Assembly: GCA_937921935.1 (NCBI GenBank) | Contig: CAKZWQ010000005.1 | Coordinates: forward strand, 62,001 to 126,000 | DNA: 64,000 bases | DNA from: an uncultured Gammaproteobacteria bacterium | Lineage (GTDB): Bacteria > Pseudomonadota > Gammaproteobacteria > Steroidobacterales > GCA-2729495 | Direction of reading: 5' to 3' | Shown: positions 1-64,000 of the stretch, piece by piece | Layout: every line of letters begins with the position of its first letter | Numbering within the stretch: position 1 is the first letter of the stretch | Made by a program: the position numbers and the translations under genes | The notes under the pieces: model-generated | Seen by the model: only the letters and a program-made list of their open reading frames with translations | What the model was told of the DNA's origin: nothing | The model's database searches: none

Positions 1-270
1 CCGACTGTCGCGGGGCCCGGGTTCGTCCCAGGTATTGAATTCATCTGCTTCGCCGGCAACCACCTCCGGTGACTCGTCGGCGGGAGTGGCGACTTCGCCC
101 TCGGGTGGCTCCTCGGCCTCGAGCATGACGTTCTCGGCAAGGGCCTGCTCAAGCTGGGTATTAAGTTCCATCACGGGCATCTGCAGCAGCTTCAAGGCTT
201 GTTGTAGCTGCGGAGTCATGACCAGCTGCTGGCTGATTCGCAGCTGCAGTGACGGTTTCATTCCGCTCAT
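1..270 (-). CDS. rpoN: RNA polymerase sigma-54 factor, N-terminal part (runs off the window)
   Basis: Only about 90 N-terminal residues are present. They read MKPSLQLRI followed by a Gln/Leu-rich stretch ([18 protein letters not shown]), which is sigma-54 region I, the part contacted by AAA+ enhancer-binding proteins and the -12 promoter element. An acidic, proline-containing stretch typical of region II follows. Start: an ATG at 270 gives MSGMKPS; the ATG at 261 gives the family-typical MKPS start and may be the true one. The gene begins 2 bp after the lptB stop, the usual lptB-rpoN order. Its product should read the sigma-54 promoter of pilA at about 42.8 kb. Confidence 0.93.
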
Positions 271-272
271 GC

Positions 273-1016
273 CTAGAGCCTGAACTCTTCGCCCAGATAA
301 ACCTTGCGCACTTCCTGGTTATTCAGAATCTCGTCGGGCGGACCTTCTGCGATAACCGAGCCTTCACTCAAAATATAGGCGCGCTCACAAATACCCAGAG
401 TCTCGCGCACGTTGTGGTCGGTAATCAGCACACCGATGCCGCGGGCGGCCAGGTGGCGAATCGTGCGCTGGATATCCAGCACAGAGATAGGGTCTACCCC
501 CGCAAAAGGTTCATCCAGCAGGACGAAACGAGGCTCGGCCGCCAGGGCCCGGGCGATTTCCACGCGGCGGCGCTCACCGCCGGACAGGCTCATGCCCAGG
601 CTTGTGCGGACATGGCTGACATGCAGCTCATCGAGCAACTGCTCCAGCTGGCTCTCCCGATCTGCCCGCGCCAGGCCAGGGCGGGTTTCCAGGATCGCCA
701 TGACATTTTTTTCAACACTCAGCTTCCTGAAGACCGAGGCCTCCTGGGGCAGGTAGCCCACCCCCATGCGGGCCCGATGATGCATGGGCATATAGGTAAG
801 GTTCTGGCCGTCCAGGCTGATGCGTCCCGCATCGGCGGTAATCAGGCCCACCAGCATGTAAAAGGCCGTGGTTTTGCCGGCACCATTGGGTCCAAGCAGA
901 CCCACAACTTCACCGCTGCGAATTTCCAGGGAAATCTGGTTCACAACCTGGCGTAGCTTGAAGCGCTTGCTCAGCCCCTCGGCCCGCAGCGTGCTGGGTT
1001 GTGTTTCAGGAGCCAT
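273..1016 (-). CDS. lptB: LPS export ABC transporter ATPase LptB
   Basis: Cytoplasmic ATPase that powers LptFG-driven extraction of lipopolysaccharide from the inner membrane. The 247-residue length is normal. Visible motifs: Walker [10 protein letters not shown] (42-50), Q-loop YLPQE (88-92), ABC signature LSGGE (144-148), Walker B FVLLDEP (164-170) and the switch His201 in ITDHN. It overlaps the lptA stop by 11 bp and sits between lptA and rpoN, so the genes are probably co-transcribed. lptF and lptG are not in this window. Confidence 0.97.
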
Positions 1017-1629
1017 CTTGGTCGGCGGACGGCTGAATTTTCATTCTCACCTGACCTTGTTCATCACCATCGGCAATGATGAATTCACGGGTCAGGTCAT
1101 AGGCGATCCGCGGCCCGGAGACTTCGTTGGCGCCATCGCTAACCCAGGCATCGTCAGTCATACGGATCAGATTTGTTTCCAGGTCATATTCCATGATCCG
1201 GGCGCGTCCCTCGGTGAGCTGCTCTTGGCCTTCTCGTTCCTGCTCGAATTTGGCCGGCTGCCCGGTAAGGCGGGCCGACTGCAGGCGGTGATTAAGAAAA
1301 CGTACCTGTGCCGCGTCCGACCACGCACGGGTATTGGCGCTCTGAATTACCACGTTGCCAGTAAACATCCAGACGCTGTCGTCGAAGTCTAGCCCGGTGG
1401 CGATGGCCTGGTCGGCACTGATGCCCATTGCGCCCTGGCGAATGGTCAGATCAGTGAAACTGAGCCTGTCATTGCGCCGGTCGAACTCCGACGAGGCGGC
1501 GTCCAGGCTGATGGGTGCGCTGCGATCAAAGTTGATACCCAGCTCTTCCTGCGCAGCCAAGGAAGTAGCGGCCGCAACAAGGCAGACCAAGGGCCAGCAA
1601 TTTCTAAGGCGTGAACGTCCCTGTGACAT
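1006..1629 (-). CDS. lptA: periplasmic LPS bridge protein LptA
   Basis: Periplasmic member of the OstA/LptA family, whose beta-jellyroll units polymerise into the bridge that carries LPS from LptC to LptD. The first 28 or so residues form a signal peptide (basic RSRLR, hydrophobic core, then SLAA before QEE). The mature part shows the repeated pattern of the family (DGxxxxFTGNVV-like segments and a C-terminal RVRMKI-like strand). The ATG at 1629 is preferred over a TTG at 1635. The 5' end overlaps lptC by 26 bp and the 3' end overlaps lptB by 11 bp, suggesting translational coupling. Confidence 0.92.
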
Positions 1630-2164
1630 CAGCAATCAACTGCAACCGGTCTTCCTTGAGAAACACGCGCATGCCGGTAGCGAAAACCTGATCACCATCC
1701 AGATCGATGGTGACGTCACTATCGGTATATGCAACGAAGGTGCGCGGATCAAGTTCCAGATAATCCGTGAGAATGCTTGCCTTGGCACCGTCTGACTCAC
1801 GGGTTACTGCCACCACCTCACCCGAAAGCCTCAGGATATCACCCTCGGGCGGCATTCTGCCTTTATCTGCCCGCAGTTCCCAAGGGACCGCTGCGCGCGG
1901 CTCGTACTCAAAAGCCACGTCCACGAGTTCCACTTCGCCGTCGCCCTGCAGCAGCTCACGGGTGTTGATCCGGTAAAGGAGTTCGCCGTCATCGCCGGTG
2001 CCGACGAGTTGTGCATCTTTCAGGTAATAACCGTCGCCCAGGATCGGCGCGGTTAGTCCAGGTGGTTTTTCATCTTCGACCCGGGAGAGCAGGATACCGC
2101 TGGCCACGGCGCCCGCGGCCAAAAGGAGCAGGGTCAGGCTGTTCAGGACGCCGGTGCGCTTCAG
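1604..2164 (-). CDS. lptC: LPS export membrane-anchored protein LptC, probably starting at CTG
   Basis: Bitopic inner-membrane protein that hands LPS from LptBFG to LptA. The periplasmic domain is recognisable (YYLKDAQLVGTGDDG, LRADKGRM, DYLELDPRTF). The only ATG/GTG/TTG codon available after the upstream in-frame stop is a TTG at 2122, which would start inside the membrane anchor. Starting at the CTG at 2164 gives a basic start and a full hydrophobic helix (residues about 5-25), and there is a GGAG motif 8 nt upstream. That CTG overlaps the kdsC stop as CTGA. The product would be 186 residues. Gene identity is firm; the CTG start is inference. Confidence 0.9.
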   Translation of the reverse strand: MKRTGVLNSLTLLLLAAGAVASGILLSRVEDEKPPGLTAPILGDGYYLKDAQLVGTGDDGELLYRINTRELLQGDGEVELVDVAFEYEPRAAVPWELRADKGRMPPEGDILRLSGEVVAVTRESDGAKASILTDYLELDPRTFVAYTDSDVTIDLDGDQVFATGMRVFLKEDRLQLIADVTGTFTP

Positions 2165-2676
2165 CTTCCGGTCTCCGTCCGGGCCCGGATCAGCAGATCA
2201 CAAAGCTCACGGACCGCGCCTCGTCCCCCGTCGCTGGGAGACTGCCAGTGAACCTGAGCGGTGACTGCCGGGTGTGCGTCAGCGGGCGCAAAGGCCAGTC
2301 CAACGGCGGCCATCAGGGCCAGGTCAGGAACATCGTCACCCATGCAGGCGATCGCAGAGAAGTCTTCAATCTGCAATTGGCGGGCGATTTCGTGCAGGGC
2401 GGGCAGTTTGTCCTCCTGACCGAGCACCGCATGCTGCACACCGAGTTCCTGCAGTCGCCTTTCCACCGCGGCGGAGCGGCGCCCGGAAATGACCGCGATA
2501 TCGCAGCCGTGGGCCATCAGTTGCTTCATGCCGTAGCCATCACGCACGTGAAAGGCTTTGGATTCTCCGCCCTGGCCGTCGTATAGCAGCCTGCCGTCCG
2601 TCAGCACGCCGTCAACATCCAGTACCAGCAGGCGAATGCTCGCCGCTTGCTGCATCAGCCTGGCGTCAGTCAGCAT
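2161..2676 (-). CDS. kdsC: 3-deoxy-D-manno-octulosonate 8-phosphate phosphatase KdsC
   Basis: HAD-superfamily phosphatase that removes phosphate from Kdo-8-P, the step before activation to CMP-Kdo for LPS inner-core synthesis. It has HAD motif I with Asp20 and Asp22 (LDVDGVLTDG), motif II (VISGR) and motif IV (GDDVPDL). At 171 residues it is the compact capless type that works as a tetramer. It lies 8 bp after kdsD and overlaps the putative CTG start of lptC. This is the standard kdsD-kdsC-lptC order. Confidence 0.96.
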   Translation of the reverse strand: MLTDARLMQQAASIRLLVLDVDGVLTDGRLLYDGQGGESKAFHVRDGYGMKQLMAHGCDIAVISGRRSAAVERRLQELGVQHAVLGQEDKLPALHEIARQLQIEDFSAIACMGDDVPDLALMAAVGLAFAPADAHPAVTAQVHWQSPSDGGRGAVRELCDLLIRARTETGS

Positions 2677-2684
2677 GGTCGGCC

Positions 2685-3671
2685 CTAAACAACGCCTGCC
2701 CGCAGCAGGTCATGTACATGCAGGGCACCGACCAGTTGTTGCTCGGCATCGACCACCAGCAAGGCCGTGATTTTGTTCTGTTCAAGTGCCAGCAGAGCCT
2801 CAGCGGCCAGTTCTTCAGGGCGCGCTGTGCGGCAACCTTCTGTCATGACCTCGCGCATGGGCGTGGATTGCAGATCCAGTTTGCCGTCCAGGGCGCGGCG
2901 CAGATCGCCGTCGGTGAAAATACCTGCGACCTGGCCAGACCCGTTGACGACGGCGGTCATGCCGAGGTTCTTGCGAGTCATTTCCATCAGACCGTCGCTC
3001 AGGGGCGCGTCCTCATGGACCTGGGGGAGCTGCTCACCTGTCTGCATCAGATCGCCCACATGCAGCAGCAGGCGGCGCCCCAGGGAGCCACCGGGATGGG
3101 ACAGGGCAAAATCTTCGCGCGTAAAGCCGCGGCTCTCCAGCAGGGCCACGGCCAGGGCATCGCCCATGGCCAGGGTGGCTGTCGTGCTAGCCGTGGGGGC
3201 GAGATTCAGGGGGCAGGCTTCTTCCTGCACGCCGGTATCCAGGGCCACGTCGGCCGCTTTGCCCAGGGTTGAATCCATGTCACCGGTCATGGTGATCAGG
3301 GGCACGGCCAGGCGTTTGAGCAGGGGGAGGATGGTAATGATCTCCCCCGTTTCGCCTGAGTTGGACAAGGCCAGTACCAGGTCCTTGGCTGTGATCATGC
3401 CCAGGTCACCGTGGCTGGCTTCCCCGGGGTGAACGAAAAATGCCGGGGTACCTGTGCTGGCCAGGGTGGCGGCCAGCTTGCCGGCGATATGCCCGGATTT
3501 GCCCATGCCCGTTACGACCACCCGACCGTGGCAGTCCAGGCAGAGTTGGCAGGCGCGGGCAAAATCTTCGCCGATGCGTGGCGCCAGATCGCGAATTGCC
3601 TGAGCCTCTACTTCCAGGACCCTGAGGGCATAGGTCTGTAGTTCCTTCGGGCTGGGTGCCGCAGTGCTCAT
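2685..3671 (-). CDS. kdsD: D-arabinose 5-phosphate isomerase KdsD
   Basis: Interconverts ribulose-5-P and arabinose-5-P, the first committed step toward Kdo. An N-terminal SIS domain carries GMGKSGHIAGK and the SNSGETGE sugar-phosphate loop, and two CBS domains follow (about residues 205-328). The start is taken at the ATG at 3671 (MSTAAPSP), giving 328 residues, the length of E. coli KdsD; the open frame extends upstream into yrbG without homology. It begins 7 bp after the yrbG stop. Confidence 0.96.
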   Translation of the reverse strand: MSTAAPSPKELQTYALRVLEVEAQAIRDLAPRIGEDFARACQLCLDCHGRVVVTGMGKSGHIAGKLAATLASTGTPAFFVHPGEASHGDLGMITAKDLVLALSNSGETGEIITILPLLKRLAVPLITMTGDMDSTLGKAADVALDTGVQEEACPLNLAPTASTTATLAMGDALAVALLESRGFTREDFALSHPGGSLGRRLLLHVGDLMQTGEQLPQVHEDAPLSDGLMEMTRKNLGMTAVVNGSGQVAGIFTDGDLRRALDGKLDLQSTPMREVMTEGCRTARPEELAAEALLALEQNKITALLVVDAEQQLVGALHVHDLLRAGVV

Positions 3672-3678
3672 GGGTGAT

Positions 3679-4644
3679 CTATAGGGCCGAGACAACAAGG
3701 TAAGTGAGGTAAACAAGGAAGCCTGCCAGCAGCATAAAGCCGGCGGCGCGACGCACCTCAATGATATCGTCGTCATTGTACGCGAAGAAGAAAAATACCA
3801 GCGTAAAGCCGAGCATGATGGGCAGATGTATCAGCACTGCATCCGGATCCAGCTGTGCAGGACTCAGTGTGCCGGCAACCCCGATCACCGCAAGCGTATT
3901 GAAGGTATTGGAGCCGATAACATTGCCCAGGGCGAGACCGTGCTCGCCCTTGCGCGCGCTGACCACCGACACAGCCAGTTCCGGCAGGCTGGTGCCAATG
4001 GCAACAATGGTCAGACCGATCAGCAGATCGCTGATACCCAGGGCGCGGGCCAGGCTCTGGCTGCCCCAGACCAGGGCCTCTGAGCCCACGGCCAGAGCCG
4101 TCAGGCCTATTACGATCGAAAACACCGCGCGGCTCATAGTGATGTCGGCCGGGATTTCAGCAGCATACTCGGCCTCGATGGGATCTTTACCGCGCGAACG
4201 TTGCCCCAGGCGCAGCACCCACCACATGAAGATCACCAGCCCGCCGAGCAGGAGCAGGCCATCGAGCCGGCTAAGGAACTGATCGGGGAACAGCAGCACC
4301 GGCGATATGCTGACGGCAAGCATGACGGGCAGTTCGCTGCGAATGGTGGGGGAGCGGACGCGCAGCGGGCAGATAATGGCTGCGATAGCGGTGACCATGC
4401 CGATATTCGCGATATTGGAGCCCAGGGCATTGGCCACAGCCAGATCCGGCGAGCCGGACAGGGCTGCGGCGACGGCCACCAGCACTTCGGGCAGGGAAGT
4501 TGCAAAGCCCAGTACGGTGAGGCCGATGAGCAGCGGCGGAATGCCGAGCTGCCGGGCGGTTACGCCAGCCCCCAGCACAACGCGATCAGCGCCCCAGGCG
4601 AGGAGCACCAGACCGGCGATAATGGCTAGAGAGTCGTCAAGCAT
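3679..4644 (-). CDS. yrbG: CaCA-family Ca2+/Na+ antiporter YrbG
   Basis: Multi-pass inner-membrane cation/Ca2+ exchanger with the two inverted Na_Ca_ex repeats. Each carries an alpha-repeat motif (GFATSLPEVLVAV and AIGTSLPELAVSV), separated by a hydrophilic loop rich in Arg, Lys and Glu. About 10 membrane helices are expected in 321 residues. Start: ATG at 4644 (MLDDSLAI). A perfect TATAAT lies 7 nt upstream of this ATG on the same strand, and no Shine-Dalgarno motif is visible, so the mRNA may be leaderless. It is the first gene of the kds-lpt block. The physiological ion is not known for this family member. Confidence 0.9.
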   Translation of the reverse strand: MLDDSLAIIAGLVLLAWGADRVVLGAGVTARQLGIPPLLIGLTVLGFATSLPEVLVAVAAALSGSPDLAVANALGSNIANIGMVTAIAAIICPLRVRSPTIRSELPVMLAVSISPVLLFPDQFLSRLDGLLLLGGLVIFMWWVLRLGQRSRGKDPIEAEYAAEIPADITMSRAVFSIVIGLTALAVGSEALVWGSQSLARALGISDLLIGLTIVAIGTSLPELAVSVVSARKGEHGLALGNVIGSNTFNTLAVIGVAGTLSPAQLDPDAVLIHLPIMLGFTLVFFFFAYNDDDIIEVRRAAGFMLLAGFLVYLTYLVVSAL

Positions 4645-4651
4645 GGCGGCG

Positions 4652-4659
4652 ATTATAAT
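4652..4659. promoter_or_regulatory. palindromic ATTATAAT: shared -10 candidate for divergent yrbG and ibaG
   Basis: The 47-bp gap between yrbG (minus) and ibaG (plus) holds the perfect palindrome ATTATAAT, so TATAAT reads on both strands. On the minus strand it ends 7 nt before the yrbG ATG. On the plus strand transcription would start near 4666, leaving a leader of about 26 nt before ibaG. I see no good -35 box for either direction (the best is TTCACT at 19-bp spacing for yrbG). Candidate only. Confidence 0.45.
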
Positions 4660-4691
4660 GACGCGCCCCACGCCACAGTGAACCTGCGTTT

Positions 4692-6211
<1,520 letters not shown>

Positions 6212-6255
6212 TTCGCGGACCGCGCGCTTGGTAGGCAAGTTTCCAATGCCGTGTG

Positions 6256-6261
6256 TATAAT
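6256..6261 (+). promoter_or_regulatory. candidate -10 box (TATAAT) for petABC
   Basis: A perfect TATAAT lies in the 179-bp murA-petA gap, about 130 bp before petA. The nearest -35-like hexamer (TTGGTA, 6228-6233) is 22 bp away, too far to be ideal, so the -35 is unresolved. If used, the petABC mRNA would have a leader of about 120 nt. Confidence 0.45.
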
Positions 6262-6335
6262 TCGTGCGCTTTTTCAACGCTCGCTGGCTTTGCCATTCTT
6301 AGCGGGCGCTTTACCAGTCCAGGCTCGTCCGGGGC

Positions 6336-6373
6336 GCTGGCCCCTTAAGGGACCAGCCACGCGGACCAGCCAC
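6336..6373 (+). repeat. hairpin and 11-bp tandem repeat in the petA leader
   Basis: GGACCAGCCAC occurs twice, at 6350-6360 and 6363-6373 (13-bp period), ending just before the petA Shine-Dalgarno sequence. An upstream GCTGG (6336-6340) can pair with CCAGC of either copy. With the first it forms a hairpin (GCTGG, CCC/GGG with a mismatch, TTAA loop). Two mutually exclusive stems are therefore possible in the leader. Function unknown. Confidence 0.5.
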
Positions 6374-6390
6374 TTTGGAGGAATAACTGC

Positions 6391-6984
6391 ATGAGCGATG
6401 AGTCGGGACTCAGCCGACGCCGCTTTCTGACCGCGGCTACCACCGTGGTTGGCGTAACGGGTGCAGCCTTTACCGCAGTGCCGTTTGTCGCTTCCTGGAA
6501 GCCGAGTGCCCGGGCCAAGGCCCTGGGAGCCTCGATTCAGGTGGATATCAGCAAACTGGAGACGGGCGCCATGCTCCGGGTGGAATGGCGGGGCCGGCCC
6601 GTTTGGGTGCTGCGGCGCTCGCCGGAAATGCTGGCGCGCATGGAGAGTTCACCGGCGGATCTGAGCGATCCGGATTCCGTCGAGTCGGAGCAGCCCAGCT
6701 ATGCGCAAAACCAGACCCGCTCCGTCCAGCCCGAGGTGCTCGTGGTCGTTGGAACCTGCACCCACTTAGGCTGTGCACCCATCGAGCGCTTTGACGTGGC
6801 TCCTGAAGATCTGGGCCCGGACTGGGCCGGTGGCTTCTACTGCCCCTGCCACGGCTCAAAATTTGATCTGGCAGGCCGCGTCTACGCGGGCGTGCCGGCG
6901 CCGACTAACCTGCCGATTCCGCCCTATCGTTATATTGACGACAACCTGCTGATAATTGGCGATGACACAGGAGCAGCCGCATGA
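6391..6984 (+). CDS. petA: ubiquinol-cytochrome c reductase Rieske iron-sulfur subunit
   Basis: Rieske subunit of the cytochrome bc1 complex, taking one electron from ubiquinol to cytochrome c1. The N-terminus carries a twin-arginine signal/anchor ([11 protein letters not shown], then a hydrophobic helix to about residue 34). The [2Fe-2S] ligands are in CTHLGC (Cys123, His125, Cys128) and CPCHGS (Cys151, Cys153, His154). Cys128 and Cys153 should form the cluster disulfide. The 197-residue length is typical. A strong GGAGG precedes the ATG. The stop overlaps the petB start as ATGA. Confidence 0.97.
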
Positions 6985-8243
6985 GTTCTGCGCGCTCAGA
7001 AGCCGCGAGCGGCGCCAGTCGTTCCTCGGGCCTGCTTGACTGGATTGATGCCCGCTTCCCCTTGAGCAAAATGCTCAAGGAGCACGCCACCGAGTACTAC
7101 GCGGCGAAAAACTTCAACGTCTGGTATGTCTTCGGCGTGCTGGCCATGGTGGTTCTGATCATCCAGTTGCTCACGGGCATTTTCCTGACCATGAGCTACA
7201 AGCCGTCAGCTGAGGATGCCTTTGCGTCCGTTGAGTACATCATGCGTGACGTGGAGTGGGGCTGGCTTATTCGCTATATCCATTCAACCGGCGCCTCGGC
7301 ATTCTTCATCGTGGTCTACCTGCATATGTTCCGGGGCATGATGTACGGCTCATACAAAGCGCCGCGTGAACTGCTGTGGATCATCGGCATGCTGATCTAC
7401 CTCGCCCTGATGGCGGAAGCTTTTATGGGTTATCTGTTGCCCTGGGGTCAGATGTCTTACTGGGGTGCCCAGGTGATCGTTTCCCTGTTCGGTGCCGTGC
7501 CCGCTGTGGGCGATGCACTGGTCGAGTGGATTCGAGGCGACTATTTCATCTCCGATATCACCCTGAATCGCTTTTTTGCCTTGCACGTGATTGCCGTACC
7601 CCTGGCCCTGGTCATGCTGGTGGTTATGCACATCCTGGCGCTGCATGAGACTGGCTCGCTGGGTCCGGACGGCATCGAAATCAAACAGAACAAGGGTCCG
7701 GACGGCATTCCCCTGGACGGCGTGGCCTTTCATCCCTACCTGACCTCCAAGGATCTGGTGGCCATCGTGGTGTTCCTGATCCTGTTCTCGGCCGTCGTGT
7801 TCTTCGCCCCGGAAATGGGTGGTTACTTTCTTGAGCACGCCAACTTTGAGCCGGCCAATCGACTGAAGACACCAGAGCATATTGCGCCGGTTTGGTACTT
7901 CACACCTTTCTACGCAATCCTGCGCGCTGTGCCCAGCAAGGGCCTTGGCGCTCTGCTAATGGGGCTGGCCATTGTCGCGCTGTTTCTGCTGCCGTGGCTG
8001 GACCGCTGCAAGGTGAAGTCAATTCGCTATCGTGGCTGGATATTCAAAGTCGCCCTGATGCTTTTTGCCATCAGTTTCCTGGCCCTTGGATACCTGGGCC
8101 TGCAGCCGGCAACGGAACCTGTCTTTGTTTATGCGGCCCGAATCTTTACGGCGCTCTATTTCGCATTTTTCCTCTTTATGCCTGTGTATACGAGGCTGGA
8201 AAAAACCAAACCCGTGCCTGAACGGGTCGTGTATCACGGGTAG
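6981..8243 (+). CDS. petB: cytochrome b of the bc1 complex
   Basis: Membrane subunit carrying haems bL and bH and both quinone sites. At 420 residues it is a full-length bacterial cytochrome b. Family segments include [20 protein letters not shown] (haem-ligating His in helix B), [15 protein letters not shown] (Qo region), [17 protein letters not shown] (helix D His residues) and the [19 protein letters not shown] segment of the Qo site. Start overlaps petA by 4 bp, so the two are translationally coupled. petC follows after 8 bp. Confidence 0.97.
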
Positions 8244-8251
8244 CTCTGCGG

Positions 8252-9007
8252 ATGTTTAACAAGATGATTTCCCCAAGGAGTTCCTTGCTGGCTATGGCTG
8301 CGGTCGTGATGTTATTGCCCGTGACCGGATTCGCCGCTGGCGCGGGCGCGGTTCTGCAACCGGCAAATAATGACCTGAGCAATCTGCCCTCCCTGCAAAG
8401 GGGCGCACGTAACTTCGTGAACTATTGCATGGGTTGTCACTCAGCCAAATATGTTCGCTACAACAGGCTGGGTGCGGATCTGAGTATCAGCGATGATCAG
8501 ATGATCAATAATCTGATGTTCGCGGCCGAGAAGACGACAGAGACCATGACTGTTGCCATGCCGGCCGACGATGCGGCCCGCTGGTTCGGGCAGGCGCCAC
8601 CGGATCTGAGTCTGGTTGCGCGCAGCCTGGGCACCGACCATATTTATACTTTCCTGCGGACTTTTTATGTCGAGGAAGGGAGCCCGACAGGGGCCAACAA
8701 CCTGGTCCTGGCCAATGCCAGTATGCCCAACGTGCTCTGGTCTTTGCAGGGCGAGCAGCGCCTGGTTGTGGAGACGGATGCAGAGGGTCACAAAAATAGT
8801 CGTCTGGAACTGGTCTCGCCCGGTAGCCTGTCACCCGAAGAGTTTGATCAGTTCGTGCGCGATATCGTGAATTTCCTGGACTACGTCGGCGAACCCATGC
8901 AGCTGGAACGTCAGCGCCTGGGGGGCTGGGTGATTGCATTTTTGCTGGTCTTCGGCGTGTTTGCCTACCTGCTGAAAGAAGAGATCTGGACTGACATAGA
9001 AAAATAG
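8252..9007 (+). CDS. petC: cytochrome c1 of the bc1 complex
   Basis: Haem c-bearing subunit that passes electrons from the Rieske protein to soluble cytochrome c. It has a cleavable signal peptide (residues 1 to about 29), the covalent haem motif CMGCH (Cys59, Cys62, His63), the ASMPNVLW segment that supplies the Met axial ligand, and a C-terminal membrane anchor (WVIAFLLVFGVFAYLLKEEIW). The length of 251 residues fits. It completes the three-gene petABC operon; hairpins follow immediately after the stop. Confidence 0.96.
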   Translation: MFNKMISPRSSLLAMAAVVMLLPVTGFAAGAGAVLQPANNDLSNLPSLQRGARNFVNYCMGCHSAKYVRYNRLGADLSISDDQMINNLMFAAEKTTETMTVAMPADDAARWFGQAPPDLSLVARSLGTDHIYTFLRTFYVEEGSPTGANNLVLANASMPNVLWSLQGEQRLVVETDAEGHKNSRLELVSPGSLSPEEFDQFVRDIVNFLDYVGEPMQLERQRLGGWVIAFLLVFGVFAYLLKEEIWTDIEK

Positions 9008-9103
9008 TCGCGCGGGCCAGTAACGGCCGCGCGAACCGTATGGCATAGCCGCCCTTGAGGGTGGCGAAGTCATTAATTGCAGATTGACCGGGCGTATCGC
9101 CCG
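9008..9103 (+). other. petC-sspA intergenic region with three hairpins
   Basis: The 115-bp gap holds three successive inverted repeats. 9008-9034 is TCGCGCGG(G)CC / GGCCGCGCGA with a short loop, starting directly after the petC stop. About 9048-9065 is GCCGCCC TTGA GGGTGGC with one G-U pair. About 9089-9103 is CGGGCG TAT CGCCCG, perfect. None has a T-tract, so intrinsic termination is doubtful; mRNA 3'-end protection or partial attenuation before sspA is possible. I could not identify a clear sspA promoter here. Confidence 0.55.
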
Positions 9104-9122
9104 CGGCTTAGGGGCCTGATCA

Positions 9123-9722
9123 ATGATGCTCTACTCGAGCCCAACTTGTTTCCATAGCCATCGCACCCGACTGGTGCTGGCCGAAAAGAACATCACCATG
9201 GATATCGTGAATGTTCAGGGTCCGGACTTGCCGGAAGACTTGCGTGATTTGAACCCGTATCACAGTGTGCCGACCCTGGTAGACCGTGACCTGGTGCTCT
9301 ATGACTCCCGCGTCATTATCGAGTACCTGGACGAGCGTTTTCCGCATCCGCCGCTGATGCCGGTCGATCCGGTCACGCGAGCCCAGTTCCGGCTTGCTCT
9401 GTATCGCATCGAGCGTGACTGGTATGGCCTGGGCGAGGAGCTGGAAGCAGCGACGGACAGCAAGCAGGCATCTCGGTTACGCAAGATGCTGCGCGAAAGT
9501 ATTCTATCGAGCGCGGAAGTGTTCAGCGCGCGCCGTTTCTTCCTCAGCGAAGAATTCTCGCTGGTGGACTGCACTATCGCGCCTTTGCTGTGGCGGCTGT
9601 CGGTCTACAACGTAGACCTTGGCGAGGCGGGAGCCCCCGTCGTCAAGTACATGGATGACGTTTTCTCGCGCCGTTCCTTCCAGGATAGTCTTACTGAACT
9701 CGAACACGAGATGCATCAGTAA
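9123..9722 (+). CDS. sspA: stringent starvation protein A (GST-fold RNA polymerase-associated protein)
   Basis: Glutathione-S-transferase-fold protein that binds RNA polymerase and alters sigma-70 promoter use in stationary phase. The N-terminal thioredoxin-like domain begins MMLYSSPTCFHSHRTRLVLAEK, with the family's PYHSVPTLVDRDLVLYDSRVIIEYLDERFPHPPLMPVDP core; an all-helical C-terminal domain follows. At 199 residues it is slightly shorter than the E. coli protein. An AGGGG motif lies about 8 nt before the ATG. It is paired with sspB 8 bp downstream, the conserved arrangement after petABC in many gammaproteobacteria. Confidence 0.95.
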   Translation: MMLYSSPTCFHSHRTRLVLAEKNITMDIVNVQGPDLPEDLRDLNPYHSVPTLVDRDLVLYDSRVIIEYLDERFPHPPLMPVDPVTRAQFRLALYRIERDWYGLGEELEAATDSKQASRLRKMLRESILSSAEVFSARRFFLSEEFSLVDCTIAPLLWRLSVYNVDLGEAGAPVVKYMDDVFSRRSFQDSLTELEHEMHQ

Positions 9723-9730
9723 GCGCAGAT

Positions 9731-10135
9731 ATGAGTGCCATCAGTACCTCCCAGCATCCGTACCTGCTTCGTGCAATGCACGAGTGGATGACGGATAACG
9801 GCGATACGCCCCACATTGTGGTGGATGCCCAGGGTGAAGGGGTCGACGTGCCGGAGCAGTTCATCACGGACGGCAAAATTATCCTGAACGTCAGCTATGC
9901 GGCCGTCCGTGATCTCCAGCTGGGTAATGAAGAAATCAGTTTCGAAGCCCGCTTTGGCGGGGTGCCCAATATCGTGCGTGTTCCTGTCGCCGCTATTCTG
10001 GGTATTTATGCCCGCGAAACGGGCCGGGGCATGATTTTTTCCATCCAGCAAGACAGCGAAGTTTCACCGCCCGAAGATGTGGACGGCGATTCGCCACCCA
10101 CCGGCGGTCGACCGCATCTGAAGGTCGTCAAATAG
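9731..10135 (+). CDS. sspB: ClpXP protease specificity-enhancing factor SspB
   Basis: Adaptor that tethers ssrA-tagged proteins to ClpXP. The folded substrate-binding domain covers about residues 1-108 (YLLRAMHEWMTDNGDTPHIVVD, NVSYAAVRDLQLGNEEISFEARFGG). A disordered acidic/proline linker follows, ending in the ClpX-binding tail RPHLKVVK, equivalent to the C-terminal XB motif of E. coli SspB. It is the last gene of the pet-ssp block and converges on yraN with 35 bp between stops. Confidence 0.96.
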   Translation: MSAISTSQHPYLLRAMHEWMTDNGDTPHIVVDAQGEGVDVPEQFITDGKIILNVSYAAVRDLQLGNEEISFEARFGGVPNIVRVPVAAILGIYARETGRGMIFSIQQDSEVSPPEDVDGDSPPTGGRPHLKVVK

Positions 10136-10170
10136 CCATCGTCGTGACGGGCCGGCCCTGGCCCCTCGGC

Positions 10171-10572
10171 TCATCCCTGGTGTAGATCCGTTGCGTCGAA
10201 CGCGCCCTGCAGCCATTGCAGGCGTCTGGCCTGCCGTGGGCCCGTTACCGCCACCACGTCAAAGCGCATGGCTTGTTCCGCTCGGGCGGTATGGGACTGC
10301 AGGTAATGCTGCGCTGCGCGCAGGATGCGCGCGCGCTTGCGCGGACCGATGCTCGCCAGGGCGCTGACGGGGCCATCCCGGCGCCGATAGCGCACTTCGA
10401 CGATGATCAGTTCGGGGCCATGGCTCATCACCAGATCCAGCTCGCCGAAATAGCAATGGTAGTTGCGCGTCAGCAGTTGCAGTCCCTGGCGCTGCAAGTA
10501 TTCCAGGGCGAAATTTTCCGCGGCCTGGCCATCAGCCAGGTGCGGTGCTCGCTTAGTTGCCCGACGCAGCAA
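10171..10572 (-). CDS. yraN: UPF0102 family protein YraN
   Basis: Small protein of the YraN/UPF0102 family with an endonuclease-like fold. The motif GELDLVM...LIIVEVRYR resembles the Asp-Glu-X-Lys/Arg nuclease core, and KRARILRAAQHYL is typical of the family. Biochemical function is unsettled. It overlaps the 3' end of lpoA by 20 bp, the conserved lpoA-yraN pairing, and converges on sspB. Confidence 0.9.
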   Translation of the reverse strand: MLRRATKRAPHLADGQAAENFALEYLQRQGLQLLTRNYHCYFGELDLVMSHGPELIIVEVRYRRRDGPVSALASIGPRKRARILRAAQHYLQSHTARAEQAMRFDVVAVTGPRQARRLQWLQGAFDATDLHQG

Positions 10573-12484
10573 CCGGGGGATTGTCTATGGGCGGCACGGC
10601 GAGGGCTTCACCGCGGCGGATTTTTGCCCAGGCCAGCCGGCGGTGAATACGGCCATCCCGGCCCAGGTAAAGCCGTCCGGTGACGCCGTCCAGTTCGAGC
10701 ATCCCGCCTGGCCCCGTCAGTTGTGAGGCCAGGCCAAAGGCGTCGTAACCCATGGCAAACAGCCGCGCTCTCCGACTGGCTTCGCCGGGCCAGTATTCCT
10801 CGATGCTGGCGCGCGTGGCCGCCATGTCAGCCGTGGGTGCGACCACCCAGGGCATGTCGGGAAACTGAATACCGTTCAAGTCGGAATTCCCTCGACTGCC
10901 TTCCTGGTAAATGGCTGAGGTCGCATAGGTGGGGATACCGCCGGCATAGTAAAAGCGCAATTGCGGTCGCAGCAGTTTGCCGGCCTGTGCTTGCGCGGCC
11001 AGAAATATTAGATCGACGTCTTCTCGGCGACGAGGCTCAAAACTCAGGTCCATGCCCAGATTCGCACTGAGTCGGGTTTTCCGGTCGCGGCTTTCGCTGA
11101 TTAAAAGAATTTCCTGAATGCCGTAGGAGAAATCCTTGCCCGAGGCTTCATACAGCCGATGGTCCACCAGCACGCCCCCTTGTGCTTCGTAGGTTGTGGC
11201 GAAGCTTTGCAGCAGCCGACGACCCCAGTCGTTGCTGGGGACCAGGGCAATAGCCCGCCGCCGGCCTTCGGCCAGGGCGCGATTGGCCGCTTCAGCTGCT
11301 TCGTCCTCGGGCGCGAGGGCAAACTGCACCAGTCCCGGCGGCGCGGGCAGTTCATCGGGCAGGTAGTTCAGGCTCAGGGTCGGCACGCTCAGGCCGCCTG
11401 GGTTATTGGCCAGGGCTTGCACATTGCCCTTGAGCAGCGGGCCGATGACCAGCTGCGCACCGCCGCTTATTGCTCGCTGGTAGGCAGCGATCGGGCCATC
11501 GAGCTCGACATCATAGATGCGGATTTCCCGTCGTGGCTCGGTGTCGGCCCGGTTGTAGTAGGCCGCCATGAAGCCGTCGCGAATCGCGCTGCCGGCCAGT
11601 TGCTGGCGCCCGCTCAAGGGCAGCAGCAGGGCGAGTCTTTCGGGCAGATAAGCCGCGCTGTCCTGGCCGGCAAGTAATTCCGGTAACAGGCTGTTATTGG
11701 CCGGGTGCTGGGGATGCTGCTGTTGCCAGGTGCGCAGGGCCAGGGCCATACCTGGGGTACCTGTGCTGCCACCGGCGGCGAGTTGACCCAGTGTCAGCCA
11801 GGCAGACAGCACCGGGTCATCCACTGCGTCGATGGTGGCATTGACCGGGGCGCCATAACGCTGAAACAGCGTCCACAGCAGACGCTGATTGGTGGCGATG
11901 CTCTGGGGAGTATCCAGCCAGACTTCGCGCTCCAGCAAGGCTTCGGTGCCGCCGACACTGTCGCCGATGCGGAACAGCGCCTCGCCACGAATGCGTGCTA
12001 ATTCGGCGGCGGCCCGTGGTTGCGGGGACCGCGGCGCCCGGTCAATGGCGGCGAGGGCGCGGCGGGGTTCGTCGCGGGCAATCGCCAGGTCGCCGGCAAC
12101 TTGCGCCCAGCCGAGCAGATTTTTCTGGCTGACCGGATCGGGGAGGGTGTCCAGGAGTACCTGGGCACCGTCTAAATTGCCGTCGAGTTGTTTCTGCCGC
12201 ACGGCTAGAAGCTGGTAGCGCTCCCGCACGTGCCCGGTCGTCTCGGCGGCCAGAGCCAGGTAGGCATCGGCCGCCGCCCCGTGCTGTCCGCGGTCAGCCA
12301 GGGCTGCAGCCTCGCGAAGGGCCGGGTCATCAGCGCCGACGCCCGGTGCCTGACTGACTCCCGTGCAGCCCGAGATCAAGGCGATGGCCAGGCTGACCAC
12401 AACGGCGGATCGTGACAGTTCGCCGTGCCGCTGAGGTCGCCTTACACTGCCCGGGCAGCAAGATACGTTGCTAATCCATCCCAC
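10553..12484 (-). CDS. lpoA: outer-membrane lipoprotein LpoA, activator of PBP1A
   Basis: Outer-membrane lipoprotein that reaches through the wall to stimulate the synthase PBP1A (MrcA). There is a lipoprotein signal with lipobox LISGC, a helical TPR-like N-terminal half (ALADRGQHGAAADAYLALAAE and similar), and a C-terminal domain like periplasmic binding proteins (LPERLALLLPLSGRQQLAG, QLVIGPLLKGNVQAL, AIALVPSNDWGRRLL). The start is uncertain: TTG 12502 and GTG 12484 both leave a long pre-lipobox region, while CTG 12418 would give an 18-residue signal. It is divergent from rsmI. Confidence 0.88.
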   Translation of the reverse strand: MGWISNVSCCPGSVRRPQRHGELSRSAVVVSLAIALISGCTGVSQAPGVGADDPALREAAALADRGQHGAAADAYLALAAETTGHVRERYQLLAVRQKQLDGNLDGAQVLLDTLPDPVSQKNLLGWAQVAGDLAIARDEPRRALAAIDRAPRSPQPRAAAELARIRGEALFRIGDSVGGTEALLEREVWLDTPQSIATNQRLLWTLFQRYGAPVNATIDAVDDPVLSAWLTLGQLAAGGSTGTPGMALALRTWQQQHPQHPANNSLLPELLAGQDSAAYLPERLALLLPLSGRQQLAGSAIRDGFMAAYYNRADTEPRREIRIYDVELDGPIAAYQRAISGGAQLVIGPLLKGNVQALANNPGGLSVPTLSLNYLPDELPAPPGLVQFALAPEDEAAEAANRALAEGRRRAIALVPSNDWGRRLLQSFATTYEAQGGVLVDHRLYEASGKDFSYGIQEILLISESRDRKTRLSANLGMDLSFEPRRREDVDLIFLAAQAQAGKLLRPQLRFYYAGGIPTYATSAIYQEGSRGNSDLNGIQFPDMPWVVAPTADMAATRASIEEYWPGEASRRARLFAMGYDAFGLASQLTGPGGMLELDGVTGRLYLGRDGRIHRRLAWAKIRRGEALAVPPIDNPPVAASGN

Positions 12485-12548
12485 GAGATATACCTGTGAC
12501 AACTGAATCGCTAAGCAAGTACTTTACCTTGGCCGGGGTTTATCGGCC

Positions 12549-13391
12549 GTGATCGCCGTACCGGGAACCCTGTTCGTGGTGGCGACACCGATTGGCAACC
12601 TTGGCGATCTGAGCCCTCGGGCCCAGCAAGTGCTGGCCTCCGTTGCCCTGGTGGCGTGCGAGGATACGCGGCGCTCCGGGCAATTGCTAACGGGTCCCGC
12701 TCATCCTCGGCTGGTCTCTTTGCACGAGCACAACGAGTCTGAGCGCGTCGAGGAAATTATCGCTTTACTCAGAACCGGGGCGGATGTCGCGCTTGTCAGC
12801 GATGCCGGGACGCCCCTGATCAGCGATCCGGGCTTCCGCTTGCTGGCTGCTTTACGTGAGGAAGATTTACCCGTCAGCCCGGTGCCCGGGCCTTGTGCAG
12901 CTATCGCTGCCCTGTCTATCGCCGGCTTGCCCAGCGATCGCTTCCACTTCGAAGGCTTTCTGCCCGCCAAGGCCGTCGCGCGTCAGCAGCGCCTGCAGGC
13001 CTTGTCCGGCAGTCCGCATAGCCTGGTGTTTTATGAGGCAGTCCATCGGATTGATGCTTGCCTGGCGGACCTGGTGGCAGCTTTCGGCCCGCAGCGGCCC
13101 GCGACCGTATGCCGGGAGTTGACCAAGCGGCATGAGGCCATCTACCGCGGCAGCCTGGGCGAGATGGCGGCTTTGCGGGCGGCGGATCCGGGCGCCGGCA
13201 AGGGCGAATTCACCCTGGTGGTTGCGGGTGCAGCGGCGGCCCAGGGACCCGGCGACGCTGAACTGGAGCGGGTCTTTCGCCTGCTGGCCGGCGAATTGCC
13301 GCCGGGCCGGGCCGCCGCGCTGGCTGCTCGCATCACCGGGGCGAAGCGGGCCGACGCGTACCGACTGGCCAGCTTGCCGGGGCCCGACTGA
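12549..13391 (+). CDS. rsmI: 16S rRNA (cytidine1402-2'-O)-methyltransferase RsmI
   Basis: SAM-dependent methylase that adds the 2'-O-methyl group of m4Cm1402 in the 16S P-site; RsmH, encoded 1.2 kb downstream, adds the N4 methyl to the same base. The tetrapyrrole-methylase fold shows TLFVVATPIGNLGDLSPRA, CEDTRRS, VALVSDAGTPLISDPG and the SAM loop VSPVPGPCAAIAAL. The GTG start gives 280 residues. It is divergent from lpoA across a very short gap, and the RNase P RNA follows 18 bp after the stop. Confidence 0.96.
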   Translation: MIAVPGTLFVVATPIGNLGDLSPRAQQVLASVALVACEDTRRSGQLLTGPAHPRLVSLHEHNESERVEEIIALLRTGADVALVSDAGTPLISDPGFRLLAALREEDLPVSPVPGPCAAIAALSIAGLPSDRFHFEGFLPAKAVARQQRLQALSGSPHSLVFYEAVHRIDACLADLVAAFGPQRPATVCRELTKRHEAIYRGSLGEMAALRAADPGAGKGEFTLVVAGAAAAQGPGDAELERVFRLLAGELPPGRAAALAARITGAKRADAYRLASLPGPD

Positions 13392-13402
13392 TGCCCTAAG
13401 GT
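13374..13402 (+). promoter_or_regulatory. candidate rnpB promoter inside the rsmI 3' end
   Basis: TTGCCG (13374-13379), a 17-bp spacer and TAAGGT (13397-13402) would place the transcription start at about 13409, one base before the first nucleotide of the P1 helix of RNase P RNA. The -10 match is weak (3 of 6); the support comes from spacing and position. Confidence 0.45.
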
Positions 13403-13408
13403 TCTCCG

Positions 13409-13770
13409 CGGAGCCGGCCAGGCAACCGCTCGGCCTTGGGCCGGGAGGAAAGTCCGGGCTCCTGCGTGACAGGGTGCCAGGTAACGCCTGGGGGGCGCGA
13501 GCCCACGGAAAGTGCCACAGAAAATATACCGCCGGCTTTGGCCGGTAAGGGTGAAAAGGTGCGGTAAGAGCGCACCGCGCGGGTGGTAACACGCCGCGGC
13601 ACGGCAAACCCCACCCGGAGCAAGACCAAATAGGGGAGCAGCAAAGGCCGTAAGGCCGGCGCACCGGTGTCCGCCCGGGCTCCCGGGTAGGTCGCTAGAG
13701 GCCATCGGCGACGGTGGTCCCAGATGAATGGTTGTCCTCGACAGAACCCGGCTTAACGGCCGGCTCCTTC
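13409..13770 (+). ncRNA. rnpB: RNase P RNA, bacterial class A
   Basis: Catalytic RNA of RNase P, which matures tRNA 5' ends. Universally conserved elements are directly readable: GAGGAAAGTCCGGGCTCC (P4/CR-I region), GGTAAGGGTGAAAAGGTGCGGTAAGAGC-type CR-II/III sequence given here by position 13543-13571, and near the 3' end AGATGAATGGTTGTC followed by CAGAACCCGGCTTA. The ends pair perfectly as helix P1: GGAGCCGGCC (13410-13419) with GGCCGGCTCC (13758-13767). Length of about 360 nt fits class A. The rsmI-rnpB-mraZ order is found in pseudomonads and relatives. Confidence 0.97.
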
Positions 13771-13787
13771 TTCTTCCCGCTTCATTC

Positions 13788-13837
13788 CCTGGCCCCGATT
13801 CCGGGGCCAGGTCTGGCTCGCGTGGCAGAGCAAATTT
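13788..13837 (+). terminator. candidate terminator region after rnpB
   Basis: A 10-bp perfect hairpin (CCTGGCCCCG at 13788-13797, loop ATTC, CGGGGCCAGG at 13802-13811) is followed about 20 nt later by a T-run (13832-13837) behind a short GCTC/GAGC stem. The strong hairpin lacks an adjacent T-tract, so this may be a composite terminator or processing signal for the rnpB transcript. Confidence 0.5.
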
Positions 13838-13987
13838 TTTCTGCCCCGGGTTTAACTTCAAGCCCGCCTGAGCAATCCCCGATAAGCTCCTGATTTATGT
13901 CAAGCCGAGGGCCTGATTTTGGTCGTTTGGGGAACCCAAAGTCGTCTCTAAGTGGCTGTACAGCAAGAATTAAATCGGTATTTTCGG

Positions 13988-14016
13988 TTGACGGGCATCC
14001 CTCGGCTTCATATAGT
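13988..14016 (+). promoter_or_regulatory. mra/dcw cluster promoter (sigma-70)
   Basis: TTGACG (13988-13993), a 17-bp spacer and TATAGT (14011-14016) make a near-consensus promoter upstream of mraZ. The transcription start would lie near 14023, immediately before the MraZ repeats, so MraZ bound there would block clearance. It is the only strong promoter I can see for the 17.5-kb cluster. Confidence 0.75.
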
Positions 14017-14025
14017 GTCGAGAAG

Positions 14026-14050
14026 TGGAGTTTTGTGGGAGAGGCGGGGC
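14026..14050 (+). promoter_or_regulatory. MraZ operator: three TGGGN-type repeats
   Basis: Three pentamers TGGAG (14026-14030), TGGGA (14036-14040) and GGGGC (14046-14050) are spaced exactly 10 bp apart, start to start. This matches the known MraZ box pattern of TGGGN repeats separated by 5 nt. Only the middle box is a perfect match. They lie between the mra promoter and the mraZ ATG. Confidence 0.75.
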
Positions 14051-14068
14051 GATTTTGTCCTATTTTCG

Positions 14069-14524
14069 ATGTTTCGCGGTGCAACAAAAGTCACCCTTGA
14101 TGCCAAGGGAAGAGTCGCGATCCCGGTCCGCCATCGGGAGCGTCTCGCTGCCCGTGGCGAAGGCCAGGTCGTGTGCACGGTGGACCCGGATTATTGCCTG
14201 CTCCTTTATCCCCTGCCCGACTGGGAAGACATTGAACGCAAGATCATGCGACTTCCCAGCTTTCAGCCCAAGGCCAGGCGCTTGCAGCGCCTGATGGTGG
14301 GATACGCGACGGAAATCGAACTGGACGGCAGTGGCCGGGTGCTGGTGCCGCGTGAATTGCGCGAATTCGCGGGCCTGGACCGACAGGCGATTCTGATCGG
14401 GCAGGGTGGCAAGTTGGAATTGTGGGATGAGACGCGCTGGAACGAGCGGCGCGACGAGTGGTTGGCGGCGAGTGCGGAGGATGGCTTCGACCTGCCGGGT
14501 GACCTCGAGTCGCTGACGATCTAG
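14069..14524 (+). CDS. mraZ: transcriptional regulator MraZ
   Basis: DNA-binding repressor of the mra/dcw cluster, forming a ring of AbrB-like domains. Two SpoVT/AbrB-like units are visible: FRGATKVTLDAKGRVAIPVRHRERL near the N-terminus, and ATEIELDGSGRVLVPRELREFAGL in the second half. The ATG at 14069 (MFRGATK) gives 151 residues, the family length; the longer open frame upstream runs through the promoter. Autoregulation is expected because its operator lies immediately upstream. It is first gene of the cluster. Confidence 0.97.
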   Translation: MFRGATKVTLDAKGRVAIPVRHRERLAARGEGQVVCTVDPDYCLLLYPLPDWEDIERKIMRLPSFQPKARRLQRLMVGYATEIELDGSGRVLVPRELREFAGLDRQAILIGQGGKLELWDETRWNERRDEWLAASAEDGFDLPGDLESLTI

Positions 14525-14575
14525 CCGTCGTGTGTTTGGCGTAACGCATCCTCGCGCGGGTCGAGGAGTGCCGGG

Positions 14576-15496
14576 GTGGAACAGCATGTTCCCGTATTGC
14601 GGGACCAGGTTCTTGAACAGTTGGTTACCAGGCCGGACGGGGTCTACCTCGACTGCACATTTGGTCGGGGCGGGCACAGTCGGGCGATTCTGGCGCGTCT
14701 GGTTGAGGGCGGTCGGCTTTACGCGCTGGACCGGGACCCGCAGGCCGTCGCCGTCGGACGCGAACTGGCTGCCGAGGATGAGCGTTTTGTTATTGGCCAT
14801 GCTGCATTCAGTGACTTTGGGCGTTATCTGGATGCGCAGGGTGTGGACTGCCTGGATGGATTGCTGCTGGACCTGGGTGTGTCGTCGCCTCAGCTTGATG
14901 ATGCCGACCGGGGATTCAGTTTTGTGCGGGAAGGCCCTCTGGACATGCGTATGGACCCCGCTAGCGGGCTCAGTGCAGCGCAGTGGCTGAACGACGCCGA
15001 GGAAGGCGAGATTGCGCGGGTGCTCAGGCGTTTGGGCGAAGAAAAAGCAGCGGGCCGGATCGCGCGGGCGATCGGGCAACGACGAAGGGAGAAAGCCATT
15101 AATACCACCGGGGAGCTGGCCGCGTTGATCGAGGCAGAAGTTCCCCGGCGCCCGGGTGCCAAGCATCCGGCGACGCGAAGTTTTCAGGCCATACGCATGC
15201 ATATCAATCGCGAACTTGATGAACTTGATGCCGCCCTGGCCCAGGCGCCTGATCGCCTGTGCACCGGTGGCCGCTTATGCGTGATCAGTTTTCATTCTCT
15301 TGAAGACCGCCGCGTGAAACGTTTTATGCGCGACCACGCACGGGTTGATCCTGCCTTGTCGCGTTTGCCGATCGTGCCTGCCTCGGCACAGCCTTTGTTT
15401 AGTCTGCCCACGCGCGCCATACGGCCGACGTCAACGGAGATTGCTGACAACGCCAGATCCCGCAGCGCCAGTTTGCGGGTGGCAGAGCGTCTGTAA
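14576..15496 (+). CDS. rsmH: 16S rRNA (cytosine1402-N4)-methyltransferase RsmH
   Basis: SAM-dependent enzyme placing N4-methyl on C1402 of 16S rRNA, partner of RsmI. The N-terminus HVPVLRDQVLEQLVTRPDGVYLDCTFGRGGHSRAIL holds the SAM site; DGLLLDLGVSSPQLDDADRGFSF and the C-terminal SFHSLEDRRVKRFMR are diagnostic. A GTG start after a GAGGAG motif gives 306 residues. The stop overlaps the ftsL start (TAATG). Confidence 0.97.
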   Translation: MEQHVPVLRDQVLEQLVTRPDGVYLDCTFGRGGHSRAILARLVEGGRLYALDRDPQAVAVGRELAAEDERFVIGHAAFSDFGRYLDAQGVDCLDGLLLDLGVSSPQLDDADRGFSFVREGPLDMRMDPASGLSAAQWLNDAEEGEIARVLRRLGEEKAAGRIARAIGQRRREKAINTTGELAALIEAEVPRRPGAKHPATRSFQAIRMHINRELDELDAALAQAPDRLCTGGRLCVISFHSLEDRRVKRFMRDHARVDPALSRLPIVPASAQPLFSLPTRAIRPTSTEIADNARSRSASLRVAERL

Positions 15497-15774
15497 TGCA
15501 GCGACGCGCCCTGAAACGTCTGGCTGAGCTGATGATTGGAGCCGCGGTTGTGGTATCGGGCATCGCCGCTGTCTACGCGAAACATGAGACGCGCAAGCTG
15601 TATACGGAACTGCAGGCCCTTCAGCAGGAGCGCGACCAGCTGGAGATGGAGTGGGGTCAGCTGCAGATTGAGCAAAGCACCTGGTCGACTCATGCGCGGG
15701 TGGAAAGTCTGGCTCGCGAAGAAATCGGCATGGGTGAGCCGCGGCCTGACCAGCTCAGGATGCTGCCGCGATGA
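15496..15774 (+). CDS. ftsL: cell division protein FtsL
   Basis: Small bitopic division protein of the FtsQLB subcomplex, which activates septal FtsWI. Sequence is poorly conserved, but position and topology fit: a short basic cytoplasmic tail, one membrane helix (about residues 13-30, IGAAVVVSGIAAVYA) and a periplasmic coiled coil (ETRKLYTELQALQQERDQLEMEWGQL). 92 residues. It overlaps rsmH by 1 bp and ftsI by 4 bp (ATGA). Confidence 0.92.
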   Translation: MQRRALKRLAELMIGAAVVVSGIAAVYAKHETRKLYTELQALQQERDQLEMEWGQLQIEQSTWSTHARVESLAREEIGMGEPRPDQLRMLPR

Positions 15775-17498
15775 GCCGGCGCGCGTCTTATTCACGCCAA
15801 GCCCCACCGTCTTTCCTGTTGCGCACCCGCCTGGTCGCCCTGTGTCTGGCCTTGGCCGGCGTGGGGCTGATCGGCCGGGCGGCATACCTGCAGGTCTTCA
15901 ATACGGAATTTCTGAACGAGCAGGCCGCAGCGCGCCATTTGCGTGTGGCCCAGGTGGCGGCCCATCGCGGCCCCGTCACCGATCGCAACGGCGAGGTGCT
16001 GGCGGTCAGCACGCCCGTGGACAGCATCTGGGTTAACCCGAAAGAAATTCTGCGTGCCCCGGAAAAGATTCCCCAGCTCGCTGCTGCCCTGGGCCTGGAT
16101 GCCGACCGCCTGACCAGGCGACTGACCCGGAGTGCGGGCAAGAGCTTTATGTATCTGCGCAGGCACATGAATCCTGCCGATGCCTCGCAGGTGATGGCCC
16201 TGGAATTGCCGGGCGTCGATCGGCTGCGCGAATATCGCCGCTACTATCCCGCCGGCGAAGTTGCCGGCCACCTCGTTGGCTTTACTAATGTCGACGACGC
16301 CGGTCAGGAGGGCCTGGAGCTCGCCTTCGATCAGTGGCTCGGCGGACAGCCCGGCAAGCGCAAGGTCCTGAAAGATCGCCTGGGTCGGGTGGTGGAAAAT
16401 ATCGAGTCCATCCAAACCGCCGAGCCCGGTCGCACCCTGGCCTCTTCTATCGATCTGCGCATTCAATACCTGGCTTATCGGGAGCTTATGGCTGCCGTGC
16501 AGAAGCATCGCGCTGCGTCGGGCTCACTGGTGTTGCTGGACGTGGCGACGGGTGAAGTGCTGGCCATGGTCAATCAGCCTACCTTCAACCCGAATGATCG
16601 GTCTCAGCTGGACGCCAAGCGTTACCGCAATCGCGCTATCACCGATATCCTGGAACCCGGCTCCGCCCTCAAGCCGCTGATTGTCGCGGCAGCCCTGGAA
16701 AGTGGCCAGTATTCTGCCGGCAGTCGCGTTGACACCTCACCGGGTTTCATCCAGGTCGGTGCCAAGCTCATCGAGGACAAGAAAAATTTGGGTCGCATTG
16801 ACCTGGCCACCTTGCTGGCGCGCTCCAGTAACGTCGGTGCGACCAAGGTGGCCATGTCCCTTGAAGCTGATCAGCTCTATGACATTCTGACGCGCTTCGG
16901 TATTGGTCGACCCAGCGCCAGTGGTTTTCCCGGCGAGTCGGCGGGTCTGCTCAGTCACCACGCCAACTGGCGACCCATCAGTCAGGCCACCATCGCCTAC
17001 GGTTACGGCCTGTCCATGACGCCTCTGCAACTGGCGCAGGCCTATGCAATTCTCGGCGCTGGCGGGCTGCAGCGACCCATTTCACTATTGCGCGTGGACG
17101 AGGCACCCATTCCTCGACGGGTCATCAGTGAGTCGGCGGCCCTGGATGTGCTGGCCATGCTGGAGACTGTCGTAGAGCCCGGCGGCACCGGCAGCCAGGC
17201 TGCGGTACTTAACTATCGTGTGGCGGGCAAGACCGGCACCGCGCGCAAGATTGCCCCCGGCGGTTATGCCGATGATCGCTATACGGCGGTGTTCGCCGGT
17301 ATCGCGCCGGCCAGCGCGCCGCGTCTGGCGGCCGTGGTGGTGGTGGATGATCCCCGAGGCGGCGAGTACTACGGCGGCACGGTGGCAGCGCCGGTCTTTG
17401 CTGCGGTCATGGAGGGCGCCTTGCGCGTCATGGCCATTGCGCCGGATCAGTTCGAGGATCGGGAGCGCGCCACCACCCTGGCAGCGAGCGCACCATGA
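15771..17498 (+). CDS. ftsI: peptidoglycan D,D-transpeptidase FtsI (PBP3)
   Basis: Septum-specific class B penicillin-binding protein. Short cytoplasmic tail, one membrane helix (about 21-40), a pedestal/dimerisation domain (HRGPVTDRNGEVLAVSTPV), then the transpeptidase domain. Active-site motifs are intact: SxxK at Ser298-Ala-Leu-Lys301 in EPGSALKP, SxN at Ser352-Ser-Asn354, and KTG at 487-489. The residues after the catalytic Ser are AL rather than the frequent TV/TM. 575 residues. Overlaps ftsL and murE by 4 bp each. Confidence 0.97.
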   Translation: MSRRASYSRQAPPSFLLRTRLVALCLALAGVGLIGRAAYLQVFNTEFLNEQAAARHLRVAQVAAHRGPVTDRNGEVLAVSTPVDSIWVNPKEILRAPEKIPQLAAALGLDADRLTRRLTRSAGKSFMYLRRHMNPADASQVMALELPGVDRLREYRRYYPAGEVAGHLVGFTNVDDAGQEGLELAFDQWLGGQPGKRKVLKDRLGRVVENIESIQTAEPGRTLASSIDLRIQYLAYRELMAAVQKHRAASGSLVLLDVATGEVLAMVNQPTFNPNDRSQLDAKRYRNRAITDILEPGSALKPLIVAAALESGQYSAGSRVDTSPGFIQVGAKLIEDKKNLGRIDLATLLARSSNVGATKVAMSLEADQLYDILTRFGIGRPSASGFPGESAGLLSHHANWRPISQATIAYGYGLSMTPLQLAQAYAILGAGGLQRPISLLRVDEAPIPRRVISESAALDVLAMLETVVEPGGTGSQAAVLNYRVAGKTGTARKIAPGGYADDRYTAVFAGIAPASAPRLAAVVVVDDPRGGEYYGGTVAAPVFAAVMEGALRVMAIAPDQFEDRERATTLAASAP

Positions 17499-19000
17499 TC
17501 CAGCCGCAAGCCATGCTGCTGGACGAGTTGTTTTCTGGTGTCGGCATCGATATCCCGGCCTCGGCTGTCAGCGTGAACCAACTCAGTGCCAGTAGTCGGC
17601 GTATCGGACCCGGCTCGCTGTTTCTTGCCCTGGCAGGCGATAGTCACCACGGGCTGCAATATCTCCAGCAGGCCCTGTCTGCCGGTGCCGTCGCCGTTGC
17701 CTGGGAGCCCGCGGCGGGCGTGGGCCAGGTGCAGGTTCCCGACGGCATCGCCGCCTTCCCGGTGCCCGGCTTGAGTGGTCTGCAGGGGCGCCTGGCCGAT
17801 TGCTTTTACCGCGCACCGTCGGCTGACCTGCAGGTCACGGGGATCACGGGCACCAATGGCAAGACTACGGTGGCATGGTTGGTGTGCCAGGCATTGACGG
17901 CGCTGGGCCAACGCGCCGCTTACTCCGGGACCCTGGGATTTGGTTTGCCCGGTTCGCTGGAGCCGACCGCGCTGACCACACCCGGCTGCGTGGAGGTGCA
18001 CCGCCGCTTGCGCCAGTTCGCCGACGACAGTGTCAGGCATGCCGTGATGGAAGTGTCGTCCCATGCCCTGGACCAGGGGCGTGTAGACGAGGTGCGTTTT
18101 GCCGTCACGGCGCTGACGAATATCAGCCGGGACCACCTTGACTATCACGGTGACATGGATCGTTATGTGTCGGCCAAGGCGCGCCTGTTCCTGGAGCAGC
18201 CGGCCCCGGTTGCGGTCATCAACCTGGCTGATGAGCGGGCCCGTGCCTTGGGCGCGGGACTGGCTTCGTCCACGGAGCTGATTGGCGTAGCCCTGGTAGA
18301 GCCCGGCGAGGCCTCACCGGCAGCCCGGCTGATTGGCAGACTGGTGGCAACACGCCGCGCCGGCATCGGCGTCGAATTAACGGGAGATTTCGGCCAGGCC
18401 CTGATTGAAAGCAAGCTCTGGGGACGCTTTAACGCGGAAAACCTGGTGGTGGCTGCCGGCATCCTTTTGGGCCATGGGGTTGATCTGGAGTCAGCCGCCC
18501 TGGCACTGGCCGGCGCAACGCCACCGCCCGGCCGCCTGGAACGCCTGGCGCAATCGCGCCAGGGCCCCGATGTGGTGGTGGACTTTGCGCACTCGCCAGA
18601 CGCCCTGAAGCAGGCCTTGCTTGCCGTGCGGGAGCACTGCGATGGCAACGTCTGGTGCGTGTTCGGCTGCGGCGGTGAACGGGACACCGGCAAGCGCGCA
18701 CCTATGGGTGCCGTGGCCTCGGGCCTGGCCGATCATGTGTTGCTGACGGACGATAATCCGCGCGGCGAAGATCCCGAGGCGATCATCGCATCCATTCGAG
18801 CGGGTATTCGCGGTCCCGGGCGCGTGGAGGTGATTCGCGACCGGGCTCGCGCAATCCGTCATGCCGTCCGCCACGCAGGCCTTGGCGATGCTGTCCTGAT
18901 CGCCGGCAAGGGCCATGAATTACTGCAGATCGAGGCCGGCCAAAGTCTGCCTTTTTCTGATCGGGAAGTTGCCCGGACTGCCATGGAGCAATGCGAGTGA
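17495..19000 (+). CDS. murE: UDP-N-acetylmuramoyl-L-alanyl-D-glutamate--2,6-diaminopimelate ligase MurE
   Basis: Adds the third stem-peptide residue. The Mur-ligase ATP loop GTNGKTT is present, with a lysine-bearing central domain (SSHALDQGRVDEVRF). Specificity motif DNPR (Asp420-Arg423 within TDDNPRGEDP) indicates meso-diaminopimelate rather than lysine, as expected for a Gram-negative. 501 residues. It overlaps ftsI by 4 bp and murF by 10 bp. Confidence 0.97.
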   Translation: MIQPQAMLLDELFSGVGIDIPASAVSVNQLSASSRRIGPGSLFLALAGDSHHGLQYLQQALSAGAVAVAWEPAAGVGQVQVPDGIAAFPVPGLSGLQGRLADCFYRAPSADLQVTGITGTNGKTTVAWLVCQALTALGQRAAYSGTLGFGLPGSLEPTALTTPGCVEVHRRLRQFADDSVRHAVMEVSSHALDQGRVDEVRFAVTALTNISRDHLDYHGDMDRYVSAKARLFLEQPAPVAVINLADERARALGAGLASSTELIGVALVEPGEASPAARLIGRLVATRRAGIGVELTGDFGQALIESKLWGRFNAENLVVAAGILLGHGVDLESAALALAGATPPPGRLERLAQSRQGPDVVVDFAHSPDALKQALLAVREHCDGNVWCVFGCGGERDTGKRAPMGAVASGLADHVLLTDDNPRGEDPEAIIASIRAGIRGPGRVEVIRDRARAIRHAVRHAGLGDAVLIAGKGHELLQIEAGQSLPFSDREVARTAMEQCE

Positions 19001-20367
19001 GTATGGGCACCCTGGGCATGGTGGCGGACTCGGTACACGGTGTGTTGCATGGCGCCGATCGTGAGTTCGATGCTGTCAGTACCGACACCCGCTCCCTGAG
19101 TGGCGGCGAGTTGTTCGTTGCCTTGCGCGGTCCGAATTTCGATGCCGCTGACTTTATTGACCAGGCTGAGCGTCTCGGCGCTGCCGGCGCCCTCGTTGAG
19201 CGTCGCACCGAGTGTGAACTGGCCCAGGTGGAGGTAGTCGATACCCGGCTGGCACTGGGCGACCTGGCGCGATTCTGGCGTACCCGCTTTGTACTGCCGG
19301 TTATCGGCATCACTGGCAGCAACGGCAAGACCACGGTCAAAGAAATGTGCGCGGCGATCATGCGCGTCCATTGCGGTGATGGTGCCGCCGTGCTGGCCAC
19401 CCGGGGTAATTTGAACAACGACATCGGCCTGCCGTTGATGGTTCTGGAGTTGCGCGACAGCCATCGCGCCGCCGTGCTGGAAATGGGTGCCAGTGCCGCC
19501 GGCGAGATTGATTATCTGGCGAAGATTGCAGCACCGCATATCGGCATCCTGACTAATGCCGGTCCGGCCCATCTGGAAGGTTTCGGCAGTATTTCTGGTG
19601 TCGCCCGTGCCAAGGGCGAGCTTTTTGATGCTCTCGCGGATGACGGTATCGCCATCATCAATCACGATGATGCCTACTACTCAAGCTGGCGCGAGCGCTG
19701 TGGCAGTCGGCGCGTGATCAGTTTTGGTTTGCATCCCGACGCTGATGTGCGTGCCGAAGCAATTCGTGTTGCCGAGAATGGTTGCATGGCATTTTCACTA
19801 TGCAACGGCGGCGATGTCTTCCCCGTCAGTTTGCCCATGCCCGGTCAGCACAACGTGCGCAATGCCCTGGCAGCCGCGGCAGCTGCCCTGGCGGCCGGGG
19901 TGGCTGTCGCTTCGATCCAGGCCGGCCTCTTGGCGACCAGGAATGTGGGCGGCCGCTTGCTCAGCGTGACGAGTGCGAGCGGTGCGCAGCTTTTTGACGA
20001 CAGCTATAACGCGAACCCGGCTTCTCTGGAAGCGGCCATTACGTTTCTGGCGGCCCAGCCTGGCGAGACCTGGCTGGTTCTGGGTGATATGGGCGAGCTT
20101 GGACCCGAGAGCGAACAACTACATCGTGATTGCGGCAACGTGGCGCGTGACGCCGGCCTGTCGCGCGTGTTGTGCGTGGGCGGCCTGGCCCGGGCAGCGG
20201 CCGCAGCCTTCGGTCCCGGTGGACGCAGTTTTGACTCACGCGAGGAACTGGTTGCAGCCGTTGGCAGTGAACTGAAGGCCGGTATCACTGTGCTCGTGAA
20301 AGGCTCGCGCAGCATGGGCATGGAAAAAGTCGTCGCCGGTCTGGCTGCAGCAGGCGGGGAGCGCTGA
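18991..20367 (+). CDS. murF: UDP-N-acetylmuramoyl-tripeptide--D-alanyl-D-alanine ligase MurF
   Basis: Adds D-Ala-D-Ala, completing the UDP-MurNAc-pentapeptide. The N-terminal substrate domain has the family signature [17 protein letters not shown]. The ATP loop is [14 protein letters not shown], the central domain includes [11 protein letters not shown], and the C-terminal domain has [16 protein letters not shown]. 458 residues from the ATG at 18991. A GTG at 18997 or ATG at 19003 would shorten it slightly; the overlap with murE favours a start in this cluster. Confidence 0.97.
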
Positions 20368-20369
20368 TC

Positions 20370-21452
20370 GTGCTGTTGTACGTCTTTGACTATCTGACCG
20401 AATTCATCAGCGGCTTTAATGTCTTTAACTACCTCACCATGCGGGCCATCATGGGCGCGCTCACGGCGCTGGTAATTTCCCTGGTCTGCGGTCCCATCAT
20501 GATTCGCAGTCTGCATATCAAGCAGATCGGCGAGTCCGTGCGTCAGGACGGGCCCGAGACGCACTTGCTTAAAGCCGGTACCCCTACCATGGGCGGTGCG
20601 CTGATCCTGGTAGCGATTCTTGCCAGCACTTTGCTATGGGCAGATCTCAGTAATCATTACGTCTGGGTTGTGGTGGGTGTCACACTCGCTTTCGGTCTGA
20701 TCGGCTTTGTTGATGACTATCGCAAGCTGGTGCTGGAAGATTCCGCCGGGCTGTCGGCCCGGTCAAAGTTTTTCTGGCAGTCCCTGGTTGGCATTGTTAC
20801 CGCTTTGTCTCTGTACCTGCTCGCGGATCGGCCCGATGCCACGGCTTTGCTGGTGCCCTACCTCAAAGATGTCCTGGTGCCCCTGGGTATTTTGTTTGTT
20901 CCCTTCGCTTTCCTGGTCATTGTCGGTACCAGCAATGCGGTGAACCTGACCGATGGACTGGATGGGCTGGCCATCATGCCTGCCGTGCTGGTGGGCGGTG
21001 CCCTGGGTATTTTTGGCTATGCCACGGGCAATGCCATCTACTCGGAATACCTGAGTATTCCCTTCATTGCGGGTGCCGGCGAAATGCTGGTGTTCTGTGC
21101 TGCTCTGGCAGGCGCCGGTCTGGGCTTTCTATGGTTCAACACCTATCCGGCCCAGGTTTTCATGGGCGACATTGGCGCCCTGGCGTTGGGTGCTGCGCTG
21201 GGAACGGTTGCCATCATCGTTCGCCAGGAACTGGTGCTGCTCATCATGGGCGGCTTGTTCGTGATTGAGACCCTGTCCGTCATCATCCAGGTCGCTTCTT
21301 TCAAGTTAACCGGGCGCCGGGTTTTCCGGATGGCCCCGCTGCACCATCACTACGAACTCAAGGGTTGGGCTGAGCCCAAGGTCATCGTGCGCTTCTGGAT
21401 CATCACGGTGATCCTGGTGCTGGTGGGTTTGTCGAGTCTGAAGTTGCGGTAA
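20370..21452 (+). CDS. mraY: phospho-N-acetylmuramoyl-pentapeptide transferase MraY
   Basis: Ten-helix inner-membrane enzyme that makes lipid I from UDP-MurNAc-pentapeptide and undecaprenyl phosphate. Diagnostic segments: [13 protein letters not shown], the cytoplasmic aspartate motif [23 protein letters not shown] (metal/nucleotide-binding Asp), and the Mg2+-binding region [11 protein letters not shown], followed by [14 protein letters not shown] (HHH motif). The GTG start at 20370 gives 360 residues, the same as E. coli. Two bp after murF. Confidence 0.98.
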
Positions 21453-22825
21453 TGCGAGGGACGGCATTAGCAATGACTGACCAGGTATCGGAATCGCAAA
21501 GCTTCGCGCCGCGTGTGCTGGTGCTGGGCATGGGGTCCACCGGCGCTTCCGTGGCGCGATTCCTTGGCGCCCGCGGGGAACAGGCTGTCTTTTTCGATTC
21601 GCGCGATACTGCGCCGGCCGGCGCCGAAATTAAGGCTGCCATGCCCGAGGCTGTGCTGCACACCGGGCCTGATTTACCGAGTCTGCCGCACACGGTGGAA
21701 CGCGTCATCGTGTCACCCGGTGTGCCCCTGGACCTGCCCGCCCTGGTTACCGCGCGCAAGCGCGGGCTGGCCATTGGCAGCGACATCGATTTGTTCATGC
21801 AGGAATGCCGGGCACCGGTGATTGCCATCACCGGGTCCAATGGCAAGAGCACCGTCACGGCCATGACGGCTGCCATGCTGGAGAGCGCAGGGTGGCGGGC
21901 ACCGGCGGGGGCTAACCTTGGTCCACCGGCGCTGGATCTGCTCGATCCGCGTGCCGACGCCTATGTGCTTGAGTTGTCCAGTTTCCAGCTGGAGCGCAGT
22001 CAGCCCATCAGCGCAGCCGCCGCCGTGCTGTTGAATTTTTCTCCGGACCATCTGGACAGTCACGGCGACCTGGACAGCTATGCCGCCGCCAAGCGTCGCG
22101 TCTATGCGGCCTGCGAGCATGCCGTTATTAATCGCGATGCGCCTGAGCTTGTGGATGTCTTGCCCGCTACGGCCAGCGTTTCCGGTTTTACTCTCGGCCA
22201 GCCAGGGCCGGATGACTTCGGCATCCTGCAACACGCCGGCGCAGCGTGGCTGGGTTGCGGTGAAAGACCCTTGCTGCCCGTCAGCGATCTGCAGATCAGC
22301 GGGCGCCATAATCATGCGAATGCCCTGGCCGCCCTGGCCCTGGCTACAGCGCTGGGCGCGGACCCCTTGAGTCTGATTCCTGGTCTGCGGCAGTTCGCCG
22401 GTCTGCCCCATCGCCTGCAGTGCATTGCTCAGCATGAAGGCATTCGCTGGGTTGACGATTCCAAAGCGACCAATGTCGGCGCAGCTGTGACCAGTATTGC
22501 CAGTATTGAAGATCCCTTGGTGCTTATCGCCGGCGGTGATGCAAAAGGGGCAGACTTCTCTGCCCTGGCCGACGCCTTGCGTGGCCGCGCTGCCCGGGCT
22601 GTGCTGATGGGACGTGATCAGGCTTTGCTTGCTGCTGCCCTTGAGCCGGTTTGCGAAGTTGCCTCAGCAAAGGATATGCCCGCGGCTGTTGCCCTCGCCG
22701 GCAGTCTTGCTCAGCCGGGTACCACCGTGTTGCTGGCGCCTGCCTGCAGCAGTCTGGACATGTATGCCAGTTATGCGGCGCGTGGCGACGCATTTCGCCA
22801 GGCCGTGGAGGTGCTTTGCGTATGA
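21452..22825 (+). CDS. murD: UDP-N-acetylmuramoyl-L-alanine--D-glutamate ligase MurD
   Basis: Adds D-glutamate to UDP-MurNAc-L-Ala. The N-terminal Rossmann-like domain is VLVLGMGSTGASVARFLG, the ATP loop is ITGSNGKSTVTAM, and family segments LELSSFQLE, FSPDHLDSHG and WVDDSKATNVGA follow. Start: the ATG at 21452 overlaps the mraY stop (TAATG). An ATG at 21473 (MTDQVSE) with a GAGGG 13 nt upstream is an alternative. 457 residues; overlaps ftsW by 4 bp. Confidence 0.96.
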   Translation: MRGTALAMTDQVSESQSFAPRVLVLGMGSTGASVARFLGARGEQAVFFDSRDTAPAGAEIKAAMPEAVLHTGPDLPSLPHTVERVIVSPGVPLDLPALVTARKRGLAIGSDIDLFMQECRAPVIAITGSNGKSTVTAMTAAMLESAGWRAPAGANLGPPALDLLDPRADAYVLELSSFQLERSQPISAAAAVLLNFSPDHLDSHGDLDSYAAAKRRVYAACEHAVINRDAPELVDVLPATASVSGFTLGQPGPDDFGILQHAGAAWLGCGERPLLPVSDLQISGRHNHANALAALALATALGADPLSLIPGLRQFAGLPHRLQCIAQHEGIRWVDDSKATNVGAAVTSIASIEDPLVLIAGGDAKGADFSALADALRGRAARAVLMGRDQALLAAALEPVCEVASAKDMPAAVALAGSLAQPGTTVLLAPACSSLDMYASYAARGDAFRQAVEVLCV

Positions 22826-24003
22826 GTCGCGCTGCACCAGCCAGCTCGGCATCGGCACAATCCAGCGCGGGCCTGGACCCGGCTTTGCTGGTCATCATCG
22901 CCCTGTTGCTGGGTGGCGGTCTGATCATGCTCGTTTCCGCATCCGTTGCTTTGGCCGAACGCAACACCGGAGATTCACTGTTCTATCTGGAGCGCCAGCT
23001 GGTGGCTGCAGTCATTGGTCTGGTTGCCGCAGCAGCTGTGCTGCGCATTCCGACTGAAACCTGGTCGCGCGCCGGCCTGATGCTCCCGTGTCTGGCCCTG
23101 GTCTTACTGGTCATGGTGTTGATACCCGGCCTGGGGTACACGGTGAACGGCAGCACTCGCTGGTTGCGGGTGGCCGGAGTTAACGTGCAGGTTGCGGAGC
23201 CTGCCAGGCTGTTACTGCTTGCTTATATCGCCGGTTACAGCGTGCGTCATGCCCAGGCGTTGCAGAATTCCATCGGCGGATTCATTAAACCCATGCTCCT
23301 GGTTCTTGCAGCCTGTGTGCTGTTGCTGGTGCAGCCGGACTTTGGTTCCTGTGCCGTGCTGCTGATCGTCGCCTTCGCCATGTTATTCGTGGCCGGCGCC
23401 CGCTGGCGTGATGTGTTGTTACTGTCAGGTCTGGCCGTGATCGCCGGTGTGCTGCTCATCGGCACCTCAGCCTATCGACTGGGCCGTATTACCGGCTTCA
23501 TGGATCCCTGGGCCGATCCCTACGCCAAGGGATTCCAGCTGGTGCAGTCCCTGATTGCCATCGGCAGTGGTGAATGGTTTGGTGTCGGCCTCGGCGGGGG
23601 GGTGCAGAAACTTTTCTATCTGCCCGAAGCACACACGGACTTTGTATTCGCGGTTATCGCCGAAGAGTTCGGCCTGGTGGGCAGCATCACTATCATTCTG
23701 CTGTTCGGGGCGCTGGTCTGGCGCGGTCTGCAGATAGCCCGGGACAGCGCCGCCAGCGGCCACCTTTACCAGGCCAATCTGGCTTTCGGTATTGCCCTCT
23801 GGCAGGGGCTGCAGGCCTTCATCAATATCGGCGTCAACATGGGAGCCTTGCCGACCAAGGGCTTGCCACTGCCCCTGATCAGTTATGGCCGCAGTAGCCT
23901 GATCATCACCCTGATCGCCCTGGCATTGCTGTTACGTATCGACTGGGAGAACCGTCAGCCCGTGCCCAGAAAGCCCCGCCGGCGGCGGGCGGCCGCGCGA
24001 TGA
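22822..24003 (+). CDS. ftsW: septal peptidoglycan glycosyltransferase FtsW
   Basis: SEDS-family lipid II polymerase, partner of FtsI. About ten membrane helices. SEDS landmarks: NGSTRWLRVAGVNVQVAEPARL (catalytic-region Trp/Arg/Glu segment), LVQPDFGS with the putative catalytic Asp, FQLVQSLIAIGSGEWFGVGLGGGVQKLFYLPEAHTDFVFAVIAEEFGLVG is represented here by positions 23533-23682, and the C-terminal GLPLPLISYGRSS. Start: the ATG at 22822 overlaps the murD stop (ATGA) and gives 393 residues; the longer open frame is inside murD. Confidence 0.97.
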   Translation: MSRAAPASSASAQSSAGLDPALLVIIALLLGGGLIMLVSASVALAERNTGDSLFYLERQLVAAVIGLVAAAAVLRIPTETWSRAGLMLPCLALVLLVMVLIPGLGYTVNGSTRWLRVAGVNVQVAEPARLLLLAYIAGYSVRHAQALQNSIGGFIKPMLLVLAACVLLLVQPDFGSCAVLLIVAFAMLFVAGARWRDVLLLSGLAVIAGVLLIGTSAYRLGRITGFMDPWADPYAKGFQLVQSLIAIGSGEWFGVGLGGGVQKLFYLPEAHTDFVFAVIAEEFGLVGSITIILLFGALVWRGLQIARDSAASGHLYQANLAFGIALWQGLQAFINIGVNMGALPTKGLPLPLISYGRSSLIITLIALALLLRIDWENRQPVPRKPRRRRAAAR

Positions 24004-25082
24004 CGGCACCGATATTGATTATGGCCGGTGGCACCGGGGGGCATGTTTTTCCTGCCCTGGCGGTGGCACGCGAGTTACAAGCGAACGATGCCACGGTGAT
24101 CTGGCTGGGCACGCAACGGGGCATCGAAGCGGAACTGGTTCCCGCGGCTGGCATCACCCTGGAGTGGGTACGGGTGAGTGGTCTGCGTGGCAAAGGCCTG
24201 CTGGCATGGCTACTGGCGCCCTGGCGGCTGCTGGTCGCGCTGTTCGACGCCTTGCGCGTGGTTCGCCGGCGCCGTCCCCGAGTCGTCCTGGGTATGGGTG
24301 GTTTTGCATCCGGACCGGGTGGTCTGGCGGCCTGGTTGCTGGGTCGACCCCTGGTTATTCATGAACAGAATTCTGTCGCGGGCCTGACCAATCGTCTTCT
24401 GGCTGGATTTGCCCGGGAAGTGCTGGAAGCCTTCCCGGGCAGTTTTTCCGGTCGTGCGCCCACCCGCGTCGTTGGCAATCCCGTGCGTCCAGAAATCTTC
24501 GCTCTAGCCGAACCGGAGCAGCGCCTGGCTGCCCGCAGCGGGCCATTGCGGGTGCTGGTGCTCGGCGGCAGTCAGGGGGCCCTGGCTTTGAATGAAACTG
24601 TGGCGCAGGCGATGGCCTTGCTGCCGGCTGACGGCCGTCCCGAAATTCATCACCAGGCTGGCCGTGCAACCCTCGCGCGGGCCGAAGCCGCCTACCAGGA
24701 TGCGGGTGTCGAGGCTCGCGTAGACGCCTTTATCGATGACATATCTGCCGCCTACGGCTGGGCAGATCTGGTTATCTGTCGGGCCGGTGCGCTGACGGTG
24801 GCTGAGCTGGCTGCCGCAGGTGTCGGTTCGGTATTGATTCCTTACCCGGCTGCCGTTGACGATCATCAGACCAGGAATGCCCGATATCTGGCTGATGCCG
24901 ATGCGGCCGTGTTATTGCCCCAGTCTGAACTGACTCCGGCGCGGCTGGCCGCAGAAATCCAAAGCTGCGCGACGAACCGCAGTCTGGTCCTCGCTCGCGC
25001 CCGGGCTGCCCGCGATCTGGCCCAGCCGGCAGCAACCCAGGCTGTCGCTGACTGCTGCCTGCGCTGGGGTGCCGACGCATGA
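24000..25082 (+). CDS. murG: undecaprenyldiphospho-muramoylpentapeptide beta-N-acetylglucosaminyltransferase MurG
   Basis: Peripheral inner-membrane GT-B enzyme converting lipid I to lipid II. G-loop 1 is [16 protein letters not shown]; the second glycine-rich loop is [25 protein letters not shown] and the third loop [13 protein letters not shown] follow. The C-terminal UDP-GlcNAc-binding segment is [20 protein letters not shown]. 360 residues. Overlaps ftsW and murC by 4 bp each. Confidence 0.98.
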
Positions 25083-26497
25083 AAGATCGGATGCGCAAAG
25101 TCAATCGCATTCACTTCATCGGCATTGGTGGCGTTGGTATGGGTGGCATCGCCGAGGTACTGCTGAACCTGGGTTACCAAGTGCAGGGTTCTGATTTGCG
25201 TGAGTCATCCGTCACCCGTCGCTTACGTTCCCTTGGCGCCAGTATCGAGATTGGTCACCGGGCCGAAAATGTTGCCGATGCTGATGTGGTGGTGGTGTCA
25301 ACGGCCATTGATGAAGGCAATCCCGAGGTCAAGGCGGCGCGGGACGCGCGCCGACCGGTGGTACAGCGCGCAGAGATGTTAGCGGAGCTTATGCGCTTTC
25401 GGCAGGCCATCGCGGTTTCCGGCACCCACGGTAAGACGACAACGACCAGCCTGGTGGCAAGCGTCCTGGGTGAGGCCGGTCAGGATCCAACCTTCGTTAT
25501 TGGCGGGCGGCTGAAGAGTGCCGATACCAACGGGCGTCTCGGCGCCGGTCCCTGGTTGGTTGCCGAGGCTGATGAAAGTGACGCTTCGTTCATGCACCTG
25601 CAGCCGGTGATCTCTGTTGTTACCAACATTGATGCAGACCACATGTCTACCTACGGCGGTGATCTGGATCGCTTGCGCAACAGCTTTGTTGAGTTTCTGC
25701 ATAACCTGCCTTTTTATGGGCTCGCCGTTGTCTGTCTGGACGATCCGGGTGTTGCTGCGGTATTGCCGGAGATCAAGCGGGCAACCCTGACCTATGGCAC
25801 TTGTGCCGAGGCAGATGTGCAGGCACTGGACATCAAAGCCGATGGCCCGCGGACTCGCTTCAAGGTCCGCTTCCCGGGACGCGACACAGCCACTTCCGTG
25901 ACCCTGAACTTGCCCGGCCGGCATAACGTGCTCAATGCCCTGGCCGCTTGCGCTATTGCCTATGAACTGGAGCTGGACGAAAAGGCCATGGCCCGCGCCC
26001 TGGAGAACTTCCAGGGTATCGACCGGCGCCTGCAAGTCCTGGATGAAGTGCCGACGCGTGCCGGCAAGGTGCTGTTCGTGGATGATTATGGCCATCATCC
26101 GACAGAAATTGCTGCCACCCTGGAAGCGGCCAGGGCTGCCTGGCCCGAGCGCCGCATCGTGGTGGTTTTTCAGCCCCATCGTTACACGCGCACGCGTGAT
26201 CTGCTGGATGACTTTGCCGCTGTTCTAACCTCTGCCGATAGCCTGTTTGTCTGCGAGGTTTATCCGGCCGGTGAAGATCCCATTCCGGGGGCCGACGGTC
26301 GTGCTATCTGTCGCGCAGTGCGAGGTCATGGCCGCATTGAGCCGGTGTTTGTGCCGGAGCTGGACAAGTTGCCGGACCAGCTTGGCGATTCCTTGCAGGC
26401 CGGTGATCTGGTTCTTACCCTGGGCGCAGGGGATATCGGTACGGCCGCAGCGGCCTTGCCGGCCGCTCTGGCCATTGCCCGGCAGGTGCACCCATGA
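25079..26497 (+). CDS. murC: UDP-N-acetylmuramate--L-alanine ligase MurC
   Basis: Adds L-alanine to UDP-MurNAc. The N-terminal fold is [18 protein letters not shown], the ATP loop [11 protein letters not shown], and the central domain contains [11 protein letters not shown] and [13 protein letters not shown]. The C-terminal domain has [18 protein letters not shown]. 472 residues. It is linked by ATGA overlaps to murG and murB, as usual for this cluster. Confidence 0.98.
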
Positions 26498-27402
26498 ACG
26501 CGGCCATGCCCGCAAGCGGGGCAGGCCAGCTGCGTCCGCATGAGCCCATGTCACGCCATACCTCATGGCGTGTGGGCGGCGAAGCCGAACTTTATTTCCG
26601 GCCTGACACGCGTGCGCAGCTCATCAGTTTTCTCAAGGACCTGGACCCGGTGACTCCCTTGCTGTGGGTTGGTTTGGGTAGCAATTTGCTGGTCCGTGAC
26701 GGCGGTATTCGCGGCGTCGTGATCGCCACGGCCCGGGCCCTGGGTCAAGTGGAGCAGCTGCCTGACAATGTCGTGGCGGCGGGCGCCGGTGTGCCCTGTA
26801 CGGCGCTGGCTCGCCGTTGCGCTCGCTGGGGACTCGGGCCGGCCGAATTTTTTGCCGGCATTCCCGGCACGGTGGGCGGGGCCTTGACCATGAACGCTGG
26901 CGCTTTTGACGGCGCCACTTGGGATCGGGTGCTGAGCGTGGAGACCGTCGATCGGTCTGGCACGGTTCGTCATCGTTCGCCGGCGGACTTTGAGGTGGCT
27001 TACCGCCATGTCAGTGGGCCCGCGGGCGAGTGGTTTCTGGGTGCAAATTTTGGTTTTCAGGCCGCCGACGGCGATGCCCTGGCGCGGGTGCAGCAACTCA
27101 TGCAGCAGCGACAGGATAGCCAGCCCCTGGGCGAAGCCAGCTGTGGCTCGGTATTTCGCAATCCGCCCGACGATTTCGCTGCCCGTCTGATCGAAGCAGC
27201 CGATCTCAAAGGTCATGCTATCGGTGGCGCGATCGTTTCCGACAAGCATGCCAATTTCATTCTCAATACGGGGAACGCCACTGCGGCCGACGTCGAGCAG
27301 TTGATTCACCATGTCCAGGACGTGGTGATGGCCCGGCACGGTGTCACGCTGGTGCCTGAAGTGCACATCGTCGGTGAAGCTGCTGGGGCGGACGTGTCAT
27401 GA
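26494..27402 (+). CDS. murB: UDP-N-acetylenolpyruvoylglucosamine reductase MurB
   Basis: FAD enzyme reducing the MurA product to UDP-MurNAc with NADPH. FAD-binding loop [36 protein letters not shown]; the proton-donor Ser segment CGSVFRNP; and the C-terminal [15 protein letters not shown]-like stretch (VSDKHANFI here). It lacks the extra loop of the E. coli type and looks like a type II MurB (302 residues). Placement between murC and ddl fits type II clusters. ATGA overlaps on both sides. Confidence 0.97.
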
Positions 27403-28361
27403 GCGGGAGCGCTTCAGTAATTAAAGACCCTGCAGACTTCGGTCGGGTTGCGGTGCTGCTGGGTGGTAACTCGGCAGAGCGAGAGATTTCCCTGCTGTCC
27501 GGGCAGGCCGTTCTTGAAGCTTTGCAGCGTCAGGGCGTCGATGCCTATCCCGTGGATCCGGTGGATGGCCTGTTCGAACAGTTCTCCGCCGTGAGTTTTG
27601 ATCGGGTCTGGATTGCCCTGCATGGGCGCGGTGGTGAAGACGGCAGCATGCAGGGATTGCTTGGCCTCATGGGCGTGCCTTTTACCGGTAGCGGTGTACT
27701 GGGCTCGGCCGTCAGCATGGACAAGTTGCGCTCCAAGCAACTGTTTGTCGGCTGTGGTTTCGCCACACCGGAGTTCCTGGAGCTGACCAGCCCCGATGAT
27801 TTCGCGGCGGTGCCTGCCAAGCTGGGTTTTCCGGTCATGGTCAAGCCGGCTGACGAGGGGTCGAGTATTGGTCTGGCCCGGGCCGACGATGCGCCGAGCC
27901 TGGCAGCAGCTTACCAAGCGGCAGCCGCTTTTGACTGCCCGGTGCTGGCCGAAGGCTGGGTTAGCGGGCCCGAGTACACGGCTGCCATTCTGCAGGATCG
28001 GGTTCTGCCCCTGATCCGGATTGACGCCGGTGAGGGCTTCTACGATTACGACGCCAAATATTTCAGCGATCAGACACGCTACATCTGCCCCTGCGGCCTG
28101 GCACCGGAAGTGGAGGCCGAGTACGCCGCCCTTTGCCTGAATGCATTTCGCGCCGTTGGCGCAACAGGCTGGGGCCGTGTCGACTTCATGGTAGATGAAG
28201 CCGGTCAGGCCCTTTTGCTGGAGGTGAATACCGTGCCCGGCATGACCAGCCATAGCCTGGTTCCCATGGCCGCGGCCCAGGCGGGGATCAGTTTTGATGA
28301 GCTGGTCTGGCAGATCCTCGAAACCTCATGCACGGAGGCTGCGTATGCCCGGTCGAGTTAA
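27399..28361 (+). CDS. ddl: D-alanine--D-alanine ligase Ddl
   Basis: ATP-grasp enzyme making the D-Ala-D-Ala used by MurF. N-terminal VAVLLGGNSAEREISLLSG; HGRGGEDGSMQGLL; ATP-binding VKPADEGSSIGLA; and the metal-binding end LLEVNTVPGMTSHSLVPMAA. 320 residues. A 4-bp overlap with murB and a 17-bp overlap with ftsQ keep it within the cluster transcript. Confidence 0.97.
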   Translation: MSGSASVIKDPADFGRVAVLLGGNSAEREISLLSGQAVLEALQRQGVDAYPVDPVDGLFEQFSAVSFDRVWIALHGRGGEDGSMQGLLGLMGVPFTGSGVLGSAVSMDKLRSKQLFVGCGFATPEFLELTSPDDFAAVPAKLGFPVMVKPADEGSSIGLARADDAPSLAAAYQAAAAFDCPVLAEGWVSGPEYTAAILQDRVLPLIRIDAGEGFYDYDAKYFSDQTRYICPCGLAPEVEAEYAALCLNAFRAVGATGWGRVDFMVDEAGQALLLEVNTVPGMTSHSLVPMAAAQAGISFDELVWQILETSCTEAAYARSS

Positions 28362-29139
28362 TCGACGTCGCAAGGCGCAACCCAGTAAGCCGAAACTGCG
28401 GTTGCCGGCGATCAACTGGCATCGCGTAGTCGGTGGGCTGGCAGCCGCGTGTGTGGTGGCTGCGGTGTATGTGTCATCGGTCTGGTTGATGGATCAGCCC
28501 ATTACTGCTGTCTCCATTGAGGGGCCCTTTGAGCGGGTATCAGCAGTCCAGTTGCAGGATGCCCTGGCCAACCAGGTGCAGACAGGTTTCCTGAGTGCCG
28601 ACATCGGCAAGATCCAGCGCGCCGCGGTTCGCCTGCCCTGGATTGCTACAGCGAGTGTGCAGCGACGCTGGCCCGGCACCCTGGTTGTCACCGTCACGGA
28701 AGAAGAGCCCGCAGCTTGCTGGGGCAAAGAGGGCCTGCTGAACCAGGCCGGCGAACTTTTTGCCCAGGCCGGTGATCATCTGCCCGCCGAATTGCCGCGG
28801 CTTAATGGGCCCGACGGAACTGAGGCCAAGGTGGCGGCCATGTATTTCCGCGTCGAACAGCAACTCGAGCAGCGGGGTCTGGCTGCTCTGAGTCTTGATC
28901 TGGATGCTCGCGGCGCCTGGACCTTCCGCTTAAACAACGGCGTGAGTGTGCGCCTGGGCGCAGCAGCTGTTGAACAACGGCTGAGTCGCTTCTTTCGGAT
29001 TCTTGATCTTGGGGTGCCCATGAACGCTGAGCAGGTTGCCTACGTAGACATGCGTTACCCGAATGGTTTCGTGATTGGCTGGCGTGAGGCGCAGTCGGCA
29101 GATTCAGAGCCGGAGGTCAAAGGTGAACCCCGTGTCTAA
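28345..29139 (+). CDS. ftsQ: cell division protein FtsQ
   Basis: Bitopic division protein linking FtsK to the FtsLB-FtsWI module. Basic cytoplasmic tail (residues 1 to about 28), one membrane helix (about 29-50), then a POTRA domain (AVSIEGPFERVSAVQLQDAL) and the FtsQ beta domain (LPWIATASVQRRWPGTLVVTVTEEEP). The ATG at 28345 with GGAGG 6 nt upstream gives 264 residues, starting inside the ddl 3' end. The 3' end overlaps ftsA by 17 bp. Confidence 0.95.
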   Translation: MPGRVNRRRKAQPSKPKLRLPAINWHRVVGGLAAACVVAAVYVSSVWLMDQPITAVSIEGPFERVSAVQLQDALANQVQTGFLSADIGKIQRAAVRLPWIATASVQRRWPGTLVVTVTEEEPAACWGKEGLLNQAGELFAQAGDHLPAELPRLNGPDGTEAKVAAMYFRVEQQLEQRGLAALSLDLDARGAWTFRLNNGVSVRLGAAAVEQRLSRFFRILDLGVPMNAEQVAYVDMRYPNGFVIGWREAQSADSEPEVKGEPRV

Positions 29140-30364
29140 GCGGCCGGACAAAGATCTGATCGTCGGTCTGGATATCGGCACCTCGAAAGTGGTGGCGGTG
29201 GTCGGCGAGGTCCTGGAAGACGGTGAGCTTGAGGTGATCGGCTTCGGCATGCACCCGTCCCGCGGACTCAAGCGTGGCGTGGTGGTCAATATCGAGTCCA
29301 CGGTCAATTCCATTCAGCGCGCTGTGGAGGAAGCGGAGCTCATGGCCGGTTGTGATATTCACACCGTATTTGCGGGGATAGCCGGCAGCCACGTGCGCAG
29401 TCTGAATTCCCACGGCATTGTCGCCATTCGTGATCGTGAGGTGGTGCGTGGTGATGTAGATCGCGTGATTGACGCGGCCCGCGCGGTGGCCATCCCTGCA
29501 GACCAGAAAATTCTGCATGTACTGCCTCAGGAATTTGTCATCGACGGCCAGGAAGGTATCCGCGAGCCTATTGGCATGTCGGGCGTACGTCTGGAGGCAC
29601 GTGTGCATATGGTCACCGGCGCCGCCAGCGCAGCTCAGAATATCGTCAAGTGCGTCCAGCGCTGCGGGCTGGAAGTAGAAGATATTGTGCTGGAACAACT
29701 GGCCTCCAGCTATGCGGTACTGACCGAAGACGAAATGGAGCTGGGTGTATGCCTGGTGGACATCGGTGGCGGCACCACGGATCTTGCCGTCTTTAACCAG
29801 GGCGCAATCAAACACACAGCGGTAATTCCCATTGCCGGTGACCAGGTCACTAACGACATTGCAATTTCTCTGCGTACGCCGACCCAGTACGCAGAGGACA
29901 TCAAGATCAAGTACGCCTGCGCCCTCTCGCAGCTGGCCAATGCCGAGGAAACCATCGAGGTCCCCAGTGTCGGTGACCGGCCCCCGCGTCGGCTGGCACG
30001 TCAGACCCTGGCCGAGGTTGTTGAGCCTCGCTACGAAGAGCTGTTTGGACTGATACGGGATGAATTGCGGCGCAGCGGCTTCGAGGATCTGGTGGCGGCG
30101 GGCATCGTGCTCACCGGCGGCAGCTCAAAGATGGAGGGCGCCGTCGAGCTGGCCGAGGAAGTTTTTCACATGCCCGTGCGGCTGGGCACGCCGCAGCATG
30201 TGCGTGGGCTCGTGGATGTGGTGCGCAACCCCATCCATGCGACGGGCGTCGGCCTGTTGTTGTATGCCCGCAGCCGTGCCGACAAGGACGCGCACGAGCC
30301 TGCAATCAATGGTTTTCGAGAAATCTGGGAGCGCATGAAAGGGTGGTTCCAGGGTGGTTTTTAA
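29123..30364 (+). CDS. ftsA: cell division protein FtsA
   Basis: Actin-like ATPase that anchors FtsZ filaments to the membrane through a C-terminal amphipathic helix. N-terminal phosphate-1 loop IVGLDIGTSKVVAVVGE; 1C domain; phosphate-2 CLVDIGGGTTDLAVF; adenosine motif VLTGGSSKMEGAVEL. The C-terminal tail IWERMKGWFQGGF is the membrane-targeting helix. The GTG at 29123 with GGAGG 6 nt upstream gives 413 residues; a GTG at 29132 is possible. Confidence 0.97.
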   Translation: MNPVSKRPDKDLIVGLDIGTSKVVAVVGEVLEDGELEVIGFGMHPSRGLKRGVVVNIESTVNSIQRAVEEAELMAGCDIHTVFAGIAGSHVRSLNSHGIVAIRDREVVRGDVDRVIDAARAVAIPADQKILHVLPQEFVIDGQEGIREPIGMSGVRLEARVHMVTGAASAAQNIVKCVQRCGLEVEDIVLEQLASSYAVLTEDEMELGVCLVDIGGGTTDLAVFNQGAIKHTAVIPIAGDQVTNDIAISLRTPTQYAEDIKIKYACALSQLANAEETIEVPSVGDRPPRRLARQTLAEVVEPRYEELFGLIRDELRRSGFEDLVAAGIVLTGGSSKMEGAVELAEEVFHMPVRLGTPQHVRGLVDVVRNPIHATGVGLLLYARSRADKDAHEPAINGFREIWERMKGWFQGGF

Positions 30365-30368
30365 GGTT

Positions 30369-30382
30369 GGCCCGTTTGGGCC
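30369..30382 (+). other. small hairpin between ftsA and ftsZ
   Basis: GGCCC (30369-30373), loop GTTT, GGGCC (30378-30382) form a perfect 5-bp stem in the 48-nt gap upstream of the ftsZ Shine-Dalgarno sequence. It is followed by a mixed T-rich stretch and could mark RNA processing or mild attenuation. Function unknown. Confidence 0.4.
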
Positions 30383-30412
30383 TGTTGTCGCTGATGCCAG
30401 GAGGAAGAGCTA

Positions 30413-31576
30413 ATGTTTGAGTTGATGGATGCTTACAGTCAAAACGCTGTAATCAAGGTAATCGGAGTCGGTGGTGGTGGCGGTAACGCCGTCAAGCACA
30501 TGGTGACTACCGGTATAGAAGGTGTGGATTTTATCTGCGCGAACACGGACGCCCAGGCGCTGAAGAGCGCCAATGTGCGAACCGGCTTGCAGATAGGCTG
30601 CAATATTACCAAGGGTCTGGGTGCAGGCGCTGATCCTGACGTGGGACGTGCTGCCGCCATGGAAGATCGTGATCGGATTCTCGAAGTTATCGAGGGTGCG
30701 GACATGCTTTTCATTACGGCCGGACTGGGTGGCGGTACCGGCACGGGCGCAGCGCCTGTGGTGGCACAGGTTGCCCGTGAACTGGGTATTCTGACGGTGG
30801 CGGTGGTCACCAAGCCTTTCGGCATGGAAGGCAAGAAGCGCCTGAGTATTGCCGATCAGGGCATCAACGATCTGGGTAAGTATGTGGACTCCCTGATCAC
30901 GATTCCCAACGAGAAGCTGTTGTCGGTACTCGGTGCCCAGACCACCTTGCTGGATGCCTTCAAGTCGGCCAACGAAGTGTTGCAGGGTGCCGTGCAGGGT
31001 ATTGCCGAACTGATTACCCGCCCGGGGCTGATCAACGTGGACTTTGCGGACGTGCGTACCGTGATGGCCGAGATGGGTATGGCCATGATGGGTTCAGGCG
31101 GCGCCGCTGGTGAAGACCGGGCACGGGAAGCAGCTGAAGCGGCCATTTCCAGTCCCTTGCTTGAAGACATCGATCTGTCCGGTGCCCGCGGCATTCTCGT
31201 GAATGTTACGGCCGGCATGGATTTGTCCATCGGGGAGTTCCAGCAGGTGGGTGACACCGTCAAGCACTGCGCGGCGGACGACGCCACGGTTGTGGTTGGC
31301 ACGGTCATTGATCCTGACATGTCCAACTCCATCCGGGTCACCGTGGTGGCGACGGGTCTCGGACAACCCTTGCAGGTGGTCAAGGCACCGCCTGAGGTTA
31401 AGGTGGTAACCAATGCGCGGGCCGCAGTCGGTGGTGGCGAACGCCCCAACTACGCCAACTTCGATACGCCGACGGGGATCAGGCAACAGGCGGTAGGCGA
31501 TGACAGCATGCCACCCGCGGAGCCTTCCTTTGAGTTGCTGGATATCCCGGCTTTCCTCCGACGGCAGGCCGACTGA
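30413..31576 (+). CDS. ftsZ: cell division GTPase FtsZ
   Basis: Tubulin-like GTPase forming the Z-ring. The tubulin signature GGGTGTG is at residues 106-112, the T7 loop segment is NVDFADVRTVMAEMG, and a variable linker follows. The conserved C-terminal peptide DIPAFLRRQ, which binds FtsA and other partners, ends the protein. 387 residues. A strong AGGAGGAAG precedes the ATG, consistent with high expression. Last gene of the cluster here; lpxC does not follow. Confidence 0.98.
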   Translation: MFELMDAYSQNAVIKVIGVGGGGGNAVKHMVTTGIEGVDFICANTDAQALKSANVRTGLQIGCNITKGLGAGADPDVGRAAAMEDRDRILEVIEGADMLFITAGLGGGTGTGAAPVVAQVARELGILTVAVVTKPFGMEGKKRLSIADQGINDLGKYVDSLITIPNEKLLSVLGAQTTLLDAFKSANEVLQGAVQGIAELITRPGLINVDFADVRTVMAEMGMAMMGSGGAAGEDRAREAAEAAISSPLLEDIDLSGARGILVNVTAGMDLSIGEFQQVGDTVKHCAADDATVVVGTVIDPDMSNSIRVTVVATGLGQPLQVVKAPPEVKVVTNARAAVGGGERPNYANFDTPTGIRQQAVGDDSMPPAEPSFELLDIPAFLRRQAD

Positions 31577-31613
31577 GGAACCGGCAGCTCAACTCCTGGC
31601 AGCTTGACCGGCA

Positions 31614-31650
31614 GGGTCGCGGGCGGAATCAGCGCATCCGTCCGCGACCC
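31614..31650. terminator. long hairpin between ftsZ and dciA, probable terminator
   Basis: A 14-bp stem (31614-31627 with 31637-31650, one G-U pair, 9-nt loop) lies 38 nt after the ftsZ stop. There is no T-tract, so it could be a Rho-assisted end, an mRNA stabiliser, or a bidirectional barrier between ftsZ (plus) and dciA (minus). A second smaller repeat, GGCTGA...TCAGCC, lies near 31701-31719. Confidence 0.5.
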
Positions 31651-31738
31651 GAGTCGGGTAGCTCTAAGGGGTGGGGAAAGACCAGGTGGATTGCAGTGGG
31701 GCTGATCTCTGCTCAGCCTTGCTTCGCGCTAAGTTAAA

Positions 31739-32047
31739 TTAGTCAGCCGGCGAAACACGTACGCGAACCCGGGCAGCTTGCGGATTATGTTGCCGGCAAA
31801 GTTGCAGCAGTCGATCACTTTCAAACCGCAGTCTCGTGGCCCATTCAGGTCCGCTGGCTAACAGAACCAGGGTGCCGTCTTCACGCAGATTGCAGGCGCT
31901 CAGATGCTCTGCCAGTTCAGGCTCCAGCGCGTCGCGCAAGCGCTCGCTCAGGGCGACCCGGGCAGCCGCCTCCCGGGCAAGTCGTCCCAGGCCAGACTGT
32001 GAATCAGTTATCAGTCCAGACAGGGACTTGGGTTCTTTATCTGACAT
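31739..32047 (-). CDS. dciA: DUF721 protein DciA, replicative helicase loader
   Basis: 102-residue DUF721 protein. Members are the ancestral loaders of DnaB in bacteria that lack DnaC/DnaI. The family core is visible: LREDGTLVLLASGPEWATRLRFESDRLLQLCR (a KH-like fold with the conserved W-A-x-x-L-R segment), with a helical N-terminus. It is transcribed opposite to both neighbours; its 5' end is divergent from the riboswitch leader of the M23 gene. Position between ftsZ/lpxC and secA is conserved in many gammaproteobacteria. Confidence 0.88.
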   Translation of the reverse strand: MSDKEPKSLSGLITDSQSGLGRLAREAAARVALSERLRDALEPELAEHLSACNLREDGTLVLLASGPEWATRLRFESDRLLQLCRQHNPQAARVRVRVSPAD

Positions 32048-32086
32048 AAAGCTTTAGCTTTGATCCCGAATTATGAGACCTGTTCC

Positions 32087-32115
32087 TTGTAGCCCTCAGG
32101 GCCGTCCGGCATAGT
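32087..32115 (+). promoter_or_regulatory. candidate promoter of the riboswitch-M23 transcript
   Basis: TTGTAG (32087-32092), a 17-bp spacer and CATAGT (32110-32115). The transcription start would fall near 32121-32123, right at the 5' edge of the riboswitch aptamer. The match is moderate; the support is spacing and position. Confidence 0.5.
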
Positions 32116-32120
32116 TTATA

Positions 32121-32203
32121 GACGAAATGGCAAACCTGTCGAAAGACGGGGACGCAAAACCACCGATCTACGGGATTTTCCTAGGATAGCGGGGTTGCCG
32201 AAT
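32121..32203 (+). ncRNA. cyclic-di-GMP-I riboswitch (GEMM class)
   Basis: Conserved GEMM-I features in order: GGCAAACC (32129-32136); stem P2 CCTGTC/GACGGG closed by a GAAA tetraloop (32141-32144); GGGACGCAAA (32148-32158) containing the intercalating A equivalent to A47 of Vc2 (32156); stem P3 with the tetraloop-receptor strands GATCTA/TAGGATAGC; and the closing GCGGGGTTGCCGA (32189-32201). The ligand-contacting positions equivalent to Vc2 G20 (32129) and C92 (32198) are G and C, predicting c-di-GMP rather than cGAMP specificity. I could not match the outer P1 helix clearly. The leader serves the M23 gene 82 nt downstream. Confidence 0.9.
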
Positions 32204-32284
32204 GAGAATCATCGAGTTGCGCCACGGCGTGGGGACGCCAGCGACGCGAATATTCAAATCCGTCAACCTAACAAGGTGTGCGTT

Positions 32285-33247
32285 ATGCCCGCTGTCAACA
32301 ACAATGGGGTCAAGACGGACCTGATGAACATTATTATTTTTCGTCGCGGCGGTGTTGCTCGCTATGTGTCTATGTCGGCACGGGTGCTGGGTTTTTGCGC
32401 CGCGCTGGTTGCCATTGTTTCCGGCGCTGGCTTCGTGGGTGGCTACTACTCGGCCCAGGGTGTTGCCGTGTCTCGCTCAGTGGCTGAGGTCAATGACCTG
32501 CAGAAAGAACTGCTAACCCAGCAGAGAATTCTTGAAGAACTGCGTGGTGATGCGCGCGAAGAATTGGATGCACTCACCCTGAAAGTCGGTCAGCTTAATG
32601 CCAATGTGATTCGCATGAATTCCCTGGGGCGGCGGCTTACGAACATGGCCGACCTGGATGCCGGCGAATTTGATTTCGACAGCCAGCCTGCATTGGGCGG
32701 TCCGGCCAGTGTGGCGATGGCCTCATCGGCCGGGCAGGTGACTGATATTTTTTCCGAGATCAGCTCGCTCGATAAGACCCTGCATGGTCAGGAGCAGCAA
32801 CTGATGGTCCTGGAAAGTGTGCTGCTGAAGCGGAAGCTCCATCAGCGCGTTTATCCCCAGGGTCGTCCCGTGCGTGCGGGTTACCTTTCCAGTCGCTTCG
32901 GCCGCCGGACGGACCCATTTACGGGTAAGGGTGCCTACCATCGCGGCGTGGACTTCGCTGGTCGCGCCGGGTCGGAGATTGTCGCCGTGGCAGCCGGTGT
33001 GGTGACCTACTCAGGTTCGAGATCGGGCTACGGGAATATGGTCGAGATCAATCACGGTAATGGCTATGTGACTCGCTATGCTCACAATGCCGAGAATCTG
33101 GTCGCTGTCGGCGATGATATTGCCCAGGGGCAAAGTGTGGCGCTGATGGGTTCCACTGGCCGGGCCACGGGCCCCAACCTGCATTTTGAGGTGCGTCATC
33201 TGGGTCGCCCGGTCGATCCGCTGCGCCACATCCCCGAGACCACCTGA
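32285..33247 (+). CDS. membrane-anchored M23/LytM-domain protein under the riboswitch
   Basis: Inner-membrane-anchored, coiled-coil-containing LytM protein of the secA-adjacent type. One membrane helix (about residues 34-57), a coiled coil (LQKELLTQQRILEELRGD onward), then a C-terminal M23 domain with HRGVDF (zinc His and Asp), GVVTYSGSRSGYGNMVEINH and TRYAH. The usual HxH motif reads NLHFEV, so the first His is replaced by Asn; this may reduce or abolish hydrolase activity and suggest a regulatory LytM role. The ATG at 32285 follows AAGGTG; an ATG at 32324 (MNIIIFRRGG) is an alternative start. 320 residues. Confidence 0.9.
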   Translation: MPAVNNNGVKTDLMNIIIFRRGGVARYVSMSARVLGFCAALVAIVSGAGFVGGYYSAQGVAVSRSVAEVNDLQKELLTQQRILEELRGDAREELDALTLKVGQLNANVIRMNSLGRRLTNMADLDAGEFDFDSQPALGGPASVAMASSAGQVTDIFSEISSLDKTLHGQEQQLMVLESVLLKRKLHQRVYPQGRPVRAGYLSSRFGRRTDPFTGKGAYHRGVDFAGRAGSEIVAVAAGVVTYSGSRSGYGNMVEINHGNGYVTRYAHNAENLVAVGDDIAQGQSVALMGSTGRATGPNLHFEVRHLGRPVDPLRHIPETT

Positions 33248-33395
33248 TTCCGCCCCCGGGCAAAGGCCGCCGGGCCGATCCGGCTCCATCTCTACATTAA
33301 TCCTCGTACAATAGCGGGCTTTGTTCCCGTGGCGAGCCCGTGCCCGCCGCATAGCTACCTGCTCCGGGCTTGGGCAGGCTGACAGGGAGAGACCT

Positions 33396-36140
33396 TTGGC
33401 TAATGTCCTGACACAGATGTTCGGCAGCCGGAACCAGCGCTTACTGCGCCAGTACGGCAAGCTGGTCAACCGGGCGAACGCCCTGGAAGACGAGTTTCGT
33501 GCCCTGGATGACGCGGCACTGCGCGAGAAGACCAGCGAATTTCGTCAACGCCTGGATGACGGCGCCGATCTGGATGATCTGTTGCCGGAAGCTTTCGCGG
33601 TCGTTCGCGAGGCGGCCGATCGCAGTCTGGGCATGCGGCATTTCGATGTTCAGCTGGTGGGTGGCATCGCGCTTCACCAGGGCAAGATTGCGGAGATGCG
33701 TACGGGCGAGGGCAAGACCCTGGTGGCAACCCTGCCAGCGTACCTGAATGCTTTGCCGGGTGACGGCGTACACATCGTTACAGTCAATGACTATCTCGCC
33801 GCTCGGGATGCCGGCTGGATGGCTCCCGTCTATGAGTTTCTCGGACTGACGGTTGGGGTGATTCGCAATGGACAGACCCAGGACGAAAAGCGTGCTGCCT
33901 ACGGTGCTGACATTACTTATGGCACCAACAATGAATTCGGCTTCGACTATCTGCGGGACAACCTGGCCCTGCATAAGCCAGACCAGATGCAGCGCAAGCT
34001 CAGCTTTGCCATTGTTGACGAAGTGGATTCCATCCTCATTGATGAATCACGCACACCGCTGATCATTTCCGGACCAGCCGAAGACAGTTCTGAGCTGTAT
34101 ACACGGATCAACAAGCTGATTCCTGCCCTGCAGGTGCAGGCAGAAGAGGATGGCCCGGGTGATTACAGCGTTGATGAAAAAACCAAGCAGGCCAATCTGA
34201 CTGAAGAAGGGCACGAGGCTGTCGAGGACTTGCTGAGCAAGGATGGCCTGATTCCTCCCGGAGCCAGCCTTTATGACGCCGGCAATATCCGACTTATGCA
34301 CCATGTGACCGCGGCCCTGAGGGCCCACGCCTTGTTCAAACGTGATGTGGAGTACGTGGTACAGAACGGTGAAATCGTCATTGTCGATGAGTTTACCGGG
34401 CGGACCATGCCCGGTCGACGCTGGTCCGACGGCCTGCATCAGGCCGTCGAGGCGAAAGAAGGCGTGCAAATCCGGAATGAGAATCAGACGGTTGCGTCCA
34501 TTACCTTCCAGAATTTTTTCCGTATGTACGACACACTGGCGGGAATGACTGGTACCGCCGATACGGAAGCCTTCGAGTTTCAGCAGATTTACGGTTTGGA
34601 AGTCGTGGTTATTCCAACCCACAGGAATATGGTTCGCGATGATCAGCCGGACCTGATGTTCCTGAATACCGCAGACAAGTTCGACTCGATCATCGAGGAC
34701 ATCAAGGACTGTCAGGAGCGCAAGCAACCTGTGCTCGTGGGTACGACTTCTATCGAAGCTTCGGAGTTGCTCGGGCGCCTGCTTAATGAAGGCAAGATCG
34801 AGCATCAGGTCCTCAATGCCAAGCAGCACGAGCGGGAAGCCACCATCATCGAGGAAGCGGGCCGGCCGGGCACGGTAACCATCGCAACCAATATGGCCGG
34901 GCGCGGCACGGATATCGTCCTGGGCGGCAATCTTGGCGCTGAGCTCAAAGCGCTGGGGGATGATCCGGATGAGGCGGCCGTGACGACTCTGCAGCAGGAC
35001 TGGGAGCAGCGTCATGAGGCGGTTCTGGCGGCAGGCGGGTTGCGCATCATCGGTACGGAGCGTCATGAGTCCCGGCGGATCGACAACCAGTTGCGCGGCC
35101 GGGCAGGGCGCCAGGGCGATCCGGGATCAAGCCGCTTCTATTTGTCCATGGAAGACAACCTGATGCGCATCTTCGGGGACCCTGAGCGGACCAAGAATAT
35201 GTTGAGTCGCGTCGGCATGCGCGAAGGTGAGGCCATTGAGAGCAAGCTGCTCACCCGCCAGATAGAAAAGGCGCAACGCAAGGTGGAGGCTTACAACTTC
35301 GATGCCCGCAAAACCCTGCTGGAATATGACGATGTCGCTAATGAACAGCGACGGGTGGTTTACCAGCAGCGTAACGAGCTGATGGAGTCTGAAGATGTCG
35401 CCGATGTTGTCGCCGGCATCCGCGAAGAGATTGTGCATGGCGTGGTGGATGAGTATGCATCGCCGGAAGGCCTGGCCGCGGACTGGAATCTGCCTGGTTT
35501 ACAGCAAGCCCTGGCCAGTGAGTTTGCTGTGGAGATCGATCTCGATAGTTTCGTCAGCGCCAGCGGTACACCGGACCATGACGCCCTGAGGAACAAAGTC
35601 CTGGAGGACGTTGATCGGGCTTACGAAGCGAAAGTAGAAGAAGTCGGCCCGGAGATCATGCGGCAGTTTGAGAAAGTCGTGATGCTCAGCCAGCTGGATT
35701 CTCACTGGAAGGAGCACCTGGCGGGCCTGGATTACCTGCGTCAGGGTATTCATTTGCGCGGCTACGCCCAGAAGAATCCAAAGCAGGAGTACAAGCGCGA
35801 AGCCTTCGATATGTTTGGCACCATGCTTGACCAGATCAAGTACGACACGATCAGTGTCCTGGGCCGCGCCCGCCTGCGCAGCCAGGAAGAAGTTGAGGCC
35901 CTGGATGAAAGTCGGGCCACCACCCAGGTTGAGGCGCGCCATGATCAGGTTAGCGCCGTACCTGCGGGTGCACCGGTTGCCGCGCCGCCCCCGGCCGCGC
36001 CCGGGCGGCCCCAGCCAGGAGCGCCCCTCGCCGAACAGGCTGCGCCCTTCGTCCGCGAAACGCCGAAAGTCGGCCGCAATTCCCCGTGCCCCTGCGGCTC
36101 GGGCAAGAAGTACAAGCATTGCCACGGGCAGGTCAGTTGA
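33396..36140 (+). CDS. secA: preprotein translocase ATPase SecA
   Basis: Motor ATPase that drives unfolded proteins through SecYEG. The TTG at 33396, with AGGGAG 8 nt upstream, gives [20 protein letters not shown], matching the family start (914 residues). Walker A is [45 protein letters not shown] and [18 protein letters not shown] are family hallmarks. A proline/alanine-rich linker precedes the zinc-binding SEC-C tail [14 protein letters not shown], which contacts SecB and lipids. Confidence 0.98.
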
Positions 36141-36153
36141 GGGCTTGCCTCCT

Positions 36154-36567
36154 TTGACCTCGACGGCCCGCGTCACCATTGAGGTGGCGGCCGGCGTGCT
36201 GCAGCGGGCGACGGGTCAGGCGCTAATCGCCCAGCGGCCCGCGAGCAAGCATGCCGGCGGAGAGTGGGAGTTTCCCGGCGGCAAGCTGGAACCGGGTGAA
36301 AGTCCTCGCGCGGGCCTGGAGCGAGAACTCAGAGAAGAACTCGGGATTCAGGTGCTTGAGGCCGAGAGCCTGATGGCTTACTCGCACCGCTATCCGGATC
36401 TTGAAGTACACCTGCACGTCTTTCGAGTTACCCGCTGGAGCGGTGAGCCCGCCGGTCTGGAGGATCAGCCGCTGCGCTGGGTGGCCGTCGAGCAATTGCT
36501 GCAAGCGGGATTATTACCGGCCGATGAGCCCATCGTTCAGGCGCTGGCCCGGCTCAGCAAATCTTAA
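36154..36567 (+). CDS. mutT: 8-oxo-dGTP diphosphatase MutT
   Basis: Nudix hydrolase that sanitises oxidised dGTP. Full Nudix box GX5EX7REUXEEXGU is seen as GKLEPGESPRAGLERELREELGI. A C-terminal PLRWVAVEQLLQAGLLPADEPIV is typical of MutT. No ATG is available; the TTG at 36154 with GAGGG 10 nt upstream gives 137 residues, close to E. coli MutT. The open frame continues upstream through secA but without homology. The 3' end overlaps zapD (opposite strand) by 14 bp. Confidence 0.94.
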   Translation: MTSTARVTIEVAAGVLQRATGQALIAQRPASKHAGGEWEFPGGKLEPGESPRAGLERELREELGIQVLEAESLMAYSHRYPDLEVHLHVFRVTRWSGEPAGLEDQPLRWVAVEQLLQAGLLPADEPIVQALARLSKS

Positions 36568-37357
36568 GATCGAAGGGGATATCCCCGGTGACCTGAACCG
36601 CGCGCTCGCTGACGTCAGGCCAATTCATGAAGCGCAGGGTAAAGCGATGATGGCTGGCGCTGATTTCCGGATAAACACCATTAACCGCCGGCAGGCTGAT
36701 ACGCAGCAGATGTTTGCTGGCATCGCGTTGCATGGCGTGTTGATAGACACCATTGGTGGCTACCAGAGATGTCGAGTCACCGGACTCACGCATTAGCCAC
36801 AGCAACTCGGCAACGCCGTCACAGAGGGGGCGCAGGGATGCCAGCCACTGATTAATATCCGCGCAACGTCGCTCGTAGGGCTGTCGCAGCCAGTGGGTGT
36901 AATCCGGCAGGTCGAATTCACAGGTGCCCCCCGGAATCGCGCTGCGATGCTTGACGGCATTCAGGAACTCATTTTCCCTCACGGCACTCAGGTACTGGGG
37001 GCCCAGGGCGATGAGCTGCTGTCGATGGGTATTCAGATTACGCAGCAGTCCCGTCAGGCGGCTTTCATCCACCTGGGGGGTATCCTGGAGCCGATCGTAC
37101 ACGTAGGTCTGGCGCTCCAGTTCTTTGAGAACATCGCTGCGCACGTCGCCTCGCGTGAGGATGGCAATGATATCCAGCATGGCCGTGAGGGCCGCTCGGC
37201 TGTCCCAGGGGGCAGGCCGATCCACGTGAAAGCGCAGCTGGCGATACAGGAATTCCAGACGCAAATAGGTGCGCATGCGTTCGCTGAGGGGTTGTTCATA
37301 AACCTCCACGGCGGTTGCGGTCGCGGCATCGGTCAGACGCTCGACTGAGGAATTCAC
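36554..37357 (-). CDS. zapD: FtsZ-binding Z-ring stabiliser ZapD
   Basis: Cytoplasmic dimeric protein that cross-links FtsZ filaments (formerly YacF, DUF1342). The all-helical N-terminal half VEVYEQPLSERMRTYLRLEFLYRQL is strongly family-like. The beta-rich C-terminal part ends FTLRFMNWPDVSERAVQVTGDIPFDLKIC. The GTG at 37357 gives 267 residues; the frame stays open to 37390 with a less likely start. Typical order coaE-zapD is kept. Convergent and overlapping with mutT. Confidence 0.94.
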   Translation of the reverse strand: MNSSVERLTDAATATAVEVYEQPLSERMRTYLRLEFLYRQLRFHVDRPAPWDSRAALTAMLDIIAILTRGDVRSDVLKELERQTYVYDRLQDTPQVDESRLTGLLRNLNTHRQQLIALGPQYLSAVRENEFLNAVKHRSAIPGGTCEFDLPDYTHWLRQPYERRCADINQWLASLRPLCDGVAELLWLMRESGDSTSLVATNGVYQHAMQRDASKHLLRISLPAVNGVYPEISASHHRFTLRFMNWPDVSERAVQVTGDIPFDLKIC

Positions 37358-37433
37358 AGACCCACCGGCCGTTTTCTGGGAGCAGGGCACATCTGCTCAT
37401 TCTGCGTCAGCACGGCCCGTGGCCGCAATCGGC

Positions 37434-38060
37434 CTAGTTGCCGATTCTCGCTATCTGGTCAAGCAGACGGTGATGCAGGGCTTTTACCTGCTGGCGTGTG
37501 GCGGCCAGGGTGCCACTGTTATCAATGACGGCGTCGGCTCTTCCCAGGCGCGCGGCGCGGCTGATCTGCGCTGCCAGCATGCGTTCGACCTGGACGCCGT
37601 CTTCCCCGTCCCGGGCTTGCAGACGACGTCGTTGCTCGGTTTCCGGACAGTCCACCACCACCACTTCATCCACCAGGGCATCGAAGCCGGTCTCCAGCAA
37701 TAACGGCACCACGATCACCTGATAAGGGCCGCCGGCGGCGTCGGCCTGACTCAGAGTGCGCGCGCGAATCCTGGGATGCAGGATAGCTTCCAGCTGGTGC
37801 CGCAGAGCCGGGTCAGCAAATACCCGGGCCCGCAGGGCTTGACGGTCCAGGGAGCCATCGGGCTGCAGGATGCCCGGGCCGAAGGCCTGGACCAGCTCAT
37901 CCAGGCCCGGTTCCCCGGGCATGACGACCTCGCGAGCAATCACATCGGTGTCGATCACCGGTATGCCCAGTTCCGCAAAGCAGTCGGCAACCGTGCTTTT
38001 GCCGCTGGCAATACCGCCGGTGAGACCGATACGCGGCACAGCCGCAGGCGCCCGGTTCAT
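37434..38060 (-). CDS. coaE: dephospho-CoA kinase CoaE
   Basis: Last step of coenzyme A synthesis. P-loop GLTGGIASGKST near the N-terminus; DTDVIAREVV (substrate-binding Asp); HPRIRAR; and VVPLLLETGFD. The ATG at 38060 (MNRAPAAVPR) gives 208 residues and lies 1 bp after the pilD stop (TGAAATG); the longer frame runs into pilD. Linkage with pilD is common across gammaproteobacteria. Confidence 0.96.
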   Translation of the reverse strand: MNRAPAAVPRIGLTGGIASGKSTVADCFAELGIPVIDTDVIAREVVMPGEPGLDELVQAFGPGILQPDGSLDRQALRARVFADPALRHQLEAILHPRIRARTLSQADAAGGPYQVIVVPLLLETGFDALVDEVVVVDCPETEQRRRLQARDGEDGVQVERMLAAQISRAARLGRADAVIDNSGTLAATRQQVKALHHRLLDQIARIGN

Positions 38061-38061
38061 T

Positions 38062-38949
38062 TCAGAATCCGGCAGCCTGTTGGTAGGCGCCCGTGAGCTG
38101 GGCTCCCCACAGCAGGGCAATAAAGCCGGCTGCGGCCAGAAAAGGCCCGAAGGGGATGGGACGCTGGCTATCGCGACCACCCACAAGAATCATGCCGATG
38201 CCCGTGATGGCCCCGACGGCCGCGGACAAAATGATGATGACCGGTAACATTTGCCAGCCCAGCCAGGCGCCCAGGGCGCCTAGTAGTTTGAAGTCCCCGT
38301 AGCCCATACCTTCCTTGCCCGTCACCAGCTTGAACAGGTGGAAAATTGACCACAGGATCAGGTACCCGGCGATGGCCCCGATGACGGCCGAGTTCAGGTC
38401 CGTGAAAGTCGTTCCCAGGAGCGCAAAGAGAATACCCAGCCACAACAGCGGCAGGGTGATGGAGTCGGGCAGGAGCTGGTGATCCAGGTCAATGACCGTC
38501 AGGACAATCAGCGCCCAGGTCAGGATCAGGGCGGCCACGGTTTCCAGGCTGTAGCCAAAGTGCCAGGCAACGAGGGCGGACAGGGCCGCCGTGATCGCTT
38601 CCACCAGCGGATAGCGCATGCTGATGGCGACGCCGCAGGCCGCGCACTTGCCTTTCAGCAGCAGGTAACTCAGCACCGGGATGTTCTGCCAGGCCTTGAT
38701 GGGGGCGCCGCAGCCGGGGCAGCCGGAGCGGGGGGCTATCAGGTTATAGATTTCGGTGGGCTCAGGCCCTGCGGCTGCGGTGCCTTCAGCAGCCAGGATT
38801 TCCCTGGCCTGCGCCTGCCAGCCACGCTCGAGCATGATGGGCAGGCGGTGAATCACTACATTCAGAAAACTGCCGATCAACAGGCCTATCAGGCCCACGG
38901 ACCCGGCGAAAACGGCCGGCTGCAGAGTAAACAGATCAGCGAGGGTCAG
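38062..38949 (-). CDS. pilD: prepilin peptidase / N-methyltransferase PilD, probably starting at CTG
   Basis: Inner-membrane aspartyl protease that cleaves prepilins after Gly and methylates the new Phe. The cytoplasmic zinc loop has CPGC and CAAC; catalytic aspartates are in TVIDLDHQLLPD and GMGYGDFK. The only standard start codon in the N-terminal region is GTG 38898, which removes the first helix start. A CTG at 38949, overlapping the pilC stop as CTGA and preceded by GGGAG 7 nt upstream, gives MTLADLF...GSFLNVV, with GSF at residues 26-28 exactly as in Pseudomonas PilD. 295 residues. Confidence 0.92.
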   Translation of the reverse strand: MTLADLFTLQPAVFAGSVGLIGLLIGSFLNVVIHRLPIMLERGWQAQAREILAAEGTAAAGPEPTEIYNLIAPRSGCPGCGAPIKAWQNIPVLSYLLLKGKCAACGVAISMRYPLVEAITAALSALVAWHFGYSLETVAALILTWALIVLTVIDLDHQLLPDSITLPLLWLGILFALLGTTFTDLNSAVIGAIAGYLILWSIFHLFKLVTGKEGMGYGDFKLLGALGAWLGWQMLPVIIILSAAVGAITGIGMILVGGRDSQRPIPFGPFLAAAGFIALLWGAQLTGAYQQAAGF

Positions 38950-40163
38950 ATGACCGCTCCCATCTTAAAGATGGGCAGGTACATGGCGATAACCAGGCCG
39001 CCCACCAGTACGCCGAGGATGGCCATGATCATGGGCTCCAGCAAACTACTGAGGCTGTCCACCGCGTTATCCACATCGTCCTCGTAGAAGTCGGCCACTT
39101 TGGCTGACATTTCATCCAGGGAGCCTGATTCCTCTCCCACCGCGATCATCTGGATCACCATGTTGGGAAACAGTTCGGTGTTGTGCATGGCTCGCTGCAG
39201 GCGCTGGCCCGTGGAAACCTCGTCTTTCATTTCCAGCACGCCGATTTCATAAACCACGTTACCGCAAGCGCCGGCCACGGAGTCCAGGGCCTCGACCAAT
39301 GGCACACCTGCGCTGAACATGGTGGACAGGGTCCGGGCAAAGCGCGCAATGGCGGCCTTGGTCATGATGTCGCCGATAATCGGCAGCTTGAGCACGATCC
39401 GGTCCTGTATCTCGCGTATCCGCCGGGAGCGTTTCTTCATGTAAATGTAGCCGCCCACCGTACCGCCGATCACCCCGGCCACCAGCCAACCCTGGCTGCG
39501 CATGAACTCGGATAGTCCGATAACCATCCGGGTGAATGCCGGCAAGTCAGCGCCAAAGCCCTGGAACAGGTTCTCGAATTCGGGGATCACGAAAATGAGC
39601 AGAATTGTCGTTACGATGGCCGCCACCACCAGCACGGCCGCGGGATAGAACAAGGCCTTCTTGATCTTTTTCTTGATGGCCTCGGTCTTCTCTTTATAGG
39701 TGGCGATTTTATCCAGCAGGGTTTCCAGGGCACCTGCCTGCTCGCCGGCCTGAACGAGGTTGACGAAAAGGTCATCGAAATGCAGCGGATGCTTCGCCAG
39801 GGCATCTGCCAAAGCGGTACCGCCCTCGACGTCCTGCTTGATGGCCAGAATCAGTTCTGCCATGGCCGGATTTTCATGCCCGTTACCAACGATCTCGAAA
39901 GACTGAACCAGGGGAATGCCGGCGGTAAGCATGGTCGCAAGCTGACGGCTGAATACGGCGATGTCGCTGGCCGTAACTGTTCCCTTGGACTGGAACAATG
40001 TTGATTGCTTGCGCACGCGTACCGGTACCACACCCTGGCGACGCAACTCCGCTCGCAATGCGGCTTCATCCTGGGCAATGGATTTGCCCTTGATTCGATT
40101 ACCTTTGCTATCGGTCCCTTCCCAGGAGAAGGGGACTGCTTTGACTGCAATTGATCCGGCCAT
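38946..40163 (-). CDS. pilC: type IV pilus inner-membrane platform protein PilC
   Basis: GspF-family platform protein that couples PilB/PilT ATPase motion to pilin insertion. Two T2SSF repeats: FSRQLATMLTAGIPLVQSFEIV and FARTLSTMFSAGVPLVEALDSV. Three membrane helices at about 175-200, 225-245 and 375-398. The N-terminal part FSWEGTDSKGNRIKGKSIAQDE is typical of PilC. 405 residues. 61 bp separate it from pilB; pilD overlaps its stop. Confidence 0.97.
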   Translation of the reverse strand: MAGSIAVKAVPFSWEGTDSKGNRIKGKSIAQDEAALRAELRRQGVVPVRVRKQSTLFQSKGTVTASDIAVFSRQLATMLTAGIPLVQSFEIVGNGHENPAMAELILAIKQDVEGGTALADALAKHPLHFDDLFVNLVQAGEQAGALETLLDKIATYKEKTEAIKKKIKKALFYPAAVLVVAAIVTTILLIFVIPEFENLFQGFGADLPAFTRMVIGLSEFMRSQGWLVAGVIGGTVGGYIYMKKRSRRIREIQDRIVLKLPIIGDIMTKAAIARFARTLSTMFSAGVPLVEALDSVAGACGNVVYEIGVLEMKDEVSTGQRLQRAMHNTELFPNMVIQMIAVGEESGSLDEMSAKVADFYEDDVDNAVDSLSSLLEPMIMAILGVLVGGLVIAMYLPIFKMGAVI

Positions 40164-40224
40164 CAGATTCCGTTCCGTATGTTGTCAATCAGACCCGGGC
40201 GCTCTGTTTGTCGCCCGGACAATA

Positions 40225-41943
40225 CTAATCAATGGTAACGCGGTTGATTTCCTCAAGGCTGGTAATCCCGTCCTTGACTTTTTGCAGCGCGGAACGCCGC
40301 AGATCCCAGACGCCTTCCTCGGCTGCCTGCTCGGCAATCTGCACGGCGCTACCGCCCTCCAGAATGATCCGGGCGATGGTCTCGCTGACCGGCATTACCT
40401 GGTAAATACCCACGCGGCCTTTGTAGCCGTCGCTGCATTGCTTGCAGCCCACCGGTCCGTAGATCCGCAGATCGCCGACTTCATCCTTCTCGAAGCCTTC
40501 CTGTATCAGGGCCTCTTCGGGGATGTCCCGGATTTCCTTGCAGTTATCACACAAGCGTCGGGCCAGTCGCTGCGCGATAATCAGGCTCACCGAGGTGGCG
40601 ATCGCGTAAGGCTTGACGCCCATATCCACCATGCGCGTGAGAGTGCGCGGTGCATCATTGGTGTGCAGCGTAGACAGCACCAGGTGACCCGTCTGGGCTG
40701 CCTTGATGGCGATCTCCGCTGTCTCCAGGTCCCGGATCTCACCCACCATGATGATGTCCGGATCCTGGCGCAGGAAGGCTTTCAGGGATGAGGCGAAAGT
40801 CAGCCCAACCTTCTGATTTACGTTGACCTGGTTGATGCCCTGCAGGTTAATTTCCGCAGGATCCTCGGCAGTCGAGATGTTGCGGTCTTCGGTGTTGAGG
40901 ATATTCAGGCCTGTATACAGGGAAACCGTCTTACCGCTACCCGTGGGCCCGGTTACCAGGATCATCCCATAAGGCTTGGACAGGGCATGCAAATAGAGTT
41001 CTTTCTGATGGGGTTCGTAGCCCAGCGCATCGATGCCCAGCTTCGCGCTGCTGGGATCCAGAATACGCATGACGATTTTTTCGCCAAACAGGGTCGGACA
41101 ACTGTTGACACGAAAATCGATTGCACGATTGCGTGACAGGCGCATCTTGATGCGGCCATCCTGCGGGACGCGCCGCTCGGCGATATCCAGCCGCGCCATG
41201 ACTTTCAAACGGGCACAGACTTTCGGTGCCAGGGCGATAGGCGGGGCAGCCACTTGCTTGAGCACGCCATCCAGACGCGTGCGGACCCGAAAGGCTTTTT
41301 CATACGGCTCGAAGTGAATGTCCGATGCACCGCGTTTGATGGCGTCGAGCATGATCTTGTTGACGAAACGCACTACCGGCGCATCTTCCACGTCATCTCG
41401 GGTGATGTTGTCTTCCAGTTCATCATCACCACCCATGACGTCGAGGCTTTCAAGATCAAAGTCCTCTTCGTCGAAATTCGCCATGGAGGTGTCGACGGCT
41501 TCCAGCACGGTTTTAACCAGTTCATCGAGCTTGTCTTGCTCGACCACCACCGGGTCAATGCGAAAACCTGTCTGAAATTTTATTTCATCAACGGCTTGTA
41601 AATTGGTGGGGTCCGACACGCCGAGGAACAAACGTTGACCGCGGCGAACCAGGGGCATGACCCGATGCTTGTTCAGCAGTTTCTGGTCGACGGAGCGCGC
41701 CGCATCCAGGTCGAGTTCCAGGGCGCTCAGGTCCATCATGGGGACGCCGAATTCGTGAGACGCGGCGATAGCTACCTGGCGAGGATTGGCCAGCTCTTTG
41801 TCCACAAGGAAGGCCACCAGGCTTTGATTGCTGGCGCGCGCGTCCTTGAGCGCCTGCAGACAGGCGTCCTCGGACACGATCCCGTCCTGAACCAGCCGGC
41901 GGGGCAGGCCGGTTAGCGGTGCTGCAGTTGCGGAGACAGCCAT
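40225..41943 (-). CDS. pilB: type IV pilus extension ATPase PilB
   Basis: Hexameric ATPase powering pilus assembly. An N-terminal MshEN/GspE-N-type region (VSEDACLQALKDARASNQSL, EFGVPMMDLSALE) is followed by the ATPase domain with Walker A GPTGSGKT, Asp box (LNTEDRNISTAEDPAE), Walker B (DIIMVGEIRD) and His box (TGHLVLSTLHTNDA). A tetracysteine zinc motif (CDNC and CKQC) is present. 572 residues. First gene of the pilBCD-coaE-zapD run. Confidence 0.97.
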   Translation of the reverse strand: MAVSATAAPLTGLPRRLVQDGIVSEDACLQALKDARASNQSLVAFLVDKELANPRQVAIAASHEFGVPMMDLSALELDLDAARSVDQKLLNKHRVMPLVRRGQRLFLGVSDPTNLQAVDEIKFQTGFRIDPVVVEQDKLDELVKTVLEAVDTSMANFDEEDFDLESLDVMGGDDELEDNITRDDVEDAPVVRFVNKIMLDAIKRGASDIHFEPYEKAFRVRTRLDGVLKQVAAPPIALAPKVCARLKVMARLDIAERRVPQDGRIKMRLSRNRAIDFRVNSCPTLFGEKIVMRILDPSSAKLGIDALGYEPHQKELYLHALSKPYGMILVTGPTGSGKTVSLYTGLNILNTEDRNISTAEDPAEINLQGINQVNVNQKVGLTFASSLKAFLRQDPDIIMVGEIRDLETAEIAIKAAQTGHLVLSTLHTNDAPRTLTRMVDMGVKPYAIATSVSLIIAQRLARRLCDNCKEIRDIPEEALIQEGFEKDEVGDLRIYGPVGCKQCSDGYKGRVGIYQVMPVSETIARIILEGGSAVQIAEQAAEEGVWDLRRSALQKVKDGITSLEEINRVTID

Positions 41944-42214
41944 TTAATCCCTGACCCTATGAGAAAACCCCAATCTATCAGGCGCATACGCCCAACCATG
42001 TGACATAGTCTGAACAAGGCGAACCAGCCACGCAAGCGGCCGAAACCCGTTTCTTGACGCATTTCACGTTGCCGCCGCTCCTATCCCCCTGGCTTGGGCT
42101 GCAGGCCTCTATTTATGGGCGATTTCAGGTCCGGGGCCTCCCGGGGCGTATGACTGACCAGCGGTAAATCTGTCCTGCAAACGGGCACAGACAGGCCCCG
42201 GCAAGCCGGGGGCA
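41944..42214. other. pilB-pilA intergenic region
   Basis: No gene is seen here. It holds GC-rich hairpins: CCGGG GCCT CCCGG (42131-42144), and CCCCGG CAAG CCGGGG near 42196-42211, just beyond the pilA terminator. I searched by eye for a sigma-54 site in front of pilB and found none, and no convincing sigma-70 promoter either. Whether pilB has its own promoter is unresolved. Confidence 0.6.
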
Positions 42215-42215
42215 T

Positions 42216-42244
42216 AAAAAAAGGGCCCCGAAGGGCCCCTTTCC
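42216..42244 (-). terminator. intrinsic terminator of pilA
   Basis: Reading the minus strand: a stem GGGCCC / GGGCCC closed by a TTCG tetraloop, extended by a G-U and A-T pairs, is followed directly by seven T residues (42222-42216). It begins about 25 nt after the pilA stop. This is a textbook Rho-independent terminator, insulating pilB from the strong pilA promoter. Confidence 0.93.
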
Positions 42245-42266
42245 CGGACGGCAAGTCCGTCAGCTA

Positions 42267-42764
42267 TTAGCCACCGGTGCGGCAGTTCGACGGCAGATAC
42301 TGCTCATCGATGGTTCCGGCGCCCGTGTCGCCCAACATGACGGTGCCCGGAGGGGCATCACCTGCGCCACACTTCCAGGCGACACTGTTGTCAGCGGCCA
42401 GGAAGGGGGTCAGGATCAGTGTGAGGGTGTCGATATTGGAGTGGGCATCATTACCGTAAGTAATGACGATGTTGGCATTGGCGTCCACTTCCACGCCCGT
42501 GACATATTTACCGGTCGTGTCTGTGCCGTCTCCGGCGGTGTCGTCCATGCCGGCTTCGGCACGGCTGGTCGGGGCTTCGCCGCGGGCCATCCAGGTCTCG
42601 GCGATGGCCGCTTTCGCGCCAGCAGCCAGCGACAGGCCTTCAGAAACCTGTGCGCGAATGGTGTAGTCCTGGTAAGCCGGAATAGCGATGGCGGCCAGGA
42701 TGCCGATGATCGCCACAACGATCATCAGTTCGATCAGGGTAAAACCCTTTTGAACAGTCTTCAT
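42267..42764 (-). CDS. pilA: type IV major pilin PilA
   Basis: Type IVa prepilin. Short leader MKTVQKG then [20 protein letters not shown]: PilD cleaves after Gly7 and methylates Phe, with Glu5 of the mature form conserved. The hydrophobic N-terminal helix is followed by a Gly/Thr/Ala-rich globular head. Two C-terminal cysteines (in WKCGAG and SNCRTG) probably close the D-region disulfide. 165 residues. Preceded by a sigma-54 promoter and followed by a strong terminator, so it is a monocistronic, highly expressed unit. Confidence 0.96.
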
Positions 42765-42829
42765 TAGTCTCTCTCCTTGAGAATCGACAGTGCAAAAAAC
42801 ATTCGGCGCGAGGCCGGCGGAGAATATAT

Positions 42830-42845
42830 TGCAAAGGCTGTGCCA
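42830..42845 (-). promoter_or_regulatory. sigma-54 (-24/-12) promoter of pilA
   Basis: On the minus strand TGGCAC (42845-42840), 5 nt, then TTGCA (42834-42830): a perfect match to TGGCAC-N5-TTGC. Transcription would start near 42819, about 55 nt upstream of the pilA ATG. Three TGTC tetramers lie upstream (42887-42884, 42953-42950, 42960-42957), resembling the TGTC-containing PilR sites of Pseudomonas, though spacing is irregular. pilR and pilS are the next genes. Confidence 0.92.
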
Positions 42846-43005
42846 GATCTGTGAGCTTTGTCTCTAAGTGCGCGTTTTCCAAGGACAATTGATTTTCCTG
42901 CTTGTGCCCTGGCAATGACCATGAAACATAATCGCAAGCAATCAGCCCCGACAGCGGACAAATTGCGTCAGAAAGTGACGTTTTTCGTCACTCAGGGCGC
43001 CCGCG

Positions 43006-44340
43006 TCAGTCCAGACCCAGCTTCTGCATGCGATAGCGCAGGGCCCGCAGGGTCAGGCCCAGGCTCTCGGCCGTGCGGGTCTTGTTGTGACGATGTGCCT
43101 CAAGGGCTTCGCGTATCGTTTCCCGTTCCACGGATTGCAGGCGCTCGCCCAGTTCCTCAGGCCCTTCCTCGTTTGCGGGCAGGCGGCTTTGTTGCAGCTG
43201 AATATCATCGGCATCGATCCGATCGTCTGCCGCCAGGGCGATGGCGCGTTCCAGGATATTTTCCAGTTCCCGCACATTGCCGGGATAGTGATAAGCGGCC
43301 AGACGGTCCTGGGCGGCGGCGGTAAATTCCGGTACCGCTATCCCCAGTTCCCCGGCCAGGCGCTGCAGAATATGTTCGGCCAGAAGCAGCACGTCCCGGC
43401 CGCGCTCGCGCAGGGGTGGCACACGCAACTCGATGACATTGACCCGGTAATAGAGATCTTCTCGGAACTGCCCGCTGCTTACCATGGCGCGCAGATCCTT
43501 GTGCGTTGCGCTGAGTACGCGGACGTCTACCGCAACTTCCGCGGTGGCCCCCACCGGGCGTACGGACTTTTCCTGGATCACCCGCAATAGTTTCACCTGC
43601 ATGGGCAGCGGCAGGTCAGCGATCTCGTCCATGAACAGCGTGCCGCCTTCGGCTGATTGAAACAGTCCGTCCTTGTCAGCAACGGCGCCGGTGAATGCCC
43701 CTTTGCGATGGCCGAAAAATTCACTCTCCATCAGCTCAGCCGGAATCGCACCACAATTCACCGGTACGAAGGGGCCGTCGGCGCGGGCACCCTGAGCATG
43801 GATCATGCGGGCCACCAGCTCCTTGCCCGTGCCCGATTCGCCGCTGATATGCACCGGTGCCTGGCTGCGGGCCACCTTGGCGATCATGGCGCGCAGTGCG
43901 AGCATGCAATCGGATTCTCCGAGCAGGCTGCCTGACTCGCTACTGGTGTCGCCATCGCCGGGGAGCTTCAATGCCGTTTCCACCAGCTTGCGCAGGGACT
44001 GCAGGTCGACGGGCTTGGAAACAAAGTCGAAAGCACCCAGCTTCAGGGCGCGCACAGCTGTCTCCACGTTGCCATGGGCGGTGATGACGGCCACCGGCGT
44101 GCTCAGGCCCTGTTCCTGCATCCAGCCAACCAGTTCCAGGCCGTCGCCGTCGGGCAGGCGCATGTCGGTCAGGCATAGTTGGTAGTCGCGACTGTGCAGT
44201 CGCTCACGGGCGCTGGTGATGTCACCGCAACTTTCACTGTCGATCTGCATACGGCTCAGGGTGATAGCCAGCAATTCGCACAGATCCGGCTCGTCATCAA
44301 CAATCAGCGCCACCGGTTTGCTCACCTGTTTGTCTCCCAT
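43006..44340 (-). CDS. pilR: sigma-54-dependent response regulator PilR
   Basis: NtrC-family activator of pilA. Receiver domain with phospho-acceptor Asp59 (CLTDMRLPDGDG); AAA+ domain with Walker A GESGTGKE, the sigma-54 contact loop GAFTGA, and Walker B-type EGGTLFMDEIADLPL; C-terminal Fis-type helix-turn-helix (HRHNKTRTAESLGLTLRALRYRMQKLG). 444 residues. Overlaps pilS by 19 bp. Its likely target promoter begins about 160 bp beyond its own stop codon. Confidence 0.97.
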   Translation of the reverse strand: MGDKQVSKPVALIVDDEPDLCELLAITLSRMQIDSESCGDITSARERLHSRDYQLCLTDMRLPDGDGLELVGWMQEQGLSTPVAVITAHGNVETAVRALKLGAFDFVSKPVDLQSLRKLVETALKLPGDGDTSSESGSLLGESDCMLALRAMIAKVARSQAPVHISGESGTGKELVARMIHAQGARADGPFVPVNCGAIPAELMESEFFGHRKGAFTGAVADKDGLFQSAEGGTLFMDEIADLPLPMQVKLLRVIQEKSVRPVGATAEVAVDVRVLSATHKDLRAMVSSGQFREDLYYRVNVIELRVPPLRERGRDVLLLAEHILQRLAGELGIAVPEFTAAAQDRLAAYHYPGNVRELENILERAIALAADDRIDADDIQLQQSRLPANEEGPEELGERLQSVERETIREALEAHRHNKTRTAESLGLTLRALRYRMQKLGLD

Positions 44341-45962
44341 CGCCGGGGATCGGCGAAAACTATCCTGAATATGCTGCCACCCTCGTCGCGGGGTTCAAAG
44401 ATCAGCGTGGCCCGGTTACATTCGCAAAGCTCCCGCGAAATGAACAATCCCAGGCCTGTGCCGCCGGCCTGGCCTGTCGCAAAAGGTTCGAACAGACGCT
44501 CGCGCATTTCTCCGTCTATACCCGGGCCCCGGTCGGCTATCTCCAGGTAGGGCCGGCGCATGCCACTCAGGCGGCCAAAGCGAATTTCGGCCACGGGCCC
44601 CACGGCATCCTCATTGGCATACTGCAGGGCGTTCTCGCAGAGGTTCCAGAAAACCTGGCGCAGATGGCTGGGGTCCATGCGTACGCTCAGGGGCTGATCT
44701 GGCGCAGTGATAAGCAGGCTATCCGGCGACAGTTCGCAGGTGGAGACGAATTCCTTGACGAAACTGTCGACCCAGGTGCCCAGTTCAATGGATTCCGCGC
44801 GCGTGGTGTCTCGCCGCGACAGCTGCATGACATTTTCGACAATTTCACTCACACGGCTGCTGTTCATGCCGATGATGTCCAGCAGGCGTCTTTCCTCATC
44901 ACGAAGGGCGGGCGATTCGCTCAGCAACTGCGCAGCGTGACTAAGGGCGCCCACCGGGTTGCGGATTTCATGGGCGATGCTTGCGGACAGTCGGCCCAGC
45001 GCGACCAGCTTCGTTCGCCGGACTTTTTCTGCCAGCAGGCTCGCATCCTCCAGGAACATCAGCACGGGTCCGTCTTCGCTGCCTTCCAGGGGGGCGACAT
45101 AGGTGTTGATGCGCACGGTACCCCCGCCCGAAGGAAAGCCCAGGGTCGCATCGGGCCCGGCCTGGCCGGCGCGCCAGTTCCGGAGCACGCGGGCCAGCTC
45201 CGGCGAGACCTGCTGCAGGCTCAACCCGGTTTTGCGGCTATCGGCGCCGAGCAGGTCAGCGGCGGACTGGTTAATCAGGCGAATTTCGTCTGCCGCGTCG
45301 ACCACGACGAGACTTTCGCGCAGGTTCTGAATCACGTAGTCGTTCAGCTGGGCGAGATTGGCCAGGTCGATGCCACGCTGCATGGCCAGGGCTTCACTTT
45401 CCCGCAGGCGCCGGGCCAGCGGATTGGCGGCAGCAGCGACCAGGAAGATGATGGCGCCCAGGACACCGGCGGGGATGAAAGCATTGATCGGAGACAGGCC
45501 CTGGCTGAAGGCAAGAGTTTGCTCGCCCAGCACAGCCAGGGCACTGATGGCGGCTGCGAACAGGGCTCTTTCATTGCTCAGCCTGAGGCTGGCTGCGCCC
45601 ACGAGCACAATCAGCAAGCCACCAATGCCACTGGAAATGCCGCCGCCGGTATGGCTGAGCAGGGAGATGGCCAGAATATCCACCAGCAGGATAAGTGTGG
45701 GCTGGCGTCCGCGCAGCAGCAGGGCCGCTGCGCCAAAGAAGGCGTAGACGGCGGCGGTCAGGGTGAACAGCTCGGGATATCGAGCGTCCAGCAGGGGCGG
45801 ATCGCGATTGAGCAGGGCAATAAGCAGCAGCGCCAGGGCGACCAGCAGGCGAAAGGCAGCGACCAGCCGCTGGATCCGGCGCGCCGTATCGGCGGCGGGT
45901 GCCGCGGCTTCGGTGCTGCCAGTGGGCAGATGTTCTTGCAACGTGTGTTCGGCGAGGGCCAT
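44322..45962 (-). CDS. pilS: sensor histidine kinase PilS
   Basis: Membrane kinase phosphorylating PilR. Six hydrophobic segments lie in the first 200 residues, then a PAS domain (LNDYVIQNLRESLVVVDAADEIRLINQSAADLLG), HisKA with the phospho-His in SASIAHEIRNPVGAL, and HATPase_c with N box FWNLCENALQYA and G boxes DRGPGID and GGTGLGLFISREL. The ATG at 45962 (MALAEHTLQ) gives 546 residues; the frame stays open to 46139, but that part would overlap the sucC start. Divergent from sucC. Confidence 0.95.
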   Translation of the reverse strand: MALAEHTLQEHLPTGSTEAAAPAADTARRIQRLVAAFRLLVALALLLIALLNRDPPLLDARYPELFTLTAAVYAFFGAAALLLRGRQPTLILLVDILAISLLSHTGGGISSGIGGLLIVLVGAASLRLSNERALFAAAISALAVLGEQTLAFSQGLSPINAFIPAGVLGAIIFLVAAAANPLARRLRESEALAMQRGIDLANLAQLNDYVIQNLRESLVVVDAADEIRLINQSAADLLGADSRKTGLSLQQVSPELARVLRNWRAGQAGPDATLGFPSGGGTVRINTYVAPLEGSEDGPVLMFLEDASLLAEKVRRTKLVALGRLSASIAHEIRNPVGALSHAAQLLSESPALRDEERRLLDIIGMNSSRVSEIVENVMQLSRRDTTRAESIELGTWVDSFVKEFVSTCELSPDSLLITAPDQPLSVRMDPSHLRQVFWNLCENALQYANEDAVGPVAEIRFGRLSGMRRPYLEIADRGPGIDGEMRERLFEPFATGQAGGTGLGLFISRELCECNRATLIFEPRDEGGSIFRIVFADPRRWETNR

Positions 45963-46105
45963 GAGTACCCGTGGACGGACAGCCTTGACGATTATGTCTG
46001 ATCGGGCGCGACGCCGTGTGACCCAGATCCCAGTTCCCCGCCGTCGGGCGACTTCCGGCCATGGTTTCCATGCTGCGGTGATTCCCGCAAAATACGCGCC
46101 TTTCC

Positions 46106-46121
46106 GGGGCCAGTAGGCCCC
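46106..46121 (+). other. hairpin in the sucC 5' leader
   Basis: GGGGCC (46106-46111), loop AGTA, GGCCCC (46116-46121): a perfect 6-bp GC stem whose end is 16 nt before the sucC ATG. The intervening sequence has only a weak GGGA as Shine-Dalgarno. A possible promoter TTTCCA-17-CAAAAT (46065-46093) would start the mRNA a few nt before this hairpin. A role in mRNA stability or translation control is possible but not shown. Confidence 0.4.
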
Positions 46122-46137
46122 ATTTCCGGGAATTTTC

Positions 46138-47295
46138 ATGAATCTCCACGAGTATCAGGCGAAGCAACTGTTTGCCCGCTATGGCATACCGGTCAGTCAG
46201 GGCGAGGTTGCCACGATGCCGGCACAGGCCGAAGCCGCCGCCGGGCGCCTTGGCGGGCAGTTATGGGTCGTCAAAGCCCAGGTCCACGCCGGGGGGCGGG
46301 GCAAGGGCGGCGGGGTGAAGCTGGCACGCAGCCCCGAAGAGGTGCACGCGGCAGCCGATGCCATGCTGGGCGAGCGCCTGGTTACCAAGCAGACAGGATC
46401 CGAAGGCCTGCCCATCAACCAGGTTTTCGTTGAGCGCGGCAGTGACATTGAGCGCGAACTCTATCTGAGCATGCTGGTCGATCGTGCGCGTGAGCGCATC
46501 GCCATCATTGCCTCAGCAGCCGGTGGTATGGATATCGAGGAAGTGGCGGCGAACACGCCGGAGCAGATCATTACCACTTTCGTGCAGCCGGCCGCCGGAC
46601 TGCAGGCCTACCAGGCGCGGAGCATCGGCTATGCCTTGGGACTTAGTAATGAGCAGGTCAAACAGTTCGTCAATTTCGCCGGCAAGCTATATCGCCTGTT
46701 CACGGAATGCGATGCAGGCCTGCTGGAAATCAACCCGCTGATCGTGGACAAGGCCGGTGATCTGCTCGCCCTGGATGCCAAAATCAACATCGACGACAAC
46801 GCCTTGTTCCGGCACGCTGAACTGCAGGCCATGCGGGATCCGTCTCAGGAAGATGAGATGGAGCGCAGTGCAGCTGAGCATGACCTGAACTACGTCTCCC
46901 TGGACGGCAATATTGCCTGCATGGTCAACGGTGCCGGTCTGGCCATGGCGACCATGGACCTGATCAAACTGCATGGTGGCGAGCCGGCCAACTTCCTGGA
47001 TGTGGGCGGCGGCGCCACACCGGATCGGGTGGCAGCAGCTTTCAAGCTGATCCTGTCGAACACCTCAGTGGAGGCCATCCTGGTCAACATTTTCGGCGGC
47101 ATCGTGCGCTGTGACCTGATTGCCGAAGGCATTATTCAGGCGGTGCGCGAGATTCACGTCAAGGTGCCTGTGATCGTGCGTCTGGAAGGCACTAACGTCG
47201 ACAAGGGCAAGGCCTTGCTGGCCGAGAGCGGACTTGCCATTACGCCTGCCGATGATTTGACGGACGCGGCTTTGAAAGCCGTGGCCTCGGTCTGA
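46138..47295 (+). CDS. sucC: succinyl-CoA synthetase (ADP-forming) beta subunit
   Basis: TCA-cycle enzyme making succinate and ATP from succinyl-CoA. ATP-grasp N-terminus [39 protein letters not shown]; metal-binding [16 protein letters not shown]; CoA-ligase domain with [19 protein letters not shown] and [16 protein letters not shown]. 385 residues. sucD follows after 76 bp. It is placed next to pilS rather than after the 2-oxoglutarate dehydrogenase genes. Confidence 0.97.
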
Positions 47296-47371
47296 GGGCA
47301 GGCATCGAGACTATTTTCCCCACTTAACCAGGACGCGGCGATGGTCGCGGACTTTCGGGACAAGCTAGCCA

Positions 47372-48244
47372 ATGAGTATTCTTGTTAATAAAGATTCGAA
47401 AGTAATTTGTCAGGGCCTGACTGGCCGACAAGGTTCCTTTCATGCCGAGCAGTGCATTGACTACGGCACACAGATTGTCGCTGGTGTCACGCCAGGGCGC
47501 GGCGGCGAACAGCACCTGGATCGCCCGGTGTTTAACACCATGGAAGAAGCTGTGGAAGCCACGGGTGCCGACGTGAGTGTCATTTTTGTGCCCGCGCCGG
47601 CTGCGGCCGACGCTATTATTGCTGCAGCTGACGCCGGCCTGGGTCTGGTTGTGTGCATTACCGAAGGTGTGCCCGTGCAAGACATGGTGCGCGTGAAAGC
47701 TGTCCTGAAGGACTATGACTGTCGCCTGATCGGACCGAACTGCCCCGGCATCATTACGCCAGGCGAGTGCAAGATTGGCATCATGCCCGGCTTCATCCAC
47801 CAGCCCGGCCGGGTGGGGGTGATCTCGCGCTCCGGCACGCTGACCTATGAAGCGGTTTATCAGACCACGAACAACGGCCTGGGGCAGACGACTTGTGTTG
47901 GAATCGGGGGCGACCCGGTGCGCGGTGTGAACTTCATCGATTGCCTGGAACTGTTCGAACAGGATCCGGCCACTGACGGCATTATCATGGTGGGCGAAAT
48001 TGGCGGCACGGATGAAGAAGCTGCTGCGCGTTATATTGCCGATCATGTCACCAAGCCCGTTGTTGCTTATATCGCGGGCGTTACTGCGCCGCCCGGCAAG
48101 CGCATGGGTCATGCCGGCGCCATCATCTCCGGTGGCGAAGGCACGGCTGCCGCCAAATATGCCGCCCTGGAAGAGGCCGGGGTCAGCACCGTTCGCTCGC
48201 CGGCAGAGCTGGGCTCGGCCATGGCCGAACAGCTCAAGGCCTGA
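47372..48244 (+). CDS. sucD: succinyl-CoA synthetase (ADP-forming) alpha subunit
   Basis: Alpha subunit, which is phosphorylated on His during catalysis. CoA-binding Rossmann domain [39 protein letters not shown]; phospho-His in [14 protein letters not shown]. 290 residues, same as E. coli. Forms the tetramer with SucC. Confidence 0.97.
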
Positions 48245-48298
48245 GTTTTTCATGGCCCGGCATCGTATAGCCGGCTGCCTTTTTGACGGCGTGGGCGT

Positions 48299-49927
48299 AT
48301 GAGTACCGCTTTGCGAATCGCCTTGGCGCAAGCCAACCTCACCGTGGGGGATGTGGCTGGCAATACCCGCCGCATGCTCGATATTCTGGATGCGGCGCGC
48401 GCACAGGCGGCGCAACTCGTGCTGTTTCCTGAGCTCTCGGTGTGCGGTTATCCGCCCGAGGACCTGCTGTTCCATGCCGGTCTGCGCACGCAGGTCGCCG
48501 AAGCCCTTGCCACCCTGGGTGCAGCCACCGCAGGCATCACTGCGGTGATTGGTTATCCCGAGTACGTTGATGAGCAGGTCTATAACTCGGCAGCCGTCTT
48601 TAGCGATGGACAGCAGGTCGCGAACTATCGCAAGCAGTGTCTGCCCAACTACAGCGTCTTCGACGAAGAGCGTTACTTTGCGGCGGGAACCAAAGCCTGC
48701 GTTATCGATGTGCAGGGTGTCCGGCTGGGCCTGGCCATTTGCGAGGATGTCTGGGAGCCTGGCCCGTGTCGGCTGGCAGCGGCCGCCGGCGCGCAGGCTA
48801 TCGTGGCCATCAACGGTTCGCCGTTCAAGCTGGGCAAACAGAGTTTGCGCGAGGCCATCCTGGCCGAGCGGGCCATCGAAAATGATTTGCCTGTGGTTTA
48901 CCAGAATCTGGTTGGCGGACAGGACGAGCTGGTATTCGACGGCGGCTCCTGTGCGCTGACGGCATCGGGTGAAACAGTTGTTCGCGCCATCGCGTTCGAA
49001 GAATCACTGCCTTGCGTGGATCTGGAGTTGAGTAGCGACGATACGCTTGTGCCGCGGGCCGGTGAGATGGCCGCTTTGCAGTCGCCCGAGGCCAGCATCT
49101 ACCAGGCTCTGACCACGGGTGTGCGCGATTACGTGGGCAAGCATGGGTTTCCGGGGATTGTCCTGGGCCTGTCGGGCGGCATCGACTCCGCCCTGACCCT
49201 GGCCATCGCGGTGGATGCACTGGGCGCCGATGCCGTGCAAGCTGTCATGATGCCCTATCGCTATACGGCCCCAATGAGCCAGTCCGATGCGGCTGAGCAG
49301 GCCCGTTTACTAGGTGTCGATTACCAGGTGATTCCGATTGAGGCTATGGTCACGGCAACCCTGGACGGCCTGGCCCCCCTGTTTGCCGGTTTGGCCCCTG
49401 ATACCACGGAAGAGAATATTCAGTCCCGTTGCCGCGGCATCCTGTTGATGGCTATCTCCAACAAGACCGGGCGCATGGTGCTGGCGACAGGCAACAAGAG
49501 CGAAATGGCCGTGGGTTACGCCACCCTTTATGGTGACATGGCCGGTGGTTTCGCCCCCATCAAGGATTGCACCAAGACCCTGGTCTATCGGCTGGCGCAG
49601 TATCGGAATGAATTATCGGCGGTGATTCCAAAGCGTGTTATCGACCGCCCCCCGTCGGCCGAACTGGCGCCTGACCAGCAGGACACAGACAGCTTGCCCC
49701 CTTATGAGGTGCTGGACGGAATTCTCGATGCGCTGATGCTGGATGATTTATCCGTGGACGGCATCGTGGCGCAGGGCTTTGACCGGGACATCGTGGTTGA
49801 TATCGTCGAGCGCGTCCGTCGCAATGAGTACAAGCGCCGACAGGCACCGCCCGGGGTGCGTATCAGCGCCCGGGCATTCGGTCGCGACTGGCGTTACCCG
49901 ATTACCTCGGGTTATCGCCACCGCTAA
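48299..49927 (+). CDS. nadE: glutamine-dependent NAD+ synthetase NadE
   Basis: Two-domain enzyme that amidates nicotinic acid adenine dinucleotide. The N-terminal nitrilase-fold glutaminase (about 1-255) has the Glu-Lys-Cys triad in FPELSVCGYP, YRKQCLPNYSVFDE and LAICEDVWE. The C-terminal NAD synthase has the PP-loop LGLSGGIDSALTLA and TGNKSEMAVGYATLYGDMAGGFAPIKD. 542 residues. Unlike the ammonia-dependent E. coli NadE. Its stop lies 3 bp from the convergent bamD stop. Confidence 0.97.
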   Translation: MSTALRIALAQANLTVGDVAGNTRRMLDILDAARAQAAQLVLFPELSVCGYPPEDLLFHAGLRTQVAEALATLGAATAGITAVIGYPEYVDEQVYNSAAVFSDGQQVANYRKQCLPNYSVFDEERYFAAGTKACVIDVQGVRLGLAICEDVWEPGPCRLAAAAGAQAIVAINGSPFKLGKQSLREAILAERAIENDLPVVYQNLVGGQDELVFDGGSCALTASGETVVRAIAFEESLPCVDLELSSDDTLVPRAGEMAALQSPEASIYQALTTGVRDYVGKHGFPGIVLGLSGGIDSALTLAIAVDALGADAVQAVMMPYRYTAPMSQSDAAEQARLLGVDYQVIPIEAMVTATLDGLAPLFAGLAPDTTEENIQSRCRGILLMAISNKTGRMVLATGNKSEMAVGYATLYGDMAGGFAPIKDCTKTLVYRLAQYRNELSAVIPKRVIDRPPSAELAPDQQDTDSLPPYEVLDGILDALMLDDLSVDGIVAQGFDRDIVVDIVERVRRNEYKRRQAPPGVRISARAFGRDWRYPITSGYRHR

Positions 49928-49930
49928 GGC

Positions 49931-50770
49931 TTAAAAGAAAAAGAAAGGTTTGGCGCGCGCGTCGCCGTATTTTTTGAACTTCCGGTCCGGATAGTTTTCT
50001 TCCAGTACACCTCGGGTGTCTGTCGACAGATCGCGCATTCCCAGCTTGCCGTAAGCCTGGGACATCATATCCAGGGCCTGGGCCACGCCGGGGGAGCCAT
50101 CGTAGTTTTCCACCACATAGCGCGCGCGATTCAGGGCTGCAGCCCACGCGCCGCGTCGCATGTAGTAGTCAGCCACCACTAATTCATGTGCAGCTAATCG
50201 GTTGCGCAGGAAAATCATCCGCTGACGGGCGTCTTCCGCATACACGCTGTCCGGGTAGCGTCTCACCAGCTGAGCAAAGGACGAGAAGGATTCGCGGGCT
50301 TCCACGGGCGGTCGTTTAGCCAGATCAACCCGGAATACTTTGAGCAGGGTGTTGTGCTGAGGACTGAATTGAGCGAGGCCGCGCATGTAAAGTGCGTAGT
50401 CAACGCGCGGATGGGTCGGGTTCTCTCGCTCGAACTGAATGGCTGAGTCAATGGCCTGCGCATCGTCGCCGTTGCGGTAATAGGCGTAGATCAGATCCAA
50501 TTGCGCCTGTTTAGCCTTGTTGCTGAAGGGGTATCTTGCTTCAAGTGCCTCCAGGTACTGAATGCTGTTGCTGTAATTGCCATTGTTCAGGGACCGTGTA
50601 CCGTACTTGTATAGCTCGTCGACCCCGGAGCGGGTTTCGCGTTCGTTTTTGCCGGAACAAGCGGTCAGGCCGATGCAAAGCAGGCCCAGGACTGCGAGAT
50701 GGAGCAGGCTCTGCGGGAGCCGGCCTGGCTCGTTCGAGGGCAGGGGCGATGCCTGGTATGGGGTCGTCAT
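49931..50770 (-). CDS. bamD: outer-membrane assembly lipoprotein BamD
   Basis: Essential lipoprotein of the BAM complex with TPR repeats that contacts BamA and substrate C-termini. Lipoprotein signal with lipobox LTAC; the family segment ERETRSGVDELYKYGTRSLNNGNYSNSIQYLEALEARYPF and VRRYPDSVYAEDARQRMIFLRNRLAAHEL. It ends in an unusual run of four Phe (AKPFFFF). The ATG at 50770 is the only standard start before the signal; TATAAT lies 8 nt upstream with no Shine-Dalgarno motif. 279 residues. Divergent from rluD, as in many relatives. Confidence 0.95.
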   Translation of the reverse strand: MTTPYQASPLPSNEPGRLPQSLLHLAVLGLLCIGLTACSGKNERETRSGVDELYKYGTRSLNNGNYSNSIQYLEALEARYPFSNKAKQAQLDLIYAYYRNGDDAQAIDSAIQFERENPTHPRVDYALYMRGLAQFSPQHNTLLKVFRVDLAKRPPVEARESFSSFAQLVRRYPDSVYAEDARQRMIFLRNRLAAHELVVADYYMRRGAWAAALNRARYVVENYDGSPGVAQALDMMSQAYGKLGMRDLSTDTRGVLEENYPDRKFKKYGDARAKPFFFF

Positions 50771-50778
50771 GGCGCGAG

Positions 50779-50786
50779 ATTATAAA
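50779..50786. promoter_or_regulatory. overlapping divergent -10 elements between bamD and rluD
   Basis: ATTATAAA reads TATAAT on the minus strand (50784-50779), ending 8 nt before the bamD ATG, and TATAAA on the plus strand (50781-50786). From the plus-strand element, transcription would start near 50793, upstream of the rluD start at 50821. No convincing -35 box for either side. Confidence 0.45.
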
Positions 50787-50820
50787 CTAGGCCCTGGCAT
50801 TGGGGCGCGAGGCCCGGCTG

Positions 50821-51801
50821 TTGGAACATGAGCTAGAAATTCCCGAAGAACTCGCCGGTCGTCGCCTGGACCAGGCTTTGGCCGCCCTGTTGCCGGACTA
50901 CTCGCGCTCTCGCCTGAAGGCCTGGATTCTCGCCGGGCGGGTCAGCCTGGACGGCGCCGCCGTCAGTCCCCGCACCCCGGTGGCCACGGGACAGTGCGTG
51001 AAGCTGCAGGCGGAGGCCGAAACCCGGGCGGATGATGCGCCCCAGCCCATCGCGCTGGATGTGGTGTACGCCGATGAGCATCTGGCGGTGATCAATAAAC
51101 CTGCCGGCCTGGTGGTGCATCCCGGCGCGGGGCAGCCACGCGACACCCTGGTCAACGGCTTGCTGCATCGCTGGCCGGAACTACATGCCCTGCCGCGCGG
51201 CGGTCTGCTGCACCGGCTGGACAAGGACACCACCGGTTTGCTCGTGGTGGCTCGCAGCGAAGCCGCTTACACGCGCCTGGTGCAGGATCTGCAGGAGCGA
51301 CTGATTTCGCGGGAATACCGGGCTGTTTGTGTGGGTCGTCTGACCGCCGGCGGTCGCGTGGAGCAGCCCGTGGGTCGCCACCCCGTGCACCGCACGCGCA
51401 TGACCGTCACGCCCAAGGGTCGTCCTTCCGTTACCCACTATCGCGTGTTGGCCCGCTTTCCGGCCCACACTTTCCTGGCTTTGCGTCTGGAGACGGGGAG
51501 AACCCACCAGATCCGTGTCCATATGGCACATAGTGGGCATCCCCTGGTCGGCGATGCTCTTTATGGCGGTCGCCAGCGCTATCCGGCCGAGGCATCGGCA
51601 GTCTGCCGGGCCGCCATCGACGGCTTTCGGCGGCAGGCACTGCACGCCAGCCACCTGCGTTTCACCCATCCTGTTTCCGGCGCACCCGTTGAATGTGTGG
51701 CGCCGTTGCCGGCTGACCTGCTGGCTTTGCTTGGCGCCCTGGCAGAAAAAGCCGATGCGCCCATCGACTTCAATGGCTTGCAATGGCCCAACTCCAGTTA
51801 A
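50821..51801 (+). CDS. rluD: 23S rRNA pseudouridine synthase RluD
   Basis: Makes pseudouridines 1911, 1915 and 1917 in helix 69 of 23S rRNA. S4-like domain (AGRRLDQALAALLPDYSRSRLKAWIL), then the catalytic domain with HRLDKDTTGLLV containing the catalytic Asp, and RLETGRTHQIRVHM. The TTG at 50821 has GAGG 8 nt upstream and gives 326 residues, equal to E. coli RluD; a TTG at 50800 would add 7. Overlaps pgeF by 19 bp. Confidence 0.96.
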   Translation: MEHELEIPEELAGRRLDQALAALLPDYSRSRLKAWILAGRVSLDGAAVSPRTPVATGQCVKLQAEAETRADDAPQPIALDVVYADEHLAVINKPAGLVVHPGAGQPRDTLVNGLLHRWPELHALPRGGLLHRLDKDTTGLLVVARSEAAYTRLVQDLQERLISREYRAVCVGRLTAGGRVEQPVGRHPVHRTRMTVTPKGRPSVTHYRVLARFPAHTFLALRLETGRTHQIRVHMAHSGHPLVGDALYGGRQRYPAEASAVCRAAIDGFRRQALHASHLRFTHPVSGAPVECVAPLPADLLALLGALAEKADAPIDFNGLQWPNSS

Positions 51802-52538
51802 TCGAGCCCGACTGGCCGGCGCCGGCTGTTGTGCGAGCGGTAGCCACCACGCGCCTGGGCGGCTCAAGCCCGGCGCCCTATGACTCCCTGAATCTAGGCA
51901 GCCATGTGGACGACGAGCCGGACCGGGTCGTGGCTAATCGCGCCGCGCTGCGCGCCGCTGCCAGGTTGCCGGAAGAACCCTGCTGGCTGGCGCAGGTCCA
52001 TGGCACGCAGATTGTTTCAGTCGGCGCGTTCAGCCGGCCACCCGTGGCCGATGGCGTCACGGCCGACCAGCCTGGTTTGGTGTGTGCTGTTCTCACCGCT
52101 GATTGCCTGCCGGTTCTGCTGTGTGATCGGGCTGGCACCCGGGTCGCGGCTATCCACGCCGGTTGGCGAGGATTGGCCCAGGGAATTATTGAAGCGGCCG
52201 TGGCCGACTTTGGCCGGGCTGGTATCCCGGGCGTCGAACTGCTGGCCTGGCTGGGGCCTGCTATCGGGCCGGCGGCCTACGAGGTGGGCCCCGAGGTGCG
52301 TGCAGCCTTCCAGGCGCCCGGTGACGCGACGGGTTTTGCGGCCAACGCTGCCGGCCGCTGGCAATGTGACTTGCCTGGTCTGGCCCGGGGCCGCTTGCGG
52401 GCGGCTGGCCTGGGCCTTATCTATGGCGGCGAACACTGTACTCATAGTGATGCGCGGCGGTTTTTCTCTTATCGGCGGGACGGCCGCTGTGGGCGGCAGG
52501 CCAGCCTGATCTGGCTGGAGCATGCCGCAAAGCGTTGA
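51783..52538 (+). CDS. pgeF: peptidoglycan editing factor PgeF (YfiH, DUF152)
   Basis: Multicopper-oxidase-like (laccase domain) protein. E. coli PgeF removes wrongly incorporated L-Ser-containing muropeptide precursors; related proteins act on purine nucleosides. The metal-binding residues are in WLAQVHGTQIV, TADCLPVLLCD and AAIHAGWRGLAQGI, with GPAIGPAAYEVG downstream. 251 residues. The rluD-pgeF-clpB order is conserved in gammaproteobacteria. Confidence 0.95.
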   Translation: MAQLQLIEPDWPAPAVVRAVATTRLGGSSPAPYDSLNLGSHVDDEPDRVVANRAALRAAARLPEEPCWLAQVHGTQIVSVGAFSRPPVADGVTADQPGLVCAVLTADCLPVLLCDRAGTRVAAIHAGWRGLAQGIIEAAVADFGRAGIPGVELLAWLGPAIGPAAYEVGPEVRAAFQAPGDATGFAANAAGRWQCDLPGLARGRLRAAGLGLIYGGEHCTHSDARRFFSYRRDGRCGRQASLIWLEHAAKR

Positions 52539-52561
52539 AATCGCAGCTGCTGGCCCCACTT
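52534..52561 (+). promoter_or_regulatory. heat-shock (sigma-32) promoter of clpB
   Basis: GTTGAAA (52534-52540), a 13-bp spacer, then CCCCACTT (52554-52561). This matches the sigma-32 consensus CTTGAAA-N(11-16)-CCCCATNT with one change in each box. The -35 overlaps the pgeF stop codon, so clpB can be heat-induced separately from rluD-pgeF. Confidence 0.82.
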
Positions 52562-52594
52562 TGAGGGGACGAGCAAGTCGGAGGAGCCCGCGCC

Positions 52595-55165
52595 ATGCGC
52601 ATGGATAAACTGACCAGCAAGTTTCAGCTGGCACTGGCGGATGCCCAGTCCCTGGCCCTTGGCCGCGATCACCAGTTCATCGAACCGGCCCACCTGATGC
52701 TGGCTTTGCTGGATCAGGAAGGCGGCACTGTGCGCCCCTTGCTGAACAAGTCGGGCGCCAAAGTTAATCAGTTGCGCTCCCGCCTGGGCGAGGCCCTGGA
52801 ACGCTTGCCTAAAGTGGAGGGCACACCCGGCGAGGTACACCTTGCTAATGACCTGGGCCGGCTGCTGAACGTCACGGACAAGCTCGCCCAGGATCGCGAC
52901 GACCAGTACATCTCCAGCGAACTGTTCGTGCTGGCCGCCACCGACGATCAGGGAGTGCTGGGTGAGATTCTGCGCGACAGCGGTGTGGTGCGCGGCGCCG
53001 TGGAAAAAGCGGTGGAAGACCTGCGCGGCGGCAGCCAGGTGAATGACCCCAATGCTGAGGACACGCGTCAGGCGCTGGAGAAGTACACCATCGATCTGAC
53101 CGAGCGCGCCGAGCAGGGCAAGATCGATCCGATTATTGGTCGCGATGATGAAATCCGTCGCACCATCCAGATTCTGCAACGGCGCACCAAGAATAATCCG
53201 GTGTTGATCGGTGAACCGGGCGTGGGCAAGACGGCCATTGTCGAAGGGCTGGCCCAGCGAATCGTCAACGGCGAAGTGCCGGAGGGGATGAAAGACAAGC
53301 GCATTCTGTCCCTGGACCTGGGCGCCCTGATTGCCGGGGCAAAATTCCGCGGCGAATTCGAAGAGCGCTTGAAAGCCGTGCTCACTGACCTGTCCAAACA
53401 GGAAGGTCAGATCATCCTGTTTATTGATGAGATGCACACCCTGGTGGGTGCCGGCAAAGCGGAGGGCGCCATGGATGCCGGCAATATGCTTAAACCGGCC
53501 CTGGCGCGCGGCGAGTTGCATTGCGTCGGCGCGACCACCCTGGATGAGTATCGCGAAAATGTTGAAAAAGATGCCGCCCTGGAGCGCCGCTTCCAGAAAG
53601 TGCTGGTAGATGAGCCGACGGTAGAAGACACCATCGCCATTCTGCGTGGCCTGAAAGAGCGCTACGAAGTCCATCACGGCGTGGACATGACCGACCCGGC
53701 CATTGTGTCGGCAGCCACCTTGTCCCATCGGTACATTACTGACCGGCAATTACCGGACAAGGCCATCGATCTGATCGACGAAGCGGGTTCGCGCATTCGC
53801 ATGGAAATCGATTCCAAGCCGGAAGCCATGGACCGACTCTACCGTCGCATCATCCAGCTCAAAATCGAACGTGAGGCCCTGAAGAAGGAGTCGGATGACG
53901 CCTCCGTCAAGCGCTTGAAAGACCTGGAGTCCCAGCTGGCGGAGCTGGAGCGCGAGTATGCAGACTTGGAAGAAGTCTGGCGGGCTGAGAAAGCCCAGCT
54001 GGCCGGAGCGACCCATATAAAAGAGGAGCTGGAACGCGCCCGCCTTGAGCTGGAGACGGCTAATCGCGCGCAAAACCTGCAGCGTATGTCGGAACTGCAG
54101 TATGGCCAGATTCCCGAGCTCGAGAAGCAGTTGCAGGACGCCCAGGCGGCCGAGGCGCAGGAAACTACCCTGGTGCGCAACAAGGTTACCGAAGAGGAGA
54201 TCGCCGAAGTCGTCTCCAAATGGACCGGCATCCCGGTGACCAAAATGCTGGAGGGCGAGAAGGACAAACTGCTGCGAATGGAAGAGGCCCTGCATCAGCG
54301 CCTGGTAGGTCAGGACGAAGCCGTGCAGTCAGTTGCCAACGCCATTCGCCGCTCGCGGGCCGGGCTGTCGGACCCGAATCGCCCCAACGGTTCATTCCTG
54401 TTTCTTGGGCCGACAGGGGTCGGCAAGACCGAGTTGACCAAGGCCCTGGCTGCCTTTTTATTCGACAGTGAGGACGCGCTGATTCGCGTGGATATGTCGG
54501 AGTTCATGGAGAAACACTCTGTGGCTCGCCTGATTGGTGCTCCACCGGGGTATGTGGGCTACGAGGAGGGTGGTTATCTGACGGAAACGGTGCGCCGTAA
54601 GCCTTATTCCGTGATTTTGCTGGACGAAGTGGAGAAGGCGCATCCGGACGTCTTCAATGTGCTGCTGCAGGTACTGGATGATGGCCGGCTCACGGATGGT
54701 CATGGCCGCACCGTGGATTTTCGCAACACCGTGATCGTCATGACCTCCAACCTGGGCTCGCAAAAGATCCAGCGCCTGGCCGGCGAGGAGAACTATGCCG
54801 CCATGAAGGACGCGGTGATGGAGGATGTGGCCGAGCATTTCCGCCCCGAATTCCTGAACCGCGTTGATGACATCGTGGTATTCCACCCGCTGGATAAGGA
54901 ACAGATCCGTCAGATCGTCGAAATTCAGCTGGGCTATCTTCGGGCGCGGCTTCAAGAGCGCGATATGCACCTGGAGCTGACGCCCGAGGCCCTGGATCAG
55001 ATCGCCGATGTGGGCTATGACCCGGTGTATGGGGCCCGGCCCCTGAAGCGCGCCGTGCAGCAAAGGATTGAAAATCCGCTCGCAGAAGATATCCTGCGCG
55101 GCCAGTTCAAGCCTGGCGATACCGTCAGGGTGACCGTGGACGACGGCGCCATCGCGTTCCGCTAA
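52595..55165 (+). CDS. clpB: ATP-dependent disaggregase ClpB
   Basis: Hexameric Hsp100 that works with DnaK to rescue aggregated proteins. N-terminal Clp-N repeats (about 1-145); first AAA+ domain with Walker [10 protein letters not shown]; a long coiled-coil middle domain (about residues 400-530, from [19 protein letters not shown]), which marks ClpB rather than ClpA/C; and second AAA+ domain with GPTGVGKTE. 856 residues. Strong GGAGGAG upstream and a sigma-32 promoter in front. Confidence 0.98.
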
Positions 55166-55183
55166 GCGGCCTTCGGAGGACAA

Positions 55184-55540
55184 ATGCCTATCTACGAATA
55201 CGCCTGCAAGCAATGCGGGCACACTTTCGACGCTTTGCAGAAAATGAGCGACGAGCCGCTCAGGGACTGTCCTGACTGCGGCGAGCCGGAGCTGCGCAAG
55301 CTCGTCTCGGCGCCGAATTTCCGTCTTAAGGGCGGCGGCTGGTATGAAACGGATTTCAAGACCGACAACAAGCGCAATCTCGTTGACGGGGCGGCCAAGT
55401 CCGATGCCAAAGATGACAAGGCGGGCAAGGACGACAAGGGGGCTAAAGACGCCAAGCCGGATAAGGCCGCCAAGGCTGACAAGCCGGCCAAGCCCAAGGC
55501 GGCCGGCAGCGGCAGCAAGTCCGCAGATAAGAGAAGTTAG
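55184..55540 (+). CDS. FmdB-family zinc-ribbon protein with a Lys/Asp-rich tail
   Basis: N-terminal FmdB-type regulatory zinc ribbon (about residues 1-42): MPIYEYACKQCGHTFDALQKM with CxxC, then CPDCGEPELRKLVSAP with the second CxxC. From about residue 68 the protein is a low-complexity Lys/Asp/Ala tail (repeats of the DDKAGKDDKGAKDAK type). Small proteins of this family lie upstream of aspS in many proteobacteria; their function is not established. 118 residues; good Shine-Dalgarno (GGAGGACAA). Confidence 0.88.
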   Translation: MPIYEYACKQCGHTFDALQKMSDEPLRDCPDCGEPELRKLVSAPNFRLKGGGWYETDFKTDNKRNLVDGAAKSDAKDDKAGKDDKGAKDAKPDKAAKADKPAKPKAAGSGSKSADKRS

Positions 55541-55623
55541 CCCGCCTTGAGCGCCCGCTCACATTGCTTCACGATGACGGTCTTGCCCGGCGGCCCGCCA
55601 GGCACGGGGAGTCTTGGCCACGC

Positions 55624-56280
55624 ATGAAACACTTCCGTCGATACCTGGTCGCAGGCCTGCTGGTCTGGGTGCCCCTGGGCGTGACGCTGCTGCTGCTCAA
55701 GCTACTGGCCGACATTCTCTCTGGTTTTGTGATTCTGCCCCCGGCCTACCGGCCCGAGAATCTCCTCGGGGTCAGCATTCCCTACCTGGACGTCGTCCTG
55801 ACCCTGATTATTGCCCTGGTCGTGCTCCTGATTACGGGGCTGGTGGCGGCCAATATCCTGGGCCGTCAGCTGGTGGCTGTCTGGGAGCTGATGCTCGACA
55901 AGATTCCACTGGTGCGAACTATCTACTCGGCGGCGAAAAAATTCGCCGAAGTCCTGTTCGCCGATACGGGCCAGTCCTTCAAGAAAGTGCTGCTGATTCA
56001 GTACCCGCGCAAAGGCGTCTACAGTCTGTGCTTCCAGACCGCGACCACCCTGCAGGAGGTGCAGGCGCGCACCGCAGAGGACGTAATCTGCGTGTTTGTG
56101 CCCACCACCCCCAACCCCACCTCCGGCTTCATCCTGATGGTCCCGCGCGCGGAGATCATCGAGCTGGATATGGACGTGGAATCGGCCATCAAGATGATTG
56201 TTTCCCTGGGCGTCGTGGTCCCGCCCTGGTCGGGCAAGGCCGCGGCTGATTCCCTTGCGCCGTCGGGGCCTGCCCCGTAA
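55624..56280 (+). CDS. DUF502 inner-membrane protein
   Basis: Unknown function; DUF502 family. Two membrane helices (about residues 9-30 and 55-82) and a conserved soluble part: VWELMLDKIPLVRTIYSAAKKF, YPRKGVYSLCF, VFVPTTPNPTSGFILMVPR. The ATG at 55624 (MKHFRRYLVAG) gives 218 residues and matches the family start; an upstream frame extension to 55564 is unlikely. Located between fmdB-like and aspS genes, a conserved neighbourhood. Confidence 0.88.
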   Translation: MKHFRRYLVAGLLVWVPLGVTLLLLKLLADILSGFVILPPAYRPENLLGVSIPYLDVVLTLIIALVVLLITGLVAANILGRQLVAVWELMLDKIPLVRTIYSAAKKFAEVLFADTGQSFKKVLLIQYPRKGVYSLCFQTATTLQEVQARTAEDVICVFVPTTPNPTSGFILMVPRAEIIELDMDVESAIKMIVSLGVVVPPWSGKAAADSLAPSGPAP

Positions 56281-56331
56281 CATCCCGCGACCCCGGCGGC
56301 TGCGCCCGCCCGCCCTCGCGAGAGTCTAGCC

Positions 56332-58113
56332 ATGCGCACCCACTATTGCGGTGACATCAATACAGCTGCCGTCGGTACGGAAGTCTCCGTGGCCGGCTGG
56401 GTCCATCGCCGGCGTGATCATGGCGGCGTTATCTTTATCGATCTGCGTGATCGGGAAGGTTTGCTGCAGGTGGTCTTCGATCCGGATCAGCCGGAAATGT
56501 TTGCCGAGGCAGAGCGCGTGCGCGGCGAGTATGTGCTGGCCGTCACGGGCACCGTTCGCCCCCGACCCGAAGGCACGGTTAACACCAAGCTGGCCAGTGG
56601 TGAGGTGGAAGTCCTCGCAGCCCGTCTGGAGGTGCTGAATCCGGCTGAAACACCGCCTATTCATCACGACGAACATGCTCACGAAGACCTGCGCCTGCGC
56701 TATCGCTACCTGGATCTGCGCCGCGAGGAAATGACCCAGCGAATGCAGCTGCGACATCAGGTCACCCGCACCCTGCGCAGTTTTCTGGATGAGCGGGGCT
56801 TTATCGATATCGAAACGCCCATGCTCACGCGCACCACACCGGAAGGCGCACGTGACTACATCGTGCCCAGCCGCACGCATCCGGGCGAATTTTTCGCGTT
56901 GCCGCAGTCACCCCAGTTGTTCAAGCAGTTGCTGATGATGTCCGGCTTCGATCGGTACTATCAGATTGCCCGCTGTTTCCGCGACGAAGATCTGCGCGCG
57001 GATCGCCAGCCGGAATTCACCCAGCTGGATATCGAAGTGTCCTTCATGGATGAGGACGCCATCATGACTCTGATGGAAGGCCTGATTCGCGAGTTGTTCC
57101 GCGAGGTCCTGCAGCAGGAGCTGCCTGATCCCTTCCCGCGCATGAGCTATGCCGAGTCGGTTGATCGCTTTGGTATCGATCGTCCGGACCTGCGTATTCC
57201 GCTGGAACTGGTGGAGATCTCCGATTTACTCCAGGCCGTTGAATTCAAGGTTTTTGCCGGTCCGGCCACTGACCCCGAGGGTCGGGTCGCCGCCCTGAAG
57301 CTGCCGGGCGGCGCCGGGCTGAGTCGCAAAGCCATTGATGACTACACGGACTTCGTGGGTCGTTACGGTGCGAAGGGTCTGGCGTATATCAAAGTCAATG
57401 AGGTGGCCAAGGGCCGCGAGGGCCTGCAGTCGCCGATTCTCAAGTTTCTGCCGGACGATGCGGTGAGTGGCATCGTCGAGCGCCTGGCTTTGGCTGACGG
57501 CGACCTGGTCTTTTTCGGGGCCGACAAGGCCAAGGTGGTCAACGATTCCCTGGGCGCCTTGCGCGTTCAGTTGGGACATGACCAGGGCCTGGTTGCTGCT
57601 GGCTGGCGGCCCGTCTGGGTGGTGGACTTCCCCATGTTCGACTGGGACCCGGCCGAGAAGCGCTTTTCAGCGCTGCATCACCCTTTTACGGCGCCGAGTG
57701 TGGATGATCCTGTCGATCTGGAGTCTGCGCCCGTCAACGCGCTGTCGCGGGCCTATGACCTGGTGCTCAACGGCAGTGAGGTCGGCGGCGGTTCTATTCG
57801 TATTCACCGCGAAGCCATGCAGGCGGCGGTGTTCCGCATTTTAGGAATCGACGAGGAAGAGGCGGAAAGTAAATTCGGCTTCCTGCTGCGGGCGCTTCGT
57901 TATGGCTGTCCCCCGCACGGTGGTATCGCCTTTGGCCTGGATCGACTCGTCATGCTGATGGCCGGCGCCGCCAGTATTCGCGATGTGATCGCTTTCCCTA
58001 AAACCCAGTCGGCCAGTTGTCTGCTGACCGAAGCACCGGGTCCCGTGAGCCAGGCCCAGCTGCGCGAGACCGGCATTCGCCTGCGCAAGCCGCCGGAGCC
58101 GACTGCCAGCTGA
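56332..58113 (+). CDS. aspS: aspartyl-tRNA synthetase
   Basis: Class II synthetase charging tRNA-Asp. Anticodon-binding OB domain at the N-terminus ([23 protein letters not shown]), class II motif 1 [20 protein letters not shown], motif 2 [20 protein letters not shown], a GAD insertion domain of bacterial type (about 285-420), and motif 3 [11 protein letters not shown]. 593 residues. Whether it is discriminating (Asp only) or also charges tRNA-Asn cannot be told with confidence here. Confidence 0.97.
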
Positions 58114-58128
58114 TCTGACCGGCTTGCC

Positions 58129-58782
58129 ATGGCAGCTGCTGCGCAAACTTCCGATGAAGCAATCGTGCTACTGCACGGTTTGTGGATGCACGGCCTGACC
58201 ATGGAGCCGCTGGCCTGGCGGTTGCGTCAGCATCACGGCTTCCAGGTGCATGTCTACGATTACCCCTCCGTTGGTCAGGGAATCGCACCCAATCGCCGGC
58301 GACTGGAGGAATTTCTGCACCAGATCCCCGCGCGCAAGTTGCACCTGGTGGGCCACAGTCTGGGTGGCGTCCTCGCCCTGCAAACCCTGGCCCGCATGAC
58401 GGCGGCGCCGCCGGGCCGCGTGGTGTGTATCGGTTCACCGTTGGTGGGCAGTGACGCAGCGGCTGAACTGGCCAGCTGGACCGGCGGCAAGGCCATGCTG
58501 GGCAAAACACTCCGTGAGTCGGTGCTGGAATCGCCCTTAAGTGTTTATGAGGGCGACCGTGAGGTCGGGGTGATCGCCGGTAATCTGGGTTTGGGCATCG
58601 GCGCGGTTACTCAAGCTCTGGATGCGCCCCACGACGGTACGGTGTCCGTGCGCGAAACCCAATTGCCCGGCATTACGGACCATGTGGTTTTGCCCGTGAC
58701 TCATACGGCCATGCTCCTGTCACGCAAGGTGGCGGATCAGGCGGCTTATTTCATTCGACACGGCAAATTCCGACGGACCTAG
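58129..58782 (+). CDS. alpha/beta-hydrolase fold protein, lipase-like
   Basis: 217-residue alpha/beta hydrolase. Oxyanion-region start IVLLHGLWMHGLTM, nucleophile elbow GHSLGG with the catalytic Ser, an Asp in DAPHDGTVSV, and a His in VTHTAMLLS. No signal peptide is seen, so it is probably cytoplasmic. The pattern resembles small esterase/lipase-type hydrolases, but the substrate cannot be named. 15 bp after aspS, so probably co-transcribed; convergent with mutS. Confidence 0.85.
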   Translation: MAAAAQTSDEAIVLLHGLWMHGLTMEPLAWRLRQHHGFQVHVYDYPSVGQGIAPNRRRLEEFLHQIPARKLHLVGHSLGGVLALQTLARMTAAPPGRVVCIGSPLVGSDAAAELASWTGGKAMLGKTLRESVLESPLSVYEGDREVGVIAGNLGLGIGAVTQALDAPHDGTVSVRETQLPGITDHVVLPVTHTAMLLSRKVADQAAYFIRHGKFRRT

Positions 58783-58800
58783 CGGAGCGGCCGAGCCTGG

Positions 58801-61401
58801 CTAGAGTTTTTTCTTGAGTTCGTAGAGAGCGGCGTGGGCTTCGCGCGGACTGAGTTCGTCCGGGTCCAGGTTTTCTACGGCAGCGCGCAATGCCTCGTCG
58901 GCGGACTCGGCGGCCGGCTCTGCGGGTGGCAGCAAATCCAGTTCCGCCTGCGGCGTCTGCCGCGCGCGCTGGGCGCTGGACTGGGCTTCGAGTTCCTGCA
59001 GATAAGCCCGCGCCTGTTGCACCACGGCCCGGGGGACGCCGGCCAGCTGCGCAACCTGCAGTCCGTAGCTCTGATTCGCGGGACCTTCCCTGACTGAGTG
59101 CAGGAAAATCAGTTCATCGTCATGCTCGGTGGCATCCAGGTGTACGTTGACGCAGCCCGGCAGTTCCTGGGCCAGGGCGGTGAGCTCGAAGTAGTGGGTG
59201 GCAAACAGGGTGAAGGCGCGGCTGTGCCGGGCAATGTGCCGGGCGCTGGCCCAGGCCAGGGACAGGCCGTCAAAGGTGCTGGTGCCGCGGCCAATCTCAT
59301 CCATCAGCACCAGGCTCTGGTCGCTGGCGTTGTTAAGGATGTTGGCGGTTTCCGTCATCTCCACCATGAAAGTCGAGCGCCCGCCGGATAGATCATCGGC
59401 CGCACCGATGCGGGTAAAGATCCGGTCGATAGGGCCGATGCGTGCAGCTTCCGCGGGCACGTAACAGCCCACGTGGGCCAGGATCACAATCAGGGCGACC
59501 TGGCGCATGTAAGTGGACTTGCCGCCCATGTTGGGGCCCGTGATGATCAGCAGCCGTCGCTGGTCGTCCAGTCGCAGGTCGTTAGGGACGAAGGGCGTCG
59601 TCGAGACTTGCTCAACCACCAGGTGCCGGCCGGCGCTAATCTCGATGCCGGGCGCCTCGCTCAGCTCGGGTGGCTGCAGCCTGAGGGTCTGGGCGCGCTC
59701 GCTGAAATTATTCAGCACATCCAGTTCAGCCAGGGCCCGGGCCGTGGCCTGCAGTTCAGGCAAGGCGGGCAAATGGGCGGCCAGCAGTTCCTGGTACAGC
59801 TGCTTTTCACGCGCCAGGGACCGCTCGCGGCTGCTCAGCACCTTGCCTTCGAAGGCTTTGAGTTCTGGCGTGATATAGCGTTCGGCGCCCTTGAGGGTTT
59901 GTCGGCGCGTGTAGTCTGCGGGCGCCCGGTCGGCCTGAGCCTTGCTCAATTCAATAAAGTAACCGTGCACGCGGTTGTAACCGACTTTCAGAGATGGCAG
60001 GCCGGTGCGTTCGCGTTCGCGCTGTTCCAGATCCGTGAGATGGGCGTCGGCGTTCGCGCTGATGGAGCGCAGTTCATCCAGTTGTGCGTCGTAGCCCGGG
60101 GCAATGACACCGCCGTCACGAATCAGCATGGGCGGTTCGGCGATCACAGCGGCCTGCAGCCGGTTCAGGATTTCAGTGTGTTCCCCGATGGCCGGGTCCA
60201 GCCGGTTAATGAGGGGTGACTCGGCAGGCAGACCTGCGCGAATCACAGGCAGCACTTCCAGGGCCTGACGCAGGGCTGCCAGGTCACGGGGTCGCGCACT
60301 GAGCAGGGCGATCCGGCTGAGAATGCGTTCCAGATCGCCGACCTGGCCCAGCTGTTTGGCGCGGACTTCAAGTTGCCCGTTTTCCAGGGCGCCGACGGCC
60401 TGGTAGCGATCCCGCAAGGTCGACTGATGCCGCAGGGGTCGTTGCAGCCACCGGCGCAGCAGGCGGCTGCCCATGGGGGTTGCGCACTGATCCATGATCC
60501 CGGTCAGGGTGTGTTCAGTCTGACCGCTGAGGTTGCTTTCAATTTCCAGGTTGCGGCGGGTAACCGCATCCATGATGAGTGCGTCCGTGGACAGTTCGGT
60601 CTGCAGGCCGGCCAGGTGGGGCAGGGCGCCGCGCTGGGTGTCCTGGACATAGGCTAGCAGGCACCCCGCTGCGCTGACGGCAGCGGGCAGCTCGGCACAG
60701 CCGAAGCCGGCCAGATCCTGGGTCCCGAACTGCTCGCACAGCGCGCGGCGGGCGCTGTCCAGCTCGAAATGCCAGGGAGGCATGGCTCGCAGTCGGGTTT
60801 GTGTGCCAGACGGGCGCAGCTTTGTTGCGCCTTCCTCCAGCAGGAGCTCGGCCGGTTGCAGGCGGGCCAGCTCGGTCTCCAGTGCGTCTGCGCTGGGCAG
60901 CTCGGTAACGCTGAAACGACCCGCGCTCAGATCCATCCAGGCCAGGCCATAAGTCTCGCCGCGCCGGCAGGCGGCGACGAGCAGCTGGTCCCGGCGGGCC
61001 TCGAGCAGGGCATCGTCCGTGAGGGTCCCCGGGGTCAGAACCCGAACAACTTCCCGGGCCACCGGCCCTTTGCTGGTGGCCGGATCGCCCACCTGTTCGC
61101 AGATGGCCACGGACTCGCCCTGGCGAATCAGGCGGGCCAGGTAATTTTCGGCCGCGTGATAGGGGACGCCGGCCATAGGGATGGGGGAGCCGGCGGATTT
61201 ACCGCGGGCCGTCAGGGTAATGTCGATGAGCTTGGCGACGCGCCGCGCATCCTCATAAAACAACTCGTAGAAATCACCCATCCGGTAGAACAGGAGCATG
61301 TCCGGAAACTCGGCCTTGATGCGCAGGTACTGCTGCATCATGGGCGTATGGCCCGAGGCGTCCTTGGCGGGCTGCAGAGTCTTGGCGGCAGGCGTACTCA
61401 T
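58801..61401 (-). CDS. mutS: DNA mismatch repair ATPase MutS
   Basis: Recognises mismatches and small loops. N-terminal mismatch-binding domain [30 protein letters not shown] with the Phe-x-Glu wedge (DFYELF), connector and lever/clamp domains, and ATPase domain with Walker [27 protein letters not shown] and [13 protein letters not shown]. The ATG at 61401 (MSTPAAK) is chosen; an in-frame ATG at 61413 adds MIRP. Neither has a clear Shine-Dalgarno motif. About 866 residues. Divergent from pncC, and the mutS-pncC-recA grouping is typical. Confidence 0.97.
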
Positions 61402-61478
61402 GGGTCGAATCATAAGGGAAGGGAGGGGAGTTGCGCCCGGGCTTGACCCCGGCGGCCTTCCTCATCGAAGGTTCTGCC

Positions 61479-61979
61479 ATGGACACCGACGATGATGCGC
61501 TTGGTTTACTCGCGCGGCGGGTTGCTGCAGCCCTGGACGCCAGCAGCTGCACCCTGGCCAGTGCCGAGTCCTGCACGGGCGGCTGGATCGCGAAACTGCT
61601 GACGGATATTCCGGGCAGCTCTGGCTGGTTCGAGGCCGCCGCCGTCACCTACAGCAATGCCGCGAAGGCTGCTTTGCTCGCGGTCGACGCCGCCCTGATC
61701 GAAGCCGAGGGGGCCGTCAGCGAGCCGGTGGCGGAAGCCATGGCTGCCGGCGCGCGCCACCAGCTGCAGGCCGACCTGGCCGTGGCGGTTTCCGGCATCG
61801 CCGGTCCCGGCGGGGGCAGTGCCCAGAAGCCAGTCGGGACCGTCTGGATAGCCTGGGCGGGGCCTGGGTCGGCCCTGCGCAGCCAGGTCTACAAGTTTGA
61901 CGGTGATCGGGACGCCGTGCGGCGACAGGCGGTAGCGTCCGCGCTGGAAGGTGTTCTCAGGCAAACCGGGTCGGAGTGA
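61479..61979 (+). CDS. pncC: nicotinamide-nucleotide amidohydrolase PncC (CinA C-terminal domain)
   Basis: Deamidates NMN to nicotinate mononucleotide, recycling pyridine nucleotides. CinA-C fold: LASAESCTGGWIAKLLTDIPGSSGWF, VTYSNAAKAALL, AVSEPVAEAMA-like segment, and VSGIAGPGGGSAQKPVGTVWIAW. The ATG at 61479 with GAAGG 8 nt upstream gives 166 residues, the stand-alone form (no N-terminal MoCF domain). Position just upstream of recA is classic for cinA-type genes. Confidence 0.94.
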   Translation: MDTDDDALGLLARRVAAALDASSCTLASAESCTGGWIAKLLTDIPGSSGWFEAAAVTYSNAAKAALLAVDAALIEAEGAVSEPVAEAMAAGARHQLQADLAVAVSGIAGPGGGSAQKPVGTVWIAWAGPGSALRSQVYKFDGDRDAVRRQAVASALEGVLRQTGSE

Positions 61980-62512
61980 GTTCAGCGCGGCTGTTTTTCG
62001 CCTTGTGGCCGGATTCCGCGGTGCGCGCGGCCCTGCAGGCAAGCTGTCAGGCTGTGACGGTGAGTTGCGGTGGCCGGCCGGTGCCCCCGCGTAACTACCA
62101 TCTGACCCTGGCATTCCTGGGGCAAGTCGACTCGGCTGATTTGGCCGGGATACGCGCCGCAGCCGCGCAAGTCCATATGCCGGCACTGACCCTGGTTCTG
62201 GATCGGGTGGGTTATTTCCCCGGCCCCCGTATCTTGTGGGTGGGCCCCACCGAGGTTCCGCCTGCCCTGACCGGACTGGTCGCCGACCTGTGGCAGGCGC
62301 TGGCGAGTGTGGGGCTGCGGCCACCGGCACGGGCCTTTAATCCTCACCTCAGCCTGTGCCGAAATTCGCCGGCGCCACCGGCGCAAATTGCGGTGCCGCC
62401 GGTGCGCTGGCGGGTCAGGGGCTTCGCCCTGATACGTTCCGTGACCGCCTCAGCCGGCGCAGAGTATTCGGTTGATCAATGTTTTCCGGCAGGCTCATCC
62501 ATTGAGCCTTAA
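61976..62512 (+). CDS. thpR: RNA 2',3'-cyclic phosphodiesterase ThpR (LigT)
   Basis: 2H phosphoesterase that opens 2',3'-cyclic phosphates, with possible RNA 2'-5' ligase activity. Two HxTx-type motifs: HLTLAF near residue 42 and HLSLCR near residue 123. Family start RLFFALWPDSAVRAAL. The GTG at 61976 overlaps the pncC stop as GTGA, giving 178 residues. Inserted between pncC and recA. Confidence 0.92.
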   Translation: MSSARLFFALWPDSAVRAALQASCQAVTVSCGGRPVPPRNYHLTLAFLGQVDSADLAGIRAAAAQVHMPALTLVLDRVGYFPGPRILWVGPTEVPPALTGLVADLWQALASVGLRPPARAFNPHLSLCRNSPAPPAQIAVPPVRWRVRGFALIRSVTASAGAEYSVDQCFPAGSSIEP

Positions 62513-62600
62513 GTGGGTTAAATTCATTTTTTCTGGAGGCTGCCGGTGTCGGTATTCCATGCAATAATCGATTCTGAATTCAGCCTCCCTTTAACCACTT
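62511..62600 (+). repeat. nested inverted repeats in the thpR-recA gap
   Basis: Outer arms AAGTGG(G)TTAAA (62511-62522) and TTTAACCACTT (62590-62600) pair except for one inserted G. Inner arms GGAGGCTG (62535-62542) and CAGCCTCC (62581-62588) pair perfectly. The outer left arm overlaps the thpR stop. A 10-bp palindrome CTGAATTCAG (62574-62583) sits at the edge of the inner right arm. I see no CTGT-N8-ACAG LexA box between them. A 12-nt T-rich bulge separates the left arms. Confidence 0.7.
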
Positions 62601-62618
62601 CCAGAGCACCTCAAAACG

Positions 62619-63671
62619 ATGGATGAGAATCGCAAAAAGGCCTTGACGGCCGCCCTTGGGCAGATCGAAAAGCAGTTTGGCAAAGGTTCGGTTATGCGCA
62701 TGGGCGATGGCGGCCCGGCGCGCGATATTGAGGTCATTTCAACGGGCTCCCTGGGCCTGGATGTGGCCCTGGGGATTGGTGGCCTGCCCTGCGGCCGGGT
62801 GGTGGAAATCTATGGTCCGGAATCCTCAGGCAAGACCACGCTGACCCTGCAGGTCGTGGCCGAGTGCCAGAAAGGCGGCGGCACGGCCGCTTTCATAGAC
62901 GCCGAGCATGCCCTGGACCCCGGTTATGCCGAGAAACTCGGCGTGCAGGTTGATGACCTGCTGGTATCCCAACCTGATACCGGTGAGCAGGCACTGGAAA
63001 TTACCGACATGCTGGTGCGCTCCGGTGCCGTTGACGTAATTGTCATCGACTCGGTTGCGGCCCTGACACCGAAAGCAGAAATTGAGGGCGACATGGGCGA
63101 TACCCATGTGGGCCTGCAGGCGCGGCTGATGTCCCAGGCCCTGCGCAAGCTGACGGGTAATATCAAACGCTCCAATACCATCGTGATATTCATCAACCAG
63201 ATCCGCATGAAGATCGGTGTGATGTTTGGCAGCCCGGAGACCACGACGGGCGGTAATGCCCTGAAGTTCTACTCCTCGGTGCGACTGGATATTCGCCGCA
63301 TTGGCGCTATCAAGAAAGGCGATGAAGTGGTCGGCAACCAGACCCGGGTCAAGGTGGTTAAGAACAAGGTGGCGCCGCCCTTCAAGAACACGGAATTCGA
63401 GATTCTTTACGGGGAAGGTATCTCCCGGCAAGGCGAAATTATCGACATGGGCGTTCAGGAAGGCCTGATCGATAAGGCGGGTGCCTGGTACAGCTATAAC
63501 GGGGATCGTATCGGCCAGGGTAAGGAAAACAGTCGACTGTTCATGATCGAGCATCCTGAAGTCGCGGCCGAAATCGAGGCCAAGATCCGTGAGCGGTTGA
63601 TGCCCAAGCCTGCCGCTGCCGCCGCGGCGGCAGCGGAACCGGAGGAATCAGCCCAGGCTGCAGAAGCCTGA
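62619..63671 (+). CDS. recA: recombinase RecA
   Basis: DNA strand-exchange ATPase and SOS co-protease. Walker [10 protein letters not shown] at 66-74, family signature [17 protein letters not shown]-binding loop regions ([19 protein letters not shown] and the L2 region around [14 protein letters not shown]). Length 350 residues. The C-terminal tail has a run of eight Ala then a mildly acidic end, less acidic than in E. coli. recX follows after 16 bp. Confidence 0.99.
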
Positions 63672-63687
63672 GGCTCGTCCGCCGGTT

Positions 63688-64000
63688 ATGAGTCCGGCCG
63701 CCCGGGGCGAGGCGACCCCCCGCCGGGTGGCCATGGACTGCCTGGCTCGCCGGGAGCATTCAGCGGCAGAACTGCGTCGCAAGCTCGGTGATCGGGACTA
63801 TTCAGCCGAAGAAATAACCGCAACCCTGGTTGCTCTGGAGCAGGAAGGCCTCCAGAGTGACGGGCGTTTTGCCGAGGCTTTTGCCCGCTCCCGCTGCCGC
63901 CGGGGTAAGGGCCCCGCCCGGGTGCGGGCGGAATTACGCGAGCGCGGTGTTGCTGAAGAACTGGTGGATTCAGCCCTGCAGGGCCTAGACTGGGCGGCTG
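63688..64000 (+). CDS. recX: RecA regulator RecX, 5' part (cut by window end)
   Basis: Begins at ATG 63688 and reads MSPAARGEATPRRVAMDCLA, then RREHSAAELRRKLGDRDYS, LVALEQEGLQSDGRFAEAFAR and KGPARVRAELRERGVAEELV. These are the three-helix repeats of RecX, which caps and inhibits RecA filaments. About 104 residues are present before the end of the sequence. Immediate position after recA is diagnostic. Confidence 0.93.
   Translation, partial: MSPAARGEATPRRVAMDCLARREHSAAELRRKLGDRDYSAEEITATLVALEQEGLQSDGRFAEAFARSRCRRGKGPARVRAELRERGVAEELVDSALQGLDWAA

Follow-up and report, generated by a model that had tools for sequence, protein, structure and literature searches.

The locus analysed here raises the question of whether an RNA leader in front of a cell-wall peptidase gene beside secA is a working cyclic-di-GMP (c-di-GMP) riboswitch and, if so, which ligand it binds, which gene it controls and by which mode. 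The whole stretch of DNA that was analysed, 64,000 nucleotides in length, is referred to below as the window. The leader very probably is a genuine c-di-GMP-I riboswitch, placed at the 5' end of the mRNA and regulating an inner-membrane M23 peptidase, likely at the level of translation, with secA mostly separate from this control; ligand binding, the translational mechanism, the direction of the response and a joint role in cell wall and type IV pilus are the parts of this explanation that we infer.

The leader contains the following RNA elements:

32119..32202, plus strand: c-di-GMP-I (GEMM-I) riboswitch aptamer, RF01051, identified by cmscan, covariation and ligand-contact residues.
32135..32150, plus strand: P2 hairpin CCUGUC-GAAA-GACGGG with a GAAA tetraloop, pairs mapped from the Rfam consensus.
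32158..32196, plus strand: P3 and P3b stems, including UCUAC...CCUAGGA, mapped from the Rfam consensus.

Search of the whole 64-kb window with Rfam cmscan placed RF01051 at 32119-32202 on the plus strand with 83.1 bits (E 7.3e-15), i.e. 48 bits above the gathering score of 35 bits, and the alignment extended over the full length of the model (1-87) without truncation. The earlier note, made from the letters alone, had assigned the leader to this class at 32121-32203; the class was confirmed, and the coordinates proved right to within 1-2 nt. RNase P class A RNA (13410-13771, 312 bits) was the sole other Rfam match in the 64 kb. Covariation was assessed in 25 aptamers, 22 from the M23 locus in relatives and three from elsewhere in the same genome: 11 of the 21 pairs changed on both sides and 95.2% of cells were paired, a level of covariation matched in 0 of 500 shuffles. 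All six pairs of P2, which is closed by the GAAA tetraloop at 32141-32144, showed both-sided changes across relatives. Folded alone, the aptamer reached -25.5 kcal/mol (z -1.8). The UCUAC...CCUAGGA region presumably corresponds to the tetraloop-receptor strand of the c-di-GMP-I family.

The equivalents of the ligand-contact residues G20, A47 and C92 are located at 32129, 32156 and 32198, positions that were assigned against the Vc2 reference sequence. Since all three residues are present, c-di-GMP is the predicted ligand of the window aptamer, and the reasoning of the earlier note, which had named these residues and read the ligand from G20, is borne out by them. Across the aptamers of the M23 locus A47 and C92 were invariant (80/80), and G20 occurred in 75 of the 80. 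Some orthologous leaders were labelled RF03167 (c-di-GMP-I-GGC), a label that we rejected as a model-boundary effect; G20, A47 and C92 are kept in these leaders.

The remaining five M23-locus aptamers carry A20 in place of G20 and come from two other lineages, families f10 (L054, L055, L326) and f11 (L306, L311). These five, and the fact that the class includes cGAMP-selective members with A20, are what would speak for 3',3'-cGAMP rather than c-di-GMP as the ligand. For the window such a reading is extremely unlikely: position 32129 is a G, where GEMM-Ib requires A20; a cGAMP aptamer of Geobacter becomes selective for c-di-GMP upon the A20G change (PMC6456294); and the two A20 genomes checked (G058 and G397) yielded no GGDEF domain of the Hypr type (D to S), which is evidence against a cGAMP pathway of that type residing in them. 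Because A20G flips selectivity in Geobacter, the ligand response at the M23 locus may nonetheless have changed in the A20 lineages themselves. The pilM aptamers keep G20 in the three A20-bearing f10 genomes checked. As a separate observation, G045 and G058 (L341-L345, L347) hold divergent GEMM-I elements of about 113 nt that score lower and read GCC versus the GGC of the class; this GCC type occurs in many copies per genome, and for G042 similar long matches were recorded by place only.

The predicted c-di-GMP aptamer of the window is preceded by a promoter:

32087..32115, plus strand: sigma-70-like promoter with -35 TTGTAG (32087-32092), a 17-nt spacer and -10 CATAGT (32110-32115), recognised as a pattern in relatives.

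Three nucleotides separate the end of CATAGT from the aptamer. A TTG...-N17/18-CATAGT-like pattern precedes 73 of the 80 M23-locus aptamers as compared with a mean of 1.5 in shuffles, 61 of these patterns having the 17-nt spacer, and the distance to the aptamer is 2-7 nt in most loci. The promoter is also kept in relatives that are devoid of the aptamer. A generic consensus scan did not call the window promoter at 32087-32115. As the promoter ends directly upstream of the aptamer, transcription should start at the aptamer, with which the mRNA would then begin; with the M23 start 121 nt downstream, the aptamer occupies a 5' UTR position.

Between aptamer and coding start lies the segment through which any response would have to be exerted:

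32203..32323, plus strand: linker and presumed expression platform, 121 nt, judged from linker length in relatives, terminator scan and folds.

Most relatives have a linker of about 110-140 nt, the sequence of which is not conserved across families; its likeness between genomes did not exceed that of a shuffled version, pairwise identity with lax gaps being a poor yardstick. Terminator scan and folds revealed no intrinsic terminator between the window aptamer and the coding start, and for this reason translational control of the M23 leader appears most likely, as far as can be inferred. Genus g9 (L047, L048, L052 and L059) supports this mode for its own members: a stretch after the aptamer, e.g. 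GGCAAACAAC, pairs with GUUGUUUGCC directly before the Shine-Dalgarno sequence, and a compensatory version of this predicted long-range helix occurs in L048. Such a helix adjacent to the Shine-Dalgarno sequence was found in genus g9 only. Start-site accessibility, computed for 61 leaders with the aptamer forced versus free, shifted in no consistent direction, with a mean change of +0.02 (14 up, 7 down). Rho-dependent or other transcriptional termination, acting in the leader or the early coding region instead of at translation, would suit a linker that is long and poorly conserved, and one terminator-like site is situated inside the coding region (32375-32390); this mode is less likely, given that the leader is free of intrinsic terminators from aptamer to start and that the g9 helix, with its compensatory change in L048, abuts the ribosome-binding site. 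Within the favoured translational mode, switching ON at high c-di-GMP is slightly preferred, with low confidence.

The covariance search with RF01051, proposed in the earlier note for the locus and its relatives, was significant, and the aptamer was recovered in 78 of 104 M23 leaders sampled within the taxonomic order to which the window belongs, distributed over 10 of 15 families, whereas none of the approximately 104 syntenic M23-secA loci outside the order has it; the pairing of riboswitch and M23 gene beside secA is thus upheld. Of the loci within the order, the 64 with long flanks were examined for synteny with secA, the other 40 being short, and the sole match in the class sample (L102, which is G059) counts as an order member. 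About 29 of ~181 non-order genomes (~16%) possess GEMM-I elsewhere, none of them at the M23 locus among the places listed. With approximately five GEMM-I per genome, the recurrence of one ahead of this M23 gene in three quarters of the genomes cannot be ascribed to chance.

The aptamer is absent from 26 of the 104 order members and is therefore not essential. Several stages of its loss can be discerned. Genus g5 (L044, L045) and L061 retain, at the homologous position, a degenerate aptamer of 15-18 bits in which several conserved residues are lost:

L044 2541-2626, minus strand: degenerate GEMM-I remnant, recognised by homologous position.
L045 1300-1385, plus strand: degenerate GEMM-I remnant, recognised by homologous position.
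L061 2521-2603, minus strand: degenerate GEMM-I remnant, recognised by homologous position.

Genus g2 (L046, L049) has kept the promoter and apparently deleted the aptamer, and in G002 (L043), a congener of the window genome, just a P2-like fragment is left. The simplest reading of this distribution would be that the aptamer was gained in the ancestor of the order and then lost repeatedly. No relatives were found among viral contigs. The decay in several sister lineages, taken with an accessibility computation that did not demonstrate an expression platform, could also be understood if the aptamer had ceased to regulate and persisted as an inert relic or as a constitutive element of the 5' UTR. 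We regard this as very unlikely, since the residues that contact the ligand and the compensatory base pairs have been preserved in 10 families, unlike the linker with its shuffle-level likeness between genomes.

A functional riboswitch at this place would act on the following gene:

32324..33247, plus strand: membrane-anchored M23 (LytM-type) peptidase, PF01551 115 bits, invariant start in the alignment.

The regulated gene had been described earlier as a cell-wall LytM/M23 gene beside secA, and both the domain (PF01551, 115.3 bits versus a cut-off of 28.7) and the neighbours agree with that description. The probable start is the conserved ATG at 32324 (the invariant M14 of the alignment), with an alternative in-frame ATG at 32285. 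The protein, 308-321 amino acids long, has a single membrane segment at its N terminus, followed by a coiled part (both judged from sequence), and ends in the M23 domain. Residues H219, D223, H267 and H300 are invariant, whereas the first H of the HxH motif is N298, as in many relatives, so that the motif reads NLH with the remaining zinc-site residues kept; catalytic activity is accordingly likely, albeit uncertain given NLH. All cut-offs of the named NCBIfam M23 families (MepM, NlpD, EnvC, ShyA, DipM) were missed, the best score being 96 against 341, and the protein therefore represents an M23 subfamily without a name. Among solved structures the best matches of the M23 domain were 3slu and 6muk, which we take to be Neisseria NMB0315 and gonococcal Mpg, respectively.

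The genes on either side bear on the question of whether secA is a target as well:

31739..32047, minus strand: dciA, the divergent upstream neighbour, PF05258 45.5 bits.
33307..33312, plus strand: -10-like TACAAT of a probable separate secA promoter, from M23-secA intergenic sequences.
33396..36140, plus strand: secA, TTG start inferred, from the ORF list and start position.

The M23 gene lies next to secA, in the same orientation, at 104 of 107 non-order loci and at 49 of 50 loci of relatives (counting ortholog loci only, at all 49), the median distance between the two genes being about 170 nt; their adjacency is class-wide. One might conclude from such constancy that secA is the physiologically important target and that the riboswitch tunes an M23-secA transcript, hence export capacity, with the M23 gene in the place held by secM in E. 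coli. This is unlikely on two counts: the gene order is class-wide and the riboswitch is not, and a TACAAT-like -10, which hardly varies between M23 and secA among the inspected relatives, indicates that secA probably has a promoter of its own and points to separate transcription. The M23 peptidase is the preferred target. According to the mechanism we propose, changes in cellular c-di-GMP would be sensed by the aptamer at the mRNA 5' end; the ligand-bound aptamer would alter translation initiation and consequently the amount of M23 peptidase; secA, transcribed from its probable own promoter, would be affected at most in part; and the peptidase would remodel the wall in step with type IV pilus assembly, pilM having a GEMM-I of its own.

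The latter step draws on the wider genome, which encodes 16 GGDEF domains and five GEMM-I. The other four stand before pilM (PF11104, 417 bits), a redoxin-led set, a gene for an FAD-binding protein and a small exported pair, the first member of which was scanned and gave no Pfam match.

L004 1501-1628 (G000:C29:32596-32723), minus strand: long-P3 GEMM-I upstream of pilM, 128 nt, in the same genome as the window.

Matches of a length similar to this long-P3 element were found across the family. The earlier note had tied the locus to type IV pili encoded 6-14 kb away. Indeed, the minus strand carries, between 38.1 and 46.1 kb, genes that we named pilD, pilC, pilB, pilA, pilR and pilS after reading their translations, and cmscan of the 64 kb detected no GEMM-I in front of the pil genes inside the window; the pilus link is better supported by the pilM riboswitch than by that distance. 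The peptidase activity of Mpg, an M23B enzyme, is needed for full gonococcal piliation (PMC11980366). As pilM has a GEMM-I and the M23 domain encoded in the window matches a structure that we take to be Mpg, a piliation peptidase, a c-di-GMP programme common to pilus assembly and local opening of the wall is a reasonable hypothesis, and a link between c-di-GMP, cell wall and type IV pilus is plausible, if unproven. We would suggest only tentatively that an order-wide riboswitch on the M23 gene of the ftsZ-secA region lets wall opening co-vary with the assembly of type IV pili, the pilM operon being under a riboswitch as well, and with A20 possibly altering the ligand response in two sub-lineages.

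The pairing recurs in most of the genomes sampled from the order and not in the rest of the class, which suggests that bacteria of this order tie cell-wall remodelling to c-di-GMP, the "settle down" signal. Only a few connections between c-di-GMP and the remodelling of peptidoglycan are known, and most of them run through proteins. A genetically simple RNA link to a single M23 enzyme, kept across an order and accompanied by natural losses in sister genera and by A20 replacements at the M23 locus, would open the question of whether the signal adjusts the wall to a direct test by point mutations in the aptamer. It also gives a role to the secA-adjacent M23 gene, conserved class-wide yet without a named family. 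The RNA class is established; its conserved target, M23 beside secA, appears undescribed in the searchable literature, for no M23/secA target of GEMM-I was found in the literature searched, the original GEMM target lists being outside its reach.

Several known systems share part of this arrangement. Mpg (NGO1686) of N. gonorrhoeae is a periplasmic M23B peptidase which differs from the window protein outside the M23 domain, and riboswitch control of it was not encountered in PMC11980366. RgsM and EagA are membrane-anchored or MepM-like M23 proteins that are tied to c-di-GMP signalling by routes other than a leader riboswitch, namely by interaction with the protein RgsP in Sinorhizobium meliloti (PMC6107284) and through eagA transcription in Erwinia amylovora (PMC7705223). 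The cGAMP-selective GEMM-Ib of Geobacter is of the same RNA family, and several of its representatives control pilus or cell-surface genes, one of them a lipoprotein transpeptidase operon (PMC6456294); the window differs from it by G20, A20 at the M23 locus being confined to two lineages other than that of the window. With the c-di-GMP-I riboswitches Vc2 and Vc1 of V. cholerae, the window aptamer has in common the fold, the covariance model, the GAAA tetraloop and the G20/A47/C92 contacts, whereas its target is an M23 peptidase beside secA, as against the motility, biofilm, adhesion and pilus genes of the described GEMM-I.
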